A stretch of 62,656 nt of DNA, from the NCBI RefSeq assembly GCF_001434145.1, contig NZ_AZED01000011.1, positions 1-62,656 of the forward strand, read 5' to 3'. Below the pieces are notes generated by a model that saw only the letters and a list, made by a program, of their open reading frames with translations, was not told the DNA's origin and made no database searches. This DNA is from Lentilactobacillus otakiensis DSM 19908 = JCM 15040 (GTDB taxonomy: Bacteria > Bacillota > Bacilli > Lactobacillales > Lactobacillaceae). Shown here in pieces: positions 1 to 62,656 of the stretch. Position 1 is the first letter of the stretch, and each line of letters starts with the position of its first letter. The translations under genes were made by a program, and so were the position numbers.

Positions 1-53
1 TACTGAGTTGTCGTAAGCGCTTGTTTATCGCTTTTGACAACTATTTAATATTA
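1..53 (-). promoter_or_regulatory. Promoter and dyad leading out of the left edge
   Basis: On the minus strand a TTGACA box (71-76) and a TAATAT box (48-53) are separated by exactly 17 bases, a near-consensus sigma-A promoter reading leftwards out of the window. Just after the start point lies a dyad with arms GTTGTC (7-12) and GACAAC (37-42), with inner AAGCG/CGCTT repeats. It could be an operator or a leader hairpin. The AAGCGCTT core at 15-22 also resembles the centre of a cre site. The target gene lies outside the window. Confidence 0.6.
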
Positions 54-117
54 TCATGTGGCACATTCAGTGTCAATGACTTTTTAAAATTTGTGGCTTA
101 TCGAAGAAGTCATTCTT

Positions 118-155
118 GCGAAAGCCGCACTAAATAATATACCGGCTTTTGCGCG
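118..155. repeat. Imperfect inverted repeat
   Basis: Arms close to GCGAAAGCCG and CGGCTTTTGCGC face each other across about 15 AT-rich bases, between the outward promoter and the tyrS terminator. There is no T-run, so it may be an operator or a decayed terminator. Its role is not known. Confidence 0.3.
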
Positions 156-169
156 CTATGTCAACTAAA

Positions 170-197
170 AAAGACAGATCAAATTTGATCTGTCTTT
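170..197 (-). terminator. tyrS terminator
   Basis: A perfect 28-base palindrome (arms AAAGACAGATC and GATCTGTCTTT around AAATTT) lies 5 bases after the tyrS stop. It ends in T-rich sequence on the minus strand, as expected of an intrinsic terminator. Confidence 0.75.
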
Positions 198-201
198 CCT
201 A

Positions 202-1458
202 CTATTTAATTCTTGCTAAAAAATACTTTTTCTTTCCGCGACGAACAATGACAAATTTGCCATCGAACTTGTTTGCGGGGTTAATTTCGTAATCAACATC
301 CTGAATCTTTTCGCCATTAATTCTGATTGCACCATTGGTAATATCTTCACGCGCTTGGCGGCGAGATTTTTCAATCTTAGTGGCATCAACCAACCACTGC
401 ACAATATTAAGCGGTTCTGAAGATACTTCAACAGAAGGCATATTCTTAAATCCCTGTTCAATCTCAGCCGTTGTTAAGTCAGCAACGTTTCCTGAGAACA
501 ATGCTGCAGTAATATGTTCTGCCTGCTTCACTGCGTCTTTGCCATGAACAAACTCAGTCACTTCTTCCGCTAACTTACGTTGAGCTTCCCGCTTCTCTGG
601 TTGAGTTTCAACTTTCTTTTCCAAATCAGCAATTTCGTTCTGAGATAAGAAGGTGAAGTATTTCAAATATTTGATCACGTCGTTATCGTCTTGGTTAATC
701 CAGAATTGGTAGAACTCGTAAGGAGATGTCTTCTCAGGATCCAGCCAAACGTTGCCACCTTCTGATTTACCAAACTTGGTTCCGTCCGATTTCAATAACA
801 GAGGAATCGTTAAGCCAAACACTTGAGCATCCTGCCCTTCAATTCGATGAATCAAATCAGTTCCAGAAGTGATATTTCCCCACTGGTCAGCACCACCCAA
901 TTGAACTTGAACGTCGTTATGTCGATACAAATGGAGAAAATCGATTGATTGCAAAATTTGGTAGGTGAATTCAGTGAATGAAATACCGACTTCCAACCGA
1001 CTGGCAACAATTTCCTTATTCAACATGGTGTTCACGTTAAACAACTTGCCGTAATCACGCAGGAAATCCAATAAGGATAATTTTGAAAGCCAATCATAGT
1101 TGTTAACAATTTCAAACTTTCCATCTTGGCCAAAGAGCTTTTCCATTTGAGCAGTCAGGGCATCTTGATTATGGCGAACCTGATCCATCGTTTGAAGGAC
1201 CCGCTCTGATTTCTTACCACTAGGGTCACCAATTGAACCTGTTCCACCACCAATAACAATCACTGGATGATGACCAGCCAATTGGAATCGTTTCAAAATC
1301 ATAAATGGAATCAAATGTCCGATATGCATACTGTCACCGGTTGGGTCAATTCCCACGTAAATACCGACTGACTTCTTATTCACCAAGTCATTCAAACCAT
1401 CATGATCGGTCTCTTGATTAATCGCGCCACGCCACTTCAGTTCTTCCAAAATGTTCAT
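202..1458 (-). CDS. tyrS: Tyrosyl-tRNA synthetase
   Basis: Charges tRNA-Tyr with tyrosine in the cytoplasm. The 418-residue protein has the class I signature HIGH at residues 45-48, the KMSKS equivalent KFGKS at 228-232, and the TyrRS substrate-binding stretch GGADQWGNITSG near 188-199. A C-terminal S4-type RNA-binding domain starts near residue 350. Length and domain order are those of bacterial TyrS. The start ATG has an AGGAGG ribosome site. The gene stands alone between a tyrosine T-box leader and a palindromic terminator, so its expression should rise when uncharged tRNA-Tyr accumulates. Nothing appears truncated. Confidence 0.98.
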   Translation of the reverse strand: MNILEELKWRGAINQETDHDGLNDLVNKKSVGIYVGIDPTGDSMHIGHLIPFMILKRFQLAGHHPVIVIGGGTGSIGDPSGKKSERVLQTMDQVRHNQDALTAQMEKLFGQDGKFEIVNNYDWLSKLSLLDFLRDYGKLFNVNTMLNKEIVASRLEVGISFTEFTYQILQSIDFLHLYRHNDVQVQLGGADQWGNITSGTDLIHRIEGQDAQVFGLTIPLLLKSDGTKFGKSEGGNVWLDPEKTSPYEFYQFWINQDDNDVIKYLKYFTFLSQNEIADLEKKVETQPEKREAQRKLAEEVTEFVHGKDAVKQAEHITAALFSGNVADLTTAEIEQGFKNMPSVEVSSEPLNIVQWLVDATKIEKSRRQAREDITNGAIRINGEKIQDVDYEINPANKFDGKFVIVRRGKKKYFLARIK

Positions 1459-1474
1459 CTAATAATTCCTCCTA

Positions 1475-1717
1475 AAATAAAAACGTCCCCAGCAAAATTA
1501 ATTGCCAGGGACGAAAGTTTTCCGCGTTACCACCCAAGTTCTTGCTGGAAAAGTCCAACAACCACTCAATTCATCGGTAACGAGATGATCCGTCTAACAT
1601 ATTAAGAACTCAGCAGCTGTATGTTCGTTGGCCATCCGCTCAGCTCACATCCCCGCTGAGTTTCTGAATTCTCAAAATGACCAACTACCGGACTGCGTCA
1701 ACGTCCATAAAACAATA
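1475..1717 (-). promoter_or_regulatory. T-box leader, tyrosine specific
   Basis: On the minus strand the T-box core TGGGTGGTAACGCGGA (plus 1521-1536) is followed by a terminator stem with GTCCC/GGGGAC arms and a T-run (plus 1480-1513), directly before tyrS. Upstream, the specifier region reads GAACATACAGC, so the likely specifier is TAC (Tyr) at plus 1619-1621, matching the gene controlled. Stem I looks compact. Uncharged tRNA-Tyr would stabilise the antiterminator. Confidence 0.9.
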
Positions 1718-1722
1718 AGTTA

Positions 1723-1751
1723 ATCATAGTGTTTGAATATGACCTTGTCAA
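1723..1751 (-). promoter_or_regulatory. tyrS promoter
   Basis: TTGACA (plus 1746-1751) and TATGAT (plus 1723-1728) are spaced by 17 bases on the minus strand, a few bases upstream of the T-box leader. Confidence 0.75.
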
Positions 1752-1768
1752 TGGCTTCTTGCTGGAAA

Positions 1769-2422
1769 TTAAAGCCGACCCGTCAGCATTTGCTGGTAAT
1801 AAAGTCCTGCGTTGGAGCGGTAATGGCGGAACTCAGTCTGAGACATACTCCGAGTTTTCTTCAGCGTCCACTTGGCAAGTTTGCTGTCAAAAGACTTGAT
1901 TTGAGAGGAATAGTTACCACCCATGATCGTCTGTTTTTTAAACAAACTCCTTAAAGATGCATTTGGATAAGCATATAAATCTTTGGTACCAAACGTGTGA
2001 CCCAATTCGTGAATCACAACTGCTCGGCGCTTCTGTTGATTATATCGACTCATCCATGACGTGTTCAAAGCAATCACGCCACTATTTATTTCTGCTACCC
2101 CCGCGTAGTTGCTGCCAAGCTTGTTAGTTCCCGTAAAGACCAACCGGGAATGACTGATTTGAGTTGTTCGTTTAAAAACATTTTTACCAAGAGCTCGATT
2201 CCATTTCTTGGTGGCATAGGTTATTTCAGGTGAATATCTTTTAGCATCTGCTTTAACGTAATACTTGATTGTTCCGTTGTAAGTCAGATTTTTGCTGGTG
2301 TGCATCGCGCTGGTAAATTTAATCGTTTGAGCTGAACTTGACTGACCGCCAACTGCGGCAAATCCGATTACAAACATCAACGTTGCTAACACAAGAACAA
2401 AAACATGCTTAAACTTAAACAT
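1769..2422 (-). CDS. Secreted zinc metalloprotease, matrixin/zincin-like
   Basis: A 217-residue protein with a clear N-terminal signal peptide (basic start, hydrophobic stretch about 7-25, cleavage probably near Ala31), so it is exported. Residues 138-148 read HELGHTFGTKD, a HExxHxxGxxD zincin motif in which the third ligand is Asp instead of His. It is preceded by the AVVI helix usual in M10-like proteases. No prodomain or wall anchor is visible. The ribosome site is GGGGG before ATG. The gene stands alone. A second family member at 34438-35265 has the classical His ligand. The protease class is secure; the substrate is unknown. Confidence 0.7.
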   Translation of the reverse strand: MFKFKHVFVLVLATLMFVIGFAAVGGQSSSAQTIKFTSAMHTSKNLTYNGTIKYYVKADAKRYSPEITYATKKWNRALGKNVFKRTTQISHSRLVFTGTNKLGSNYAGVAEINSGVIALNTSWMSRYNQQKRRAVVIHELGHTFGTKDLYAYPNASLRSLFKKQTIMGGNYSSQIKSFDSKLAKWTLKKTRSMSQTEFRHYRSNAGLYYQQMLTGRL

Positions 2423-2659
2423 TCAATTCCCCCTAATTAAACGTCGTCACTGTAATATTAAGTTTAAGGATGTTACGACAGCCATCCCCTCATCAATAAT
2501 ATATCATGGCACTATTTTCTGGTCGAATTTAAAGTCTCAAAATAGTCAAACATTCTTCACACAAATTTCATAAAGGCAGTTAGTTGTATTTCAAAAATGT
2601 TCAATCTAAAATTAAGTTGTTAAGGGAATATTGATCCTATATAGAAAGAAAGTGGCAGC

Positions 2660-2869
2660 ATGTTAAAAATTAAATATGAGAATGGTGCGGGAACTGAGTC
2701 TATTGAATACAACTCAGTAGCTGACTTCGTAGCCAACCAACGCTTGGAAATCCCTGATCTGGAGGACTACTACAAAATTGTTGACGTCACATTGGATGGC
2801 AAGCCAGTGGAATTAAAAGACAAAACGATTATTGGTTTGTATAAGAAGTTTGATGATGAGGATGACTAG
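2660..2869 (+). CDS. Small acidic cytoplasmic protein (possibly DUF4649)
   Basis: A 69-residue acidic protein with no signal peptide or membrane segment, ending in a Asp/Glu-rich tail. Its length and pattern resemble small Lactobacillales proteins grouped as DUF4649, but that assignment is from memory and weak. A ribosome site AGAAAG lies upstream of the ATG. It is monocistronic, with a terminator about 20 bases downstream. Function unknown. Confidence 0.7.
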   Translation: MLKIKYENGAGTESIEYNSVADFVANQRLEIPDLEDYYKIVDVTLDGKPVELKDKTIIGLYKKFDDEDD

Positions 2870-2887
2870 TCTCCTATAATTCAACTG

Positions 2888-2930
2888 AAGAGGCCAAACT
2901 AAAAGTATTCACTTTTGGTATGGTCTCTTT
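2888..2930 (+). terminator. Terminator after the small acidic protein
   Basis: Imperfect stem with AAGAG/CTCTT outer and AAAAGT/ACTTTT inner arms, ending in CTCTTT. Several internal mismatches. Confidence 0.55.
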
Positions 2931-2999
2931 GTGTGCAGACATCAATTAGCAAGAGTCGCCGTTGATGATTGCTGAATTTCTTTATTTCCTAAATCCACT

Positions 3000-3137
3000 G
3001 ATTAAGTTACACTTAACCACAGAAAGTAAAAACACAGTTCCGGCTGGTAGTCCGGACGTAACTCAATTGCGAGTTATCAGTATCCTTCCTCCTAGGTCGT
3101 CCATCTTTCTGAATCAAACAATTAGGAGGATCTATCA
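3000..3137 (+). promoter_or_regulatory. Putative yjdF-type (azaaromatic) riboswitch
   Basis: A structured leader of about 130 bases lies directly upstream of a yjdF homologue. Visible elements are a hairpin TTCCGG/CCGGA (about 3038-3058), a hairpin AACTC/GAGTT (3060-3076), and an anti-Shine-Dalgarno TCCTCCTA at 3087-3094. The last is the exact complement of the ribosome site TAGGAGGA at 3123-3130. This suggests translational control by sequestering the ribosome site. Established knowledge: many yjdF genes follow the yjdF RNA motif, which binds azaaromatic compounds. The match here rests on gene context and pairing, not on a covariance-model score. Confidence 0.7.
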
Positions 3138-3138
3138 A

Positions 3139-3567
3139 ATGAATACAATTACCAGTCAGCTAACCATTGTCTTTGATCCACCATTTTATAAGGCAATTTT
3201 TGAAAGAAGAACTAAGGACAGCTATGAAGTTGCTCAAGTTGTCCTGGGCTCTTCAGAACCTAAAACGCCTTTAATTACCGACTTAGTAATTAATAAATGG
3301 TCAAGGATTCAGTTCTTTGAAGCCACTTCTGACACAAAATCAAAATTGGCCGCAACGACAAAAGTTAATCCGAAACGGTTACAACGTTTGGCTCGAAAAA
3401 CCATGACATCCAATACAAGTTCAAAAGCTCAGGCAGCCTTGAAGAAAGCATTCGAAAAGTCAAAGCAAACGCAGAAACATTCGAGTGTTTTGCAGAAGGC
3501 CGTTGTGCAAGAACAAGAATACCGATTGCGGAAGTCTAAAAGAATTGAAAAACATAAGGGACATTAA
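3139..3567 (+). CDS. yjdF: YjdF family protein (DUF2992)
   Basis: A 142-residue protein resembling YjdF of Bacillus. The N-terminal beta-rich part (QLTIVFDPPFYKAIFER) is typical, followed by a very basic C-terminal half rich in Lys, Arg and Gln. An upstream in-frame extension exists, but the perfect AGGAGGA ribosome site 8 bases before ATG 3139 fixes this start, and the extension would overlap the structured leader. Its biochemical role is unknown. Its control by an azaaromatic-sensing RNA in other species suggests a part in handling toxic heteroaromatic compounds. It is monocistronic with its own terminator. Confidence 0.85.
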   Translation: MNTITSQLTIVFDPPFYKAIFERRTKDSYEVAQVVLGSSEPKTPLITDLVINKWSRIQFFEATSDTKSKLAATTKVNPKRLQRLARKTMTSNTSSKAQAALKKAFEKSKQTQKHSSVLQKAVVQEQEYRLRKSKRIEKHKGH

Positions 3568-3590
3568 TGTTGATTGATCGATAGATTTTG

Positions 3591-3632
3591 AAGGGGTTGA
3601 GGCAGTAGGATCATTTCTGTCTCATCCCTTTT
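3591..3632 (+). terminator. yjdF terminator
   Basis: Stem formed by AAGGG/CCCTT with inner GAG-CAG/CTG-CTC pairs, followed by TTTT. Confidence 0.7.
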
Positions 3633-3643
3633 AAATTACGAAA

Positions 3644-3677
3644 CAAAAAAACTTTGGAAACAGAATCTTCCAAAGCT
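3644..3677 (-). terminator. Terminator of the MerR gene
   Basis: On the minus strand an AGCTTTGGAA/TTTCCAAAG stem is followed by seven T residues, 19 bases past the stop codon. Confidence 0.75.
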
Positions 3678-3695
3678 CGCTTAAATCTCGTTCAG

Positions 3696-4130
3696 TTAAT
3701 CAACATTTTCAATCTTAAAAGACGTTTCACCATTCTTAACGATCCCATAAATTCGCTGCTTATGCTCGGCGTCAACGTAGCCAAAATCAATCACACTTTG
3801 GTCGTCTTGAAAATCAACACCCTTTAATTGTGAGCGTAGAAATTGACGAAGAACCGGCAGCTGACGGTCAAACTTCTTGGCCTTGTCGACAGCGGCTTGG
3901 AGGGTGAAGCCATCGTCTAAGAAACGTGTCACATGAAAGATAAAAAACAATGTATGCATTGAATATTCACGCGCCGCACCCTTCTTTTGACTGATCGACT
4001 TGATATAGCCCTGCTCTTCCCAATAGCGCAGTTGTCTGCCAGAAACGCCAGTGATCTGCTGAACCTGACCAATTCCAAAAATTAACTTGTCTGTATCGAT
4101 AAATGCGTCATTGCCGTGCAGTTCTGCCAT
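3696..4130 (-). CDS. MerR family transcriptional regulator
   Basis: A 144-residue DNA-binding regulator. Residues about 20-50 carry the MerR helix-turn-helix (FGIGQVQQITGVSGRQLRYW) with the wing that follows. The C-terminal half is helical and has no conserved cysteines, so a metal sensor is unlikely. I chose the second of two tandem ATG codons because it lies 5 bases from the AGGTGG ribosome site; starts 3 or 9 bases upstream are possible. It is monocistronic and divergent from a small membrane protein gene, which may be its target. Overall layout recalls GlnR, but neither gln gene is nearby. Confidence 0.85.
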   Translation of the reverse strand: MAELHGNDAFIDTDKLIFGIGQVQQITGVSGRQLRYWEEQGYIKSISQKKGAAREYSMHTLFFIFHVTRFLDDGFTLQAAVDKAKKFDRQLPVLRQFLRSQLKGVDFQDDQSVIDFGYVDAEHKQRIYGIVKNGETSFKIENVD

Positions 4131-4160
4131 CATTTCCACCTAGCCTTCGTTTATAAACTC

Positions 4161-4166
4161 ATTATA
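4161..4166 (-). promoter_or_regulatory. -10 box of the MerR gene
   Basis: TATAAT on the minus strand, with a weak TTGTGT about 16 bases upstream, 31 bases before the chosen start codon. Confidence 0.45.
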
Positions 4167-4224
4167 TCAATTTTGGCGGTTGACACAAAGTCTTCAAAAA
4201 ACAGCGTGACCTTTTGTGGAGATT

Positions 4225-4233
4225 TGTTATAAT
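4225..4233 (+). promoter_or_regulatory. Extended -10 promoter of the small membrane protein
   Basis: TG-T-TATAAT at 4225-4233 is a consensus extended -10 element 23 bases before the ATG. The -35 position (CGTGAC) is poor. Confidence 0.6.
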
Positions 4234-4256
4234 GCAGTTTGAAAGGTGTGAACAGT

Positions 4257-4463
4257 ATGGGATTTTCTCCAAAACTAATTGTCGCAGACATTGCCCTAGT
4301 GGCGTCAATCGCATTAGCTTTCTTTATTCAAAAATCGTCATTTCCTAGTGATGTCAAGATTGGGCTGCTAATTTTAGCATCAATCTTCTTACTAGTATCA
4401 GTCATAATCAACTTAGTGTCAGCAAACCAGAATCGAAAAGAACGTAAGAATAGTCAAAAATAA
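4257..4463 (+). CDS. Small membrane protein, two TM segments
   Basis: A 68-residue protein with two hydrophobic helices (about 7-25 and 35-55) joined by a short hydrophilic loop, and a basic C-terminal tail rich in Lys/Arg/Gln, predicted inside the cell. The start at ATG 4257 follows AAAGGTG; a TTG 18 bases upstream would overlap that site. No family is recognised. It is divergent from the MerR gene with promoters back to back and is followed by a strong terminator. Confidence 0.75.
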   Translation: MGFSPKLIVADIALVASIALAFFIQKSSFPSDVKIGLLILASIFLLVSVIINLVSANQNRKERKNSQK

Positions 4464-4496
4464 AGTTGTGGCAAACTTCGCCACAACTTTTTCTTT
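4462..4496. terminator. Bidirectional terminator
   Basis: Perfect 11-bp stem AAAGTTGTGGC/GCCACAACTTT with loop and T-run, serving both the small membrane protein (+) and the converging dehydrogenase operon (-). Confidence 0.85.
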
Positions 4497-4505
4497 TACC
4501 TTCAA

Positions 4506-5375
4506 TTATTTGTCTTCATAAACTTTGATTAATCCTTGGGTGCCTAAATCTCCCAAGTGAAGTTCGTCGGTCATTTTTTCATACAGTTCTTTGGCGACCT
4601 TGGTAGCAGGTAACTCGATTCCCATTTCATCAGCTGAATTTAAAGCAATCCGCAAATCTTTGAGAAAATGTTTGGCTGCGAATCCTGGTTTGAAATCGTC
4701 CTTTAGAATCCGTGGACCATAATTGGTCATGCTCCAATTAGCAGCCGCACCACCGTTGATGGTTTCAATCATTTGGCTGAGATCGATTCCCGCCTTCTTT
4801 GCATATTCCAGCGATTCGATCATGCCAGTCATCGTACCGGCGACCATAATTTGATTGGCCATCTTGGCATTTTGACCTTGCCCCGCTCCGCCAAATCGGG
4901 TGATTGACGTGCCCATTGCCTTAAATATTGGTTGGACGGCCGCAAATGTCGCTTGGTCGCCACCAACCATGATCGTTAAAGTCCCTTTGGCAGCACCAAC
5001 ATCACCACCTGAAACGGGTGCGTCCAGCACACCAATTTCTTTTGCATTCCCCGTCTCAGCAATCTTTTTGGCTAAGCTCGGAGAACTCGTCGTCATGTCA
5101 ATTAAAGTTTGACCGCCATGAGCAGCGCTGAAAATACCATGGTCGCCAAAATAAACTTCTTCGACATCAGCAGGGAAACCAACAATTGTGATGACGACAT
5201 CACTCACTGCGGTAACTGCTGCCGGCGTCTCCAGCCACTTGGCACCCGAATTCAGTGCCTCTTGAGCATGCGCTTTGGTGCGGTTATAAACGGTCACCTC
5301 GAAACCCGCTTTCAGCAAATTCTTGATCATGCCAGTTCCCATCACACCTGTTCCAATAAAACCAATTTTCATCAT
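4506..5375 (-). CDS. NAD(P)-dependent 3-hydroxyacid dehydrogenase
   Basis: A 289-residue member of the 3-hydroxyisobutyrate dehydrogenase / tartronate semialdehyde reductase family. The Rossmann motif GFIGTGVMGTGM lies at the N-terminus. The substrate-binding signature DAPVSGGDVGAAKGTLTIMVGG sits in the middle, and the catalytic lysine is in GQGQNAKMANQI (about residue 172). Typical reaction: oxidation of a 3-hydroxyacid or reduction of its semialdehyde. The exact substrate cannot be read from sequence. It starts 9 bases after the stop of the dTDP-glucose dehydratase gene, so both probably share a transcript, although no obvious pathway links them. Confidence 0.9.
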   Translation of the reverse strand: MMKIGFIGTGVMGTGMIKNLLKAGFEVTVYNRTKAHAQEALNSGAKWLETPAAVTAVSDVVITIVGFPADVEEVYFGDHGIFSAAHGGQTLIDMTTSSPSLAKKIAETGNAKEIGVLDAPVSGGDVGAAKGTLTIMVGGDQATFAAVQPIFKAMGTSITRFGGAGQGQNAKMANQIMVAGTMTGMIESLEYAKKAGIDLSQMIETINGGAAANWSMTNYGPRILKDDFKPGFAAKHFLKDLRIALNSADEMGIELPATKVAKELYEKMTDELHLGDLGTQGLIKVYEDK

Positions 5376-5384
5376 GTCACCCCA

Positions 5385-6368
5385 TTATCTATTTTGAACG
5401 TTCTGTAACAAAGGCCGCCACCAATCCTCATGGTGGAGGTACCAATCGATTGTTTGAGAAATGCCTTCATCAAAATCGATTTTTGGCTGCCATCCTAACT
5501 CGCGACGAATTTTTGAATCATCAATTGAGTAACGCAAATCGTTGGCTGGACGGTCAGTGACATAGTCAATCTTTGATTCTGGCAATCCTAACCGTTTGAG
5601 AATTTTTTCAACAATCTGAATATTTTCCGCATAATTGTGAGCAGCAATATTATAAACGTTTCCCGGCTGTCCCTTTCGTAAGACGGCATCGATTGCTCGA
5701 CAATTGTCGGCAACGTGCAGCCAATCGCGGACATTTTTGCCGTCACCATAAACCGGCAGCTGTTTGTCTCGCATGCCGTTAGTCACCATCAGTGGGATCA
5801 GTTTTTCCGGAAACTGAAATGGCCCATAGTTATTCGCGGATCGAGTGATACAAACCGGTGTCCCATATGTCTTGAAATAAGACAGTGCCAGGAGATCCGC
5901 ACCAGCCTTGGTTGCGGAATATGGTGAGCTTGGATTTAAAGTGGCTGACTCATCAAATTGACTACCTGACTGTGAACTGCCGTAAACCTCATCAGTCGAG
6001 ATTTGGACAAGTTTACGAACGTCAAATTGCTTTACCGCATCCAACAATGTGCTGACACCAACAAAATTACTGCGGACAAATTCATCCGGGTGGCGGATCG
6101 ACCGATCGACGTGTGATTCGGCCGCAAAGTTGACAATGGTATCGATCTGATATTGCTGAATCGTTTTTGTCACAGCATCCTTGTCAGCAATATTTCCTTC
6201 CACAAAATGATAATGAGCAGAATTTTTCACATCGGCCAAATTTGCAAGATTCCCAGCGTATGTCAATGCATCAAAATTGACAATTTGGTCGCCAGAATGA
6301 TTTTCAAGCAGATAGTGGATGAAGTTGGCACCGATAAATCCCGCTCCACCAGTCACTAGAATATTCAA
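5385..6368 (-). CDS. rfbB: dTDP-glucose 4,6-dehydratase
   Basis: A 327-residue extended short-chain dehydrogenase. TGGAGFIGANF binds NAD, STDEVYG carries the Thr-Asp-Glu triad of RmlB enzymes, and YSATKAG gives the catalytic Tyr-xxx-Lys. It converts dTDP-glucose to dTDP-4-keto-6-deoxyglucose, the precursor of dTDP-rhamnose for wall polysaccharides. The start is TTG after GGAGG with 6-base spacing. rfbA, rfbC and rfbD are absent from this window, so the gene is an orphan here, co-transcribed with the 3-hydroxyacid dehydrogenase. It may serve a surface polysaccharide locus elsewhere or be a diverged duplicate. Confidence 0.9.
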   Translation of the reverse strand: MNILVTGGAGFIGANFIHYLLENHSGDQIVNFDALTYAGNLANLADVKNSAHYHFVEGNIADKDAVTKTIQQYQIDTIVNFAAESHVDRSIRHPDEFVRSNFVGVSTLLDAVKQFDVRKLVQISTDEVYGSSQSGSQFDESATLNPSSPYSATKAGADLLALSYFKTYGTPVCITRSANNYGPFQFPEKLIPLMVTNGMRDKQLPVYGDGKNVRDWLHVADNCRAIDAVLRKGQPGNVYNIAAHNYAENIQIVEKILKRLGLPESKIDYVTDRPANDLRYSIDDSKIRRELGWQPKIDFDEGISQTIDWYLHHEDWWRPLLQNVQNR

Positions 6369-6420
6369 GCTGCACCTCCCGGAACTCTTTTTTATACATA
6401 TAACTTACCATAATTAATGA

Positions 6421-6466
6421 CAAAAATGAGACCAACCGCAAATCTTCGCTTGCGATCGATCTCATT
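6421..6466 (-). terminator. Terminator of the 6474-6980 gene
   Basis: On the minus strand GAGA-C/GGTCTC outer and CGCAA/TTGCG inner arms are followed by ATTTTTG. Mismatches divide the stem. Confidence 0.6.
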
Positions 6467-6473
6467 ATTTCAG

Positions 6474-6980
6474 TTAATCATCAATTGCATCTTCATTAAC
6501 CCAGTAGCGGGTGGCCTGCTTATTGGCAGACACTCGGATTCGGTAGAAATCTTCACTTTCACGTTCGCCGTCATCATCGCGATAGTATGCCTTAGCTTTC
6601 TTATCCACGTATACGCGTTTGCCAGTGTGAGCTTTAATCTTTTTCCAACTGTATGTTCGATTGTTTTTCTTAGCCCCCGGAACATAGCGATATAGTTTTT
6701 CTTCACGATAATCTTCATCTAAAACAGTCTTGAAATTAACCGTCCGATATTTAACGCTAAATACTCGTGAAGCTTGGAAATATAATGGTCTGATCGTTCC
6801 TTTATTTAAATCAGAACTACCAGAATATTCAGTGTCGATATTTTCCCCAATTTTATTAACCTGAGCTGCTCTAGTGGTTGAAATATCGTGATCCCGGGTA
6901 TGAATACTAGCGGAGAAGCCAACCATGGTCAATGGAATAAGCAAAAGCAATACGGCATCGGCTAGATCAAACTTTTTCAT
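6474..6980 (-). CDS. Membrane-anchored or secreted protein with SH3-like tail
   Basis: 168 residues. A short hydrophobic segment (about 8-24) can act as signal peptide or anchor, followed by an extracellular region. The C-terminal 100 residues align by eye with the lipoprotein at 13757-14248: both have VNF-T-LD--Y-EE--Y, a VDKKA segment, a run of Asp/Asn residues, EDFYR and YWV--D. I infer a shared SH3-like surface domain, as in SLAP or GW modules. Function unknown. It is monocistronic, downstream of rfbB in the opposite order of transcription. Confidence 0.7.
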   Translation of the reverse strand: MKKFDLADAVLLLLIPLTMVGFSASIHTRDHDISTTRAAQVNKIGENIDTEYSGSSDLNKGTIRPLYFQASRVFSVKYRTVNFKTVLDEDYREEKLYRYVPGAKKNNRTYSWKKIKAHTGKRVYVDKKAKAYYRDDDGERESEDFYRIRVSANKQATRYWVNEDAIDD

Positions 6981-7184
6981 AATAAACGCCCTCCAATGTT
7001 GAATATTGATGTGGTTCTTTGGGTTATCTCTTATCTACACTATAATCTTATCGTAATGTTTTGGGGAAGTTGTGAAGAAAGTGTGAAGATTGTTGGAAAG
7101 TTTTTGGAGATGGCGGATGAAGGCCGATTGTGTGCATCATCTGTTTGGTTTAATGTCACTGAAGTTGGTGCGATTATTTTATTG

Positions 7185-7240
7185 GCCGGTTCCTTCGGCC
7201 TTCAAAATACGCTCCGGGGCCACCCGGGGCTCGTCACGCT
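7185..7240 (-). repeat. Structured repeat, copy E (short form)
   Basis: A short member of a dispersed family (see 13374-13580). It keeps CCTTCGGC, GCTCCG and CTCGTCACGC and forms a GCTCCGGG/CCCGGGGC hairpin, but lacks the long inner arm. It directly abuts the dhaT stop codon (7241-7243) and lies in its 3' untranslated region, where it may act as a terminator or stability element. Confidence 0.5.
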
Positions 7241-8410
7241 CTACTTTTGGTCATAAGCCTTCTGGAACAAGGCGACAATCTCTTCTTTAGTTCCTTTACG
7301 TGGGTTTGAGAAGGCATTTCCATCCTTCAACGCATTTTCTGCCATCAATTCAAAATCCTCAGGTTTGGCACCGATGGACTTGATGCTGCGTGGGATATGC
7401 ACGTCATCACACATTTGACGCATGCCCTTAATCGCTAATTCCGCAGCGTCTCTGGTTGACAAGCCGTCGGTATTTTCACCCATTGCTTTGGCCAATTCAG
7501 CAAATCTTTCTGGGCAGGCTACCAAGTTATATTCCTCAACAATTGGCAACAGCATTGCACAGCAAACACCATGTGGAGCATCATACTGTCCACCCAATTG
7601 GTGAGCCATCGCATGCACGTAACCCAGGTCCGCATTATTAAATGCCATGCCGCCTAACATTTCGGCTTCAACCATCTTGGTCCGAGCTTCCAAATTATGA
7701 CCGTTGGCAACAGCTTCACGCAAACTTTCCTCACATAATTTGATTGCTTCAATACACTGACCGTCAGTAATTTCGTTGCGGTTAGTTGACACATATGGCT
7801 CAATCGACTGAACAAATGTGTCCATTCCAGTTGCCGCAGTCATTGCAGCAGGAACGTCCAATTCGAGCATTGGATCGTTGAATGAGACCAATGGAATATT
7901 ACGCCATGACACAACCACGAACTTTAACTTAGTCTTTTCGTTGGTGATAACACAGTGGCGGGTTAATTCTGAAGCGGTCCCGGCAGTGGTGTTAACCGCC
8001 ATCAGTGGAGGCAATGGATTTTCCAAAGTTTCAATTCCGGCCAATTTGGTAATGTCGTCACCGTTCGTCAAAATAATGCCAGTTCCCTTACCACAATCGT
8101 GTGAAGAGCCACCACCAACAGTGATGATACTGTCACAATCATTATCCAAATAGACTTTTTTAGCTGCTTCAATATTTCTGATCTTAGGATTAGGCTCAAC
8201 GCCGTCAAAAATGACATATGAAACGCCAGCCTCATCCAATGAACTAAGGGTCTGGGCAACAGGACCGTTGTCCATTCCGCGAAGAAACTTATCAGTCACA
8301 ATCAATGGCTTCTTCATGTTCAACATTTTGGCACGGTCGCCAATCTTTTTAATAACGCCTTTACCAAAAAAGTTCACACTCGGCATTAAGAAATCGAAAT
8401 TTTCTTTCAT
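7241..8410 (-). CDS. dhaT: 1,3-propanediol dehydrogenase (iron-containing ADH)
   Basis: A 389-residue group III iron-dependent alcohol dehydrogenase. The NAD site is GGGSSHDCGKG. The family signature around NTTAGTASELTRHCV and the iron-binding histidines in GYVHAMAHQLGG and DAPHGV are present. The sequence follows DhaT of glycerol-fermenting bacteria closely over the whole length, as I recall it. In heterofermentative lactobacilli it reduces 3-hydroxypropionaldehyde to 1,3-propanediol and so reoxidises NADH. The glycerol dehydratase genes are not in the window, but a glycerol facilitator lies at 10911. A cre-like site upstream suggests CcpA control. A broader aldehyde or lactaldehyde role is possible. 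Confidence 0.88.
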   Translation of the reverse strand: MKENFDFLMPSVNFFGKGVIKKIGDRAKMLNMKKPLIVTDKFLRGMDNGPVAQTLSSLDEAGVSYVIFDGVEPNPKIRNIEAAKKVYLDNDCDSIITVGGGSSHDCGKGTGIILTNGDDITKLAGIETLENPLPPLMAVNTTAGTASELTRHCVITNEKTKLKFVVVSWRNIPLVSFNDPMLELDVPAAMTAATGMDTFVQSIEPYVSTNRNEITDGQCIEAIKLCEESLREAVANGHNLEARTKMVEAEMLGGMAFNNADLGYVHAMAHQLGGQYDAPHGVCCAMLLPIVEEYNLVACPERFAELAKAMGENTDGLSTRDAAELAIKGMRQMCDDVHIPRSIKSIGAKPEDFELMAENALKDGNAFSNPRKGTKEEIVALFQKAYDQK

Positions 8411-8440
8411 GAGTTCTTCCTCCTATGAAATCAATAATTT

Positions 8441-8455
8441 TTAAACCGCTTTCAT
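8441..8455 (-). promoter_or_regulatory. cre-like site upstream of dhaT
   Basis: On the minus strand ATGAAAGCGGTTTAA resembles the CcpA consensus TGWAANCGNTNWCA, 31 bases before the dhaT start. Confidence 0.45.
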
Positions 8456-8657
8456 GGTAACACCTTGTGAAAAATATGTAAATAGACTCAACAAATTAAA
8501 TATTGCCTGATTTTCACACTTTCATTCTCATTAATCCTTTGTAAATAAAGGGTTCATATTACAAAATGATTTACATCAGCTTTCAACTTTTAGAAGACAA
8601 TCATACACATAATTCATCACTTTGTGAATTAATAAACCAGTGATTTCAAATCGGACA

Positions 8658-8686
8658 TTGACCTTTGTCTAAATTTATCTTACACT
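8658..8686 (+). promoter_or_regulatory. Promoter of the Met T-box transcript
   Basis: TTGACC (8658-8663) and TACACT (8681-8686) with 17-base spacing, about 25 bases before the T-box leader. Confidence 0.6.
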
Positions 8687-8709
8687 TAAATAAATTTTAA
8701 TTTACTTAA

Positions 8710-8985
8710 GTGTTGATGAGAAGAGTAGCGTTTTTAAGCTGATAAAGAGAGCTTCGGTTGGTGAGAGAAGACTGGTTGAAAATGTGAAGATGATCTCTGA
8801 ACCCCGATGCGGTCGCACGGCCAATTCGACGTCAGCAAGCGTTACTTTGCCGAGTATCCCATGTTTTTCCATGGCGTACTTACTGAGGCCGAGGTTGCAA
8901 AATCTCAGCGAAGCCAGGTGGTAAAGTGAAAAGCCTTCACCCTGAACAATGCCCATTACATTGTTCAGGGTGAAGGCTTTTTTAA
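8710..8985 (+). promoter_or_regulatory. T-box leader, methionine specific
   Basis: The leader has the features of a T-box: AGAGTAG near 8721, the AGAGAG motif at about 8746, a specifier region GAAGATGATCTCTGAAC, and a T-box core AGGTGGTAAAGTG (about 8916-8928). A terminator follows. Aligned with the His T-box at 16354-16635 (AAACACATCTATGAAC), the specifier codon falls on ATG at 8790-8792. The downstream gene encodes a trans-sulfuration enzyme, which fits methionine control. The T-box core is less canonical than in the other two leaders. Confidence 0.82.
8929..8983 (+). terminator. T-box terminator hairpin
   Basis: A perfect stem of about 22 bp (GCCTTCACCCTGAACAATG on the left arm) with a 7-base loop and TTTTTT. 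This is the transcription-off state of the Met T-box. Confidence 0.9.
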
Positions 8986-9012
8986 TCTAATTATTTAAAG
9001 GAGAACGATCAT

Positions 9013-10143
9013 ATGTCAGACAAATTAATTGATATCGATACATTACTCGCACAAGCAGGAAACCGGGACAACAACGACCAGTATCACTCAGTGTCCACAC
9101 CAATTTACCTCACATCTAACTTCCGACACCGCGATTTAGAGGACGCAGAAACTTTTGATCCCCACAAACAATATTCATATTCGCGGCTGTCGACTCCTAC
9201 CAGAAGTGTTCTCCAAAAAACACTGGCCGAACTGGAAGGCGGCGCCAATGCCTTTGCCGTTAGTTCCGGAATGGCGGCAATCCAATTGGTCTTTTCACTG
9301 TTCAAATCCGGCGATGAAATTATTACCTCAGATGACCTGTATGGAGGCTCATTTCGATATTTCGATTATCTGGCTGACCACTATGGCGTCAAATTTCATA
9401 AATGGAATGGCAAGGATTACGAAAAACTGAGTGACCTGGTGACTGCTAAAACCAAAGCGGTCTGGCTAGAGACCCCTTCCAACCCAACTATGAAGATTAT
9501 CGATATCCAAAAGGTGGCGGATCTCATCCATGGTGCCAACAAAGATACCCTAGTTTGTGTCGACAACACATTCTTAACCCCGGTCTATCAGCAACCGCTA
9601 CGTGAAGGTGCTGACATCGTGGTTCACAGTGCCACCAAGTACCTTTCTGGTCACAATGATATGCTGGCCGGTTGTGTCATTGCCAAATCAGAGAAAGTTG
9701 CCAATGAACTGGAATTTAATTTCAATACCACTGGTGTGACGCTTGATCCATTCGACTCCTGGCTACTGCTTCGAAGCCTCAAAACATTGTCCGTCAGAAT
9801 GGAACGCCACACCAGCAATGCCAAATATGTCGCAGCGTGTTTGAGCAAACTGCCGCAGGTTCAAAAGGTATTGTACCCCGGTGTCGGCGGCATGATCAGC
9901 TTTTATCTGCAAAATATGGACCAAGTCGACCGATTATTCAAGCACCTCAAAATTATTTCCTTTGCCGAAAGTTTGGGTGGCGTGGAAAGTCTTCTTACCA
10001 TCCCTTCCCTACAGACCCATAGCGACATGGCAAAAGAAGATCGTTTAAAACTCGGGATTACGGATGAACTGCTCCGGTTGTCCACTGGATTAGAAAATCC
10101 CAAGGACTTAGCAGCTGATTTGACCCAAGCGTTAGGCGATTAG
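9013..10143 (+). CDS. Trans-sulfuration PLP enzyme (cystathionine gamma-synthase/lyase family)
   Basis: A 376-residue Cys/Met-metabolism PLP enzyme of fold type I. Features include YSRLSTPTR, SSGMAAI, the DNTF segment holding the cofactor Asp, and the Schiff-base lysine in HSATKYLSGHND. The C-terminal LSTGLENP matches substrate-carboxylate binding (usually LS-G-E). Family members make or cleave cystathionine, or release methanethiol from methionine; sequence alone does not decide. The methionine T-box upstream argues for methionine synthesis (MetB or MetC role). It is monocistronic, with a 22-bp terminator hairpin before it and another terminator after it. Confidence 0.9.
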   Translation: MSDKLIDIDTLLAQAGNRDNNDQYHSVSTPIYLTSNFRHRDLEDAETFDPHKQYSYSRLSTPTRSVLQKTLAELEGGANAFAVSSGMAAIQLVFSLFKSGDEIITSDDLYGGSFRYFDYLADHYGVKFHKWNGKDYEKLSDLVTAKTKAVWLETPSNPTMKIIDIQKVADLIHGANKDTLVCVDNTFLTPVYQQPLREGADIVVHSATKYLSGHNDMLAGCVIAKSEKVANELEFNFNTTGVTLDPFDSWLLLRSLKTLSVRMERHTSNAKYVAACLSKLPQVQKVLYPGVGGMISFYLQNMDQVDRLFKHLKIISFAESLGGVESLLTIPSLQTHSDMAKEDRLKLGITDELLRLSTGLENPKDLAADLTQALGD

Positions 10144-10146
10144 CAG

Positions 10147-10186
10147 ACAAAAAAGTCGAGACATTTCGTCTCGGCTTTTTATTTTG
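10147..10186. terminator. Bidirectional terminator
   Basis: AAAAAGTCGAGAC/GTCTCGGCTTTTT stem between converging genes; the last bases overlap the end of the DUF975 gene. Confidence 0.8.
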
Positions 10187-10883
10187 ATTCTTGTGATACT
10201 TTAACGTAAAAGTTTGCAAAAGATAATTGATAATATGGCTGTAACCACAACAGCAAAATCCCATAGGTAAACGAGTTCAAAATGTACCAACCAATAAAAC
10301 TCAGTGCCATGACAAAATATTCCATCTTGTGGCCGTCCATCATTTTTCGGCTCTGCGTGATGGCATCCAAATAGCTGATTGGTTTGCCCGCATCCACTGA
10401 ATCGCGATAGATATACAACGCCTGCGAATACGCAAACCCTTTGATAATCCCAGGAATAATCAGCAGTATTGACCACAATAACGTCAAGACGGTGGTAATA
10501 ATCCCCATCATAATCGCACCAATGAAATATTGACCATTGTTTAAAATCGTAAATGATTTGGTGACAGGGGCATCAAACTTCACTTTATTACGAATAATAT
10601 CAATACAGACAAACATCATCCCAGATAACAACAATCCTGAAACAATTGAGATAACTGTGGAAATGCCCCACAGATTCAACATTTCATTGCTGCCAAAACG
10701 CGCCGTCCCCTGAACAATTTGTTTCATCGCCAGATCGATATCGGATTGATGCAGTGGATTCATTGAGTAGGCAACCGAATAACCCAATTGAATAATAATT
10801 GCTGGTAAAAACAACAAAATAAAGAACGGGAAATGGCTGTTAATGATGCGTTTTGCTTCTAGTTTTAATCCTACGCGATCCAT
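10179..10883 (-). CDS. DUF975 family integral membrane protein (copy 1)
   Basis: A 234-residue protein with about five to six transmembrane segments. The N-terminal cytoplasmic helix contains KLEAKRIINSHF. A central helix pair ends in IPGIIKGFAYSQALYIYRD, followed by YLDAITQSRKMMDGHKMEYF, the DUF975 hallmark. A paralogue at 18072-18860 shares all these blocks. Function of DUF975 is unknown. The ATG at 10883 follows GGAGGT. The gene starts 27 bases after the stop codon of the glycerol facilitator gene and may be read with it. Confidence 0.85.
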   Translation of the reverse strand: MDRVGLKLEAKRIINSHFPFFILLFLPAIIIQLGYSVAYSMNPLHQSDIDLAMKQIVQGTARFGSNEMLNLWGISTVISIVSGLLLSGMMFVCIDIIRNKVKFDAPVTKSFTILNNGQYFIGAIMMGIITTVLTLLWSILLIIPGIIKGFAYSQALYIYRDSVDAGKPISYLDAITQSRKMMDGHKMEYFVMALSFIGWYILNSFTYGILLLWLQPYYQLSFANFYVKVSQESK

Positions 10884-10910
10884 AAATACCTCCAAAATGA
10901 TTAATAACTT

Positions 10911-11615
10911 CTATTTAAACATAACTTGGAGTCCGGCCGCAATAATTCCACCAGTTAGGGGACCAAACATTGGCACCCATGAGTAATACCATTCCCCACT
11001 GCCACGATTAGGGACCGGGATCACGGAATAAGCAAATCGTGGACCCCAATCACGGGCAGGGTTCAAAGCAAACCCAGTGGTAGTCCCGACACCCAAACCA
11101 ACAACCATAATCAATAAGCCTACCACTAACGGTTTGAGGCCTTGAGTAAAGTCACCCAAGTTCAGCAGCGCAAAAACAAACACGAAGGTCGCAACAACTT
11201 CTGATAAAAAATTGGAAACTGGTGAATAAATAGCTGGCCGAGTCGCAAAAATGCCAACCGTATTCCCATTTTCAGGCGTTGTGGTTTTGAAATGTGGATA
11301 GAAGATAACCATGATCGTGGCTGCTCCTAAAAACGCACCAATAAACTGCCCCAACAAATAAGGCACCACCTGATCCCATGGGAAGAGGCCAAAAATTGCA
11401 AACGGAATCGTCACTGCTGGATTCAAGTGCCCCAATGAACCAAGTGATGAAGCCACATAGACGCCCATCGTGACTGCCATCCCCCAGGCAACACTGATAA
11501 AGGTCCAGTTTGATCCTTTGGCGTACGTTTGTCTCAAATTAGATCCGGCACAGGCACCGGTTCCAAGTACGATCAGTACATAAGTTCCAAATAATTCACC
11601 GATAAATCCATTCAT
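10911..11615 (-). CDS. glpF: Glycerol uptake facilitator (aquaporin family)
   Basis: A 234-residue MIP channel with six transmembrane segments and two half-helix motifs, HLNPAVT and ALNPARDWGPR. The Asp after the second NPAR is the mark of the glycerol-conducting branch, so it probably lets glycerol or other small polyols in. ATG 11615 follows GGGTGAG and begins NGFIGELFGT; in-frame codons upstream add only a hydrophilic extension. It lies between an MFS exporter (37 bases upstream) and a DUF975 protein on the same strand, perhaps one operon. Glycerol entry would support the dhaT reaction encoded 3 kb away. Confidence 0.9.
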   Translation of the reverse strand: MNGFIGELFGTYVLIVLGTGACAGSNLRQTYAKGSNWTFISVAWGMAVTMGVYVASSLGSLGHLNPAVTIPFAIFGLFPWDQVVPYLLGQFIGAFLGAATIMVIFYPHFKTTTPENGNTVGIFATRPAIYSPVSNFLSEVVATFVFVFALLNLGDFTQGLKPLVVGLLIMVVGLGVGTTTGFALNPARDWGPRFAYSVIPVPNRGSGEWYYSWVPMFGPLTGGIIAAGLQVMFK

Positions 11616-11652
11616 ATTCTCACCCACCAAATTTTTTGTATTCAATCACATT

Positions 11653-12840
11653 TTACAGGTTCGTTGAGCGAGATGAAAGCCCTTTCGAAGTTAAATGATT
11701 CAACCATAAGACCAGTCCAAGTGCAACCACCGCATAGACTGCCCCACCAGGGCCGACACCATCGAGGCTGAGATTGCTAACGATGATACCGCCAGTGGCT
11801 GAGCCCAATGCTATCCCAAAATTCGAAAAGATTGAATTCAGGGAAGACGCCAACACGATTGATTGAGGATATTCACGCTCGGCAATTTGGAGAAAGAACA
11901 GCTGGATCGGTGAATTAATCAGCGGCATCGTAAAGATAACCAAGGTCAATAAGATTGCCCCCGGCCAGCTGAAGTTAAAGACTAGCGGCATCAGCATCAT
12001 CAAAATAAACTGAGCAATGAAGACGTAAGGCATTCCCTTCATCCCCGGTCCCTCACTAATTCGGCCGCTGACACGGTTGCCAATAATGTTAGAAATTCCA
12101 AACACAGACAACAAGATCGTCAGCATTGAAATTGAAAAATGCAGCTGATTAGTAATGATCGGCCGCAGATAGGTGTAAAAGACATAGATACCGGCTAAAT
12201 TAAACATCGGCAGTAACATGCCAATTTGGATTTTATGATTGGTCAATAACGTGAGCTGACCGGATATGGTACTCTTTTTCTGTTTAAAATCAGTTGGTAG
12301 GCTCATAAAAATCATGACCATCGTGAGCAACGAAATCATAATCACCGTTAAAAATGAAATCCGCCAGCCAAATTGAGTTGAAATCCAAGTTCCTAAAGGC
12401 ACTCCGACCACTGAGGCGATTGAGAAACCGGAAAACACCCACGACAGCAGCCAGCCACGTTTGGCCATTGGCGCAACATAACCCGCAAAGGTGAGCCCAA
12501 GTGAGATGGAAACGCCGGCAACCATTGCCGTCACCACTCGGGAAACAGCCAGCATGAAGAAGCTGGGTGCTAAAAAGCTCAAAATATTTCCAAAAGTGAA
12601 GACTGCCATGGCGACCATCAAATCCCAAAACAAATTAAATCTTCCAATTAAGATTGTGATAAACGGCGTGCTGATGGCATAAACAATCGCAAATGCAGTC
12701 ACCAAATAGCCAACCGTCGCAACTGGAACGTTGAACTGACTGCTCAAGTCATCCAGGATCCCGACAATTAGGAATTCACTGAACCCCAATACAAATGCAA
12801 TAAGAACTAGAACAAAGCTTTGAAACTTGAATGTTTTCAT
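11653..12840 (-). CDS. MFS transporter, AraJ/sugar-efflux type
   Basis: A 395-residue, 12-segment major facilitator protein. The first half has GFSEFLIVGILDDLS and the loop GRFNLF, as in arabinose or sugar efflux (AraJ/YdhP-like) transporters. There is a GVPLGTWIS-QFGWRISF block (motif C region), typical of drug/H+ antiporters. Substrate unknown; drug, sugar or amino-acid export are all possible. Start ATG 12840 follows AAAGGGGATGAG with slightly long spacing. First gene of a possible operon with glpF and DUF975. Confidence 0.85.
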   Translation of the reverse strand: MKTFKFQSFVLVLIAFVLGFSEFLIVGILDDLSSQFNVPVATVGYLVTAFAIVYAISTPFITILIGRFNLFWDLMVAMAVFTFGNILSFLAPSFFMLAVSRVVTAMVAGVSISLGLTFAGYVAPMAKRGWLLSWVFSGFSIASVVGVPLGTWISTQFGWRISFLTVIMISLLTMVMIFMSLPTDFKQKKSTISGQLTLLTNHKIQIGMLLPMFNLAGIYVFYTYLRPIITNQLHFSISMLTILLSVFGISNIIGNRVSGRISEGPGMKGMPYVFIAQFILMMLMPLVFNFSWPGAILLTLVIFTMPLINSPIQLFFLQIAEREYPQSIVLASSLNSIFSNFGIALGSATGGIIVSNLSLDGVGPGGAVYAVVALGLVLWLNHLTSKGLSSRSTNL

Positions 12841-13008
12841 TGATTTCTCATCCCCTTTATTAATTTCTGAAAAGCACAACTTTTTTATACTACAGGTTAT
12901 CCAAGCAATTATCTAGCCATTTGGGAAGAAAAAAATAGGTTCTAAGGTTATTTAATATGCCTGTAATATTTCATGAGGCTTGGGTTGCTTCTATATATGT
13001 TGGTAATT

Positions 13009-13017
13009 TGTTACAAT
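13009..13017 (+). promoter_or_regulatory. Extended -10 promoter of the DUF6440 gene
   Basis: TG-T-TACAAT 45 bases before the ATG; no good -35 box. Confidence 0.45.
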
Positions 13018-13061
13018 TGTAGAAATTATTACTGATTCATTGATAAGGAGGAGCAATCGAG

Positions 13062-13268
13062 ATGTTTGGGAATAAGAAGGTCGAGAAGCGTTTCACGTCC
13101 ACTAAATTGGAAGGAACCGATTCAGGAAATTTAGTCAGCATCATTACCGATACCAAAACCGGTGTGCAGTACCTAAGTATTGGTGGTGGCGGAGTCTCTA
13201 CTGGTGGTGGTGTAACTGTGTTGGTGGGTGCAGATGGCAAACCTTTGTTGAATAAGGATGAAGGATAG
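13062..13268 (+). CDS. DUF6440 family protein
   Basis: A 68-residue protein starting MFGNKK and containing DTKTGVQYL, a glycine-rich stretch (GGGGVSTGGGVTVLV) and GADGKPLL near the C-terminus. This order is that of DUF6440 proteins, whose function is unknown. There is no signal peptide. An AAGGAGGAG ribosome site precedes the ATG. Monocistronic with a strong terminator. Confidence 0.8.
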   Translation: MFGNKKVEKRFTSTKLEGTDSGNLVSIITDTKTGVQYLSIGGGGVSTGGGVTVLVGADGKPLLNKDEG

Positions 13269-13304
13269 CTGTTTATTCGCGGGAATTTAATCTTAATGCA
13301 AATA

Positions 13305-13348
13305 ACGACCACCGGCGAACTAAATCGTTCACCGGTGGTCGTCTTTTT
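13305..13348 (+). terminator. DUF6440 terminator
   Basis: ACGACCACCGG/CCGGTGGTCGT stem with inner GAAC/GTTC and TTTTT. Confidence 0.85.
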
Positions 13349-13373
13349 GTTGGTTTATTTTGTGGGCTCTAAC

Positions 13374-13580
13374 TGTCCCACTCGAATTATTCATTCCATA
13401 TAATATTGCAGGCATGGACGCGAGCATTTTACTGACTGCACCCTTCGGCTTTTGAGCTATGCTCCGACGACCTAGGGCCCTACTGTACAAGAAGAAGCTG
13501 GTAACAATGAACAAAATGCGTTCATCATTACCAGCTTCTTCTTGTACTCCGGGCCCTAACCAGGTCTCGTCGCACACTAC
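13374..13580 (-). repeat. Structured repeat, copy B (long form)
   Basis: About 200 bases shared with copy C (23784-24020). On the plus strand the core CCCTTCGGCTTTTGAGCTAT is followed by GCTCCGACGACC and then a long hairpin. The arm pairs are CGACG/CGTCG, ACCT/AGGT, GGGCCC/GGGCCC, a 19-bp perfect stem starting TACAAGAAGAAG, and ATGAAC/GTTCAT around a 7-base loop. Conserved asymmetric bulges separate the stems. Compared with copy C the arms differ on both sides while pairing is kept. No transposase or obvious target duplication was seen. Confidence 0.8.
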
Positions 13581-13587
13581 CAAAAAG

Positions 13588-13617
13588 GAACCCGCACATT
13601 ATTTGCGAGTTCCCTTC
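13588..13617 (-). terminator. Terminator of the small peptide unit
   Basis: On the minus strand GGAAC-CGCA/TGCG-GTTCC is followed by TTTTTGG, 14 bases after the stop of the 17-codon ORF. Confidence 0.75.
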
Positions 13618-13630
13618 TCAAATGCATCAA

Positions 13631-13684
13631 CTATTTTAATTCGTTCTCCACAGCTGATGCCTTAAGAAATATTCCACTATTCAA
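13631..13684 (-). CDS. Candidate 17-residue peptide gene
   Basis: TTG-started ORF encoding MNSGIFLKASAVENELK, 9 bases after a perfect AAGGAGGTGAT ribosome site. It has its own promoter (TTGCAT-17-TATTCT) and its own terminator, so the unit is complete although tiny. The peptide has a short hydrophobic N-terminal part and a charged C-terminus. No family is recognised. An ATG inside the ribosome site gives only four codons. It could be a real microprotein, a regulatory leader peptide or a dual-function small RNA. Expression is not proven. Confidence 0.45.
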   Translation of the reverse strand: MNSGIFLKASAVENELK

Positions 13685-13714
13685 AAAGCATCACCTCCTT
13701 TTTTGATTGTGTAT

Positions 13715-13743
13715 AGAATACTGCGATTCAAAATAAAATGCAA
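13715..13743 (-). promoter_or_regulatory. Promoter of the small peptide unit
   Basis: TTGCAT (plus 13738-13743) and TATTCT (plus 13715-13720), 17 bases apart on the minus strand. Confidence 0.55.
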
Positions 13744-13756
13744 GCTGTTTGAATGA

Positions 13757-14248
13757 TCAGTCATCATAGTCATTTTCGTGGTCATTCTGTAAAACGTCAT
13801 CGCCCACCCAGTAGTGCTGGTTAGACTTGCTGTTATCAAATGTCACGCGATAAAAGTCTTCATGGTCAAACTCGTTATCGTCGTCATCCTTGAACGTTGC
13901 CACTGCCTTTTTATCAACATGAACTTTCGTCTTGGCAGTAACCTTTAAATCATCCCACTGATAAATCTTGTTATGATCCACCGTTCCTGGTAGATCCTTA
14001 TAAACATTTTCTTCCAAGTATTCGTGATCCAGCGTCGTTGTGAAATTTACCTTTTCATAACGGACCTTTTCTGCGCGCTTTGCGTTAGATGTTGTTGGGG
14101 TCACCTCTGAAGTGCTTGTGGAACTTGTTTGTTCCGTTTTAGTGCTGCTGGAACTGCTGCTATTGGAACTACCGGAATTATTCGAGCAGCCAAATAATCC
14201 CAAAGGTAGAACCAGCATCAAACCAACCGTAATCAATGCCTTTTTCAT
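13757..14248 (-). CDS. Lipoprotein with SH3-like C-terminal domain
   Basis: 163 residues. The signal peptide ends in the lipobox LFGC (about residues 17-20), so the mature protein is anchored to the outer face of the membrane through a diacylglyceryl cysteine. A Ser/Thr/Asn-rich linker follows. The C-terminal 100 residues match the 6474-6980 protein (VNFTTTLDHEYLEENVY, VDKKA, DDDDN, EDFYRV, HYWV). ATG 14248 follows TAGGAGG. It is a surface protein of unknown role, probably displaying the same small domain as its paralogue by a different anchor. Confidence 0.8.
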   Translation of the reverse strand: MKKALITVGLMLVLPLGLFGCSNNSGSSNSSSSSSTKTEQTSSTSTSEVTPTTSNAKRAEKVRYEKVNFTTTLDHEYLEENVYKDLPGTVDHNKIYQWDDLKVTAKTKVHVDKKAVATFKDDDDNEFDHEDFYRVTFDNSKSNQHYWVGDDVLQNDHENDYDD

Positions 14249-14351
14249 CGTTCGGCCTCCTATCATAAAGTCGTTTGTCAGATATTGTCTTTATTATAAA
14301 TGATTAGGCAACATAAACCCAACAAACCGCTTAAATCAAGAAGCAAGCAAT

Positions 14352-14786
14352 CTAATCCAACACGGTATATGAATATTTATGTTCATACTTGTGGTTCGGG
14401 AACACATGGTAAGTGCCGATTCCATGATATTTTATGAGCACTTTCTTATATGAACCGCGGATGAGCTTCTTAGTCACTTTGTATTGACCGAGATCTTTAG
14501 TTGAAGATTTAGATTTATTAAACAGATACCAGGATCCCCACTTACTGACTCGGAGTTTCCGATCGGATTTCTTCGATGGTGTGTAAGACTTGCCGTTAGT
14601 AGTAAAACTGTGCGTGGTAATCTTAATCACATTAAATTTTCCGCTGCCCCTATACTCATACCAGGTGCCGCGTAAAGCCTTGGGCGTTGTGGTAGTCGAG
14701 CTGGCATCGGCGTTGGCTGGAAGAGCTATTAACTGAATTCCGAAAACAATTGCGATTGCGAGCATAAAGAGTTTAATTTTTTTCAT
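14352..14786 (-). CDS. Secreted small protein of unknown function
   Basis: A 144-residue protein with a standard signal peptide (cleavage near ANADA, about residue 27) and a basic, tyrosine-rich, beta-type mature part of repeated short strands, ending HKYEHKYSYTVLD. GTWYEYRG near residue 41 opens the mature domain. This kind of exported small protein is common in lactobacilli, with no known activity. GGAGGCGG precedes the ATG. It is monocistronic. Confidence 0.75.
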   Translation of the reverse strand: MKKIKLFMLAIAIVFGIQLIALPANADASSTTTTPKALRGTWYEYRGSGKFNVIKITTHSFTTNGKSYTPSKKSDRKLRVSKWGSWYLFNKSKSSTKDLGQYKVTKKLIRGSYKKVLIKYHGIGTYHVFPNHKYEHKYSYTVLD

Positions 14787-14867
14787 TATTCCGCCTCCCG
14801 TTGGTTATAAAAAGTATATCATCGATTAGTGGCGATTTAGTTTTCCATCCGACTACAGTTCCTTTAC

Positions 14868-14903
14868 AGAAAAAGCCTTTGACACAAAGGTTCTGTCAAA
14901 GGC
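14868..14903 (-). terminator. Terminator downstream of hisD
   Basis: Perfect 10-bp stem GCCTTTGACA/TGTCAAAGGC followed on the minus strand by TTTTTC, about 110 bases after hisD. Confidence 0.75.
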
Positions 14904-15013
14904 GTCAGGTTGCACGATTAGAAATTTTATAATGAAGTAAGTTAATGCTAAAAGAGTAATACCTTTACCGTTTTTGTAAACAATATTACGAATAGACTAC
15001 AAGATTTCCAATC

Positions 15014-16294
15014 TCAGGCATCAAATCGGCTTTCAATTGCCCGAGCGTGGGCTTCCAATCCTTCGACTCTCGCAAGCGTCGTGATGGCGTCCTTTTCTTT
15101 CTTGAGCGCTTCTCTAGTATAAGAAACAAATTGCGTCCGTTTGACAAAGTCTTGGACCCCAAGTGGTGAGAAGAACCGTGCGGTACCACCAGTGGGCAAA
15201 ATGTGGTTAGGCCCGGCCAGGTAGTCACCAAGTGGTTCAGAGGCTGAGAAGCCAAGGAAGACGGACCCGGCATTCTTGATTTGGTTCAGATATTCAATGG
15301 CATCGGGTAATTGAACCTCTAAATGTTCGGGAGCAACGGCGTTCATCAACCTAAACGCATCATCTATATCGTCAACCACGGCAATGAATCCTTCGTTATC
15401 CATCGCAGCCTGGGCGATTTCCTTACGAGGTAATAGTGCGACCTGCCGATCCATTTCAGCACTCACAGCGTCCGCAAGTTTGCGATCATCAGTGACTAAA
15501 ATTGGTCGGGCTAATTTATCATGCTCAGCCTGTGATAACAAATCGGCTGCCACTTGGCTGGGAACTGCTTGAGAGCCTGCAATGACGCCAATTTCTGAAG
15601 GGCCCGCGATCATATCAATGTCCACTTGACCAAATACCTGCTTCTTAGCAGTGGCCACAAACACGTTTCCGGGACCGGTGATCTTATCTACCCGTGGAAT
15701 GGTTTCAGTACCGTATGCCAAACTGGCAATCGCTTGAGCACCACCAACCATGTAGATTTCATCGACGCCGGCAATTTTAGCTGCGGCCAGGACTGCCTGA
15801 TTTAAACCATCCTTTTGTGGTGGCGTACACATCACGATTCGGCCAACACCAGCAATCTTAGCTGGGATCACATTCATCAAAATTGATGATGGGTATGCTG
15901 CAGTTCCACCGGGTACATACAAGCCGACAGCAGCCAACGGGGCAATCTTTTCACCACGGATAACGCCCTTCTTTTTAGCATCGATGAAACTGTCTTCGAC
16001 TTCCATCTTGTGGAATGAAGTAATATTTTCTTTGGCAAGTTTCAAGGCATTGATTACTTTGTCATCGGTTGCGGCATAAGCATCATCGATCTCTTTTTCG
16101 GTGACCTTCAAATTGTTCAAATCAACGTTATCGAACTTCTTCTCATACATTTTGACGGCTTTATCACCATCCTTAACAACATTGGCGATAATATCTCTAA
16201 CCGATTTTTCAACTTCCTCACGGTTAGCGACTGCGTTTGTTCTGATTGCGACCTGCTTTAATAATTGATCTAAGGAATCTTCAATAATTTGCAT
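15014..16294 (-). CDS. hisD: Histidinol dehydrogenase (orphan)
   Basis: A 426-residue enzyme of the last steps of histidine synthesis, oxidising histidinol to histidine with NAD and Zn. Conserved blocks are present: LYVPGGTAAYPSSILMNVIPAK, GPGNVFVATAKK, AGPSEI, SQAEHD, PEHLE and LAGPNHILPTGGTAR. The catalytic Glu-His and zinc ligands are therefore intact. I start at ATG 16294 after GGAGAG; a 26-residue extension would run through the T-box terminator. No other his gene lies nearby, but a His T-box controls it. It may complete histidine from imported histidinol, or the rest of the pathway may be elsewhere. Confidence 0.95.
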   Translation of the reverse strand: MQIIEDSLDQLLKQVAIRTNAVANREEVEKSVRDIIANVVKDGDKAVKMYEKKFDNVDLNNLKVTEKEIDDAYAATDDKVINALKLAKENITSFHKMEVEDSFIDAKKKGVIRGEKIAPLAAVGLYVPGGTAAYPSSILMNVIPAKIAGVGRIVMCTPPQKDGLNQAVLAAAKIAGVDEIYMVGGAQAIASLAYGTETIPRVDKITGPGNVFVATAKKQVFGQVDIDMIAGPSEIGVIAGSQAVPSQVAADLLSQAEHDKLARPILVTDDRKLADAVSAEMDRQVALLPRKEIAQAAMDNEGFIAVVDDIDDAFRLMNAVAPEHLEVQLPDAIEYLNQIKNAGSVFLGFSASEPLGDYLAGPNHILPTGGTARFFSPLGVQDFVKRTQFVSYTREALKKEKDAITTLARVEGLEAHARAIESRFDA

Positions 16295-16353
16295 ATATTC
16301 CACTCTCCATTTCCGATGACAAAACATTCCACCATGATCAGAATTCCATGTAA

Positions 16354-16635
16354 CAAAAAAGTCCCCAGACATTGCCTAAGCAATATCTGAGGACGATCTT
16401 TCGCGGTTCCACCTCACGTTTATCGTTTTCTTACAAAAACGACCTTATGCTGCTCGTAACTAGTCATCCAAATTGGAGAACAGTCACAGTAGCCGTGGTA
16501 ACGCTCACTAGCGGGACAACCTACTTGGTTCAATCATCCAGTTCATAGATGTGTTTTCACTGCTCCTCATTTCCCCTTTTCACCAGCGGGGCTCTCTTTA
16601 TGTGAGATAAGCAATTACTTTTCTAATCGTAACTT
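16354..16635 (-). promoter_or_regulatory. T-box leader, histidine specific
   Basis: On the minus strand the T-box core AGGTGGAACCGCG (plus 16402-16414) is followed by a GTCCTCAG/CTGGGGAC terminator and TTTTTT (plus 16354-16394). The AGAGAG motif with a CCCC/GGGG stem lies upstream, and the specifier region reads GAAAACACATC, placing codon CAC (His) at plus 16551-16553. A matching promoter, TTGACA (plus 16695-16700) with TAAATT (plus 16673-16678) at 16 bases, precedes it. Confidence 0.92.
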
Positions 16636-16732
16636 CATGTTTATTATTTGTTTTTAATTTGTTGATACTTGTAATTTACCACCCAGCGGAAATATGTCAA
16701 GCAAATTTTCGAAAATTCTGTCAATTACAATC

Positions 16733-17383
16733 CTAAATATTAAAATAAATCGACAAAAACATTGTCAAAGTGCCACCCATCACGAAGAAGTGCCAGATCA
16801 AATGCATTCCCGGAATCCGCGGAATGCTGTAAATCAAAGCCCCTACCGTAAAAGTCACGCCACCTGCTACCAACAGCCAAAATCCACTGGTACTCAAATT
16901 GGCATATAATTCCTTGCCAAGAAAGACGCACAGCCACCCCATGACAACATAAATCGTGGTTTCGGTTTTCTGAAAACGGCCATGAAAGACCACATGACTG
17001 ACGATACCCCCAATTGCCAAGACCCAAACGCTTGCCAACAACAAATTGCCGGCCCAGTTGTGGACAAAGATAATGCAGTACGGTGTATACGTCCCTGCAA
17101 TCAGGATAAAAATATTACTGTGATCCAGTATTTGGAACACGCGCTTTGCCCTGGTAAAGACAAAACAGTGTAGGAGCGTTGATGCCAAATACAGGGATAA
17201 TACGGTGGCACTATATATAATCAAACAGATAATTGCTGCAGTGGAAAGCCCATCTCGCAGAGCTTTATTAACAAGCATAATTGATAAGACAATTGCCACC
17301 ACAAACGAAACACCGTGGGTAACGGCGTTTAAAACCTCATAAATAATTTGTTGATGGCGCATTTTTACTGTTGATTCATTCAT
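16733..17383 (-). CDS. Haemolysin III family membrane protein
   Basis: 216 residues with seven transmembrane helices of the YqfA/HlyIII (PAQR-like) family. Diagnostic residues are present: EVLNAVTHG at the N-terminus, the SxxxH-type block STLLHCF, DHSNIFILIAGTYTPY, and IPRIPGMHLIWHFFVMGG near the C-terminus, whose His, Asp and Ser residues form the family metal site. The molecular function in bacteria is unsettled; despite the name it is rarely a toxin. ATG 17383 is 7 bases after GGAGG; a GTG just upstream is possible. Confidence 0.9.
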   Translation of the reverse strand: MNESTVKMRHQQIIYEVLNAVTHGVSFVVAIVLSIMLVNKALRDGLSTAAIICLIIYSATVLSLYLASTLLHCFVFTRAKRVFQILDHSNIFILIAGTYTPYCIIFVHNWAGNLLLASVWVLAIGGIVSHVVFHGRFQKTETTIYVVMGWLCVFLGKELYANLSTSGFWLLVAGGVTFTVGALIYSIPRIPGMHLIWHFFVMGGTLTMFLSIYFNI

Positions 17384-17516
17384 CACGATGCCTCCTTAGC
17401 ATCATAATAAGTTATTCTATTCTGTAAGTCAAGATAACATAGTTTCGATGTCTACATACTTTATTTTTCCGTTTTCATATGCAATAATACTAGTATTCAA
17501 TTGTAAGGGGAATAAT

Positions 17517-17990
17517 ATGGCTAAAGAAAATTTCACAAAAAAATTAGCGGGAATGACGATGCCGCACTTTAACGATTTACCCAACCTGGATTTGTACATG
17601 GACCAGGTAATCGACGAAGTTAATCAATATTTGGCACCCATCACCCACACCGATATTACCAAATCGATGATCAATAGTTACGTTAAAAAAGGAATTGTTG
17701 ACCGACCGACCAAAAAACGCTATTCGCGAGTCCATCTGGCCAAAATTCTGGTAGTCAGCCTGCTCAAACCGATTCTGTCTTTGGATACCATCGACCAAGC
17801 AATGAAAATCGCCCTCAAATTAGACTCTGCCCAAAAAGCCTACGACCAGTTCATCGACCTTTTCAATCAGGAGTTGACTGATGTCGACATCGACAATCTA
17901 TCGGCCAAACAATATCAATCAATGGCAATTAAATCGTTACTGTATAAATTGGTCGTTGATGATCTGATTGAAAACAGTAAGAAAGCTTAA
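17517..17990 (+). CDS. DUF1836 domain protein
   Basis: 157 residues. The N-terminal half reads like a MerR-type helix-turn-helix, with DITKSMINSYVKKGIVDRPTKKRYSRVHLAKILVV. The C-terminal half is helical, as in DUF1836 proteins, which are suspected regulators. ATG 17517 follows AAGGGG; the in-frame codons before it have no ribosome site. It is divergent from the haemolysin III gene, with 130 bases between them, and precedes DUF975 copy 2 by about 80 bases. Target genes unknown. Confidence 0.85.
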   Translation: MAKENFTKKLAGMTMPHFNDLPNLDLYMDQVIDEVNQYLAPITHTDITKSMINSYVKKGIVDRPTKKRYSRVHLAKILVVSLLKPILSLDTIDQAMKIALKLDSAQKAYDQFIDLFNQELTDVDIDNLSAKQYQSMAIKSLLYKLVVDDLIENSKKA

Positions 17991-18071
17991 ACGACGTTTT
18001 ATTAAGTGAAACCTGACAGTTGAACTATAATTAAGTTGTAAAGATATTATATATTGACGGGGGTAGAGATT

Positions 18072-18860
18072 ATGGACAGAAAAGCATTAAAATTAGACTC
18101 CAAGAGTCTATTAAATGCGCATTTCAAATTTTTCTTTTTGCTATTTTTACCAGTATTTGTTCTAGAGTTTATTGGTGGCTTTATGTATGCACCACGGGAA
18201 GAGTACAATGCCCAATTAAACTCTGACATGCCAGTGTGGACTGGCCAACAAACATTGGGCATGATCATCATATTGCTCGGGTCATTAATTGCCATGGGTG
18301 TGGCTTTTATAGCTATTGACGCAATGCGACAGAAGTTGACCTACGAACAGCCACTTCAGAAATCGATGACGATTTTTAATAATGTCGATTACTTCTTAGG
18401 AACAATTGTCATTTACATCATCGAACAAGTCTTCATTTTCCTTTGGATGTTATTGTTATTCATTCCAGGAGTCATCAAGGCAATTGCTTACTCACAAGCC
18501 TTCTATGTCTATCGTGATGCGGTTGACAGTGGTGAGAAGATGAGCTATTTGGATGCAATTACTGAGAGTCGGAAATTGATGGACGGCCATAAATGGGATT
18601 ACTTCGTTATGGAGTTAAGCTTTATCGGCTGGGGACTTTTAGTCGTTGTCACCCTTGGTATTGCAGCCATCTGGGTTCAGCCGTACATGGTCTTGAGCTT
18701 CGGTAATTTCTACCGCGAATTGATCGACGAAAAAGATCATCCTGAAACGTTGGCTGATACGTTGACAGCACAGCCAACTAATCCTTCGAATGATCAGCCG
18801 GCAACGCCTGATAACTCAAATGACCAATCCAATGATTCGCAAGATACACCAAAAGAATAA
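18072..18860 (+). CDS. DUF975 family integral membrane protein (copy 2)
   Basis: 262 residues, paralogous to the 10179-10883 protein: MDRKALKLDSKSLLNAHFKF, IPGVIKAIAYSQAFYVYRDA, YLDAITESRKLMDGHKWDYF and the C-terminal VQPYMVLSFGNFY block line up. It has five to six membrane helices and an extra hydrophilic Asp/Asn/Pro/Thr-rich tail of about 35 residues that copy 1 lacks. ATG 18072 follows GGGGGTAGAG. No function is known for the family. A promoter may lie in the AT-rich gap after DUF1836. Confidence 0.85.
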   Translation: MDRKALKLDSKSLLNAHFKFFFLLFLPVFVLEFIGGFMYAPREEYNAQLNSDMPVWTGQQTLGMIIILLGSLIAMGVAFIAIDAMRQKLTYEQPLQKSMTIFNNVDYFLGTIVIYIIEQVFIFLWMLLLFIPGVIKAIAYSQAFYVYRDAVDSGEKMSYLDAITESRKLMDGHKWDYFVMELSFIGWGLLVVVTLGIAAIWVQPYMVLSFGNFYRELIDEKDHPETLADTLTAQPTNPSNDQPATPDNSNDQSNDSQDTPKE

Positions 18861-18869
18861 TCTGATTAA

Positions 18870-18910
18870 TAAAGTCCGACATCTCAAAAATGAGTTGCCG
18901 GACTTTTATT
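18870..18910 (+). terminator. Terminator of DUF975 copy 2
   Basis: AAAGTCCG-CA-CTCA/TGAG-TG-CGGACTTTT stem with minor mismatches and a T-run. Confidence 0.8.
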
Positions 18911-18918
18911 GTCAGCGG

Positions 18919-18947
18919 TTTACCCGTCACCAATATGGTATTATACA
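18919..18947 (+). promoter_or_regulatory. kdgK promoter with operator-like half site
   Basis: TTTACC (18919-18924) and TATACA (18942-18947), 17 bases apart. The spacer contains AATATGGTA (18932-18940), identical to nine bases of the palindrome in the uxuA/uxuR intergenic region, suggesting shared control. Confidence 0.5.
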
Positions 18948-18982
18948 GATACAAGGATTTATAACGATTGGAGATTTTCAAG

Positions 18983-19981
18983 ATGCAAGTAACGACCTTT
19001 GGCGAAATCATGTTACGGCTGACCGTCCCGGGCAACCAAAAATTTGTCCAGACTGATTGGTTTCATGCTAATTACGGTGGTGCCGAAGCAAATGTGGCAG
19101 TATCCCTAGCTTTACTTGGGGATCAAGCAACATTTATCACCAAGCTGCCAAATAATATTTTGGGAGACACGGTCATCCAAAAGCTCAACGAATTTGGCGT
19201 CGACACAAACCGGATTGTTCGCGGTGGCAAACGCTTAGGCTTGTATTTCCTCCAACCAGGAGCTGGGGTGCGCTCAAGTAAAGTGATTTATGATCGAAAT
19301 GACAGTGCCTTTGCGGCTTCAAAAGACGGCGATTATCATTGGGATGAATTGCTGGACGGCACGGATTACTTCTACATATCAGGCATTACACCTGCACTGT
19401 CAGAAGAGCTCCAAGCAACACTTCTTTCAGCTGTAAAGTTTTGCCAAGATCACAGCATCAAAGTAATCTATGACGCCAACTTCCGCGGTAAGCTTTGGAC
19501 GGCAGATGAAGCCAATACTTTTAACTCAAAAATTTTGCCATTTGTAGACATCTGCCTTGTGAACGATGAAGATCTTGAAAATGCTTTCGGCCTGAAGGCA
19601 TTTGACAACCGAAATCACCAGGCAATTCACGAAAAGGATTCATTCAAACAATCCTTGGAAGAACTGACAACCAACTATCCTAATATTAAATTAGTTGCCA
19701 GCATTCTAAGAAACATTTACTCCGCTCAAAAAAGTGATTGGCAGGCAATCCTGTTAACTGATCACAAGTTCTACGAAAGTTCCACTTACAACATGCAAGT
19801 CGTTCCCGAAGTTGCCGCAGGAGACGCATTTGGCGCCGCAATCGTCCATGGTGTTTTGAACAATTTCAAGCCACAATTTCAAGTCGATTACGCAATTGCA
19901 GCGGCAACTTTAAAACTCACAATTCCGGGAGACTTCAATCTGTCACGGGATTCTGAGATTCGTGACGCAATGACTCGCTGA
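18983..19981 (+). CDS. kdgK: 2-dehydro-3-deoxygluconokinase (PfkB family)
   Basis: A 332-residue sugar kinase. The PfkB N-terminal block is GGAEANVAVSLALLG, and the C-terminal signature AAGDAFGAAIVHG carries the catalytic Asp (usual form GAGD, here AAGD). The start TFGEIMLRLTVPG is characteristic of KDG kinases, which phosphorylate 2-keto-3-deoxygluconate in hexuronate breakdown. ATG 18983 follows GGAGAT. It lies next to uxuA, which makes the precursor of its substrate, converging on it across a shared terminator. KDPG aldolase is not in the window. Confidence 0.88.
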   Translation: MQVTTFGEIMLRLTVPGNQKFVQTDWFHANYGGAEANVAVSLALLGDQATFITKLPNNILGDTVIQKLNEFGVDTNRIVRGGKRLGLYFLQPGAGVRSSKVIYDRNDSAFAASKDGDYHWDELLDGTDYFYISGITPALSEELQATLLSAVKFCQDHSIKVIYDANFRGKLWTADEANTFNSKILPFVDICLVNDEDLENAFGLKAFDNRNHQAIHEKDSFKQSLEELTTNYPNIKLVASILRNIYSAQKSDWQAILLTDHKFYESSTYNMQVVPEVAAGDAFGAAIVHGVLNNFKPQFQVDYAIAAATLKLTIPGDFNLSRDSEIRDAMTR

Positions 19982-20002
19982 AATAATTCAATTAAACGAT
20001 AG

Positions 20003-20046
20003 AAAAAAGCTGTGAACAAACTCTAGTTTTGTTCACAGCTTTTGTG
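20003..20046. terminator. Bidirectional terminator, kdgK/uxuA
   Basis: AAAAGCTGTGAACAAA arm pairing with TTTGTTCACAGCTTTT; T-runs on both strands. Confidence 0.85.
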
Positions 20047-20113
20047 TTATCACTTTTAGATAATACTTTTAGATAATTAGGAAAGGTGTCCAAGGTGTAT
20101 CCCCAAGTCAAAC

Positions 20114-21190
20114 TCACTTTTTTGCTTTCATACAAGCTTCCCAGAGCCCATTTAGGTACGCAATTCCAAGTGCCCGATCGTACAAGCCATATCCAGGCCG
20201 ACCATTTTCGCCCCAAATATTACGGCCATGGTCAGGACGAATGTAACCGTCATAATCGTTATCGGCTAACGCCCTGATAACCTCGTACATATCAATTGAA
20301 CCATCCGCTGATAAATGATCCGACTCATGAAACTCAGTCTTTTCCGGATTCATGAAGCGAATATTTCGGGCATGAATGAATGGAGCCCGATCCTTCTTCA
20401 CAAATTCACGGATAATCGCCGGAACGTCATTCTTAGGATTTTCGCCTAAACTTCCAGTACAAATCGTGAATCCATTATATCGAGATTCATAAAGCTGCTC
20501 AATTTTCAACATATCTTCGCGGTTCTTATAGATCCGTGGTAACCCAAACAATGGAAATGGTGGATCATCTGGATGCATCGCCATGCGAACATCATACTTT
20601 TCACAAGTTGGCATAATACCATCGAAGAAATATTTCAAATTCTCCAACAATTTTTGTGAATCAACATCCCGATATTTAGCAAACAATTGCTGAATATGCG
20701 CTAAACGCTCGGGTTCCCACCCAGGCATCGCAAATCCTTTTGAGCCTGACATGATCTGTTTGATCATTTCATTTGGATCATCCGTCAGCATTTGTGGCTG
20801 ATAAGCCATTGCATTGGAACCGTCGGACAACTGATAGCTCAGATCAGTTCTTAGCCAGTCAAATACGGGCATAAAATTGTAGCAAATAACCTTCACGCCA
20901 TACTCTGAAAGGTTTTTGATGGTCTGCTTATAATTTTCAATATATTGATCACGTGTTGGCAAGCCGATTTTGATGTCGTCATGAATATTGACCGATTCAA
21001 CAACCTCAAAGCCAAGCCCGGCATCCGTGACTTCTTGTTTCAGATGCGCTATCTGGTCTTTAAGCCAGACGTCACCAACCGGAACATCATACAATGCTGT
21101 GACTGCTTGGGAAACACCAGGTATTTGTCGTATCTCCGATAGCTGGATTGGGTCATCAGTTGAGCCAAACCATCTAAATCCCATTTTCAA
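20114..21190 (-). CDS. uxuA: Mannonate dehydratase
   Basis: A 358-residue enzyme turning D-mannonate into 2-keto-3-deoxygluconate in glucuronate breakdown. Seen in the sequence: MGFRWFG start block, VTALYDVPVGDVW, the metal-binding MAMHPDDPPFPLFGLPRI, and FIHARNIRF with the C-terminal DHGRNIWGENGRPGYG. These match UxuA. I keep the TTG start (MKMGFRWFG) because known UxuA proteins begin with the same spacing (MEMTFRWYG-type); the internal ATG two codons on is farther from AAAGGG. It is divergent from a GntR regulator and converges on kdgK. uxuB and uxaC are absent here. Confidence 0.93.
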   Translation of the reverse strand: MKMGFRWFGSTDDPIQLSEIRQIPGVSQAVTALYDVPVGDVWLKDQIAHLKQEVTDAGLGFEVVESVNIHDDIKIGLPTRDQYIENYKQTIKNLSEYGVKVICYNFMPVFDWLRTDLSYQLSDGSNAMAYQPQMLTDDPNEMIKQIMSGSKGFAMPGWEPERLAHIQQLFAKYRDVDSQKLLENLKYFFDGIMPTCEKYDVRMAMHPDDPPFPLFGLPRIYKNREDMLKIEQLYESRYNGFTICTGSLGENPKNDVPAIIREFVKKDRAPFIHARNIRFMNPEKTEFHESDHLSADGSIDMYEVIRALADNDYDGYIRPDHGRNIWGENGRPGYGLYDRALGIAYLNGLWEACMKAKK

Positions 21191-21308
21191 AGTAATTCGC
21201 CCTTTCTTGATTCACAAAATTCTACACTAATATATCACTTTTTGTGAACGTCGTCAAAGCAGTTATTTCGGGGTTTACTTCACTTTTATAGTTCAGATAA
21301 ATGATTAA

Positions 21309-21320
21309 TATGGTACCATA
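21309..21320. promoter_or_regulatory. Palindromic operator between uxuA and its regulator
   Basis: TATGGTACCATA is a perfect palindrome overlapping the likely -10 (CATAAT) of the GntR gene. FadR-subfamily GntR proteins bind TGGT-ACCA type sites, so auto-control and control of uxuA are likely. Confidence 0.6.
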
Positions 21321-21360
21321 ATCTCAGTGATCAGATTTCAAAAAGGAAAGATGAGATGAC

Positions 21361-22026
21361 ATGGAAAGTTTACAAGATAAGACTTACAACGCAATTTATT
21401 CAAAAATCATGAACTTGGATTTGTATCCAGGCCAACAAGTTTCAGATAAACAATTCGAAGAAGAAATTGGTGTGAGTCGAACTCCCGTCAGAGAGGCAAT
21501 GCTGCGTTTGCGTCGAGACGACATGCTTTACTCACTTCCACAAAGTGGCACCTATGTCACCCGAATTGACCTCAAAAAATCCTTAGACGCACGTTATGCC
21601 CGCCAATTATTGGAGTCAGACATTGCCCAATCAATTGGTACTTCGCTAACCAATGATCAAGTCAATACTCTGACAGATGTCGTCGACGAGCAAACTACCG
21701 CATCTGAAAAGGATCAGATTAAACGTTTTTTCCAAATGGACAATCAATTTCATCAAAAAATTTATGAATTTGCCGACAAACAAAATATATGGGATTGGCT
21801 GCTGAGCCTTAGCACCGACCTCAACCGTTATCGCCTTTTGCGTGTATATGACGCCAACTTGCCGATGGACCGTTTGACCAATGAACATCGAGAAATTATT
21901 AAAGCCTTTGCCGATCATGATGCTGACAAAGTTCACCAATTGGTTTACAGCCATTTGAACCTGATGCTGAGTGAGCAGCAATCTGTTCTCGATAAATTTC
22001 CAGACTATTTCACCAATATTAAGTAG
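21361..22026 (+). CDS. GntR family regulator, FadR subfamily (UxuR-like)
   Basis: 221 residues. The N-terminal winged helix has QVSDKQFEEEIGVSRTPVREAMLRLRRDDML, the GntR hallmark. The C-terminal all-helical FCD domain contains the Asp/His residues of its metal or ligand site (MDNQFHQKIYEFAD, TNEHREIIKAFADHD, SHLNLML). It is divergent from uxuA with a palindrome between them, so it most likely represses hexuronate genes, released by a pathway sugar acid. AAAGGAAAG precedes ATG. Confidence 0.88.
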   Translation: MESLQDKTYNAIYSKIMNLDLYPGQQVSDKQFEEEIGVSRTPVREAMLRLRRDDMLYSLPQSGTYVTRIDLKKSLDARYARQLLESDIAQSIGTSLTNDQVNTLTDVVDEQTTASEKDQIKRFFQMDNQFHQKIYEFADKQNIWDWLLSLSTDLNRYRLLRVYDANLPMDRLTNEHREIIKAFADHDADKVHQLVYSHLNLMLSEQQSVLDKFPDYFTNIK

Positions 22027-22133
22027 TTCCCGCAGAATTACTCAGATGGCACAATTCTTTTACAGTTCTGTTAAAAAGCCAAAGTCGGTAATCTTTGAAT
22101 GTTACACTTTTTATTGAATGAGGAGGAGATTAT

Positions 22134-23324
22134 ATGAAAATCACGAAATTTTTGCAGGTGGCATTTGTAAGTTGTGCCGCTGCGATTACAATTGGGATTG
22201 GCCTTGGGAACCAACCAACAACTGTAAACGCGAGTGCAAGTACTTATAAGACCGTTTCAACGGCCAGTATTAAGAAAGCACCGTACCATAAGAAATCATC
22301 TGCAGGCGCTGTCTACAACGCTTCGCACACCAAAAAAGTTGCTAATTTAAAAACATATCCATACACTACTTGGTATGCAACCGCTAAGGTAACCCTTAAG
22401 CATGGCAACTCCAAAGCACTGTATTACAAAGTTAAAAACGGTTCTGGAACTGTTTCCGGAATTGTTTGGCACAATTACTTAAAATCCGGAACATCACCAT
22501 TTGGCTTGAAATACGCCAAATCAGCAGTTGCACTGGATGTTAATACCAATAACAATGTTTGGACCAAGCACGCTAACACCGCTCGTCCAATCGCTTCGCT
22601 TTCCAAGTTAATGACACTTTATCTGGTTCGACAAAAGATTGCGCAAGGCAAAGGCACTTGGTCAAGCAAAGTTACAACCAGTAATGCTGGCTTGAAGAAG
22701 TTAGGCAGTTCCAGTGTCTTTGGTGGCTTTAAATTCAAGCACAACTCATACACCGTTCGCCAATTATATTTGGCAGGCTTGATTGAATCTTCCAATAATG
22801 CTGCAATTGCCCTTGGACAATGGGTTGCCGGTGGTTCAACACCTGCTTACAACAAAAAATTCATTGGCATGATGAATCATCAAGCTAAGACATGGGGATT
22901 GAAGCATTCATCATTTGTTTCCGCTTCAGGAATGGAACAAAACAGCTTGGTCCCATATGGTTACAGCATTGGCGCATCTAAGAATGCCAACTACGTTTCC
23001 GCAAGTGACATTGCGCAAATTTCTCGCCACTTCATCGTTGATTACAATGACATTTTGACGGATGCTTCAGTAAAATCAATGAAAGTTGACGGTCAAACGC
23101 TTCATAACTACAACAATTTGCTTCCTGGCAGAAAGTATTACCAGAAATCATTGAACGTTGATGGTTTGAAGACTGGATACACTGATCCAGCCGGCTACTG
23201 CTTCGTTGGTACCGGCCGAATGTCTGGACACGACCGAATCATCACCGTTGTCTTGCATGACGAAAACGAATTTACTGAAACTCGTTCGTTAATGAATTAC
23301 GTTTATAACAAGAATTTAGCATAA
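22134..23324 (+). CDS. D-alanyl-D-alanine carboxypeptidase with N-terminal GW/SH3-like domain
   Basis: A 396-residue secreted penicillin-binding protein. The signal peptide is about 1-34. An SH3/GW-like segment of Tyr/Lys/Ala-rich repeats (about 38-120) may bind the wall. The S11 peptidase domain has SLSK at 155-158 (nucleophile Ser155), SSN at 219-221 and KTG at 346-348. It removes the terminal D-Ala of peptidoglycan stem peptides, lowering cross-linking. No C-terminal membrane helix was seen, unlike the second carboxypeptidase at 54270-55535. Monocistronic, with GAGGAGGAG ribosome site and a strong terminator. Confidence 0.9.
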   Translation: MKITKFLQVAFVSCAAAITIGIGLGNQPTTVNASASTYKTVSTASIKKAPYHKKSSAGAVYNASHTKKVANLKTYPYTTWYATAKVTLKHGNSKALYYKVKNGSGTVSGIVWHNYLKSGTSPFGLKYAKSAVALDVNTNNNVWTKHANTARPIASLSKLMTLYLVRQKIAQGKGTWSSKVTTSNAGLKKLGSSSVFGGFKFKHNSYTVRQLYLAGLIESSNNAAIALGQWVAGGSTPAYNKKFIGMMNHQAKTWGLKHSSFVSASGMEQNSLVPYGYSIGASKNANYVSASDIAQISRHFIVDYNDILTDASVKSMKVDGQTLHNYNNLLPGRKYYQKSLNVDGLKTGYTDPAGYCFVGTGRMSGHDRIITVVLHDENEFTETRSLMNYVYNKNLA

Positions 23325-23330
23325 CGAATC

Positions 23331-23372
23331 AAAAAGCTGTTAACTGGGCAATCCAGTTAGCAGCTTTTTGTT
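23331..23372 (+). terminator. Terminator of the carboxypeptidase gene
   Basis: AAAAAGCTG-TAACTGG/CCAGTTA-CAGCTTTTT stem with T-run. Confidence 0.9.
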
Positions 23373-23377
23373 ATTGA

Positions 23378-23406
23378 TTGACTTATCTCCAAAAAAATCA
23401 TAATCT
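23378..23406 (+). promoter_or_regulatory. Promoter of the 85-residue protein gene
   Basis: TTGACT (23378-23383) and TAATCT (23401-23406), exactly 17 bases apart, 57 bases before the ATG. Confidence 0.6.
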
Positions 23407-23462
23407 TATAAGTGATGATTTCATAATACAAGTAATGACATTCTGGGGAGACTTACATAACA

Positions 23463-23720
23463 ATGGAAAATTGTAGTAATTATGAATTGTACACTAAACT
23501 GACTGCCACCAGCTTTGCAAGCGGTTTGGTATCAGTGGCGGCTCGTCATGAGTTGGAAAGACGAGCAGATAACGGTGATGGCGAAGCAAAAATGCTGCTG
23601 GAGCTGCATAAACTTCAGCCAGCAAAGAAACCATTACATGGGCACGTGGTTCATTCAATCAATCCACAGCCTCGTAAGCGTAAGTTTATTTATACTTTAC
23701 GGATGAAGCTTGGGGATTAA
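23463..23720 (+). CDS. Small protein of unknown function
   Basis: 85 residues, no signal peptide or membrane segment. The N-terminal part is helical and polar; the C-terminal 30 residues are strongly basic with many His, Lys and Arg. GGGGAG lies 14 bases upstream of the ATG, a little far. It has a good promoter and a following hairpin, so it is probably a real single gene. I recognise no family. Confidence 0.65.
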   Translation: MENCSNYELYTKLTATSFASGLVSVAARHELERRADNGDGEAKMLLELHKLQPAKKPLHGHVVHSINPQPRKRKFIYTLRMKLGD

Positions 23721-23734
23721 GGACTTTGATGTTG

Positions 23735-23769
23735 CAACACTTTCGGCTTTGGTTGGAAGTGTTTTTTGT
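23735..23769 (+). terminator. Terminator of the 85-residue protein gene
   Basis: AACACTT/AAGTGTT stem with a 14-base loop and TTTTTT. Confidence 0.55.
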
Positions 23770-23783
23770 TTGGGTTTGGGGCA

Positions 23784-24020
23784 CTATTCTAGTCGGTAAC
23801 GATGAACAAGAACCGTTCCACTCGTATGGTTCATCCAAACTGATGTCACTGGGATAGACGCAGTCATTTTATTTACAGCTCCCTTCTGCTTTTGAGCTAT
23901 GCTCCGACGCAACTGATCCCTACTGCACAAATAAAAGCGGCCAACGATGAACAAAAAACGTTCATCATTGGCCGCTTTTACTTGTGCCCCGGGATCAACC
24001 GTTGCTCGTCGCACACTTAC
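23784..24020 (-). repeat. Structured repeat, copy C (long form)
   Basis: Homologous to copy B along about 200 bases, with the same core (CCCTTCTGCTTTTGAGCTAT, GCTCCGACG). Its hairpin arms are CGACGCAAC/GTTGC-CGTCG, TGATCCC/GGGATCA, CACAA/TTGTG, AAAAGCGGCCAA/TTGGCCGCTTTT and ATGAAC/GTTCAT. Several of these differ from copy B on both strands, so pairing is preserved by paired changes. It ends at the base before the stop codon of the SDR gene (24021-24023), on whose minus-strand transcript it would form the 3' untranslated region. Confidence 0.8.
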
Positions 24021-24755
24021 TTACATTGCCGTCATTCCGCCATCGATCACGAATTCCGATCCCGTTGAGTAGCTTGCGTCATCCGATGCTAAGAACAGCA
24101 CCATCTTTGACACTTCTTCCGGTTCCGCAACTCTTTGTAGTGGAATTGATTTTGCAAATTGTTTAATAACTTCTTCGCTGTCACCTTGGTGAATCATTGG
24201 TGTTGAAATCACACCCGGGTGAACTGAGTTGACTCTGATATGTGAGCCAGCCAACTGCAGTGCAGCTGCTTTGGTCATCCCACGAACCGCAAACTTGGTA
24301 TCCGTGTAACCAATTGCGCCACCAACCAAACCGTTCATTGAAGAAATATTAACGATACTACCGCTGCCATTCTTCTTCATTGCTTCAGCAGCATACTTCA
24401 TTCCCAAGAAGACAGAGAGTTGATTGATCTTGAAGATCTTCATGTAGTCATCAACCGTCATATCAGAAAGTGGTTTGTTAAAACTAATCCCGGCATTGTT
24501 GACTAAAATATCCAACTTGCCAAATTTCTGAACCGTTTCGTCAATCACTTTCTTCCAGTCGTCTTCACTGGAAACATCCTGTTTGATAAAAATGGCGTTG
24601 TCGCCTAATTCCTTAGCCAACGCATTACCCTTCTCATCATTGATGTCGGTAATTGCCACTTTAGCACCCTCATCAATAAATAGCTTTGCATGACTGGCAC
24701 CCATTCCTTGCGATGCGCCGGTAATAATTGCAACTTTGTTATCTAATTTTCCCAT
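24021..24755 (-). CDS. Short-chain dehydrogenase/reductase
   Basis: A 244-residue classical SDR. TGASQGMGASHA binds the nucleotide, NNAG is present, and the catalytic Ser-Tyr-Lys is in ISSMNGLV and YTDTKFAV. The Asp at the end of beta-2 (VAITDIND) favours NAD over NADP. It resembles lactobacillus alcohol dehydrogenases and glucose 1-dehydrogenase-like SDRs; the C-terminal GSEFVIDGGMTAM is close to the former group. Substrate not decided. GGAGGTAT precedes ATG, and a cre-like site lies between promoter and start. Structured repeat copy C abuts the stop codon. Confidence 0.88.
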   Translation of the reverse strand: MGKLDNKVAIITGASQGMGASHAKLFIDEGAKVAITDINDEKGNALAKELGDNAIFIKQDVSSEDDWKKVIDETVQKFGKLDILVNNAGISFNKPLSDMTVDDYMKIFKINQLSVFLGMKYAAEAMKKNGSGSIVNISSMNGLVGGAIGYTDTKFAVRGMTKAAALQLAGSHIRVNSVHPGVISTPMIHQGDSEEVIKQFAKSIPLQRVAEPEEVSKMVLFLASDDASYSTGSEFVIDGGMTAM

Positions 24756-24770
24756 GAGTTATACCTCCTA

Positions 24771-24784
24771 TGAAAGCGTTTACC
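24771..24784 (-). promoter_or_regulatory. cre-like site at the SDR gene
   Basis: TGAAAGCGTTTACC (read on the plus strand) fits the CcpA consensus at all but one position. It is just downstream of a TATAAG -10 box (minus strand), a position expected to block transcription. Confidence 0.6.
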
Positions 24785-24837
24785 TTATACAAGTACAGTA
24801 TAACTGATTTATTTTTAATATCTAAACAATACGCTCA

Positions 24838-25809
24838 TTAAAATGTCAGTAAAATCTTTTTCTTCTTCGAATTCTTCTCGAGCTTCTTGTGAGCCCAGGC
24901 AGCATCTTCATACGATTTTTCCAGCACACTATCTTCTAACAGATAGCCATCTGCCATCAAACGATTAATAAATTTGGCAGCGTCTTGAATTTGATCAAGG
25001 GGCGCGTTGCTGATAACGAAGCCACTGATCGTCTTTGATTGGGTATAGAACTTCCGGACATCAAACGAGAATTTATTATTTTTCGGCGCGGTAATTAAAC
25101 AAACTGTTCCACCAGGGTTCAACGCTTGTAAATTATCCTGCAGTGGGACCTGTCCCGATGTGTCGACAACGTAATCAACCTTTTGAATGTCCGCTTTGGC
25201 AAGTTGTTTCTTCAAGGATTTTCCGTAATCCAAGCGCTCATCACTCCCCAGCCGATCCAGCAGATCAAAGTCGCTGGAATTCGAAGTTGTGACAACTTTG
25301 AGACCCATGATATGCGCCATCTGGACGAATTTGGTGCCGACATGTCCGGCAGCTCCCTCAACTAAAATCGACGAACCGGAAACAGCACCAAATACTTTCG
25401 TCAGCACAATGGCTGCCGTTGCCGAAGAATGAACGGAAGCAACTAACTGCGTCGGCTCCACTTTTTCGGGAACATGAAACAAGCGAGTGGCTGGAATAGC
25501 AGCATATTCGCTGGTCACACCTTGCCGACCAGCATAGCCCATGCTGTTAGTCCAAACCCAATTTCCTTTTGAAAATCCAGTCACATCCGCACCGACTTCT
25601 TCAACTTGACCAACGGCATCCCTGCCGATGACAAACGGAAAATTCGTTTCGGTTTTAAATGAACCTGAACGTACAAAAGCATCGACATGGTTCACTGAAA
25701 CCGCATTCACTTTGATCAACACTTCACCTTTAGAAATCTCTGGTTTTGGCAAATCGCCGACTTTGATATCTTTGGCTTCACCATTTTCAGTAATATAAGC
25801 TGCGCGCAT
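24838..25809 (-). CDS. Zinc-free quinone oxidoreductase (MDR family)
   Basis: 323 residues of the medium-chain dehydrogenase/reductase family, quinone oxidoreductase branch. The N-terminal GroES-like domain contains NHVDAFVRSG and PFVIGRDAVGQVEEVG. The Rossmann domain has ILVEGAAGHVGTKFVQMA, the A-x-x-G-V-G motif of QOR enzymes, and the zinc-binding residues of alcohol dehydrogenases are missing. It likely reduces quinones or enones with NADPH. ATG 25809 follows GGGAGG. It is 83 bases from the SDR gene on the same strand, perhaps a redox pair, each with its own promoter region. Confidence 0.88.
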   Translation of the reverse strand: MRAAYITENGEAKDIKVGDLPKPEISKGEVLIKVNAVSVNHVDAFVRSGSFKTETNFPFVIGRDAVGQVEEVGADVTGFSKGNWVWTNSMGYAGRQGVTSEYAAIPATRLFHVPEKVEPTQLVASVHSSATAAIVLTKVFGAVSGSSILVEGAAGHVGTKFVQMAHIMGLKVVTTSNSSDFDLLDRLGSDERLDYGKSLKKQLAKADIQKVDYVVDTSGQVPLQDNLQALNPGGTVCLITAPKNNKFSFDVRKFYTQSKTISGFVISNAPLDQIQDAAKFINRLMADGYLLEDSVLEKSYEDAAWAHKKLEKNSKKKKILLTF

Positions 25810-26021
25810 CACAATTCCTCCCATCCAATTGGTCTATTCTTAACATCTTGATTATAATGCCAAAGTGATAAGTACATGGGAATAACGACCATAAAAAAGC
25901 ACCCAACCAGATAACACCTGATTGCGTGCAAAGTATGAAACAAATCTTATCAAAATGGCTAAGGTTCACGTTCTTGTATATTCTCCCAAATAAAGATTGC
26001 GGTAATATACAAACCAGCGAA

Positions 26022-26261
26022 TTATTTATTCAACCACTGAATCTTAAACTGCTGCTCGCCATCAATTGAATGAACGGTTTCTTCATCACCATTGACTGGC
26101 GCATGGGCCATCTCGAAACTAGGATGCATGTGGCTGGTAAACTCAAATTCATAGCCAATACCAGACTTCTGCTTTTCAGCTTTCATCAAACCAAACGTCC
26201 CATCGGACAGCTTAACGATCTGTTCCTTCTTTTTTGAAGGGTCAACATAAATTGTTGTCAT
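26022..26261 (-). CDS. Small protein of unknown function
   Basis: A 79-residue soluble protein beginning MTTIYVDPSKKKEQIVKLSDGTFGLMK, with a central stretch rich in His and Met (FTSHMHPSFEMAHAP) and a beta-type C-terminus. No export signal. ATG 26261 follows GGAGGTG. Its single-gene layout and clean ribosome site support a real gene. The His/Met cluster could bind metal, but that is speculation. Confidence 0.7.
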   Translation of the reverse strand: MTTIYVDPSKKKEQIVKLSDGTFGLMKAEKQKSGIGYEFEFTSHMHPSFEMAHAPVNGDEETVHSIDGEQQFKIQWLNK

Positions 26262-26416
26262 AATCTGCACCTCCACTTACATTATAGCAGTGGTTAATCA
26301 AGGTGGGTGATTTAATCAAAATATGATTCTGAGATAATTTGGAGGATTCGCTTGACTTAGAGTCAACTTCAACGTTTATAGTAAGGCTATTCGAAATCAG
26401 ATTTTTGATAACGGAA

Positions 26417-26459
26417 TTTTCTGAAACGAGTATACTGAAATTAAGTGATTTTCAGAAAA
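26417..26459 (+). promoter_or_regulatory. Inverted repeat around the promoter of the DUF3737 operon
   Basis: Arms TTTTCTGAAA (26417-26426) and TTTCAGAAAA (26450-26459) are perfectly complementary and flank a TATACT -10 box (26431-26436). The spacing suits a dimeric regulator or two operator halves. Confidence 0.5.
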
Positions 26460-26487
26460 ATAATCAATTAATCATAAAGGAGCCGCA

Positions 26488-27351
26488 ATGAAAAAATATA
26501 CTAATCAATATTTTGATGGTGAACGGCCATTGTTCGCTGAAACGAACGCGGACATTCAAGGGACCACTTTTGGTACTGGGGAATCCCCACTCAAAGAAAG
26601 TCGGAATATTCATCTAACTGATTCAATTTTTACTTACAAGTACCCTTTATGGTACAGCAAGCATGTCAAAGTTGACCATTCAATTCTAGAAACGCTGGCC
26701 AGATCGGGTATCTGGTACACCCATGATATCGAAATCAATGATAGTGCCATTCAGGCGCCCAAAATTTTCCGCCGCTGCAGTGACATCACACTGAACAATG
26801 ATCATTTTTCTGACGCCAAAGAAACCCTTTGGAACTGTCAAAACATCAAGATTAACAATGTTCAGGCCAATGGAGATTACTTTGGGATGAACAGTGAAAA
26901 CATTTACGTGGATCATTTGAACTTAATCGGCAACTACGTCTTTGATGGCGCTAAAAATGTTGAAGTTCATAACTCTACTTTGGTTTCCAAAGATGCCTTC
27001 TGGAACTGTGAAAATGTCAAAATTGTCGATTCAACCATCAATGGTGAATATCTTGCCTGGAATACCAACAATATCACGCTGGTTAACTGCACCATTGAAA
27101 GTGACCAAGGACTCTGTTACATCGATCATTTGACGATGCGCAACTGCCGACTTTTGCGGACTGATTTGGCATTTGAATACTGCTCAAATATTGATGCCGA
27201 CATCAATTCCAACATCATGAGTGTCAAAAATCCAATCAGCGGGACGATCCATGCCCATTCAATTAGCGAAGTCATCTTGGATCCAACCAAGATTGATCCC
27301 AGCAAGACAACGATCATCACCGATGATAAAGCCAAAAAGGAGACTGCCTAA
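26488..27351 (+). CDS. DUF3737 family protein, beta-helix
   Basis: 287 residues with repeats of about 18-20 residues (pattern N-I-x-V-x-N/D-S-x-I-x-G plus FW-C), giving a right-handed parallel beta-helix like pectin lyase folds. The start TNQYFDGERPLFA is typical of DUF3737. There is no signal peptide, so it is cytoplasmic. Biochemical role unknown; sugar binding is possible. AAAGGAG precedes ATG. The stop overlaps the start of the PatB-type gene by one base, so the two are translationally coupled and probably share a role. Confidence 0.88.
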   Translation: MKKYTNQYFDGERPLFAETNADIQGTTFGTGESPLKESRNIHLTDSIFTYKYPLWYSKHVKVDHSILETLARSGIWYTHDIEINDSAIQAPKIFRRCSDITLNNDHFSDAKETLWNCQNIKINNVQANGDYFGMNSENIYVDHLNLIGNYVFDGAKNVEVHNSTLVSKDAFWNCENVKIVDSTINGEYLAWNTNNITLVNCTIESDQGLCYIDHLTMRNCRLLRTDLAFEYCSNIDADINSNIMSVKNPISGTIHAHSISEVILDPTKIDPSKTTIITDDKAKKETA

Positions 27352-28523
27352 TGTACGACTTTACTTCAATTATTCCCAGAAGAAACACCGATTCTGTCAA
27401 ATGGGATGTCAAACCCAACGAACTGCCAATGTGGGTTGCCGACATGGATTTCAAAGTGGCACCAGAAATTCTTGACGCCATGCGCAAAAAAGTCGATTTT
27501 GGGATTTTTGGTTACGAGGAGCCCCATGACGATTATTTTGACGCTGTTGCCAGCTGGTACACCAAGGAACACCATGCCACTCCTAAAAAAGACTGGCTAT
27601 TTCTGTCCACCGGTGTGGTGCCGACGATTTCCTCATCCGTTCGCCGCGTGACCAATGTTGGCGATAACGTCTTAGTTCAAGCGCCCGTTTACAATATTTT
27701 CTACAATTCAATCGTTAATAACGGCCGCCATGTTCTCTCCAGTGACTTGGTATATGACGCCACTACACACCAGTACCATATTGACTTTGATGATTTGGAA
27801 ACTAAATTGGCCGAACCACTGACGACGATGATGATCTTATGCAATCCGCACAATCCAATCGGCAAAGTGTGGACAAAAGATGAACTGATCAAAATTAATC
27901 AATTATGTATCAAACATAGTGTGACCCTGTTGTCCGATGAAATTCATGGTGATTTAGTCTTCAAAGGCACCGATTATACGCCGATGTTCTCACTTCCAGA
28001 GAACTTGATTCAAAACATCATCGTCTGTGTTTCACCAAGCAAAACCTTTAACGTGACAGCCCTCCACGCAGCGACAGTGATCATCCCCAACGAAGCACTA
28101 CGGAATAAAGTAAACCGTGGCATCAACACTGATGAATTGGGCGAACCCAACCTGCTGGCAATTCCCGGCACAATTGCCGCCTACACCAAGGCCGGCCGGT
28201 GGGTCCACGAACTCCGGGAGCAAATCCGGACCAACTATGAAACAGTCACAAGTTTCTGTGAATCAAACATCCCAGATGTCACTGTCGTCCCATCAACAGC
28301 CACTTACTTGGTTTGGATCGACGTCAGCAAGTTGACTTCAGACTCTGCCCAATTAGAGTCGTTTATCAGACAAGAAACCGGCTTGTATGTTTCAGCCGGC
28401 ACCGTTTATGGCGGTAATGGCAATCTATTCTTAAGAATGAATATTGCCAGTCCGACCTCGATGGTTGCTGATGGTTTGCAACGTTTGAAAAACGGTGTGG
28501 CCCAATTTAAACAGGTCAAATAA
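27351..28523 (+). CDS. patB: MalY/PatB-type cystathionine beta-lyase/aminotransferase
   Basis: A 390-residue fold-type I PLP enzyme. The start RNTDSVKWDV, the substrate block LPMWVADMDF, the CNPHNPIGKVWTKDEL loop, the Asp-binding LLSDEIHGDL and the Schiff-base lysine in VSPSKTFNV are all those of PatB/MalY C-S lyases. They split cystathionine or cysteine conjugates into homocysteine or thiols, pyruvate and ammonia. It is translated from ATG overlapping the DUF3737 stop, with GGAG 9 bases before. A strong terminator follows. Aminotransferase activity cannot be excluded. Confidence 0.9.
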   Translation: MYDFTSIIPRRNTDSVKWDVKPNELPMWVADMDFKVAPEILDAMRKKVDFGIFGYEEPHDDYFDAVASWYTKEHHATPKKDWLFLSTGVVPTISSSVRRVTNVGDNVLVQAPVYNIFYNSIVNNGRHVLSSDLVYDATTHQYHIDFDDLETKLAEPLTTMMILCNPHNPIGKVWTKDELIKINQLCIKHSVTLLSDEIHGDLVFKGTDYTPMFSLPENLIQNIIVCVSPSKTFNVTALHAATVIIPNEALRNKVNRGINTDELGEPNLLAIPGTIAAYTKAGRWVHELREQIRTNYETVTSFCESNIPDVTVVPSTATYLVWIDVSKLTSDSAQLESFIRQETGLYVSAGTVYGGNGNLFLRMNIASPTSMVADGLQRLKNGVAQFKQVK

Positions 28524-28558
28524 TAGCCTACCAATTCTAAGTTTCAGTTATAAACACT

Positions 28559-28614
28559 AAAAATCGGCTCGAAGCAAAAATTCAACGAATTTTGCTTCGG
28601 GCCGATTCATTTTT
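28559..28614. terminator. Bidirectional terminator
   Basis: Long stem with AATCGGC-CGAAGCAAAA on the left and TTTTGCTTCG-GCCGATT on the right arm, then ATTTTT. It lies between the converging patB and fic genes. Confidence 0.88.
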
Positions 28615-28622
28615 ATCTTCTA

Positions 28623-29282
28623 CTATTTAAATTCAATTCCGTAAAGGCAGTTGTCATATGTCCATCGAATAATTGTTTGACTATCGTCAGTTTCATAATA
28701 GCTTGATAGCAAAGTATTAAAGGTTTCCAACTGGTTCTCATTGATATTAACAATTCCAGCCCCAGCATTAATCAAAATATAATTAGCAGACAACACGGCA
28801 GTTCGCTTGTTCCCATCCCAAAAGATCTGGTGTCGCATCATATAATACATAATCTTCAAGGCCTTGTCAGTCGCACTGATATCATCATCCATAATCTGTT
28901 GGATGAAGGCCTTCACCTCATCCGGATTGGGAACCTGCGGGACATACTCAACCCCACCAATCTGGACATTGCCACTTCGAATTTGACCAGGATCCAGTGC
29001 ATCTTCAGCAGCCACAATCCCGTTGATTGTTTTGCACACATCAACGGTAAATGGTTCGCTATGTGCCATGACATATTCCAGCCCTTTTTTGAGATTGACA
29101 ATCACTTGAATGTCATCAATTGATACACCTGCAACACTCATCCCATCAATAATCGTTTTAGTTTGTGGGAGAGTGGTGTTAACGCCTTCAAATTTCGAAT
29201 TGGAATAAACCATATTCACAAAGTTCTTTTTCGCGAGAAATCGATTTTGTTTAAGTGTTAGATTGAATTTATTTTCCATCAT
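28623..29282 (-). CDS. fic: Fic domain protein
   Basis: 219 residues. The catalytic Fic loop is HQIFWDGNKRTA at residues 151-162 (HxFxDGNKR form, as in Doc and many FIC enzymes), keeping His151, the phosphate-binding Asp-Gly-Asn and Arg160. At residues 28-33, NSKFEG resembles the N-terminal inhibitory helix of class II Fic proteins, so self-inhibition by Glu32 is likely. These enzymes transfer AMP or a related group to target proteins. There is no antitoxin-like partner nearby, which fits an auto-inhibited orphan. ATG follows GGAGG. Target unknown. Confidence 0.9.
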   Translation of the reverse strand: MMENKFNLTLKQNRFLAKKNFVNMVYSNSKFEGVNTTLPQTKTIIDGMSVAGVSIDDIQVIVNLKKGLEYVMAHSEPFTVDVCKTINGIVAAEDALDPGQIRSGNVQIGGVEYVPQVPNPDEVKAFIQQIMDDDISATDKALKIMYYMMRHQIFWDGNKRTAVLSANYILINAGAGIVNINENQLETFNTLLSSYYETDDSQTIIRWTYDNCLYGIEFK

Positions 29283-29360
29283 TGTCGACCTCCGAAGTTA
29301 TCACTCAATTTCTATTATCCCAAATTTTTCATGAAGTGTACATGCCTTTGCGGTAAACCA

Positions 29361-29415
29361 AAAATTAGACCAAGCTTGCAACCGAAATGCATCAGCTGTC
29401 AACTTGATCTAATTG
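29361..29415 (-). terminator. Terminator downstream of the EF-hand protein gene
   Basis: On the minus strand AATTAGA-CAAG pairs with CTTG-TCTAATT, followed by TTTTTGG; long loop with an inner TGC/GCA pair. Confidence 0.65.
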
Positions 29416-29462
29416 GGTCTACATTGAAATTAATCTGCCTCAAATAGGAACTTTAAATCAGA

Positions 29463-30020
29463 TCATTGCTCAACAATCTTGCCAACCGCAATCGGTAAGG
29501 TCGTATGTTGATCATATTTGCCAACTGCGCCTTGAATGGTATCTGGCAATTCCATTGAATCAGGAACACCGTGAATATAAATGACTCTTTTTTCGAGGTG
29601 TAAATCAGCATCATTAAAGACTTCTTGGAATTTCTTGCTAATTTCAGCCAAAGGCACCTCCTTCTTGTAATGGAAATGACCATTGGCATCCGAGGTTGGA
29701 TAAGTATCAGTTGGGATATCCATCTTTTCGGGTGCATCGTTAAATGGGACCATTGTTGTACCAGAAACTGGTTCCGTTTCGGGTAAGTCAACATAGCCAT
29801 CATGATTGGTATCTTGGGCAATTGTTGCCGGTTGCGCGTCCTTACCGTCTGGGAATCCGTGAAAATGCATCCAGTGTTGGGTGTTCGGTGAAGTATGATC
29901 CATGGTAATTTCGACGGTCAAAGTATCGCCATCAACAGTGAAGGTCGCTTCGCCAGTTGGATGAGTCCCAATTTTTTCGCCGTTCAATGACTTGATTTCT
30001 GCTTGATATTTTTTTGTCAT
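29463..30020 (-). CDS. Cytoplasmic protein with an EF-hand loop and His motif
   Basis: 185 residues, no signal peptide. Residues 70-81 read DTNHDGYVDLPE, a complete canonical 12-residue EF-hand calcium loop (D1, N3, D5, G6, D9, E12). Before it stands HWMHFHGFPDG (49-59) and later NGHFHY and YIHGVPD, histidine-rich strands that recall CHRD or Cu/Zn-SOD-like beta sandwiches. Function not known; binding of calcium and possibly another metal is inferred. A dyad lies in the promoter region just upstream (30053-30081). Single gene with terminator. Confidence 0.75.
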   Translation of the reverse strand: MTKKYQAEIKSLNGEKIGTHPTGEATFTVDGDTLTVEITMDHTSPNTQHWMHFHGFPDGKDAQPATIAQDTNHDGYVDLPETEPVSGTTMVPFNDAPEKMDIPTDTYPTSDANGHFHYKKEVPLAEISKKFQEVFNDADLHLEKRVIYIHGVPDSMELPDTIQGAVGKYDQHTTLPIAVGKIVEQ

Positions 30021-30052
30021 GATTAACGCTCCCCTTAAATAGATTGATTAGC

Positions 30053-30081
30053 CAACTTAAATATAGCACTTATTTAGGTTG
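30053..30081. promoter_or_regulatory. Operator-like dyad upstream of the EF-hand protein gene
   Basis: Arms CAACTTAAATA and TATTTAGGTTG (one mismatch) are spaced by 7 bases, about 33 bases before the start codon. This could be a MarR-type operator overlapping the promoter. Confidence 0.45.
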
Positions 30082-30112
30082 TACACAATCTAATGATCGA
30101 TTTCGGAAGCTA

Positions 30113-31054
30113 TTATTTTGGTTGATTCACCGGCCATTGTGGCTGCTCGCCATTCAACACTCGGACAACTTCGCTGGCTGCATCGGTGGCCATTCTGGAG
30201 AAACTTTCAACGGTGCTCGATCCAATGTGTGGTGTCAACAACACGTTATCCAGCTTGAATAATTCACTGTCCATTGGCAACGGTTCCTCGTCAAAGACAT
30301 CCAAAGCTGCACCAGCAATCGAACCGGATTTGAGTGCATCAATCAACGCATCAGTATTCACCAGTGCACCTCGTCCGAGATTGATCAACACGCTAGAACG
30401 TTTCATTTCTGACAGTTGTTTTCGACCAATGATGTGGCGGGTTTGTGGATTAGCTGCTAGATGAAGGGTCAAAACATCTGATTTCTCCATCAGTGTGTCC
30501 AAATCCACAAATTCACCATATGGCGATTCCTTCGGGGTTCGGTTATGAATCAAAATTTGCATCCCCAAACCACTTGCTTTTTTGGCAACTAATCTGCCAA
30601 TTCTACCATAACCCAGAATTCCCAGAGTTTTTCCTTCCAATTCGAACCCCAGATGAGACAACGAATAACCAAAGTTTCCAGATCGCATTTCAATTGAATC
30701 CTTGGTCAATTTTTTCGAAACATCCATGATCTCGGCAAGTGTCGTCTCAGCCACCGTCACCGCATTCGCATTTGGCGTTGTTGTCACCCAAACACCATGC
30801 CTTGCACTGGCATCCAAATCAACGCTGTCATAGCCCACACCGTGGCGGGCAATGATTTTCAAATTTGGCATTTGTGAGATGACCGGTTCTCCAATCGGAT
30901 CCACAAACAAAATCATTCCAGCGGCATCTTTGCCATTCTTCAAAATATTTTCTGCGTTGGCTCGGAGAAGCTCAACAACGTCAAATCCGTGATCACGCAG
31001 ATATCTCTTTCCATCCGGATGTAGTTGTGCCGGAACTAAAACTTTATCAGTCAT
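30113..31054 (-). CDS. D-isomer 2-hydroxyacid dehydrogenase
   Basis: 313 residues of the PGDH-like family. The nucleotide motif is LGILGYGRIGRLVAKKASGLG. Catalytic residues lie in NLGRGALVNTDAL (Arg), DVFDEEPLP (Glu) and LLTPHIGSST (His). ARHGVGYDSVDLDA is the usual substrate block. It reduces or oxidises a 2-hydroxy- or 2-keto-acid with NAD(H); the substrate (phosphoglycerate, hydroxypyruvate, glyoxylate) is not fixed, and a regulatory ACT domain is missing, so it is not a full SerA. It starts 12 bases after the Nudix gene and shares its operon. Confidence 0.88.
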   Translation of the reverse strand: MTDKVLVPAQLHPDGKRYLRDHGFDVVELLRANAENILKNGKDAAGMILFVDPIGEPVISQMPNLKIIARHGVGYDSVDLDASARHGVWVTTTPNANAVTVAETTLAEIMDVSKKLTKDSIEMRSGNFGYSLSHLGFELEGKTLGILGYGRIGRLVAKKASGLGMQILIHNRTPKESPYGEFVDLDTLMEKSDVLTLHLAANPQTRHIIGRKQLSEMKRSSVLINLGRGALVNTDALIDALKSGSIAGAALDVFDEEPLPMDSELFKLDNVLLTPHIGSSTVESFSRMATDAASEVVRVLNGEQPQWPVNQPK

Positions 31055-31066
31055 GATTCAACCTCC

Positions 31067-31519
31067 CTATAAATGTTCCTCAGCAAACGCCAACATCTGT
31101 TCAGTCTGAGTGTTCAACAACGGTGGCAGTTTACCAAAATCAAAATAATCTAATCTCAGGGTTTCGTCAGTCGCAGCAGACAGTAGTTCTCCACCAACTT
31201 TTCTGACCAAAAACAACTGAGTGATCGTTTGAACTTTATCACCATTTGGATAAGCAAAAATCCCCTGGTCAAATAGCTTCAACGGCCTGACAATTTCCAC
31301 GTCCAGGCCACTATCTTCTTTGTATTCTCGGACACAGGTTTGGGCAAAAGTCTCGCCAAATTCCATATACCCTCCCGGCAAGCTCCAATTATGAGTATCT
31401 GTCCGCAGGTTCAACAACACCTGATGTCGATCGTTTAGCAGGATTCCACCCGCTGTATCAAGAATCAACGGCATATGCCCGACGAGTTTTCTGATGTCCC
31501 CAATATATCCAGTTGCCAT
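31067..31519 (-). CDS. Nudix hydrolase
   Basis: 150 residues. The Nudix box starts at GGYMEFGETF and continues with REYKEDSG, giving the GX5EX7REUXEEXGU pattern with one Glu replaced by Asp. It hydrolyses a nucleoside diphosphate linked to some group; ADP-ribose, NADH or oxidised nucleotides are options. It is the first gene of an operon with a 2-hydroxyacid dehydrogenase, which may hint at NAD-related housekeeping, though the pairing could be chance. Confidence 0.88.
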   Translation of the reverse strand: MATGYIGDIRKLVGHMPLILDTAGGILLNDRHQVLLNLRTDTHNWSLPGGYMEFGETFAQTCVREYKEDSGLDVEIVRPLKLFDQGIFAYPNGDKVQTITQLFLVRKVGGELLSAATDETLRLDYFDFGKLPPLLNTQTEQMLAFAEEHL

Positions 31520-31676
31520 CTAACCATCCCTTTCGCGTAAAATATTGATCTCTGCTGTTATGGTCTTACAAAATAGCGGACAAAGCAAGCAGACTTCATG
31601 AAGAATCCTGAATCGTCGTCTGAGATACTGACATATTAGCTGAATGAACCACTAATTTAATCGATTTCACAAACGG

Positions 31677-31728
31677 CAACGTTTTCAATGAGAAAAGTAA
31701 AAGAAATCCGCTGTTGTCAACGTTTTCA
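31677..31728. repeat. Direct repeat of CAACGTTTTCA
   Basis: The 11-base CAACGTTTTCA occurs at 31677-31687 and 31718-31728, 41 bases apart (about four helical turns), within the 350-base gap 31520-31869. The spacing suits two operators on one face of DNA. No gene was found in the gap. Confidence 0.4.
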
Positions 31729-31869
31729 TAGTGATTTTCACTTGTATTAATTTTTGAAGTGTTTAAAATAACTATTGAGGTAAGGGGAACATAGCTGCTA
31801 CTAATATGTCAGATTACTGATTCCTTACTTGATTAATTGAGGGTTCACATAACGAAAGGAAGATATAAG

Positions 31870-32220
31870 ATGACAAATACCAACTGGAAAGACTCATTGC
31901 AGTCAGAAGAAGCATTTAATGATTTTATTATTAACTATTTTAAAGATCACAAGCAATTGAATGGTAATTATGAAACACCATCGTATTACGAATATTACAC
32001 GGTCACTTTGAACAGCAAAAAAGGCTTGGTCATCACACTAATCAGCTCTGTAAATCCAGCTGTGAATACTGATGCTCCAACAATTCCATTCAAGGACGTT
32101 GAGACAATCTCAGTTGAAGAATTTCGTCAACTGATTCTCCACAAAAAATTTGCGGACATGCATACCTCATTGGCAGATGTCTTCCAGACAGTTGCTGGTG
32201 TCCCAGGGTCAACTAACTAA
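31870..32220 (+). CDS. Small protein of unknown function
   Basis: A 116-residue soluble protein, acidic in its N-terminal part (MTNTNWKDSLQSEEAFNDF), with a beta-rich middle (YYEYYTVTLNSKKGLVITLI). ATG 31870 follows GAAAGGAAG; the in-frame region before it lacks a ribosome site. It is preceded by a long intergenic region with direct repeats and closed by a strong terminator. I recognise no family. Confidence 0.7.
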   Translation: MTNTNWKDSLQSEEAFNDFIINYFKDHKQLNGNYETPSYYEYYTVTLNSKKGLVITLISSVNPAVNTDAPTIPFKDVETISVEEFRQLILHKKFADMHTSLADVFQTVAGVPGSTN

Positions 32221-32231
32221 TACGTCAATAC

Positions 32232-32267
32232 AAAAGAACTTTGGCCAATCGCCAAAGTTCTTTTTTT
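32232..32267. terminator. Bidirectional terminator
   Basis: Perfect AAAGAACTTTGGC/GCCAAAGTTCTTT stem with T-runs, between converging genes. Confidence 0.9.
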
Positions 32268-32275
32268 AGTATGAA

Positions 32276-33733
32276 TTAACGAATAATCTTATGATTTGGA
32301 TCCAATAAATTGATCACGAATACCACGACCAACATTGCCACCACGCCAACAAACACCATATGAAGCGCTGTGAGAATGATCGGATCGATTAATGATCGAT
32401 TGACCACAACCGCGGTCCCTTTTGTACTGATAACGTTATTAACCTGTGAGAAGGTAATCCCGCCGTGAAGTTGCATGCGAATCACCAAATTAAGAATTGC
32501 CCCGTAGACACCTGCCATGACCGTCTGGCCGAGTGATCGACCAAGGGTCAGCACAGATGTCGCCGAACCGACCATGTCATTTGGCACCAAATGCTGGCTG
32601 AGAATCGTGTTCATGCTGACAACGACCCCCATACCAATCCCGTTGATCATCGCAATCACATAAAAAGACCACACAGGAAATGTTCGACTGGCAAAGATTA
32701 GTGACAAGTAACTTAGTAGCATCACGCCAATCAATGCGATCGCAATTTGCTTGGGGACATATCGATTAATTAACTTGCCGACAAGAAACGATGCTGCCAA
32801 CCACATGATGGAACTAGACGTCACCACCAAACCGGCAGTCGTTGCCGAAACTCGATACAGCGACTGCAGCCAGATTGGAAAGTACATTTGATATCCGATC
32901 AGGACACCGCTCAAAATGGTTGCGGTCATAATTTGAATGGTAAAAGTCTTTGACATGAACATTTTCGGAGAAATCAACGGATCCACGAACCGCTTCTCCT
33001 GACGGATGAACAAGACTACCGCAATGATTGTGATCAGTAAAAGTCCGATTCCAAGAGCTGGCATGGTATCCAAGGCCTGAATTCCAAGTAATAATGTGAC
33101 CAACGAAATTGCCAGCCACAAGATTCCCCACCAATCAATAGTCAACCGACTGCTAAGTTCAATATTCTCGTGATAACCAAGCCAAACTAGGACTGCAACG
33201 ATCAGTCCCAAAGGTACGTTGACAAAGAAAACCCAATGCCAGGAAAGGTGGTCAACTAAAAACCCACCAATCAGCGGTCCTACCAAGGCGGACAACCCCC
33301 AGGCGGTATTGTTGAGTGCCAGCACGTTTGCTCTTTCTTTAAAGGTAAAGATATCTGCAATGATTGTAAACGTCAGCGGCATAACTGCCCCGGCGCCGAT
33401 TCCTTGAATGGCTCGGGCTAAAATCAAAAATAAAATAGACGGTGACAGCCCACTAAGCAGCGACCCGATGGTGAAAACAATCACACCCCATTGAAAGACA
33501 TTACGTCGACCCAAGGCATCTGCCATTTTCCCGTAAATTGGCGTGGTAATTGCCGTTGTCAACAGATAGGCACTCATAATCCAACTTTGGTAAGCCAGTC
33601 CATGCAGTTCACTGATGATTGATGGCAACGCCGTCGTGACAATCGTGACTTCCACGGAGGTCATAAAAGTTGCAATAAACACCGCGGTCATGATGACCCA
33701 CCGCTGATGACGGCCAATTGTTGATTGATTCAT
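32276..33733 (-). CDS. MFS drug exporter, DHA2 (EmrB/QacA) family
   Basis: 485 residues with 14 transmembrane helices. The DHA2 signatures are visible: VEVTIVTTALPSI (motif D1), GKMADALGRRNVF (motif A), LILARAIQGIGAGAVMPLT and WGLSALVGPLIGGFLVDHLSWHWVFFVNVPLG (motifs B and C). It uses the proton gradient to expel hydrophobic cations or antibiotics. The substrate is not predictable. GGGGATCG precedes ATG. Monocistronic and divergent from a GNAT gene. Confidence 0.92.
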   Translation of the reverse strand: MNQSTIGRHQRWVIMTAVFIATFMTSVEVTIVTTALPSIISELHGLAYQSWIMSAYLLTTAITTPIYGKMADALGRRNVFQWGVIVFTIGSLLSGLSPSILFLILARAIQGIGAGAVMPLTFTIIADIFTFKERANVLALNNTAWGLSALVGPLIGGFLVDHLSWHWVFFVNVPLGLIVAVLVWLGYHENIELSSRLTIDWWGILWLAISLVTLLLGIQALDTMPALGIGLLLITIIAVVLFIRQEKRFVDPLISPKMFMSKTFTIQIMTATILSGVLIGYQMYFPIWLQSLYRVSATTAGLVVTSSSIMWLAASFLVGKLINRYVPKQIAIALIGVMLLSYLSLIFASRTFPVWSFYVIAMINGIGMGVVVSMNTILSQHLVPNDMVGSATSVLTLGRSLGQTVMAGVYGAILNLVIRMQLHGGITFSQVNNVISTKGTAVVVNRSLIDPIILTALHMVFVGVVAMLVVVFVINLLDPNHKIIR

Positions 33734-33826
33734 TTTGTTCGATCCCCTATCGTGCTATGATAATCGTTATTGATTCATGAAATGATACACAATCAAATAA
33801 TACCACAAGCCAAATGGAGGCCCAAT

Positions 33827-34321
33827 TTGAATTTACATTTTGAAGACGCCAATTTAACCGAACTTCCAGAAATTATGACAATCGAAAATGCCGGCTTTTC
33901 ACCAGCTGAAGCAGCCACCGAAACGGCGATGAAGGAACGAATCAGCTTATATCCTGATACGTTTATTACCGCCAAAAACGGTGAAGACCAGCTGGTCGGC
34001 TACATCGTCGGACCTGCCTTTGACCATCGTTATTTAACCGACGAACTGTTTGATCAATCCCATCCCAACCGAACAAAAGACCGCTACCAAACAGTTTTAA
34101 GTTTAGCTGTTCACCCCAGTTTTCGTGGTCAGGGCGTAGCCAGCCAATTGCTCACAGAACTTGCCAAAGTTGCCAAAGCTCAGAACCGGATTGCAATCAC
34201 GCTGACCTGCCTGGCAAATTTGGTCTCCTTTTATGAACAGAATGGTTACCAAAACGAAGGCCTTTCGGCATCTAGTCACGCTGGTGAGACCTGGTATAAT
34301 ATGGTTTTTACCCTCGAATAA
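33827..34321 (+). CDS. GNAT family N-acetyltransferase
   Basis: 164 residues. The acetyl-CoA loop is VHPSFRGQGVASQLL (R/Q-x-x-G-x-G/A type), preceded by QTVLSLAV and followed by LTCLANLVSFYEQNGY, the standard GNAT motifs A and B. It resembles arylalkylamine/RimI-like acetyltransferases; substrate unknown. I start at TTG 33827 since ATGGAGG sits 6 bases before it; the longer in-frame extension upstream would run across this ribosome site. It is divergent from the DHA2 exporter. Confidence 0.85.
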   Translation: MNLHFEDANLTELPEIMTIENAGFSPAEAATETAMKERISLYPDTFITAKNGEDQLVGYIVGPAFDHRYLTDELFDQSHPNRTKDRYQTVLSLAVHPSFRGQGVASQLLTELAKVAKAQNRIAITLTCLANLVSFYEQNGYQNEGLSASSHAGETWYNMVFTLE

Positions 34322-34437
34322 TTCATAAGCCTTCATTAAGACGGCTGAATTTCAAGCAGGTTTGCTTGAACGGACCTCATTGGAATGATATTATTCAGTC
34401 GAAATGATTTTTATGCAACTTCAAGTGGGGGTCACTT

Positions 34438-35265
34438 ATGAAAAAACGCAGTTTCATTCTCGTCGCATTAGCTAGTATCAGCTTCACCTTAGCGGTTCCG
34501 CTGACATTGAATACGACTTCAAGCCCAATTACTTATGCAAAGTCAACTAAGCGTATTGCCGGCAAAACCGTTGCCAAAGCCATCAAAAAAACGCCGGATT
34601 TAAATCCGACTGCTAGTGTCCGCAAGTATCCCGCTTATATTTATGACAAGTACTGGCAGGTATTCGACCGGTGGTACAACGTTCAACCCATGAGTGCCCC
34701 AGGCGTTTTCAAAAAACATACCGCCAGCGTGTACGTCGCAAATCAGTCGCTCAAATCCTACACCTATGCGGCCATGCAAAATTGGAACAAGGCACTAAAA
34801 GTCAAAGCCTTTAAGCTGGGAACGAAGGCTCATCACACCATTACCGTTGGCTTTAAAAATGCTGGGACTGGTGAAGGCAGCTGGGATGGTTATTACATCA
34901 CCAGCAAACTCTACATTAACTACAATTTCTTTGATAACGCAAAATACTTACCGGCAGTCTACAAAGCTGAAACCGGCAAGACATTAGCATCCGCCGATCA
35001 ACCAAACAGTGCCGATTATCAGGCACTCTATGACACTTACTGGAAATCAGTTATCACTCATGAACTTGGTCACAGCTTAAGCTTAGACCACACTCCCTAC
35101 TCCAACGACATCATGGAGGCAGATTCCGGTACCAAGAGCGGTGATGCCAAATATTCCTGGAGTCAATCAAAAGTGGTTAATGACGATTACGCCATTTTCC
35201 AAAACAAATTATCTTCACGAGATATTAACCGGGCCAAATTGACTAGAATTCTTGGTTATTGGTAA
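34438..35265 (+). CDS. Secreted matrixin-type metalloprotease
   Basis: 275 residues with a signal peptide (about 1-34). The active site HELGHSLSLDHT (residues 208-219) has all three zinc histidines (208, 212, 218) and catalytic Glu209. NDIM at 223-226 provides the Met-turn, so it is a metzincin of the matrixin type. No propeptide cysteine switch is evident. A smaller relative lacking the third His lies at 1769-2422. Possible roles are peptide nutrition or surface protein processing. Monocistronic, followed by a strong terminator. Confidence 0.85.
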   Translation: MKKRSFILVALASISFTLAVPLTLNTTSSPITYAKSTKRIAGKTVAKAIKKTPDLNPTASVRKYPAYIYDKYWQVFDRWYNVQPMSAPGVFKKHTASVYVANQSLKSYTYAAMQNWNKALKVKAFKLGTKAHHTITVGFKNAGTGEGSWDGYYITSKLYINYNFFDNAKYLPAVYKAETGKTLASADQPNSADYQALYDTYWKSVITHELGHSLSLDHTPYSNDIMEADSGTKSGDAKYSWSQSKVVNDDYAIFQNKLSSRDINRAKLTRILGYW

Positions 35266-35283
35266 GCTAAAAAAACTCAAAAT

Positions 35284-35327
35284 GAGGCTGGGACAAAAGT
35301 ACAAACTTTTGTCCCAGCCTTTTTTAT
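35284..35327 (+). terminator. Terminator of the matrixin gene
   Basis: Perfect AGGCTGGGACAAAAGT/ACTTTTGTCCCAGCCT stem with a 4-base loop and TTTTTT. This hairpin is also part of the composite repeat that continues to 35460. Confidence 0.92.
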
Positions 35328-35337
35328 TACGTAGCCA

Positions 35338-35460
35338 AAACGTGCTCAAATCGGCTAATCCCGGCCATTTAAGGGAATAAACCAACCATTCCAGAACCAG
35401 GAATAATTGGTTTATTCCCTTAAATTGTGGGATCAAAACGCCTCTTTTCCCACTCTCATT
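35338..35460 (-). repeat. Composite intergenic repeat with giant hairpin
   Basis: The 19-mer AGCCGATTTGAGCACGTTT (minus strand, plus 35338-35356) recurs exactly at 51293-51311. Next comes a 19-bp perfect inverted repeat (arms 35367-35385 and 35407-35425, TTTAAGGGAATAAACCAA on the left) with an inner ATTCC/GGAAT stem. A GTGGG/CCCAC hairpin with a T-rich tail follows. It lies between converging genes. Confidence 0.65.
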
Positions 35461-35462
35461 TT

Positions 35463-36236
35463 TTATTTTTTACTATTCAAAGTCTCCTGATGATTGTAAC
35501 TGCCATCAAATGAGGTCAGAAAAATTACAGTCACCACCAGGATGATGCCCCAAACAGCACCAAACACCGGCCATGAGACCGTGGAATTGACAAGATGGGT
35601 AACCGAAATGCCTGGCTGCCAATCAATCAGGGCATGAATTAAGATGACCCACGTCAGCGTATTCGTTGTTAATCTGATTGAGGCGAAGATGGCACCAATC
35701 ACAAATGCATAAGTTGCCTGTTGAAGTGTTGGCAAAAAGCTCTGCCCCGATGTTAAATTCAGGAAGTGAAATAGACCAAAAAAGATGCCTGACGCCAAAG
35801 CTGCCTCGGTAAACTTATATTTGGCATTTTTGAACACGGAAAGAAAGCCCGATAACAATAACCCACGACATAGAAGTTCTTCAAAGATCCCAGCAGATAA
35901 CGCCATCATGGAGTCAGCAAGAATGGTCTTGGAATGCATCATTAAAGTCGTATGCCCAAGAAAGCTGATGAGCAGGAACAAACCACCCAAGCAAATTCCA
36001 AAGATGAATCCCCAAATTTTTGAGAAAGTTCCCAGCTTAATTCGATGTTCAAATATTTTCATCGTGCCCAATACATAGAACACAATCCCGGCAACGACTA
36101 ATGCGAAGACTAGCCGAACACCGCCACGCATTACTGGTCCGGCGCCTTTTACCGAGAAATCGATCCCCATTAATAAGATCAGGAACAAGATTGCCAGCAG
36201 AAATTCTTTTCCCCAAGTCATTTTATTTTTAATCAT
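35463..36236 (-). CDS. CPBP family intramembrane protease
   Basis: 257 residues with about eight membrane helices. The Abi/CAAX motifs are FEELLCRG (Glu-Glu-x-x-x-Arg), FFGLFHFLN (Phe-x-x-x-His) and the C-terminal IHALID (His-Ala-x-x-Asp). These are metal- or Glu-type proteases in the membrane, often linked in lactobacilli to bacteriocin immunity, but no bacteriocin gene is nearby. GTCACAAGCG precedes the ATG, so the ribosome site is weak. Monocistronic. Confidence 0.88.
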   Translation of the reverse strand: MIKNKMTWGKEFLLAILFLILLMGIDFSVKGAGPVMRGGVRLVFALVVAGIVFYVLGTMKIFEHRIKLGTFSKIWGFIFGICLGGLFLLISFLGHTTLMMHSKTILADSMMALSAGIFEELLCRGLLLSGFLSVFKNAKYKFTEAALASGIFFGLFHFLNLTSGQSFLPTLQQATYAFVIGAIFASIRLTTNTLTWVILIHALIDWQPGISVTHLVNSTVSWPVFGAVWGIILVVTVIFLTSFDGSYNHQETLNSKK

Positions 36237-36303
36237 CGCTTGTGACCCCGTTTCATTATGTAAAAAGTAGCTGGGACTGACCCAGCTACTTTAGTTTAAC
36301 GCA

Positions 36304-37098
36304 TTATATTGTTTGATCAAAGAATCCTTCGATATCATCCCAGACATCATCCAAATAACCTTTGGCATGCCGACTCCCCGGCATCATCCGGGTTCGATAT
36401 GGAATTTGGTGTTTGGTCAGTGCCTGAGCCATGTCCAGAACACCGCTGGTCGGCACAAATTCATTCAGCGAATTAGCCAAATACATCTGGCCGGTCTTGT
36501 CGGTTACCCGATGAACCGGCGTTGCTTCGGCATACTGGTCAGTTCGACCATTGAAGTAGTTGGTCACAAACCATTTGTAAAATGGATCGTTGGCACCAGT
36601 TTGGTTGATGTTTGCACTAGCCGTCGAGTTAAAACCACTGGTATCGCCTTCCGCAGCCACAACATCCTCATGTTCACCCAGCCATTTATCAATATCCAAA
36701 ATGCCGGATAGTGAAACAATCGGAATCCCATACTTGATGGCGAGCTCGACGGTCATATTCCCGCCGGCAGAAGACCCAAATGCGCCGATGTGATCGTGAT
36801 TGAATGGCAAGTCAGACTTCTTCAGCCACTCATATAAGTGATCCATATCTTCCAATGGTGCGGGATAGAATGCTTTTGGGGTGATCCGGTATTCCGGGGT
36901 CACAACCAAATATCCAGCTTCCACGAAACGAATCGATGCATCTGCATCCTTGGATTTGTTGCCACGGAACCAACCGCCACCATGAATATCGATAATGGCA
37001 CCTTTGCTTTGGGCTTTTTCAGCATCGTAATAAATATCAGTTAATTGATGGTTAATGGAATCATATTCAACGTCTTTTTTAATCACTAAATTTGTCAT
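36304..37098 (-). CDS. Alpha/beta hydrolase (esterase, HSL-like)
   Basis: 264 residues. The oxyanion motif IDIHGGGW and the nucleophile elbow GAFGSSAGGNM mark a hormone-sensitive-lipase-like carboxylesterase. A C-terminal His is in PGSRHAKGYLDD. YRITPKAFYPAPLEDMDHLYEWL is the usual helix after the third strand. It probably hydrolyses short-chain esters or acetylated sugars. ATG 37098 follows GAGGATTC. It lies 85 bases past the end of lacM on the same strand, with a terminator between them. Confidence 0.88.
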   Translation of the reverse strand: MTNLVIKKDVEYDSINHQLTDIYYDAEKAQSKGAIIDIHGGGWFRGNKSKDADASIRFVEAGYLVVTPEYRITPKAFYPAPLEDMDHLYEWLKKSDLPFNHDHIGAFGSSAGGNMTVELAIKYGIPIVSLSGILDIDKWLGEHEDVVAAEGDTSGFNSTASANINQTGANDPFYKWFVTNYFNGRTDQYAEATPVHRVTDKTGQMYLANSLNEFVPTSGVLDMAQALTKHQIPYRTRMMPGSRHAKGYLDDVWDDIEGFFDQTI

Positions 37099-37178
37099 GT
37101 GAATCCTCCTCAAAGTAATAACTTATCTGGTCACCAAAAGTATCTACCCAGAGAAGGTTGTGGTCAATCAAATCGACT

Positions 37179-37216
37179 CCAACAAAAAACAGCCAACTAT
37201 GGCTGTTTTTTGTTGC
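37179..37216 (-). terminator. lacLM terminator
   Basis: Stem CAACAAAAAACAGCC/GGCTGTTTTTTGTTG around a 6-base loop, right at the end of lacM. It is symmetrical and could act both ways. Confidence 0.85.
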
Positions 37217-37217
37217 T

Positions 37218-38177
37218 TTATGATTTCGTAATCCTGAACCCAAAATCAATATCCTTGCCAGCCGGAATGTGATATTGTTCCTCAACATCCCTGCCCCAGC
37301 TATCGATCCCACCAACACCACGAACGGCGCCTAATATTGAGACAACCGTCCGTCGAGGTAATGGTAATTCCTCTTGGTGAGTCGCATTTTCCAGCTCTTC
37401 AGAGGTGTATGGCAAGCAGCTGAAAGCAAACGGCTGGCCGTCATTGACAAATTTAATCTTGAATGGCGTACTTGATTTATCTGAATTATCCTTGGTGGTG
37501 TTGCGAGTGACCGTCAATGATTTGGTAGCCATGTGAACGCCGCAATCTTGTGGCACCATATAGTTAGTCACTGGCAGGCCATCGACCTGATATTCGCCGG
37601 GAATCCCGCCAGCCATGCGGTCTGGATAAGTTTCTCCAGACAAGCCATCGTATTGAAAACCAGCTGCCAAAGTCGGCATCACAAAGCGAACGCCAAATGC
37701 CGGTAAATCAGGTAATTGATCATTGCCAGTATAGTGGACATGAACCGCAATATCACCATCTGGCATAACCGTATAACTGATTTCAACATCAGTCGTTGGG
37801 GTGGTTAAAGTCGTGAAATGATAGATTACCTCAACCTTATCCGCGTACTCATGATTGGAATATTTGTTATTCAATGGGGCACTCGGAAATTCAATTAATT
37901 GATCATTAATCTTAATATCCACTTTATCTGCACTGGCAAACATATCAGCACCGTACCACTGAACTGATTTCTGTGAAAAACCGTTACCACGGTCATTATC
38001 AGTAGTTGCCCGCCAGAAAATCGGCTTTGGCTCCCGATACAGCCATTCCTTGCCGTTGATGACCATCGACTCAATTCCGCTTCGAGTGTAATTGAAAATA
38101 TAATGGAAGTTGTCGCCGCCGACACCTAATCCACCATCGCTATAAATCACGTGTAACTGATTATTTGTGTTGACCAT
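37218..38177 (-). CDS. lacM: Beta-galactosidase small subunit
   Basis: 319 residues, the LacM part of the heterodimeric LacLM enzyme, equal to the C-terminal beta-galactosidase domain 5 (beta-sandwich). [23 protein letters not shown]-type sequence (here [20 protein letters not shown]) opens it, and [10 protein letters not shown] ends it. It binds lactose together with LacL, where the catalytic residues lie. Its start overlaps the 3' end of lacL by 17 bases, with the ribosome site GGAGGTG inside lacL. This assures equal production. Confidence 0.96.
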
Positions 38178-40050
38178 AGTAATATTTCACCTCCTGCATT
38201 GCTGGCTTTTCTGTACGATCCGCAAACATCAACCCGTCACCGGAAAATTCGTAATCAGACATCCGGTCGTCAAAATCGCCACCATATCTCAAAACTTTTT
38301 GGCCGGTCACTTCATCATTGACTCGAATTGCTTGATCGATGAAATCCCAGATAAAGCCGCCCGAATACATTGGATACTTGTCGATTAAATCAATATACGA
38401 TTTCATGCCGCCAAGTGAATTTCCCATGTCATGCATATATTCGCAGAGTATGAATGGCTTCTTCGGATGGTTATCAAGATAGTCTTTAATTTCATCAGGG
38501 GAAGCGTACATCCGGCTTTCAAAATCCGAAATTACATCTTCATACTTACGATTCTGGACAACCCCTTCGTAATGGACCAACCGGGTTGGGTCAACACGCT
38601 TATAAAATTCCTGCATCGCTTGAATATCATCACCGGCATAAGATTCATTCCCAAGTGACCAGAAAATAATGCTGGCATGGTTCTTCAACATTTCATAGTT
38701 ATTGCGAGCCCGATCGACAACAGCTGCTTTCCATTGCGGAACCGATCCTGGAACGTTGTAGGAAGGCTCCACAGCGCCAAGCTTCTGCCAGGTGCCGTGG
38801 GATTCCAAATTATTTTCCGCCATCACATAAATTCCGTTGATGTCACAAAGGTGATACCACAACTTGTGGTCGGGGTAGTGACAGGTTCTAACGGCATTAA
38901 TATTGTTGGCTTTAAACGTCCGAATATCAGCCTCCATATCATCCACCGAAACGACTCGGCCGGAATCACAATCCCACTCATGTCGGTTGACACCATTAAT
39001 AACCAGGCGTTTACCGTTATACGTCAACACTTTATCCTGATTAATTTCAATTTTTCTGAAGCCAAATTTATAAGGCACAATCTCTAAAACATTGCCATCT
39101 TTGTCATCGATTTCAATCGTCAGTTGATACAAGTATGGATCGTGGTTACTGTAGAGGTGAACGCCTTTAAAGGGCGCGTCTTTCACGGTAATTGAATCTG
39201 TAACCGGTTGGGTATCATTATAGAGTTGGTTGCCATCCGCATCGCTCACGGTTACTTTGGCGACCGCCCCGGATTTGTTAACCGTCATTTTGGTTTCAAC
39301 GTTTAATGTGCCATCTTTTAAATCATCCGATAAGGTCGGTTTGATCGAAAGATCTTCAATGTGGGCTTCAGGCTGGGCAATCAATGAAACGTCTCTGAAA
39401 ATGCCAAAGAAACGGAACATATCCTGATCCTCAAGAAAAGCAGCAGTACTCAATTTAAACACTTCGACAGCCAAGGTATTTTCACCCTCTTGAAGATATG
39501 GCGTCAAGTCAAATTCTGAAGGTGTAAAACTGTCCTCGGCATATCCAAGGAAGTGACCGTTCAGCCAAACGTACATTGCCTTTTCAACGCCGTCAAAACA
39601 AACCCGCACTTTTTTATCTTTAAAGGCTGGGTTCAATTCAAACTTTTTGATGTACTGACCAACGGGGTTATCAGGGGCTTCACTGAACATCCCTTCGCCC
39701 TTATCGTTTTGGTCGAGTGCATAAGCTGGCCGGCGATAGATTTTTCCTTCCCATGGATACATGGTGTTAATGTAATGAAATTTGTCGTATCCAGCAAACT
39801 CGATGTGTTCTGGAACTTTAATTTCATCAAACGAACTTGCGTCAAAGTCAGCATCGTAAAAATGTTGAATTCGATGCATTGGATCCTTCGCAAAAGCAAA
39901 TTGCCATTGCCCATTCAGGCTCTGAACAAAGCTGCTATCATCGTTTCTGATTTCATCGGGGGACCGATAAAATCGATGATCACTGTGGGCTGGCAGCATT
40001 CCTACCCGGAAAGTTTCCGGGTCATCCAACCATTTAATGTCTGGTTCCAT
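38161..40050 (-). CDS. lacL: Beta-galactosidase large subunit
   Basis: A 629-residue glycoside hydrolase family 2 protein, LacL of the Lactobacillus LacLM type. It hydrolyses lactose in the cytoplasm. Seen: [11 protein letters not shown] and GVNRHEWD blocks, the acid/base Glu in [11 protein letters not shown], and the nucleophile region [26 protein letters not shown] is also present. The C-terminal domain is supplied by the overlapping lacM. A cre site and a TATAAT box are upstream. No lactose permease or Leloir genes are in the window. Confidence 0.97.
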
Positions 40051-40094
40051 AAATATCTCACGCTCCTATTCCTTCATCTGTGCACTAATTATAA

Positions 40095-40108
40095 TGTAAG
40101 CGCTTAAC
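40095..40108. promoter_or_regulatory. cre site at lacLM promoter
   Basis: TGTAAGCGCTTAAC matches the CcpA consensus almost fully and sits between TTGACA and TATAAT elements on the minus strand, ideally placed for catabolite repression of lacLM. Confidence 0.7.
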
Positions 40109-40169
40109 CTAAATCTGTCAATAAACATTTAATTAAACATCGATTAAATATTTAACTGGATTTACTAAA

Positions 40170-40206
40170 TAAAAAAGTAGGCTTCAAAAATAAAGTCTAC
40201 TTTTAC
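40170..40206 (-). terminator. Terminator of the phosphatase gene
   Basis: On the minus strand AAAAGTAGACTT pairs with AAG-CTACTTTT, then TTTTATTT. Confidence 0.7.
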
Positions 40207-40217
40207 CAAATGCCATA

Positions 40218-41081
40218 TTAAACTAAATACATTTCCCTTAGTCGTTCCTGCTGTTCTTTAGTAATGTGAAGCCCATTGATGATAAATTCACCAACCGATC
40301 CAAAATCTTTTTGCATTTCATTAATGGCTGATTTCAGATATGAAAGGTCCACACTACCATCAATCTTAGCAAATTTAATTTCAGCCCGAGTAGCACCTTG
40401 GGCTTTCAAGCCAGCAATGCGTTGCTCAATTTTCGGTTTCAAAAAATCATTAGACGCAATGTAGTCCTTAAAAATCGTTTTTGAATCGACACCCAGCGTA
40501 TAAAGGATCAACGCTGCGGCAACTCCAGTCCGATCTTTGCCGGAAGTACAGTGCCAAAGGATTGACTTCCCCACTGGCTTCTTCAGCAAGGCCATAAACA
40601 AGTCGTGATAAACTTTGCGAGCTTGTTTCGAGGTTGCATATGTCCGATAGTGCTTGCGGTTATTTTCAGGATTAATCTTGTAGTAATAAGTCTCCCGAGT
40701 ATCGACAGAATCATTAATATATTTCACACCCGGCATTGCAATGTCAGGTCGTTCATTGACCTCTTCAGGTCGGCGCAAATCAAAATCTATTGCTAAATTA
40801 TAAGTATTAACAAGTTTATTAATATCTGATTGAGTTAAATGATTCAGTCGAGCAGATCTCAAGAGCAAGTGGCTTTTGACGACCAAACCGTCTTTGGTCG
40901 GATAACCGCCCATATCTCGGACGTTGAAAGCTCCTTGCAGATGGATTTCATGTTCTTTCACATTTTTCAATGTTCTTAAAGCAGGTTGACTGACGGAAAA
41001 AGTTTTTGTGGCCTCCCCGGTACCGGGGATTGCCCCTCCTGATAGTGCAGAAGCGACAAATGATTCATGACGTTCTTTCAT
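40218..41081 (-). CDS. Tyrosine-protein phosphatase family protein
   Basis: 287 residues. The phosphatase loop HCTSGKDRTG (HC-x5-R) is near residue 195; FNVRDMGGYPT and FDLRRPEEVNERPD are typical of the LipA/Y-phosphatase-3 family that also acts on phosphoinositides. Cytoplasmic; the first 25 residues may be a flexible leader. ATG 41081 follows GGGAGGG. It is monocistronic and separated from corA by structured repeat copy D. Substrate unknown. Confidence 0.88.
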   Translation of the reverse strand: MKERHESFVASALSGGAIPGTGEATKTFSVSQPALRTLKNVKEHEIHLQGAFNVRDMGGYPTKDGLVVKSHLLLRSARLNHLTQSDINKLVNTYNLAIDFDLRRPEEVNERPDIAMPGVKYINDSVDTRETYYYKINPENNRKHYRTYATSKQARKVYHDLFMALLKKPVGKSILWHCTSGKDRTGVAAALILYTLGVDSKTIFKDYIASNDFLKPKIEQRIAGLKAQGATRAEIKFAKIDGSVDLSYLKSAINEMQKDFGSVGEFIINGLHITKEQQERLREMYLV

Positions 41082-41208
41082 GTAAAACCCTCCCAACTTT
41101 CTCAATCTCGCATATTCCAATGTAACACTTTTAGTATAGAAGGGTAATGTTTTTGCTTGGTTTCGATTGTGTAAAGGAAAGGTAAAAGATGAGATTGTTT
41201 AGAAAAAA

Positions 41209-41304
41209 TGAGGATAACCTCGCTAGGCCTGGAAGCATTTATTATACTCACTGCTCCCTTCGGCCTTTGAGCTATGCTCCGATGACCCAGGGCCCGGAGT
41301 ACAC
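41209..41304 (-). repeat. Structured repeat, copy D (short form)
   Basis: Keeps the core (plus CTCCCTTCGGCCTTTGAGC, then GCTCCGATGACC, GGGCCC), but the long inner arm is missing and a simple CTCCG/CGGAG hairpin remains. Its last base is just before the stop codon of the CorA gene (41305-41307), as with copies C and E at their genes. Confidence 0.65.
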
Positions 41305-42213
41305 TTACATTTTTCTCCTCATCTTCAACATAATCAGCATCGCCACAATTAACGCGATTGAAATGCCCAACGTCACCATCCAGGCGTACTGCAACCCTGC
41401 CAGAGGCAGCTTCACGTTCATACCATAGAATCCTGTGATAATTGTTGGCACCGCCATTGTCAGTGACCAAATCGTCAAGAACTTCATTGTGTCGTTCAGG
41501 TTATTGTTGGCAATGCTATTAAAGGTATGATCGATACGGTCGACCACCTGAGTTTCAATTTCAAACATTCGTTGAACCTGCTCACCTTCAATTTGAACAT
41601 CCTCGAACAAGTCCATTTTATCTTGGTCAGCGTTTGCACCAAAATGGGTCTTTGGTAACCGATTCAACTCACTGAGATTGGTCTGAACCGCACTGGACAA
41701 GAAAGTCAGTGTCTGTTGTAAATGGGACAGTGAAACCAAATCACTGTTCTTGGTTTTCCTGTTCAGCATCTTATCCAAATAATTGCGCTTCTTGGTAATC
41801 CCACGAGAAATTGGGATAAAACTGTCAACCACTGCAAACAATGTCTCCAGAATAAACGCGTCCACTGTCTGCACCTCTGGATTATCCATTGCAGAGTACA
41901 ATGCAGTATTCACCTCTGGGATATGGCTTTGGTTGAAGGTAAACAAAACGCCCTTATGAAGCAGCATCCCAAAAGGCTGAGTAATGTACCGTAAGGCCTG
42001 CTTATCCAATGCATATGGCGCTAAGAAAATGAACAGCTGATCGTCTTCATTTAAGTCATAAACATAGTTGGTGCTTTCATCTTTATCAGTAACGTACTCG
42101 ATGATATCCTCATCAATTCCATACTGGTCTTCTAATGTTGCACGTTCTTCTGCATTGATTTGAATCGTTTCGATCCACTTAGTGCCGTTAATCATCTTTT
42201 CGGGTTTGATCAT
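41305..42213 (-). CDS. corA: CorA-like magnesium transporter
   Basis: 302 residues. A cytoplasmic N-terminal domain of alpha/beta type and a long helix (YLDKMLNRKTKN to VDRIDHTFNS) lead to two C-terminal transmembrane helices; the loop between them has the signature GFYGMN. This is the CorA MIT family, pumping or passively conducting Mg2+ (or Co2+). It ends with a short basic tail (LKMRRKM). ATG 42213 follows GGGGGATT; longer in-frame extensions lack a ribosome site. Confidence 0.9.
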   Translation of the reverse strand: MIKPEKMINGTKWIETIQINAEERATLEDQYGIDEDIIEYVTDKDESTNYVYDLNEDDQLFIFLAPYALDKQALRYITQPFGMLLHKGVLFTFNQSHIPEVNTALYSAMDNPEVQTVDAFILETLFAVVDSFIPISRGITKKRNYLDKMLNRKTKNSDLVSLSHLQQTLTFLSSAVQTNLSELNRLPKTHFGANADQDKMDLFEDVQIEGEQVQRMFEIETQVVDRIDHTFNSIANNNLNDTMKFLTIWSLTMAVPTIITGFYGMNVKLPLAGLQYAWMVTLGISIALIVAMLIMLKMRRKM

Positions 42214-42380
42214 CTGACAATCCCCCTGTAAGTTATTAAGTTCTATTTTAGACCAAAAAATATCAAACCGCAGACAATTTTTCAAATTGTCACCATCTTC
42301 CCTCTCATCTACTAGATGGACGGTAGCGTTTCCATTCCCCACGTTAACCACCTTGGAATTCCAATCTCATTTAATTACCA

Positions 42381-42394
42381 AAACACGAACATTA
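42381..42394 (+). promoter_or_regulatory. PurBox 1 (activator position)
   Basis: AAACACGAACATTA contains the CGAACATT core of the Gram-positive PurBox. It lies about 64-77 bases upstream of the predicted start point, the position known from PurR-activated lactococcal promoters. Confidence 0.55.
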
Positions 42395-42422
42395 ATAGAT
42401 AAAATTAATTACCAATTACATA

Positions 42423-42451
42423 TTGATTATTGTAAAGCGAGTGTTTATAAT
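42423..42451 (+). promoter_or_regulatory. Promoter of the nucleobase permease
   Basis: TTGATT (42423-42428) and TATAAT (42446-42451), exactly 17 bases apart. Confidence 0.75.
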
Positions 42452-42494
42452 GAAAAGCAATTAGCAATGCGAATTATTTATTTTTATTTTTAAC

Positions 42495-42508
42495 TAATGT
42501 TCGTGTTT
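42495..42508 (-). promoter_or_regulatory. PurBox 2 (inverted, in the 5' leader)
   Basis: TAATGTTCGTGTTT is the exact reverse complement of PurBox 1, 114 bases away across the promoter, in the untranslated leader. Confidence 0.5.
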
Positions 42509-42540
42509 AGCCGAATTTTATAAATTGAGGAGAATAATTA

Positions 42541-43932
42541 ATGAAACGCAATGATAATGGTTTGCTCTATGGTCCAGAGGATAAGGTTTCCTATTTTCAA
42601 TCAGGATTATTAGGTCTGCAGCATGTGTTGGCGATGGATGTTTATGTCCCACCAATCATCATTGCCGGCTTATTGTCAATGAGCCTGGCACAAAAGACCG
42701 GCTTCTTGCAGGCAGCATTTCTGGCTTGTGGGATTGGAACAATTCTTCAAACTAAATACTTTATGAAGCTGCCAGTATCCCAAGGCCCGTCATTTGTTCC
42801 GATTGGCGCTGTTGCCGGTGTTTATCTCGCAAATGGGGCTTCCAATGGCGGTATGGCAACTGTTCTTGGATCCTTGGTTGTCGGTGCCATCCTCTTAATT
42901 TTACTGGGAATCTCAGGCATTTATCAAAAGATTATTAACACACTGGTGCCAGCAATTGTTGGGGGAACCATCATCACCTGCGTGGGTCTGTCATTATTAC
43001 CTTCAGCACTTAATGACAATATCTTTAAAGCAACCGGCAACATTAATCAAAATATCGAAATTGCTGCAATCACTGCTTTAGCAATGTTGATCGCCATTAC
43101 CATCGGGATTCGGATTCCTCAACTTCAACGTTTATTCAAAGTCAGTTCAATCATCATTGCCTTAGTTGTTGGCACTGTGGTAGCTTCCATGATGGGCCGT
43201 TTTGATTGGTCAGTCGTTAACAACGCCGCTTGGATTAGCCTGCCCCACTTTACTTCATTACATTATGGAATTCACTTTTCATTACCCGCTATTTTGACAT
43301 TTGTTGTGATTTATATGGTATTAACCACTGAAACCACTGGAACCTGGTTCGCCATGAGTGCCGTTGTCGGTGAAAAGATTACCAAAAAACAATGGAACCG
43401 TGGAATTATCGGTGAAGGACTCAGTTGTTTAACCGCTGCCCTGTTGGGAACGACGCCAATGACTGGTTATTCAACCAATGCCGGGGTTGTCTCAATCACC
43501 GGTGTCGCCAGTCGTCGGGTGTTTGTATCTGCCGGAATTTGGCTTATCGTTCTTGGGTTCTTTGGCAAACTTTCCGCCTTCCTCTCAGCTGTACCTGCAG
43601 CTGTCATTGGTGGAATTTTCTCAATCATTTGTGTGATCATCATGCTCAACGGATTAAATGTTATTCGCAATTTAGCCACAGATGAAAGTTCAATTTACGT
43701 TCTGGGAATCCCAATCGTCTTGACCATGGCCGTTATTCTCCTGCCTGCCAAGGTGGTTAGTGAAACGCCTCAAATGATCCAATACCTGCTTGGCTCACCC
43801 ATTACGATTGCCGCTCTCAGTGCGATCATTATTAATCTGGTCATGGGCAATCGAAAAGTTTCAGAGTCAACCGAAGACACAGAAGAAAAGGTCGAACCTG
43901 TATCTAAGGAACAATTAGCTGAATCTAAATAA
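42541..43932 (+). CDS. NCS2 family nucleobase permease (xanthine/uracil type)
   Basis: A 463-residue nucleobase:cation symporter of 14 helices. GLQHVLAMDVYVPPIIIAG opens it. KLPVSQGPSFVPIGA carries the QxxxS/Q part of the substrate site, and GTTPMTGYSTNAGVVSITGVASRRV is the family motif with Thr/Asn residues. C-terminal tail acidic. Purine uptake (xanthine/urate) is favoured because a PurBox pair surrounds its promoter; uracil transport is less likely. GAGGAG precedes ATG. Single gene with terminator. Confidence 0.88.
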   Translation: MKRNDNGLLYGPEDKVSYFQSGLLGLQHVLAMDVYVPPIIIAGLLSMSLAQKTGFLQAAFLACGIGTILQTKYFMKLPVSQGPSFVPIGAVAGVYLANGASNGGMATVLGSLVVGAILLILLGISGIYQKIINTLVPAIVGGTIITCVGLSLLPSALNDNIFKATGNINQNIEIAAITALAMLIAITIGIRIPQLQRLFKVSSIIIALVVGTVVASMMGRFDWSVVNNAAWISLPHFTSLHYGIHFSLPAILTFVVIYMVLTTETTGTWFAMSAVVGEKITKKQWNRGIIGEGLSCLTAALLGTTPMTGYSTNAGVVSITGVASRRVFVSAGIWLIVLGFFGKLSAFLSAVPAAVIGGIFSIICVIIMLNGLNVIRNLATDESSIYVLGIPIVLTMAVILLPAKVVSETPQMIQYLLGSPITIAALSAIIINLVMGNRKVSESTEDTEEKVEPVSKEQLAESK

Positions 43933-43945
43933 TCATTCATGTAAG

Positions 43946-43989
43946 CAAAAAATCTCAAGCCTCGATAAAACGGGCTTGAGATTTTTTTG
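43946..43989. terminator. Bidirectional terminator
   Basis: AAATCTCAAGCC/GGCTTGAGATTT stem with T-run; also closes the converging YagU gene. Confidence 0.88.
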
Positions 43990-43995
43990 ATACGT

Positions 43996-44490
43996 TTATT
44001 TGGTTAATTTGTTATAAACTTCGTCGGCAATTAAATCGTTGGTCCACATCCAAACAACGTGGCCCAAAGCTTCGGAGACATGTTCCTCAGCTGGCTGATC
44101 TTTGGCAGCAGGCACCGTCCCCATTGCTGGCATAATGCCAAGATGGAAGGCTCCCCAAACACCGAGACCAAATAAGGTACCATCCCCGAGCTTGATCACA
44201 GGAACATAATGGCCGGCAAGACTGTAGAACATCGCAAATGAAGTCGAGAACCCAAAGTGAATCACGTAACTGACCCATGGTAATTGTTGATCCGAATACG
44301 TATAAGTTGCATGGGTGACCTTCTCAGGTATGCCCGCTTGTTCCAACAAACGTTGTGGCGGATTGGTTTTATTCCGTTCTGGTGTTCGTGGCGGCAGAAC
44401 ATTTTCCCAGCCTAACTTGACGAGGCCGGAAATGACTCCGGCAACGCCGCCAGCAATTAAGGCAGCTTTCCAATTGACTGATTTACTCAT
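43996..44490 (-). CDS. yagU: YagU family (DUF1440) membrane protein
   Basis: 164 residues with about four membrane segments (near 10-25, 70-90, 95-115, 140-155). VGWENVLPPR-like sequence (LGWENVLPPRTPERNKTNPP) and HFGFSTSFAMFYSL with the C-terminal GHVVWMW are those of YagU/DUF1440. In enteric bacteria the family has been tied to acid tolerance; here the role is only inferred. ATG 44490 follows AGGAGAT. Monocistronic. Confidence 0.85.
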   Translation of the reverse strand: MSKSVNWKAALIAGGVAGVISGLVKLGWENVLPPRTPERNKTNPPQRLLEQAGIPEKVTHATYTYSDQQLPWVSYVIHFGFSTSFAMFYSLAGHYVPVIKLGDGTLFGLGVWGAFHLGIMPAMGTVPAAKDQPAEEHVSEALGHVVWMWTNDLIADEVYNKLTK

Positions 44491-44578
44491 GTGACGATCT
44501 CCTTTCGAGATTAACGTTACCCTCATTATAAGCCAACAATCGAATCTTCAGGCAATCTTACCCGAAAAATGCTTCTAT

Positions 44579-44607
44579 TTGCTTTTTTCAAATTTACCTG
44601 TTATAGT
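44579..44607 (+). promoter_or_regulatory. csp promoter
   Basis: TTGCTT (44579-44584) and TATAGT (44602-44607), 17 bases apart. They give a leader of about 110 bases before the cold shock gene, typical of csp mRNAs. Confidence 0.65.
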
Positions 44608-44724
44608 ACAGATAATGTATTTAGCTTCGAAACAAGGTCCATCGTTCTACTAAGAATGACTCCTTACTTTTCAAGTTTCAAATGCAAAATTTATCGCGCT
44701 ATGCGCAACGGAGGTTTCATTCTT

Positions 44725-44928
44725 ATGGAACAAGGTACTGTTAAATGGTTTAATGGAGACAAAGGTTACGGTTTTATCACTTTAGAAGACGGCAAGGACG
44801 TTTTTGTTCACTTCTCAGCTATCAATGCTGACGGTTACAAGACCCTTGAAGAAGGCCAAAAGGTCACTCTTGACGTTGAAGACAGCGATCGTGGCCCACA
44901 AGCTGCTAACGTTTCAGTTGTTGAATAA
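44725..44928 (+). CDS. cspA: Cold shock protein
   Basis: A 67-residue single OB-fold protein with RNP1 (KGYGFITL) and RNP2 (VFVHF), the nucleic-acid binding signatures of CspA/CspB. It binds single-stranded RNA and DNA and eases translation at low temperature or in stationary phase. GGAGG sits 10 bases before ATG. An in-frame region upstream is part of the long leader. The leader may act as a temperature-responsive element as in other csp genes. Monocistronic with a short terminator. Confidence 0.97.
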
Positions 44929-44946
44929 TTAAATCAAACAAAAAAT

Positions 44947-44974
44947 AAAAGCCTCCTGTGAGGGGCTTTTTTTG
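44947..44974 (+). terminator. csp terminator
   Basis: AAAAGCC-CCT/AGG-GCTTTT hairpin with a T-run. Confidence 0.85.
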
Positions 44975-45036
44975 TTGAAAAAATTTTGGGGAACAGGTTG
45001 ACTAAGTTTGCCAGCCGCTCACCCAAAAGATTAATC

Positions 45037-45080
45037 AAAATCAGCGATGAACACTTTTGTTCACCACTGATTTTTTTGTT
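45037..45080. terminator. Terminator of the sugar uptake gene
   Basis: AAATCAG-G-TGAAC/GTTCA-C-CTGATTT stem with T-rich flanks on both strands. Confidence 0.7.
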
Positions 45081-45125
45081 AGGCTCAATTTTTCTAATTG
45101 CTATGAAGGATTAGCTCAAAAGATT

Positions 45126-45989
45126 CTAAAAAACAGTCGTAATAACAGCGCCAGAGACAATCAATACAAGACCAAAAATCATATACATCATCTCACGCCG
45201 ACTCTTGGTCTCTTGCATCCAAATCATCCCCAACAGTGTCGAAATGACAACCGCCAACTGTGATGCCACAAACGCTGAATTGACCCCGTTGGCATTAACC
45301 GAAAGAATATATGTAATCGCCCCAAAAGCATAGACTAACCCACCGGCAATGCACAACCAGCTGGCGCTTTCCTTAAAAATTGCGGTCTGTCGAGTTACGA
45401 TGACATAGATCAAGACTGCCATAACCATCCCGACACATTCCGGTAAAAAGATTGCCAAGCCAGAGCTGCTCAATCCCCGAGGAATTGCCATATAGACAAT
45501 ATACCCCAACGTTGTAAATAGCAGCATGATCATCGTGTTGACCTGATTTTTATCATGCCCCTTTTTGCCAGACCGCTGATCTCTAATTGACGTCAACCAA
45601 ATACCAACAATCAGCACCAAAATTCCCAGCGCACCGAGGACTTTTTCACTAACAGCTGACCACTCACCGAAAACGACCACCCCTACCAAGGAAGTCCCGA
45701 TTAACTGCATACCGGTTGAAACTGGCATCGTTGCTGAAACACCAATATTTTTCAACCCAATAAATTGGCCAATCTGGCCAACCACCCAGAAGGCACCAGC
45801 CAAAGCAGCAATTAAAAAGGTAACAGTCGAAATATGTGGATGGTAAAAAATAAATAGTACCAAGGCCGAAACCAATGCCCCGATGGCGGTCCCAAAAATT
45901 TGATTGGCAGGTTTGCCGCCAATGCGGGCAACGACAGGTGGTAACAGACCCCACCCGATTGCCGGCATGATCATTAACAAAACGTTCAT
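45126..45989 (-). CDS. GRP family sugar uptake protein (GlcU/RbsU type)
   Basis: 287 residues with ten membrane helices in two similar halves, the drug/metabolite transporter topology. GWGLLPPVVARIGGKPANQ and GQFIGLKNIGVSATMPVSTGMQLIGTSLVGVVVFGEW match the glucose/ribose porter (GRP) family. It probably imports glucose or another sugar by proton symport without phosphorylation. GGGGAG precedes ATG. It starts 17 bases after the glycosylase stop codon and so follows that gene in an operon. Confidence 0.88.
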   Translation of the reverse strand: MNVLLMIMPAIGWGLLPPVVARIGGKPANQIFGTAIGALVSALVLFIFYHPHISTVTFLIAALAGAFWVVGQIGQFIGLKNIGVSATMPVSTGMQLIGTSLVGVVVFGEWSAVSEKVLGALGILVLIVGIWLTSIRDQRSGKKGHDKNQVNTMIMLLFTTLGYIVYMAIPRGLSSSGLAIFLPECVGMVMAVLIYVIVTRQTAIFKESASWLCIAGGLVYAFGAITYILSVNANGVNSAFVASQLAVVISTLLGMIWMQETKSRREMMYMIFGLVLIVSGAVITTVF

Positions 45990-46006
45990 TGTAACAACTC
46001 CCCAGA

Positions 46007-46681
46007 TTAGTTTTGGTCAGAAATGGATCGTGCACGGGTATTCAAACTGCTTTTATCGAAATCAACCAAGAAGCTGTCGTTGAACTGCTGGCGATCCTTG
46101 AGATATTTTTTGCCAAATTCATCAATCAGCCCATGGAATTCCTGGGCATCCTGATAAGTAAACATCTTCGGAAGCACGATTCGTTGCTGCAGCTTGTGAT
46201 AGTTCTTCAAATTTCGAAAGCCCAGATAAGTAAACAGCGTCCTGGCATATTTATCAGCGATGAATGCCGGCTGATCGAAAACATATACTAATAATGAGTC
46301 TGCCGTCTCCTCACCTACCCCAGGAAGCTTCAGCATCGTCTCTCGGAGCTGATCACCATATGTATCGACCATCTGACTGAAGTTGCAGTGATGTTCGTCA
46401 AACCAGCTTAAAACGGCTCTGAGGCTCTTACTTTTATTGACATAAAATCCACTCGACTGAATCAAAGATTGTAACTGTTCAACAGACAGATTCAAAATCT
46501 GCTTAACATTCAAACCAGTTTCATCCCGCAAGTTGGTCAAAGCCATATCAACGTTATTCCAATTCGTATTTTGAACTAAGATAGCGCCGATCACGATTTC
46601 CATCTTGGAATCGGCCGGCCACCAATGTTGTGGACCCATTTCTTGATACATTTTCTGATATAGCGGAATTGGATTAATCAC
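46007..46681 (-). CDS. HhH-GPD DNA glycosylase lacking Fe-S cluster
   Basis: 224 residues of the endonuclease III family. The helix-hairpin-helix is LKLPGVGEETADSLLVYV, followed by the catalytic Asp in FIADKYARTLF. AILVQNTNWNNVD is the minor-groove reading helix. The C-terminus has no cysteines, so the 4Fe-4S loop of Nth is absent; the family of short Fe-S-free Nth-like proteins fits. It removes damaged bases in base excision repair; the substrate is not set. The start is GTG after AGGAGG. First gene of an operon with the sugar uptake gene. Confidence 0.85.
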   Translation of the reverse strand: MINPIPLYQKMYQEMGPQHWWPADSKMEIVIGAILVQNTNWNNVDMALTNLRDETGLNVKQILNLSVEQLQSLIQSSGFYVNKSKSLRAVLSWFDEHHCNFSQMVDTYGDQLRETMLKLPGVGEETADSLLVYVFDQPAFIADKYARTLFTYLGFRNLKNYHKLQQRIVLPKMFTYQDAQEFHGLIDEFGKKYLKDRQQFNDSFLVDFDKSSLNTRARSISDQN

Positions 46682-46827
46682 GGTTTTTCCTCCTCAATCC
46701 CAGTCATTTCATTATGAAATTTTGAACAGCAACTTAGATTGACCACTGCGGCTGCGGTTCATTTGTGGTAGCGCTATCATACAAGATTACGTTATACTCA
46801 ATATATAACAAATTTCAGGAGGAAACC

Positions 46828-47445
46828 ATGACTGAACAAGAAAAAATGCTGGCTGGAAAGATTTATGATCCATCCGATCCGATTTTGCAAAAACAGCAGC
46901 ACAATGCCCACCGACTTTCCAAACTGTATAACGACACCTTTGATGAAGATACTGAAGAACGGGCCAAAATCATCGCTGAACTGCTCCCAAAAGCAGACGA
47001 GTCCATTTACCTTCAGGGACCCATCTTCTTTGACTACGGCATTTACACGACGATTGGTGACCACTTCTATGGCAACGCGAACCTCTCAATCTTGGACGAC
47101 TGCCCCGTGACCATTGGCAGCAATGTCATGTTTGGGCCAAATATCACTTTAGCCACACCCATGCATCCCTTCCGCTATCAAGATCGGAATATCAAGCAAC
47201 GAGCGGACGGCTCTGAATATGACGACGAGTACGCCAAACCAATCCACATCGGCAATAATTGTTGGCTCGCCAGCAACGTCGTCGTTGTGGGTGGCGTCAC
47301 CATTGGCGATGGCTGCGTAATTGGTGCCGGTAGTGTTGTCACCAGAGACATCCCAGCCAATTCGTTGGCGGTTGGTAATCTATGTCGCGTACTACGCAAA
47401 ATTACGGATGACGACGATATTCATTTAAAGCCTGAATTATTCTAG
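46828..47445 (+). CDS. Maltose/galactoside O-acetyltransferase
   Basis: 205 residues of the left-handed beta-helix (hexapeptide repeat) family. EKMLAGKIYDPSDP is the N-terminal Mac domain, MHPFRYQDRN carries the catalytic His, and ASNVVVVGGVTIGDGCVIGAGSVVTRDI shows the LIV-G-x-x-x-x repeats. It moves acetyl from CoA to a sugar hydroxyl, thought to detoxify non-metabolised sugars. ATG 46828 follows AGGAGG. A TATACT -10 box is at 46793-46798. Single gene with its own terminator. Confidence 0.9.
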   Translation: MTEQEKMLAGKIYDPSDPILQKQQHNAHRLSKLYNDTFDEDTEERAKIIAELLPKADESIYLQGPIFFDYGIYTTIGDHFYGNANLSILDDCPVTIGSNVMFGPNITLATPMHPFRYQDRNIKQRADGSEYDDEYAKPIHIGNNCWLASNVVVVGGVTIGDGCVIGAGSVVTRDIPANSLAVGNLCRVLRKITDDDDIHLKPELF

Positions 47446-47459
47446 ATAAGCGTCCACTC

Positions 47460-47507
47460 AAAAAGGGGTCCAGACAAAGTTATAATTTTGTCTGGATCCC
47501 TTTATTT
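47460..47507. terminator. Bidirectional terminator
   Basis: AAAGGGGTCCAGACAAA/TTTGTCTGGATCCCTTT with T-rich flank, between converging genes. Confidence 0.88.
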
Positions 47508-47517
47508 GTCACTTAAA

Positions 47518-49005
47518 TTAGGACTTCTTCAATTTTCTTGATTGATATGCCAAGAATGCCCAAGCAATCGCTCCAAAGAAGATTGGGCCGATGATTGTCC
47601 AGAATGCAGTGACATAATCATGTTCCAAAATTGGGTAAACGGCAGTAAACCCGATTCCGAGAACCAGAACAATCAACACAATGATTGAAATTGTATCAGT
47701 CATCCAACGTTTCGTATAAATTTCAAACGGACGTTCCAAATTCTTCTTCCGTTTGAAGAATGGGAATGCGGCAACTAAGAAGATGTATGGGAATGATGTG
47801 GAAATGTTTCCCATGTTCGTCAAAATCACGTAGAACTGTTTGGCACTTGAACCACCAAAGGTTACGAAGAAGATCAGAACGGCAACAATGATTGCTTGAG
47901 TCCACATTGCAAAACCAGGCATCCCCTTCTTGTTCAATTTAGTCATTCGAGCTGGCCAGAAATTGGGATTGGATCCCATAATAAATGACTTCAGTGGTGA
48001 ATATACCAACAAGAAGAATGACCCCATGTAGGCCATGAACATACTTAGGCCGGCAAATCGCGCAAAGCTAGTTCCCAACAATGTGCTGGCTGCGGCAGAC
48101 AAATGCAAGCTTTGCCCCAGTTCAACACCCAGGTTGGCCATCAAGACATAGGTAATATTTCCCAAGTTAACATGGCCATTGCCAAGAACAGAGTGCCAGT
48201 TGGCGGTGATCCCCCACAAGAAGATCGACAGTGAGTACATCACAGTAATGACCAAAGTGGAAATAATCAGGCCACGAGGAAAAGTTTTCTCAGGGTCGTG
48301 CATGTTATCAGTGACACCACCCAAGGTTTCAGTTCCGGCGTACGCAAACACTGCGTAAACCATGAAAGAAATCAAAGCGATTGGTGATTGAAAATCGGGA
48401 TTAGGTGACTGAATAAAGTCGCTCATCCCAGTCACTGGTTGTGCCAAGTGACCGCTGTTCATAATCAACACGATCACACTGGCAATCGCAAAGATGACAG
48501 TTAGCAATGAAACAAAGATTCCACCAACAGAGGAAATTTTAGAAATTGAATCCATCCCCCGAACAGCGAACCAGGTGACGGTAATGATCCACAAAATAGC
48601 CAGTAACCCAATCGTTTTGGTCGAACTCAGGCCGAGGAAACTCCAAGTCTGCGTCGTATCATGACCAAAGATGGTCGTAGCAAACGGAATCCAAACCTTG
48701 GAGGCCGTTGACATCATCCAGATAATCCAAGAGGATAGCCAAATAAATGTCCCAATAAAGGCCCATTCTTCGCCAATCGATCCAGCCAGCCAGGAATAAA
48801 TTCCGCCATGTGCATCTTTAAAAGTTGAACCATATTCAGCGAACATCATTGCGGTTGGTAATAAGAATAAAATAGCAGCTAACACGTACCAAATAATACT
48901 TGCATACCCCATCTGTTCATAAGCAACGGTGGTGTTTGCAAAACCGTAAATCGTCGTCAAAATCATTAAGATTAAACTAACTAAAGTGATCTTTTTCTTT
49001 GACAT
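47518..49005 (-). CDS. yjeM: YjeM-like APC amino acid permease
   Basis: 495 residues and 12-13 membrane helices of the amino acid-polyamine-organocation superfamily, glutamate/GABA antiporter-like branch. GFANTTVAYEQMGYASI and AHGGIYSWLAGSIGEEWAFIGTF match YjeM, and VYAVFAYAGTETLGGVTDN is the APC substrate helix. Substrate not established. GGGGTATC precedes ATG. The upstream 335-base gap holds a cre-like site and no gene. Monocistronic. Confidence 0.85.
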   Translation of the reverse strand: MSKKKITLVSLILMILTTIYGFANTTVAYEQMGYASIIWYVLAAILFLLPTAMMFAEYGSTFKDAHGGIYSWLAGSIGEEWAFIGTFIWLSSWIIWMMSTASKVWIPFATTIFGHDTTQTWSFLGLSSTKTIGLLAILWIITVTWFAVRGMDSISKISSVGGIFVSLLTVIFAIASVIVLIMNSGHLAQPVTGMSDFIQSPNPDFQSPIALISFMVYAVFAYAGTETLGGVTDNMHDPEKTFPRGLIISTLVITVMYSLSIFLWGITANWHSVLGNGHVNLGNITYVLMANLGVELGQSLHLSAAASTLLGTSFARFAGLSMFMAYMGSFFLLVYSPLKSFIMGSNPNFWPARMTKLNKKGMPGFAMWTQAIIVAVLIFFVTFGGSSAKQFYVILTNMGNISTSFPYIFLVAAFPFFKRKKNLERPFEIYTKRWMTDTISIIVLIVLVLGIGFTAVYPILEHDYVTAFWTIIGPIFFGAIAWAFLAYQSRKLKKS

Positions 49006-49044
49006 AATATTGATACCCCAATTTATAATTGATAAACGCCTACA

Positions 49045-49058
49045 GGTAAACGTTTTCG
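49045..49058. promoter_or_regulatory. cre-like site upstream of yjeM
   Basis: GGTAAACGTTTTCG is close to a CcpA site, about 40 bases before yjeM. The rest of the 49006-49340 gap is AT-rich, contains a lone TATAAT at 49152 and no gene that I can see. Confidence 0.4.
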
Positions 49059-49292
49059 GACAAAAGTCAGTGTAGCACTCAATTATTAAAATTAATTGCG
49101 GTTATCTCACATATCGAACAGTTGATTATTAAAAGATTCACAAGTTACATTATAATCGGTCTTTCAGGTGATCGTGAATAAAGAATAGCACTGGAATTAG
49201 AATTTACCAGTAAAATGCATTCAAAGACATTTTTCTAATAATAGTTTAATGATAATCAAAGGCAGTGCTTAGAAGCTGCTTAAAATTTTCAA

Positions 49293-49330
49293 CAAAAAAA
49301 GATCGACCTATAATGGTCGACCCAAAAACA
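49293..49330 (-). terminator. gpmA terminator
   Basis: GGTCGACC/GGTCGATC stem followed by TTTTTTT on the minus strand. Confidence 0.75.
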
Positions 49331-49340
49331 GATAATAGAA

Positions 49341-50030
49341 TTAGTCCAACTTAGTCTTGCTGACAACGTTTAATTTGTCATCAAAGTCATAAACCACTGG
49401 TTCACCGGTAGCCATTTCAAGGTTCATGATGTCTTCGTCAGAAATGTTTTCGATGTACTTCGAAAGTGCTCGTAATGAGTTACCATGAGCAGCAATGATG
49501 ACGTTCTTGCCATCAAGCAGCTTAGGTGCAATTTGGTCTTCCCAGAAAGGCATTACACGTTCGAGAGTAACTTTAAGGTTTTCACCACCAGGGATAATAT
49601 GTGGATCAAGGTTGGCGTAACGACGGTCGTGAACAGCAGAACCTTCGTCATCAGCCTTCAAAAGTGGAGGCAATACATCGTATGAACGACGCCAGATATG
49701 AACCTGTTCGTCACCATACTTTTCAGCAGCCTTCTTCTTGTTGTGGCCTTGCAAAGCGCCGTAATGACGTTCGTTCAAACGCCATGATTTGATTTCTGGA
49801 ACCCAAAGTTGGTCTGAGTATTCCAAAGCATAATGTAAAGTCTTGATTGCACGAGTCAATACTGAAGTAAATGCGAAGTCGAATTCAATGCCGGCCTTTT
49901 TGATTAACTTACCAGCGTTGATGGCTTGCTTAACTCCTTCTTCACTCAAATCAACATCGACCCAACCAGTAAATTGGTTAGATAAGTTCCATTCACTTTG
50001 ACCATGACGAATTAACACAAGTTTTGCCAA
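49341..50030 (-). CDS. gpmA: 2,3-bisphosphoglycerate-dependent phosphoglycerate mutase
   Basis: 229 residues. [10 protein letters not shown] gives the phosphorylated His (about residue 9), [12 protein letters not shown] and [10 protein letters not shown] the second catalytic His and cofactor site. It interconverts 3- and 2-phosphoglycerate in glycolysis. The start is TTG after AAAGAGG. The gene is monocistronic, a core enzyme, with conserved length. Confidence 0.97.
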
Positions 50031-50136
50031 TATAATTACCTCTTTCTTTATCTCTATCAGATTGATTTTACACCAAATGGGATTATTTTTCAGCCTAATT
50101 GTGAAACTTTTATAAAGTGAAGTGATCCACGATTAC

Positions 50137-51180
50137 TTATGAACCCTTACGTAGTAGCTTTTTAGGCTTGATGACATGGTTCTTAACTCCCAGAATGTCC
50201 AGGAAGAACGTAAAGATTGGTACCCCACAGACTAATCCCCAAATGCCAAAGAAATGCTCACCAACCAGCAAAACCACAAAGGTATAAAAGATTGGCAGGT
50301 TAGTCTTGGATGCCATGAAGTTGGGATTCAATACGTATGCTTCAAATATGTGGATAACGATAATCGTAATCAACAGGTAAAAGACATCATTGATACCACC
50401 AACCGAGAACCCGACCAGGGATAACGGAATAAACGAAATGATCACTCCAGCAACTGGAATCAGGCTGAAGATGAAGACCATCAGTGCTAACGCTGCCAGT
50501 TGTGGTAATCCCATGATGGCGATGACAATCGTGGTTAAAGCCGTGTTGCACAAAGCGATGAAGAATTGGGCTTCAATGACAACACCAAAAGTTGAAACAA
50601 ATTTCTTACCAAAGAATGCCAAGTCTTGGAAGAACCAGCCAAAATCACTATCTAATAGTGACGCAGAGAAGCGATTCATTTCCTTGAGTTCGATGGTGAA
50701 GAAAAAACTTAACATAATTGACAGGAACAAGGTTATTCCCATCGTTCCAACACCCGTCACGTACTTCCAGACCAGGGAGACCCCGTTTTTCATCTGGGAC
50801 ATGACGTTACTTTGTTTGATTAATTCATTCACCCACGAGAGTGTGCTGTCATCCGGCAAATTTTTCGGGTTGGAGTAAAAGTTAATGATATCCTGGGTTA
50901 CATTGATCGTTTGATCTGCAACTTTTGGAATATATTTAGTGATCGCAAAGTACAACGCTAAAATCACTAGCAGGTAAACAACGATGACGATCACAACCGC
51001 TGGTATTTTAACATGCCGGCGAATCGAATTAGTTAACTTGACGACCAGCAATGAGAAAATAAACGTCAACAGCACGGTGCTGATCATGCTTCGTGTCACG
51101 TATAACACAAAAATTATTAACATCAATACTGTGAATCTTCTCAATGGAATGTTGTTTACGAACCTTGCCCAAAGTGACAA
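50137..51180 (-). CDS. AI-2E family transporter
   Basis: 347 residues with eight membrane helices of the AI-2 exporter (PerM/YdiK) family: IPAVVIVIVVYLLVIL near the start, LLLSIMLSFFF-like helices, and the signature FIPLSLVGFSVGG to PIFYTFVVLLVGEHFFGIWGLVCGVPI near the end. It exports small molecules, in some cases autoinducer-2 or Na+/H+ exchange, not defined here. It begins with TTG (MSLWAR) 7 bases after GAGGGGG. Monocistronic. Confidence 0.88.
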   Translation of the reverse strand: MSLWARFVNNIPLRRFTVLMLIIFVLYVTRSMISTVLLTFIFSLLVVKLTNSIRRHVKIPAVVIVIVVYLLVILALYFAITKYIPKVADQTINVTQDIINFYSNPKNLPDDSTLSWVNELIKQSNVMSQMKNGVSLVWKYVTGVGTMGITLFLSIMLSFFFTIELKEMNRFSASLLDSDFGWFFQDLAFFGKKFVSTFGVVIEAQFFIALCNTALTTIVIAIMGLPQLAALALMVFIFSLIPVAGVIISFIPLSLVGFSVGGINDVFYLLITIIVIHIFEAYVLNPNFMASKTNLPIFYTFVVLLVGEHFFGIWGLVCGVPIFTFFLDILGVKNHVIKPKKLLRKGS

Positions 51181-51237
51181 ATACTCGACCCCCTCTTGGT
51201 CTGATTAATTGAAATTAATTCTACTCTTAGAAAGCGG

Positions 51238-51263
51238 TTCCTCACAAGCATTATTGCTTGTGG
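51238..51263 (-). repeat. Hairpin of the second composite repeat copy
   Basis: Arms CACAAGCA and TGCTTGTG around TTAT. Together with the 19-mer at 51293-51311 and the hairpin at 51334-51371 it mirrors the layout of the repeat at 35284-35460, in the same relative order. Confidence 0.5.
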
Positions 51264-51292
51264 ATCACCAAAATTCTGAAAAGTGCGAAAAA

Positions 51293-51371
51293 AGCCGATT
51301 TGAGCACGTTTGCACTAAATGATAATCGAACCAACAGAGGCTGAGACAAAAGTGTTTTGCCTCAGCCTCTG
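51293..51371 (+). repeat. Conserved 19-mer plus GGCTGAGACAAAAGTG hairpin
   Basis: AGCCGATTTGAGCACGTTT (51293-51311) is identical to the 19-mer at 35338-35356 (opposite strand). It is followed by a CAGAGGCTGAG/CTCAGCCTCTG hairpin with the loop ACAAAAGTGTTTTGC. There is no T-run, so it is a poor terminator for the TPR gene. Confidence 0.6.
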
Positions 51372-51390
51372 CCAATCATTTAATTATTGT

Positions 51391-52293
51391 CTAATAACGT
51401 GCTTTCACATATTGGCCAATTGTTTCACCATTCTTGTGGGCACCCTTGATAATATTTCGAACATCCTGATCACTCATGGCATTGGAATCAACACCTGCGG
51501 CAGAAATCTGTTTTCTGGCACTGGCAACCTGAGCAGCCGTGATTGGCTTCCCATCGAGATCCCGCTCACCTTTAGTAACCGTGTATTCATTAGAACCTTT
51601 GTAGGCAGCTGCAGCTTTCTTCTCAGCAGAAGTCAAGCTGGCACCTTTGTCACCTGTCACGTTGGGATTGTTGCTGGTATTACTGTCAGAGGTGCTGGAT
51701 TCAAAACTATTTGAACTGTCTGAAGAGCTGCCTGTAATTGCACTGTTGTTCTTATCACGCAATGTTTCGGCTTTCTTCAAGATGTCAGCATAGTATTTCT
51801 GATGGATTGATTTATCAGAGAAAATCTTGTCCAACGTGCTGTTTGACTCGGTATACTGACCATTACCAGCTTGATCAAGCGCTTGGTCGTAAATCTTATT
51901 ATAGTTTTTCCGATTCTTTTGAATAGCGTTAATTTTGGTAATTCTCGCCTTGGCCCGATCAGCCAAAAGCTCATTACCTTTCTTGGTGTTGGCAACAGAT
52001 TGATACTCGCCCTTTGCCTCACCAAATTTGAGTGAATTAAATAAATCATTTGCTGAAATAAACGACTGTGTCTGATTCAGAACCTTATTCGCCTTATCAT
52101 CATTTGGCTTACGCTTCAATGCATTGGTAAATGATGTTTCAGCTGCTGTATATTTTTTATTTGAAATTTGAAGGCGGCCTCGCTGCATAGCCTCAGCGTA
52201 AATTTTTTCATTTTGACTATGACGGGCGTATGCGTAACCACCAACCGATGCACCGATCACAATGGCGATTACAATCCAGATCCATTTTTTCAA
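51391..52293 (-). CDS. Membrane-anchored TPR protein
   Basis: 300 residues. A single N-terminal membrane anchor (about 4-22) is followed by tetratricopeptide-like helices (about 30-180: YAEAMQRGRLQISNKKYTAA, FTNALKRKPND and related), a Ser/Asn-rich linker (190-215) and a charged C-terminal domain ending GQYVKARY. The C-terminal domain is outside the cell, as the N-terminus is short and positive. Function unknown, perhaps a scaffold at the cell envelope. ATG 52293 follows AGGAGG. Monocistronic. Confidence 0.75.
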   Translation of the reverse strand: MKKWIWIVIAIVIGASVGGYAYARHSQNEKIYAEAMQRGRLQISNKKYTAAETSFTNALKRKPNDDKANKVLNQTQSFISANDLFNSLKFGEAKGEYQSVANTKKGNELLADRAKARITKINAIQKNRKNYNKIYDQALDQAGNGQYTESNSTLDKIFSDKSIHQKYYADILKKAETLRDKNNSAITGSSSDSSNSFESSTSDSNTSNNPNVTGDKGASLTSAEKKAAAAYKGSNEYTVTKGERDLDGKPITAAQVASARKQISAAGVDSNAMSDQDVRNIIKGAHKNGETIGQYVKARY

Positions 52294-52487
52294 ATTGAAG
52301 CCCTCCTAATAAAATTTGTTCAGATTTATTATAACATTTTTGTCGAACTGACATTTTCGTGCAGGCGAATTGTTAGTCGCATGATTTGGCAAAAAGTTCT
52401 TTAGAGTCTATTATAACAAATGACTGATGCAGACTTTGAATGAAATCTTTGTTATATTAAATTTAAACGCTTGAGAGGAGCTTGGAA

Positions 52488-52868
52488 ATGGCAGACAGTT
52501 CAGAAGAATATATTAAACAGCACATGTTTGGCAATCCCACCGTAAAACCTGACGAAAAACGCGCCTTCCTGGGTAACTTTAGGGAACGCGTGGCACTGGC
52601 ACTTACCATTGGCCAGCTTCAACAAACTGGAACGACGGAGATGGTCACAAAGATTTTGAAAAATTATCCAGAATATCGACTGTATATTAATGGGCGAATG
52701 GATCAGGAATTAATCGACCCGTTCATGGATATTGCGATTAAAGAAAATTATAAATACACCATTTTGGTGCAAAATGGGATGCGGGTTGACCAACACTTGA
52801 GCCCCAATGACTTCGGATTGGTAGTCGCAAACCCAACCGAAAAAATTAAGCGTCGAATTTTACTATAA
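52488..52868 (+). CDS. yueI: YueI family protein (DUF1694)
   Basis: 126 residues, soluble, of the YueI family of Firmicutes. EEYIKQHMFGNPTVKPDEKRAFLGNFRERV is the family start, LTIGQLQ and LYINGRMDQELI lie in the core, and VAPxxGLVVA-type strands end it. Role unknown. ATG 52488 is 7 bases after GGAG, preferred over a TTG two codons before. An extended -10 (TG-T-TATATT) lies upstream. Single gene with terminator. Confidence 0.85.
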   Translation: MADSSEEYIKQHMFGNPTVKPDEKRAFLGNFRERVALALTIGQLQQTGTTEMVTKILKNYPEYRLYINGRMDQELIDPFMDIAIKENYKYTILVQNGMRVDQHLSPNDFGLVVANPTEKIKRRILL

Positions 52869-52914
52869 AAAAGGCCGGAACAAAAGTTAACACTTTTGCT
52901 CCGGCCTCTTTTTG
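52867..52914 (+). terminator. yueI terminator
   Basis: AGGCCGGA-CAAAAGT/ACTTTTG-TCCGGCCT stem with TTTTT. Confidence 0.9.
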
Positions 52915-53006
52915 ACTTGTATTTTTATATAGCACAATAAGATTTCACAAGCTATTTCTATGATTTACCCCTTGTCACACTTCCAATCAGTATGTACAAT
53001 CTGCCA

Positions 53007-53339
53007 TTAAATGACCATCGCAAGTAAAAATACTGCCAGCAATCCCAAAACAACCGAGATTGCCATGGACCGTGTCCAATAAGCAATCCCGATAACGATC
53101 ACTGCAGCAATCATCTCAGGTGCTCTGTTCACAAGTGTCACCGTGTATTCCGGAGAAATAAAAATATCTTTGACGACCAAGGCGGTAAACAAAGACACAG
53201 GTACATATCTCATCCATTCGTTAAACCAATTTGGAATTTTTCGAGTACGAAAAAACATTAGGGGAATTAAACGTGGTGCAAATGCCACGCAAAAACACCC
53301 TAAGACTAACCAAACATGTTGTGTCGTGTTCCATTCCAT
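53007..53339 (-). CDS. azlD: AzlD-type branched-chain amino acid exporter subunit
   Basis: 110 residues, four membrane helices, the small partner of AzlC. The helix FCVAFAPRLIPLMFFRTRKIPNWFNEWMRYVPVSLFTALVVKDI is the AzlD signature region. It starts 11 bases after the azlC stop codon, so both are co-translated from one transcript. The pair exports branched-chain amino acids or analogues. No Lrp-type regulator gene is adjacent. Confidence 0.9.
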   Translation of the reverse strand: MEWNTTQHVWLVLGCFCVAFAPRLIPLMFFRTRKIPNWFNEWMRYVPVSLFTALVVKDIFISPEYTVTLVNRAPEMIAAVIVIGIAYWTRSMAISVVLGLLAVFLLAMVI

Positions 53340-53350
53340 AAAGATAGCTC

Positions 53351-54142
53351 CTACTCATCAACGTCTTCGTCTGCGTCCTCAGGTGACCCAGCGGGGTTCT
53401 TCATCGACCTCAGCCAACCACTCTTTGGACGGTACTTTCTGATGGTTGCTTCGACCACGAATCCAATAAATGATGCAGCCAAAGTGGATAAAACCAGGCC
53501 CAATGTGGATTTGGTGATGACCATGAAGAAAGCAGCTAAGAATCCTGACAAGATACAAATTACAATAATCAATCCGTTCTTCAGCTGCATGACAATCATG
53601 TAAAGGAATAATGCAGTTAAAGCAAAGTGGACAATCGTTAAGTCGATGTTAATTGCACTACCAATCAGGCTTCCAATCAGGTTGCTAACAGTCCAAAAGA
53701 GCAGTGTCATGTGTTCAACGTGCAATGCTTCACGCGGCGTAAACTTCTTATCCGTTGAAAACTTCAAATAGTTCAATGCGTAGTTTTCATCATTCATCGA
53801 CGCCGCAAACAATGCGGTAAACCCAAGTGACTCCCCATGCAGATACTTAGAAAGACTGGACCCCAGCAACGCATAACGAAGTTCCAAAAAGAACATCATT
53901 AAGATCACCGAAAGCATTGGGGAATTGGTTGCCAGAAGTGAGGCGATTAAAAATTGGGCACCACCGGAAAAGACCATGATTGAAACCATCAAAGTGGTCC
54001 AAACATTAAAGCCGGATGCGTTCAGTAAAATACCGCATGCCAGCCCAATTGGAATGTAACTCAAATCTACAGGTAAAGAAGCATCAAGAATTCTTCGCCA
54101 ATACGGAAGCTTCTCCCTAGATTTTGCTTCAGCTTTTCCCAA
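53351..54142 (-). CDS. azlC: AzlC-type branched-chain amino acid exporter subunit
   Basis: 263 residues, about seven membrane helices. SYIPIGLACGILLNASGF, FSGGAQFLIASLLATNSP, LELRYALLGSSLS and MNDENYALNYLK are AzlC blocks. I start at TTG 54142 (MGKAEAKSREK) because GGAGGA lies 6 bases before; the 26 upstream in-frame residues have no support. The C-terminal tail is acidic (EDADEDVDE). An inverted repeat CACACAT-7-ATGTGTG (54169-54189) lies upstream and could be its operator. Confidence 0.88.
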   Translation of the reverse strand: MGKAEAKSREKLPYWRRILDASLPVDLSYIPIGLACGILLNASGFNVWTTLMVSIMVFSGGAQFLIASLLATNSPMLSVILMMFFLELRYALLGSSLSKYLHGESLGFTALFAASMNDENYALNYLKFSTDKKFTPREALHVEHMTLLFWTVSNLIGSLIGSAINIDLTIVHFALTALFLYMIVMQLKNGLIIVICILSGFLAAFFMVITKSTLGLVLSTLAASFIGFVVEATIRKYRPKSGWLRSMKNPAGSPEDADEDVDE

Positions 54143-54168
54143 AAGGATTCCTCCATTTAAACCCAACT

Positions 54169-54189
54169 CACACATTCGTAATATGTGTG
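54169..54189. promoter_or_regulatory. Inverted repeat upstream of azlC
   Basis: Arms CACACAT (54169-54175) and ATGTGTG (54183-54189), perfect, spaced by 7 bases, about 27 bases before the start. Candidate operator for a leucine-type or local regulator. Confidence 0.45.
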
Positions 54190-54269
54190 TAAAAATAATG
54201 TAAACACAATCCACATACAATTATATGGGATATGACGCAATTAATAAACACCTTTTGTGTAATTGAATT

Positions 54270-55535
54270 TTAAAACAGCCTCAATATCGCGCGCCATAAG
54301 CGAACAAAGAGATTGGCTTTTTTCACAGATTTGTCAGTAACCATCACAAACTTACCCGCTGAGTGGCCAATGTATTGCAATCGTTTGCCGCCAATACTCA
54401 AATGGGCATTACCAACCAGCGTCCCTTTTTTCGTTGGCGATGCCAATTTGGCCGGCTTATTCACATACTTCCCGCTAATCTGGCTTGCACGAGTCCCCTT
54501 ACTTGCCCAAACCCATTGATTCGATTTGGTAACAGGCAAAGTCGTTGTTTGTTTTCCATCAGGAATTTGCGCCTTACCCACTCCGGAAATGGTCGAACCC
54601 GCAGCTAGTTTAATCGGTCGTTGAGTAGTGTACACCCATCTCATCAGCTTGGCAGTCTGAATGAACCTTGCCGGATCACTGGCACTCTTGTTGCGGGCAC
54701 CTAACACCACGGTGATAATTCGATGTTTACCATTTTCAGTTGCTGAGCCAACAAAACTTGCACCAGCTTTATCAGACGTCCCGGTCTTAAGACCATCTAC
54801 CCGAACGCCATTTGCAATGCTGTGATCATCAATCAACTGATTGTGGCCAGTCATCTGGGTTCCGTAAAAGTTGGCCGTGGTTTGACGAGTGATATTTGTG
54901 ATGCGAGGAAATTTTTTCAAAATGTTCTTTGCCAATAACGCGACATCGCTTGCAGACAGTAGATTTTCTGCATTACCGCTCACATTTTTAAGTGCTAACT
55001 TACCGGTCAGCTTATTGGTTAGGCCAGATGCATTGTAGAATTTACCATCATGAATGCCAATGCTACGAGCCGTTTTGTTCATCAAGGCGGCAAATTTTGC
55101 AGGAGTCCCGGCAATTTTTTGCCCCAGTGCCAGAGCAGCGGCATTGGCAGATTCCACTAAAGTGGCGTTAACCAACTGGCGGACAGAATAAGACCGACCG
55201 GCTGTTAACGGAACGTTTGTCAGCCCTGAAGCGGTACTGAGTTTGGCAAGTTCGGCTGAGATTTTAACTTTGTCGCCCCACGCAAGCTTGTTCTGTTTAA
55301 TTCGCTGATGAACGATGTAAACCGTCATCAGCTTTGAAATAGACGCAATTGCTCGCGGCTCGTTGGCATTCTTTTGATACAGAATCTGGCCGGTTTGCGC
55401 GTCCACGGCAATCGCCGATTTAGCGTAAATATTGGGTGTTTCTGTAGCTTGGCTCTTAGCATCTACGCTCACTGACAGCGCTAAAACGCAAAAAAAGCCC
55501 ATCAAGGCTGTTAAAAATCGTAAACGATGCTTCAT
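54270..55535 (-). CDS. dacA: D-alanyl-D-alanine carboxypeptidase, membrane-associated
   Basis: A 421-residue S11 peptidase with signal peptide (about 1-26), SISK at 65-68, SAN at 129-131 and KTG at 250-252. The C-terminal beta domain (from about 290) follows, and the last 15 residues (ANLFVRLWRAILRLF) form an amphipathic helix that can sit on the membrane, as in DacA. It trims terminal D-Ala from peptidoglycan. Third gene of an operon with a response regulator and histidine kinase, 12 bases after the kinase stop. Confidence 0.93.
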   Translation of the reverse strand: MKHRLRFLTALMGFFCVLALSVSVDAKSQATETPNIYAKSAIAVDAQTGQILYQKNANEPRAIASISKLMTVYIVHQRIKQNKLAWGDKVKISAELAKLSTASGLTNVPLTAGRSYSVRQLVNATLVESANAAALALGQKIAGTPAKFAALMNKTARSIGIHDGKFYNASGLTNKLTGKLALKNVSGNAENLLSASDVALLAKNILKKFPRITNITRQTTANFYGTQMTGHNQLIDDHSIANGVRVDGLKTGTSDKAGASFVGSATENGKHRIITVVLGARNKSASDPARFIQTAKLMRWVYTTQRPIKLAAGSTISGVGKAQIPDGKQTTTLPVTKSNQWVWASKGTRASQISGKYVNKPAKLASPTKKGTLVGNAHLSIGGKRLQYIGHSAGKFVMVTDKSVKKANLFVRLWRAILRLF

Positions 55536-55547
55536 AAAATTCTCCTT

Positions 55548-56714
55548 TTATTCAGCAGCTTTTTTCTGACCCGGCTTACTTAACTTGTCGCCGTGTTTGA
55601 CTGGCAGATGAATGGCGAAAGTCGTCAAGCCTTCATCTGAGCTGACGTTAATGTAGCCGCCATGGAGGTCAATGATACTTTGTGCAATGGCCAGACCCAA
55701 GCCTGAACCGCCGGTATCCTTGTTCCGCGAGCTTTCCACCCGGTAGAATCGCTCAAAAATCTGGTCAAGCGACTTCTTTGGAATCTCTGGGCCGTCGTTG
55801 GCAACATGAATCACAACTTCACCAGGTTGACCACCCGTCGCACTCAAATAAATGTGGTGACCGCCCTTGCCGTACTTGATGGCATTGGAAATTAAATTGT
55901 TAAACACCCGACCGAGTTTTTCTGCGTCAGCTTCAATATACAATGGTTTGTTGGTTTCTTTAGCAGAAATCGCCAAATCGCTTTTATCAGCTTCCAATTC
56001 AAAACTGGCCACAAGTTGTTCCATCATTTGATTGAGATCAATTCGGCTGATTGAAAGCGGTGTTCCGGTTTGTTTGACTTTCGTATATTCAAACAGATTA
56101 TCAACCAGGGACTTCATTTGTTTGGCCTTAAGATAGGCGATCTCGGTATACTTGAGCAAATCTTCCTGACTATGATACTGCTTATCACGGATCAGTCCAA
56201 GGTAACCCAGAATAGAGGTCAAAGGTGTCCGCAAATCATGGCTGACATTGGTGATCAATTCATCTTTGGAACTCTCGATTGCCCGTTCTTCGTCCATGGA
56301 TTTAATCACACTATCAACCAAAGCATTGATACTCTCAACAACGGATTGGGTATTTCCGCTTAATTTGAACGGAATTCGGTGATTCAAATGACCGTTGGCA
56401 ATATAATGCAGTTCGCTGATGATGTGTCGCAGCTGCATTTGATGATAACGACGGATTAAGCGCCAATAAACAATTGCGGCATCAAACAGAACCATCAAGA
56501 CGATGAAGATATTTTCCCAGCTCCACAAATGCATGTGGTCTGGTCCGATAACAATCGATCGCTTGATGATAAAAATACCATCCCGCAAACCGGGGTTCGT
56601 ATAGATTGATTGGTTAATTAAAATGATAATTGAAAGGTTTAAAAGCAACAGTAAAATAACCGTCACAATTCCTTCCAGGAACAATTCGGTTTTTTCGCGG
56701 CCCGTCAGTTTCAT
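55548..56714 (-). CDS. Sensor histidine kinase (VanS/OmpR-type)
   Basis: 388 residues. Two membrane helices (about 14-34 and 66-84) enclose a small extracellular loop of about 30 residues, then a HAMP-like region, the H-box NVSHDLRTPLTSI with His159, and an ATPase domain with N-, G1- (DTGGSGLGLAIAQ) and G2-boxes. The small loop suggests sensing inside the membrane or by a partner. It is downstream of the response regulator and upstream of dacA, so a cell-wall signal is plausible. Confidence 0.93.
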   Translation of the reverse strand: MKLTGREKTELFLEGIVTVILLLLLNLSIIILINQSIYTNPGLRDGIFIIKRSIVIGPDHMHLWSWENIFIVLMVLFDAAIVYWRLIRRYHQMQLRHIISELHYIANGHLNHRIPFKLSGNTQSVVESINALVDSVIKSMDEERAIESSKDELITNVSHDLRTPLTSILGYLGLIRDKQYHSQEDLLKYTEIAYLKAKQMKSLVDNLFEYTKVKQTGTPLSISRIDLNQMMEQLVASFELEADKSDLAISAKETNKPLYIEADAEKLGRVFNNLISNAIKYGKGGHHIYLSATGGQPGEVVIHVANDGPEIPKKSLDQIFERFYRVESSRNKDTGGSGLGLAIAQSIIDLHGGYINVSSDEGLTTFAIHLPVKHGDKLSKPGQKKAAE

Positions 56715-56745
56715 GCGACATCCCCCATTTCAAAATTGATTCGAA

Positions 56746-57435
56746 TTAATGGGACTCAATCTTGTAGCCCACGCCCCAAACGGTTTGAATAACTTTCTCG
56801 CCGTTGGTAGCTTCCTCAATCTTGTCACGCAGGTGGCTCACATGAACCATGACAGTCTTGGCAGAAACGATACTTTCCTGACGCCATACTCGTTCAAAGA
56901 TTTCGTCAGCTGAAAAGACCCGGTTGGGATGGCTGGCAAGCAGGTATAAAATACCAAACTCTAAAGCGGTCAATTGAATCGGTGTGCCAGTGATCGTTTT
57001 AACTTCGTGAGAATCCTTGTTGATGGTTAACGGGCCGATGTCCAAAACATCTGGCGTGTCATTGGTGACATGCTCCTCAGTCCGACGAAGGAGAGATTTA
57101 ACCCGCGCCATCACTTCAAGGGGATTAAATGGCTTGGTAACGTAATCGTCAGCCCCACTGATGAGGCCTTGAATTTTGTCCATGTCTTCAGTCTTCGCTG
57201 ACAAAATGATGATTGGAATCTGGGAGTCTTTACGAACTTCCTTCACAACTTCAATTCCGTTCATCCCTGGCATCATGATGTCGAGGATCATCAAGCCAAT
57301 ATCTGATTCAGTTCGCAGACGAGTCAGCGCTTCTTGACCACTATAGGCAGAAACTGGCTCATACCCTTCGTTTCGAATATAGATTTCAAGCAGTTGAGCA
57401 ATTTCCTTGTCGTCATCGACAACTAAAATTTTCAT
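56746..57435 (-). CDS. OmpR-family response regulator
   Basis: 229 residues. The receiver domain has the acidic pair DDD (7-9), phosphorylation site Asp52 in MILDIMMPGMNG, Thr/Ser and Lys of the switch (SAKTED, VTKPF). The C-terminal winged helix is ALEFGILYLLASHPNRVFSADEIFERVWRQESIVSAKTVMVHVSHLRDKI. Paired with the kinase that follows, 31 bases on. It likely controls this operon including dacA, and it resembles VanR/PhoP. Confidence 0.95.
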   Translation of the reverse strand: MKILVVDDDKEIAQLLEIYIRNEGYEPVSAYSGQEALTRLRTESDIGLMILDIMMPGMNGIEVVKEVRKDSQIPIIILSAKTEDMDKIQGLISGADDYVTKPFNPLEVMARVKSLLRRTEEHVTNDTPDVLDIGPLTINKDSHEVKTITGTPIQLTALEFGILYLLASHPNRVFSADEIFERVWRQESIVSAKTVMVHVSHLRDKIEEATNGEKVIQTVWGVGYKIESH

Positions 57436-57632
57436 AATTTAATCAACCTCATTATCGTATTTACTATTATTTTATCATTATTATGTGCGTTGCTTTATCA
57501 TTTAGCATCCAGTTCTGATTCTACACTTTTTAACAAATTCGACAACCATACTTGAAATGCTACTGTAAGGCGTTTGCACAACGTTTACAAGGATAGCAGG
57601 GAAAGCTTAAGAGGAACTTAAAGTTGGGAGAG

Positions 57633-57769
57633 AGTGTGCCGAGCAACGGTTTGACACGCCAGGTAGGCTAGGCATTTCGTGGCCGTCGGAGAGCTAAGGC
57701 TTCTCTGGTTTAAATCCCGGGTTTGGATTTGAATCAGAGAATCTTAGATCGCAGTGTCAGTTGCGTCGA
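57633..57769 (+). repeat. Structured repeat, copy F1 (branched form)
   Basis: On the plus strand, CGAGCAACGGTTTGACAC (57640-57657) pairs with GTGTCAGTTGCGTCG (57754-57768) apart from small bulges. In copy C the same stem is TGATCCC/GGGATCA with the same flanking CGAGCAAC and GTTGCGTCG. Between the arms lies a second hairpin (57694-57747, CTAAG-TTCTCTG-AAATCC on the left). It is in the opposite genome orientation to copies B-E. Confidence 0.6.
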
Positions 57770-57790
57770 AACACGTTTGGAGTGTGACGA

Positions 57791-57881
57791 AAGGCGGTTT
57801 GCTTCCGGTGCATAACCTAGGATAACTTTTTGAGCTGCAGGCTCGGAAAGTTATCCTAGGCTATGCGTAGGAAGCAGCCTT
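57791..57881 (-). repeat. Structured repeat, copy F2
   Basis: A perfect long stem CCTAGGATAACTTT/AAAGTTATCCTAGG is extended by GCATA/TATGC, GCTTCC/GGAAGC and AAGGC/GCCTT. Its loop region reads TTTTTGAGCTGCAGGCTCGG, close to the family core TTTTGAGCTATGCTCCG. I read it as a second, inverted copy next to F1. The gap 57436-57989 contains nothing else that I could identify. Confidence 0.5.
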
Positions 57882-57943
57882 GAGGAACACGTTCTGGCTA
57901 TGTAAAAAGAAAAAACAAAGGGTCAATATCATATAGCTGCCAA

Positions 57944-57980
57944 ACAAAAAAGGCCAGGCAACCATAGTCGCCCAGCCAAA
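57944..57980 (-). terminator. Terminator of the oleate hydratase operon
   Basis: GGC-GGC/GCC-GCC stem with TTTTTT on the minus strand, directly after the His-rich gene. Confidence 0.6.
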
Positions 57981-57989
57981 CGCTATTCA

Positions 57990-58220
57990 CTATATTTCGT
58001 TATGCAAGCCTTCCCCATCCGTTCGCGTCTCCCTTACATAAGGCAGATCGCCAATATCTTCAAACGGATGGTCGTGGAAATGGCCTGGACCCATGTGTGG
58101 TCCATGACCGTGGCCGTGATGCATGTGGTGCATTTCATGAGCCATTCGAGCACCATGCATCCCAACTGCTACCCCAGTGATGAACAACAAGCTCCCTATC
58201 ACAATTGATTTTGCTTCCAT
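57990..58220 (-). CDS. His-rich small membrane protein
   Basis: 76 residues. One N-terminal membrane helix (about 5-20) with GVAVGMHGARMAHEM, then a His/Gly/Met cluster (HEMHHMHHGHGHGPHMGPGH) and an acidic tail. With 13 or so histidines in the middle it can bind metal ions, but no exact motif or known family is recognised. It starts 12 bases after the oleate hydratase stop, so it belongs to that transcript. Confidence 0.75.
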   Translation of the reverse strand: MEAKSIVIGSLLFITGVAVGMHGARMAHEMHHMHHGHGHGPHMGPGHFHDHPFEDIGDLPYVRETRTDGEGLHNEI

Positions 58221-58232
58221 ATTTGCATCCCC

Positions 58233-60002
58233 TTAAATCAATTTCTGATCCTTCAAAATTTCTTCCAAGTACGTTCCTTTGACATGCTTCAGTAACCGCT
58301 GGATAACCATTTTCTCAGGCGCACTCAGCGGCAATTCCAGCAGAGATTTTTCATCATTCAAATAGTAAACCGAACTGAGAATGGCCCGAATATCAAATGA
58401 GGAATCAAAGACTTCCGGAACGCCACGGTCGACATCCAAAAGTTGATAAACGGCTTCCATTGCAGTTCTAACCGAGTATTCAGTCGTGAAAACAGTATCG
58501 CGCTTAGTCTCGGCGAAGTTGCCAATGAATGCCAAGTTCTTGGAGCCTGCCGGAACGACTAACGGCCGATCGCCTGCCTGACGTGGCATGAAGTACGAGG
58601 TGATGTAAGGCATGTGGGCCGGAATCGTGTTGGCTGATTTGGCAATGTCTTCGATCTGATCTTCAGGTACGCCAATGTGATACAGGAACTCCTCGCAAAT
58701 TTCAATTCCTGAGCAGTCGGCGATCTTCTTTTGAACGTAATTACCTGGTAAGTCAGAGAACAAGCCGTATGTCCAAACAACTAATTCATTTGGTTTCTGC
58801 TGAGCAAAATGTGGCTGGCGGCTAACCGTCAATCCCATCAGCCAGTTCGAATCTCGAATCGACACTGGCCCACTGGTGACCAACTGGCCGCTGTGTGGAT
58901 CTTTTTTGGTAATCTTTTGGATGTAGGGAACTACCCGGTCATCGCTAAATGTCGTGGTCGCAGAAATGACCCAGTTAGCCGGTGGAATGTTTTGATAGAA
59001 CTTCTTTGGATGGCCGAAAGCCGGATCTTGTTTGGCCAGATTCTCCCAAAGTGTCCAAGCAGCACCAGTTGCGTGCTCCTTTGGTGCCGGATGGTCATTA
59101 TCACCATACGTGGTGCTTTCGGTGATTGAGCCATTGGTGATGAACACCAGATCATTTTCAGAAAGGTCAATGTTCTTCTCAACACCATTCTCCACAATTT
59201 CCAGTTGTGAGGCGACTTTTTGACCGTCAGACGTTTCAACAACGACATTATCAACTGTCGTATTGAATTGGAAACTCACACCGCGATCTTCCAAGTATTT
59301 GACCATTGGTTTGATCAACGACTCATATTGGTTATACTTGGTGAATTTCAATGATGACATGTTTGGCAATGTGCCAACGTGATGCACAAATCTCATCAGG
59401 TAACGGCGCATCTCTGCAGCACTGGCCCAAGGCTCGAAGGCAAACATCGTTGACCAATCCAGCCAGAAATTAGATTTGAAGAAGTCACCACCGAAAACAT
59501 CATTGATCTTCAAATTATCTAACTGATCTTCCGGTGTCATGACCAACTTGGCGATCTCTTCAACTGCTTTTCTGGATAAGGTAAATTTGCCATCGGTTGG
59601 AATTCGTTGGCCTCGTTTCTCGATTGCCCGGGCATGAGAAAAGCTGGGATCATCCTTATTCAGCCAGTAGAATTCATCCAAAACTGAAACATCAGGGTTC
59701 TCCAAACTCGGAATTGAACGGAACAGATCCCATAATGTTTCAAAATGCTGTTCCATTTCCCGGCCGCCCCGCACGATATACCCCTTGGCAGGATTATAGA
59801 TGCCGTCCATGCTGCCGCCAGGTAAGTCCAATTCTTCTAAAATATGAATATTTTCTCCCGGCATCTGCGCGTCACGAATTAGAAAAACGGCAGCTGCCAG
59901 TGATGCCAAACCTGAGCCGATCAAATATGCAGACTTCTGGTCCACTCCGATCGGTTTCTTCGGTTTCGCAAACGCCTCATAATTACCATTGGAATAATAC
60001 AT
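58233..60002 (-). CDS. ohyA: Oleate hydratase (myosin cross-reactive antigen family)
   Basis: A 589-residue FAD enzyme that adds water to the cis-9 double bond of oleate and other unsaturated fatty acids, giving 10-hydroxy acids. [20 protein letters not shown] is the FAD motif, [10 protein letters not shown] and [20 protein letters not shown] the OhyA block with the catalytic Glu, and [23 protein letters not shown] the substrate tunnel. ATG 60002 follows a short GGGGGC. A perfect cre palindrome is just upstream. The His-rich membrane protein follows in the same operon. Role: detoxification of host or plant fatty acids. Confidence 0.96.
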
Positions 60003-60034
60003 ACATATGCCCCCTTCAAAAAGCACATACACCA

Positions 60035-60048
60035 TGTAACCGTTTACA
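60035..60048. promoter_or_regulatory. cre site at the oleate hydratase operon
   Basis: TGTAACCGTTTACA fits the CcpA consensus fully and sits 6 bases after a TATAAT box (minus strand, plus 60054-60059), suggesting a roadblock to transcription. Confidence 0.7.
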
Positions 60049-60110
60049 GGGGTATTATAAACCCATCCTCAATGAGTGGGGTCAGATTTACCCAGCAATT
60101 TTGCGGACGC

Positions 60111-60148
60111 AAAAAAGCCTTGGCGCATCAAGCATCCAAGGCTTTTCG
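60111..60148 (-). terminator. pncB terminator
   Basis: GCCTTGG/CCAAGGC stem with a 12-base loop and TTTTTT on the minus strand. Confidence 0.8.
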
Positions 60149-60156
60149 TTAACTTA

Positions 60157-61584
60157 TTATTGAGCATCAGCTTCAAGAAGACTCTCTTGGAGGGCTGCTA
60201 ATTTAGTGGTGACATATACTGGAAATTCGTCGGGATTAACCAACCGCTGAGTGGCGCTTGGAATCTCGGTGAGCTTTTGTTTGGAGTACTTCTGGATATC
60301 AAAGACGCTTGGGAAACTCATCTTCAAGTCGGATCCAGCTAGAACTTCATTTTGTAGCGGTTTGGCATCAAACTTCTCAATCCGTTGTTCCCGCTTGGTT
60401 GCCAATGGATTGGCTTTAACAACCGTGATTGGCTGGTCCAAAGATTCATCATTCAAAGCAATCACATCTGCAAAGGCCTTGTCCGTACCGGGCTCATACA
60501 AACGATATACTTGTTTGAGCCCAGGTAATGTGACCTTTTCACGACTGGCACTGACTTTAATCTTTGGGATCATCTTGCCGTTTTCAATCACGGCAGCCAG
60601 TTTGTAAACGCCACTTAAAACAGGTGATGAAGCACTGGTAATCAATTTTTCGCCAATCCCAAAGTTATCCAGCGGTGCGCCTTCATTTAGGAGTGAGGCA
60701 ACAACGTGCTCATCCAAAGCATTCGATGCGGTGATCTTAACTTCCGGCAAACCAGCAGCATCCAACATCTTACGAGCTGCCTTAGATAATTGACTGATAT
60801 CACCAGAATCAATTCGAATGCCAACTGGTTTGTGACCGTTGGCCTTGAGTTCCTTGAAGACCTTGATGGCATTTGGAACCCCGGACTTCAAAACGTCATA
60901 GGTGTCGACCAGCAAGGCAGCGTTGTCGGGGCATACTTCAGCCCATTTTTCAAAGGATGTCAATTCATCCGGGAAAGACTCAATCCAGGCATGAGCCATC
61001 GTCCCAGCAGCCGGAATACCAAATGCTTTGGCCGCCAAGACATTGGAAGTGCTGGAACAACCGCCAATGACAGCGGCTCGGGCGCCATACGTCGCACTGT
61101 CAGGTCCTTGCGCCCGCCGAGCACCGAATTCCATCACTGGCCGGCCACCTGCAGAATAAGTGATCCGGCGGGCTTTAGTCGCAATGAGGGATTGGTGGTT
61201 CAAGATGTTCAAGACCATGGTTTCAAATAGTTGCGTTTGCAACAGGGGTCCTTGAATTGTTAATAATGGTTCACGGGGAAAGACCGGGGTCCCTTCAGGA
61301 ATTGCGGCAACTTTACAATCGAATTTAAAATCCTTCAAATATTCCAAGAAGTTCTCTTGGAACAGATTCAGTGATCGTAAGTATTCAATATCACTATCAT
61401 CGAAATGGAAATTTTGGAGTGATTTGACGGCCTGCTCCAAGCCGGCAGCAATCACAAAACTACCATTATCAGGAACTTTGCGGAAGAAGACATCGAAGAC
61501 CCCTTGCTCATCCGTGATGGTTTGACGGTAGCCATTGGCCATTGAAAATTCATATAAATCAGTCAGCATTGATAAATTATTCAT
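60157..61584 (-). CDS. pncB: Nicotinate phosphoribosyltransferase
   Basis: 475 residues. MLTDLYEFSMANGY and DVFFRKVPDNGSFVIAAGLEQ are the PncB start, EFGARRAQGPDSATYGARAAVIGGCSSTSN the nicotinate/PRPP region, and GIRIDSGDISQLSKAARKMLDAAG and GVYKLAAV the phosphoribosyl core. It makes nicotinate mononucleotide from nicotinate in NAD salvage. The ribosome site is weak (AGAAAG). Upstream a palindrome shared by a nearby NrtR-like regulator suggests control by NAD status. Confidence 0.95.
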   Translation of the reverse strand: MNNLSMLTDLYEFSMANGYRQTITDEQGVFDVFFRKVPDNGSFVIAAGLEQAVKSLQNFHFDDSDIEYLRSLNLFQENFLEYLKDFKFDCKVAAIPEGTPVFPREPLLTIQGPLLQTQLFETMVLNILNHQSLIATKARRITYSAGGRPVMEFGARRAQGPDSATYGARAAVIGGCSSTSNVLAAKAFGIPAAGTMAHAWIESFPDELTSFEKWAEVCPDNAALLVDTYDVLKSGVPNAIKVFKELKANGHKPVGIRIDSGDISQLSKAARKMLDAAGLPEVKITASNALDEHVVASLLNEGAPLDNFGIGEKLITSASSPVLSGVYKLAAVIENGKMIPKIKVSASREKVTLPGLKQVYRLYEPGTDKAFADVIALNDESLDQPITVVKANPLATKREQRIEKFDAKPLQNEVLAGSDLKMSFPSVFDIQKYSKQKLTEIPSATQRLVNPDEFPVYVTTKLAALQESLLEADAQ

Positions 61585-61640
61585 AGTATTTCGACTCTTT
61601 CTTAGTTGATTTAAAGTACCTTTAACTTTTAATTAGTTAA

Positions 61641-61665
61641 AATAAAAGTTGTTTCAACTTTTATT
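61641..61665. promoter_or_regulatory. Perfect palindrome upstream of pncB
   Basis: Arms AATAAAAGTTG and CAACTTTTATT around TTT. It overlaps the TTGAAA -35 box of pncB on the minus strand and is a likely operator of the adjacent NrtR-like protein. Confidence 0.6.
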
Positions 61666-61700
61666 CTACGTTACAACGACCAGCGTCAGATTTCAAGGAT

Positions 61701-62474
61701 TTACGCACTCAAATGTGCCAATTTGTATAGTCGAGCCGGCCGCCCCGGGCCATTTACCTCACTGGAACCAATGTCGGTAAAGAGTTCCTGGTGGCTCTTC
61801 TTGAAGTTGGAGTTATCGATTTGTTCCACTCGAACTTTCAGAAATGGCGAATAAACTCTGCGGGCATCTTTGAGGGTGAATTTTCCGCCAAGGATTAAGA
61901 GAATGTTGGGTTGATAATCAAGTTTGTTACGAATTCGATCGCAAGCCACTTTTAAAATCCATTCATGATCAAAAGCCAAATGTTTGTCCGGGTCGGCATT
62001 GGTGCCGCCAAATTCAGAATAGTACGTCCGTTGAACTGGGCAATCAGTCGATTGGAAAATATGATCAGAGTCACTAAACGTATATGTTTTATCGGTGTAG
62101 CCCATCGTGAACCAACGGGCATCGGAAGCCCCATAGCCTGCCTTAAGTTGTGGCTTATCCGGTAAAAAAGTCATGTATCCTAGTGATAGTGCGCGGTCGC
62201 CAGGGGTTCGCAAAGGATTAGTAAAAGTGGCCAACTGTTCAGTGTGACTGCCGGACAGATCCATCCCGATCTTTTCCTTAACTAGCCGGAGTGCGGCTTC
62301 CTCGGCGCTTTCCTGGGCACGCATGAAAGTCTCTGGCAGCGCCCAATAATTATTGTAGGGATCGTTGTCGCGTTTAACCAACAGGATATTGACCCGGTTG
62401 GTGGCGTGGTCGAAGCTCCAGATTAAATTAGTGATCGTGATAAATGGCCGTTCGAGAATATTTTCTGAATCCAA
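61701..62474 (-). CDS. nrtR: NrtR-like Nudix transcriptional regulator
   Basis: 257 residues. An N-terminal Nudix-fold domain (about 1-140) has a degenerate box (PETFMRAQESAEEAALRLVKE instead of the GX5E..REUxEExGU), so it probably binds without hydrolysing. The C-terminal winged helix ends with PGRPARLYKL, the characteristic NrtR tail that reads DNA. NrtR proteins repress NAD salvage genes and respond to ADP-ribose. It lies upstream of pncB on the same strand with palindromes in front of both. TTG start with GGGGAGGG. Confidence 0.87.
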   Translation of the reverse strand: MDSENILERPFITITNLIWSFDHATNRVNILLVKRDNDPYNNYWALPETFMRAQESAEEAALRLVKEKIGMDLSGSHTEQLATFTNPLRTPGDRALSLGYMTFLPDKPQLKAGYGASDARWFTMGYTDKTYTFSDSDHIFQSTDCPVQRTYYSEFGGTNADPDKHLAFDHEWILKVACDRIRNKLDYQPNILLILGGKFTLKDARRVYSPFLKVRVEQIDNSNFKKSHQELFTDIGSSEVNGPGRPARLYKLAHLSA

Positions 62475-62506
62475 CGGTATGCCCTCCCCTGCCTAAATAA
62501 TAAATG

Positions 62507-62540
62507 TTACTAATAGAATTATGATACTCCTAATTAGTAA
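62507..62540. promoter_or_regulatory. Inverted repeat upstream of nrtR
   Basis: Perfect 8-base arms TTACTAAT (62507-62514) and ATTAGTAA (62533-62540), spaced by 18 bases, 33 bases before the start. Candidate auto-control site. The remaining 62541-62656 holds nothing identifiable. Confidence 0.45.
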
Positions 62541-62656
62541 TAAAAATGATAATTGTTACAAATATTCACGAAATTTTAGCATTCCGGGTCAACAAATTCA
62601 GTTGGATACTGTCGCTGTACCTCAGTCGGTCGGCTCTGCCTGCTGTAGTGGCTTGG

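Follow-up and report, generated by a model that had tools for sequence, protein, structure and literature searches.

ERIC and the NEMIS/Correia elements are repeat families defined by shared sequence. The EFAR repeats of enterococci, members of the same order as the bacterium considered here, are modular and polymorphic, are inserted at stem-loops near gene ends, and form two stem-loops in an L shape, with types defined by sequence. Integron attC sites lie after the stop codons of genes, conserve their fold more than their sequence and are recognized on one strand; they occur in clustered cassette arrays with an integrase and have their own core sites. The cited points that follow come from excerpts of the papers named. 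EFAR palindromic repeats are listed among the bacterial MITEs (PMC3733652, citing De Gregorio 2009). BOX, RUP and SPRITE of pneumococcus are dispersed folded repeats, of which BOX is modular and in some cases transcribed while SPRITE is enriched near the 3' ends of CDSs; all three are defined by sequence HMMs and are nearly absent from streptococci other than S. mitis, and the words "compensatory" and "covari" do not occur in the available text of that account (PMC3049150). The bcr1-bcr18 repeats of Bacillus cereus are MITE-like and often found in UTRs, bcr10 and bcr18 having a conserved secondary structure (PMC3446304). GTAG/CGTC-tagged REPs, 20-40 bp in length, lie mostly downstream of genes, and the GTAG termini often supply a TAG stop codon to flanking ORFs (PMC3733652). 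Lastly, ERIC at gene 3' ends alters transcript levels, and Correia (NEMIS) elements are cut by RNase III (PMC10969869).

The window analysed here is a 62,656-nucleotide stretch of the Lentilactobacillus otakiensis DSM 19908 genome (2.35 Mb in 21 contigs). The original prediction placed a dispersed repeat with compensating hairpin-arm changes at 13374-13580 (copy A) and 23784-24020 (copy B). Both copies are present at these positions, and the quoted differences between their arms were found in the sequence. A repeat search of the window paired 13371-13553 with 23811-23993 (74% identity over 183 nt); within each copy the element proper is the shorter stretch listed in Table 1, read in both cases on the minus strand. 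Beyond these two, the window holds two diverged members and one deleted remnant. Copy A begins 3 nt past the five Ts of a terminator-like hairpin and copy B 3 nt past a TAA stop codon; the diverged minus-strand member sits 6 nt after the TAA of ORF 35463-36236 (-), and the remnant directly follows the TAA of ORF 41305-42351 (-). The plus-strand member at 57779 is an exception to this gene-end location, no ORF of ≥60 codons ending within 60 nt upstream of it. In the open-access PMC literature, judged by titles and abstract openings, we found no description of this element.

Table 1. Elements and associated features in the window (R1, covariance model described in the text)
Feature	Position	Strand	Evidence
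Copy A, full element, folding as one long irregular hairpin with P1, facing GA/GA, P2, 5' bulge, P3, internal loop and P4 of ~30 bp	13460..13578	-	best R1 match, 132.8 bits; fold
Copy A tail (TAGCTCAAAAGCCGAAGGGTGCAG...), of a type common to other AGTGTG-type copies	13374..13459	-	repeat families D1/D2; flank listing
Intrinsic-terminator-like hairpin with T-run	13582..13614	-	sequence; orthologous-site alignment
Copy B, full element	23900..24017	-	R1, 126.8 bits
Copy B tail with a second, degenerate hairpin piece (ATGAAC / GTTCAT)	23784..23899	-	repeat search; folds
Copy B host gene, short-chain dehydrogenase/reductase (SDR)	24021..24755	-	ORF; Pfam adh_short_C2, E 1.7e-66
Diverged member, AGAGTGGGAAAAGAGGCGTTTTGATCCC... 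type	35343..35456	-	R1, 56.1 bits; fold
Internally deleted remnant	~41225..41303	-	third copy of repeat D2, 41225-41295, 83% over 71 nt
First tandem unit, weak match, with GCCAGGTAGGCTAGGC-type accessory insert	57631..57773	+	R1, 24.3 bits (L171 862-1004); fold
Diverged member, second tandem unit	57779..57889	+	R1, 61.2 bits; fold
Azaaromatic (yjdF) riboswitch aptamer	3016-3120	+	Rfam, 82.7 bits
cspA thermoregulator match over ORF 44569-44928	44592-44975	+	Rfam, 89.4 bits

A 17-codon ORF (13631-13684, minus strand; LNSGIFLKASAVENELK) with a TTG start lies behind a Shine-Dalgarno-like sequence, GGAGGTGATG, between the terminator-like hairpin beside copy A and ORF 13757-14266. This stretch is closely conserved in all five species aligned, and the ORF may possibly encode a small protein.

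Copy A used as a blastn query gave 45 matches in its own genome at E≤10, the weakest of which look like chance. For the covariance model, R1, 64 copies were found by a sequence HMM and aligned by MAFFT without reference to structure. At E≤0.1 the model has 110 matches in the genome, antisense echoes of the palindromes included. Our working set is a dispersed family of 73 sense-strand copies, four of them in the window (copies A and B and the two diverged members of Table 1), from which antisense echoes, partial matches (e.g. L179-L183) and weak matches (L178, 27.9 bits; L163 724-834, 34.1 bits; and the first tandem unit of Table 1) were excluded.

The element is approximately 110-120 nt long, excluding its tail, and follows, from 5' to 3', the plan AGAGYGY - GA - P2 (~8 bp) - GGTT-like bulge - P3 (7 bp) - internal loop - P4 - P3' - P2' - GA - RCRC GTTT, in which P4 (~30 bp) is largely arbitrary in sequence. 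The outer helix, P1, covaries: pair 5-127 is UA in 37 copies, CG in 14, UG in 6 and AU in 3, and pair 7-125 is CG in 38, UA in 17 and UG in 3. Between P1 and P2 two GA dinucleotides face each other (GA at 8-124 in 56 of 64 copies; AG at 9-123 in 48 of 64, with AA in 10), most simply read as tandem G.A pairs. This motif rests mainly on the 64-copy alignment; a strict regular expression for the GA/GA plan was passed in full by 11 of 53 diverged or foreign copies. Sarcin-ricin and kink-turn motifs were weighed by eye and are not claimed. The ends of the element pair imperfectly as P1 (AGAGTG / CACGTTT), and no clear terminal inverted repeats were seen by eye. In 34 of 37 foreign copies a GTT/GATT motif comes next after the modelled end, in a stretch that is mostly outside the model. 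The common plan is shared by subfamilies whose P2, P3, loop and tail differ, and both tandem units and an accessory insert of the GCC(A/G)AGTAGGCTAGGC type occur. This accessory module, GCC(A/G)AGTAGGCTAGGC...GGCCGTCGGAG, is found near the internal loop or after P2', varying by copy (L026, L025, L091 and L042; e.g. L026 1055-1203), and is like an exchangeable cassette.

Against dinucleotide shuffles the folding z-scores were -8.3 for 13405-13585 on the plus strand, -9.9 for the same stretch on the minus strand and -8.5 for 23780-24025 on the plus strand, and none of 200 shuffles of each folded as well as the natural sequence. In the 64-copy structure-blind alignment 97.1% of the cells of a 45-pair structure are standard pairs, and 37 of the 45 pairs show two-sided change; two-sided changes affect 498 cells, compared with 131.8 on average after shuffling, and none of 500 shuffles reached the observed count. 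When the partner columns are slid by 1-3 positions pairing falls to 33-47%. A simplified test modelled on R-scape, with a FastTree tree, substitutions reassigned among its branches, an APC-corrected G-test and 40 simulations, found 12 of the 45 pairs significant (E<0.05) and none of 7,581 off-structure pairs. The 38 matches from outside the genus have 94.3% of cells paired, with slides at 36-42%, and every one of the 45 pairs changes two-sidedly somewhere among them, in an alignment that, being fitted to the model, leans to structure; its one antisense row was kept in these pairing figures and removed from the G·U and A·C counts given below. Selection on the structure itself, as originally proposed, is supported in the structure-blind alignment, against the simplified tree null and in the non-genus matches, and covariation in the wider alignment exceeds the phylogenetic null. 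The family keeps one folded shape while much of its sequence changes. The element also proved to be no Rfam family in the stretches searched: the cspA and yjdF RNAs are the only matches in the window at gathering score, and permissive scans of copy A and six loci returned only sub-threshold matches, e.g. miRNA-like hairpins and leaders.

The position of the element relative to genes is strongly one-sided. In 44 of 66 non-tandem copies the start lies no more than 9 nt from the same-strand stop codon of an ORF of ≥100 codons, and none of the 66 is so placed at its other end (Fisher p 1.6e-18). As some of the short near-stop ORFs were chance frames, minima of 100 and 150 codons were used; with the latter the counts are 34/66 and 0/66. 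The remaining 22 and 32 copies, respectively, have no such stop within that distance. Sixteen of the 66 start exactly at -2, and all of these have a TAG overlapping the first two bases of the element, so that its AG completes the stop codon. For the 29 non-tandem copies from outside the genus the ORF minimum was 60 codons; 13 lie near the end of such an ORF, and again none does so at its other end. In one copy (L029 1472-1590, minus strand) the host ORF seems to enter the element and to end at a TAG inside the bulge (distance -23).

A Pfam scan of 30 of the 46 near-stop proteins gave matches at E≤1e-8 for 29, with no common function evident. The host genes include those for a gyrase-B-type topoisomerase subunit, topoisomerase I, MnmG, the ribonucleotide reductase small chain, arabinose isomerase, peptide deformylase, a release factor, 6PGD and SDRs. 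The copy L123 1501-1619 (C17:3617) directly follows the gyrase-B-type topoisomerase gene, so identified by Pfam. gyrA usually follows gyrB in an operon, and if the host gene is gyrB this element may lie inside one. Another copy, L193 5773-5890 (-), and its orthologs in three relatives (G022, G006 and G005) come directly after a conserved sequence that looks like a TPP aptamer, and the element is absent in a fourth (G009); the TPP riboswitch label was dropped because there was no Rfam match at gathering score.

R1 matches at E≤1e-4 occur in 17 of 24 genomes of the genus, seven having none. In the family 33 of 151 genomes and 13 of 40 genera, the source genus included, have a match, and in the order the matches come from 12 of 295 genomes and 9 of 74 genera, with three other families among them; the family- and order-wide tallies are lower bounds, because filters were stricter and few candidates were scored in searches spanning over 40 genomes. 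Matches in the other families are weaker; in one of these families (f3) the best match scores 44.5 bits and two others ca. 35 bits. The plan is visible by eye in the foreign loci inspected (17 from other genera and 13 more), least clearly in L242 and L249. With copy A as query, blastn gave no match in 36 genomes from other genera; the covariance model, run on another and larger set of genomes, recovered members in 12 genera of the family besides the source genus. Of 36 stretches from a pattern scan of genome contigs 25 are from Lentilactobacillus (named species being L. sunkii, L. parakefiri, L. rapi, L. kefiri, L. parabuchneri and L. dabitei), one is from Limosilactobacillus panis, and ten from unrelated taxa were taken as chance. 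The L. panis scaffold has two element matches (L092 2857-2970, plus strand, and 3089-3287, minus strand), one of which follows the stop of a VDGGMQFQ-type SDR gene as in Lentilactobacillus; these may reflect transfer or contamination. Six Levilactobacillus brevis plasmids carry the element, which on the two with annotation examined starts approximately 5 nt downstream of a MgtC/SapB gene. The L. brevis plasmid pLBN-1 has a second full copy (L234 4133-4251) beside a CorA gene, ca. 1.2 kb from an IS30-like transposase gene. A phage origin was rejected: copy A had no blastn match in 50,697 phage records, and none of four IMG/VR pattern hits matched the model at E≤0.001.

Orthologous gene ends were compared between the source genome and four relatives. 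Of 57 model hits in the five species, 37 have an ORF end within 60 nt upstream and form the 18 sites compared; the other 20 have none. Occupancy varies by site, some being occupied in one species only and others in four or five. At C4:207487 the source genome reads TA-GAGTGTG while the four relatives have TAA followed by terminator-like sequence and no element. The SDR gene of copy B carries different subfamilies in the source genome, G022 and G009, and its site is empty in G006 and G005. Short, dispersed, and present or absent among relatives, the element behaves in these respects as MITEs do. As the original prediction had observed, no transposase or target duplication came to light: no mobiliser was found (Y1_Tnp was searched for), and no duplication is clear, the occupied and empty sites aligning too poorly at the 3' flank, with a TA duplication possible at one site.

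In-place change was followed in five chosen groups of sites. The site C4:142083 is occupied at -2 in all five species. There, 8 of 45 pairs have changed two-sidedly, two one-sidedly and none is broken between the source genome and G006; the figures against G005 are 6 two-sided, 5 one-sided and none broken. This comparison is limited to three of the five species, because G022 and G009 have different element ends. At the FAAGNDLP site 12 pairs changed two-sidedly between the source genome and G022, but 9 of 45 are broken in one copy, and one subfamily may have been replaced there by another; at the QTLIVDGGMQFQ site one or two pairs are broken in every comparison. Compensatory change in place at some orthologous sites suggests selection after insertion; gene conversion between copies could mimic such change.

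We lean, if only somewhat, towards reading the family as a MITE-like, non-autonomous mobile element that spreads to gene ends and acts there as a 3'-UTR hairpin. A substantial, though lesser, possibility is that the element is purely selfish, its fold being conserved solely because a mobilising enzyme recognizes the folded single strand (ssDNA or an RNA intermediate), as with integron attC sites and REP/RAYT hairpins. The element would then have no role in mRNA, and gene ends would be the sites where its insertion does no harm. The constancy of architecture while sequence varies across subfamilies and genera would be expected on these grounds, as would the one-species insertions, tandem arrays and remnants, the unrelated host genes, the plasmid copies and the presence of different subfamilies at one orthologous site. 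The pairing kept at some shared sites despite divergence of the arms would not be expected of dead copies unless they were constantly converted. Moreover, no mobiliser was identified: Y1 transposases occur in 7 of the 24 genus genomes but have no match in the source genome, with its ~70 copies, or in the element-rich G006, G008, G009 and G022. REP/RAYT as the mobiliser was rejected on the absence of a Y1 transposase from the source genome.

A reading of the family as intrinsic terminators, or as terminator remnants, is improbable. The elements do lie at gene 3' ends, their hairpin is very stable, and a crude scan called 13 of 32 terminator-like, in our opinion because of their T-rich 3' arms; eight of the 73 copies have ≥5 Ts in a 7-nt stretch just past the modelled end. 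In the remaining 65 no 7-nt stretch within 10 nt past that end holds five Ts, and the usual tail, CACGTTTC, has three. Furthermore, a separate terminator-like hairpin with T-run was found within 250 nt downstream of 15 of the 32 copies scanned (out of the 73), against 1 of 32 after one mononucleotide shuffle of each. Copy A itself comes after such a site, and its transcription would need read-through of the terminator-like T-run.

The balance of wobble pairs bears on which strand is folded. In the 64-copy alignment, which was oriented by sequence and not by pairing, there are 209 G·U against 25 A·C in the minus-strand frame of the window. One column pair is U.G in 48 of 64 copies, and when it is left out the counts are 161 and 25; outside the genus they are 128 and 10. 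In 71 of 73 copies the sense strand has the more stable fold, the other two being exceptions. Such an excess of G·U over A·C implies that a single-strand fold, not a symmetric cruciform, has been selected. Of the proposal "RNA or cruciform DNA", then, the single strand is favoured by both sets of counts and the symmetric cruciform disfavoured. The original prediction did not include the location at stop codons, the mobility, the facing GA dinucleotides or the occurrence in other genera. The selected form points to RNA, or to ssDNA of the same strand, as a folded single DNA strand would yield the same asymmetry; what selection preserves appears to be the folded strand itself. A process at the DNA level, in which the arms of a long palindrome are kept matched by cruciform function or template-switch correction without single-strand selection, would agree with arms that remain complementary and turn over quickly. 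It is very unlikely nonetheless: a symmetric mechanism predicts equal numbers of G·U and A·C, and neither the maintained U.G pair nor the maintained asymmetric bulges and facing GA dinucleotides fit it. A degenerate group II intron, suggested by the GUGYG-like 5' start, a tail that we take to resemble domain I, and the insertion of copy A after a terminator-like T-run, is hardly conceivable and was rejected, domain V (RF00029) being present in one of 24 genus genomes and not in the source genome, six loci having no Rfam intron match even at permissive thresholds, and the element being only ~120 nt long with one hairpin.

Our preferred reading remains that of a mobile element retained as a 3'-UTR hairpin. 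Comparison of the copies demonstrates a fold, selection on one strand, frequent starts at the stop codon on the coding strand, presence or absence among species and spread beyond the genus; the steps that follow are proposed from these sequence patterns. The element would insert in the short interval that separates the stop codon from the terminator, at times inside the stop codon, its first AG then restoring TAG. Placed there it would be co-transcribed as the first part of the 3' UTR, and we infer that its RNA form acts on the mRNA through stability or processing. The hairpin would most likely shield the 3' end from exonucleases, be cut by RNase III, or both. With such an effect an insertion would be tolerated or even of use, and its fold would then stay under selection. 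Mobility would need a putative trans-acting factor that reads the fold (P1, the facing GA, the GGTT-like bulge and the internal loop) and not the sequence.

More tentatively, the family could be an order-wide class of mobile elements with an identity inherited mainly as a single-strand fold, in which P1 closes on the stop codon and encloses the facing GA, the bulge, the internal loop and an arbitrary long hairpin. In this wider form, a possibility that we hold with some reserve, the fold would be read by a putative factor, the element would enter a stop codon or land next to one and regenerate the stop, and dozens of genes per genome would retain their copies as functional 3'-UTR RNAs. In some food-related bacteria the element marks the ends of dozens of genes in each genome. 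Two questions become testable, namely what reads the fold, and what effect a structure at the stop codon has on the mRNA.

BOX, ERIC, REP and other small repeats of this sort are recognized as families by their resemblance in sequence, while the present family is united mainly by its fold, with the consequence that sequence searches overlook much of it. Unlike EFAR, the element here is one irregular hairpin with mostly free sequence. Unlike integron attC sites, the elements are dispersed. They are dispersed and folded like BOX, RUP and SPRITE, of which SPRITE likewise lies near CDS 3' ends, as far as the excerpted account describes them. The bcr1-bcr18 repeats differ in having been described in the B. 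cereus group, with no mention of stop-codon overlap in the available text (PMC3446304). The nearest parallel to the class starting at -2 is provided by the GTAG REP termini that give TAG stops; in the excerpted description those REPs are tied to Y1 transposases, which are absent from this genome (PMC3733652).
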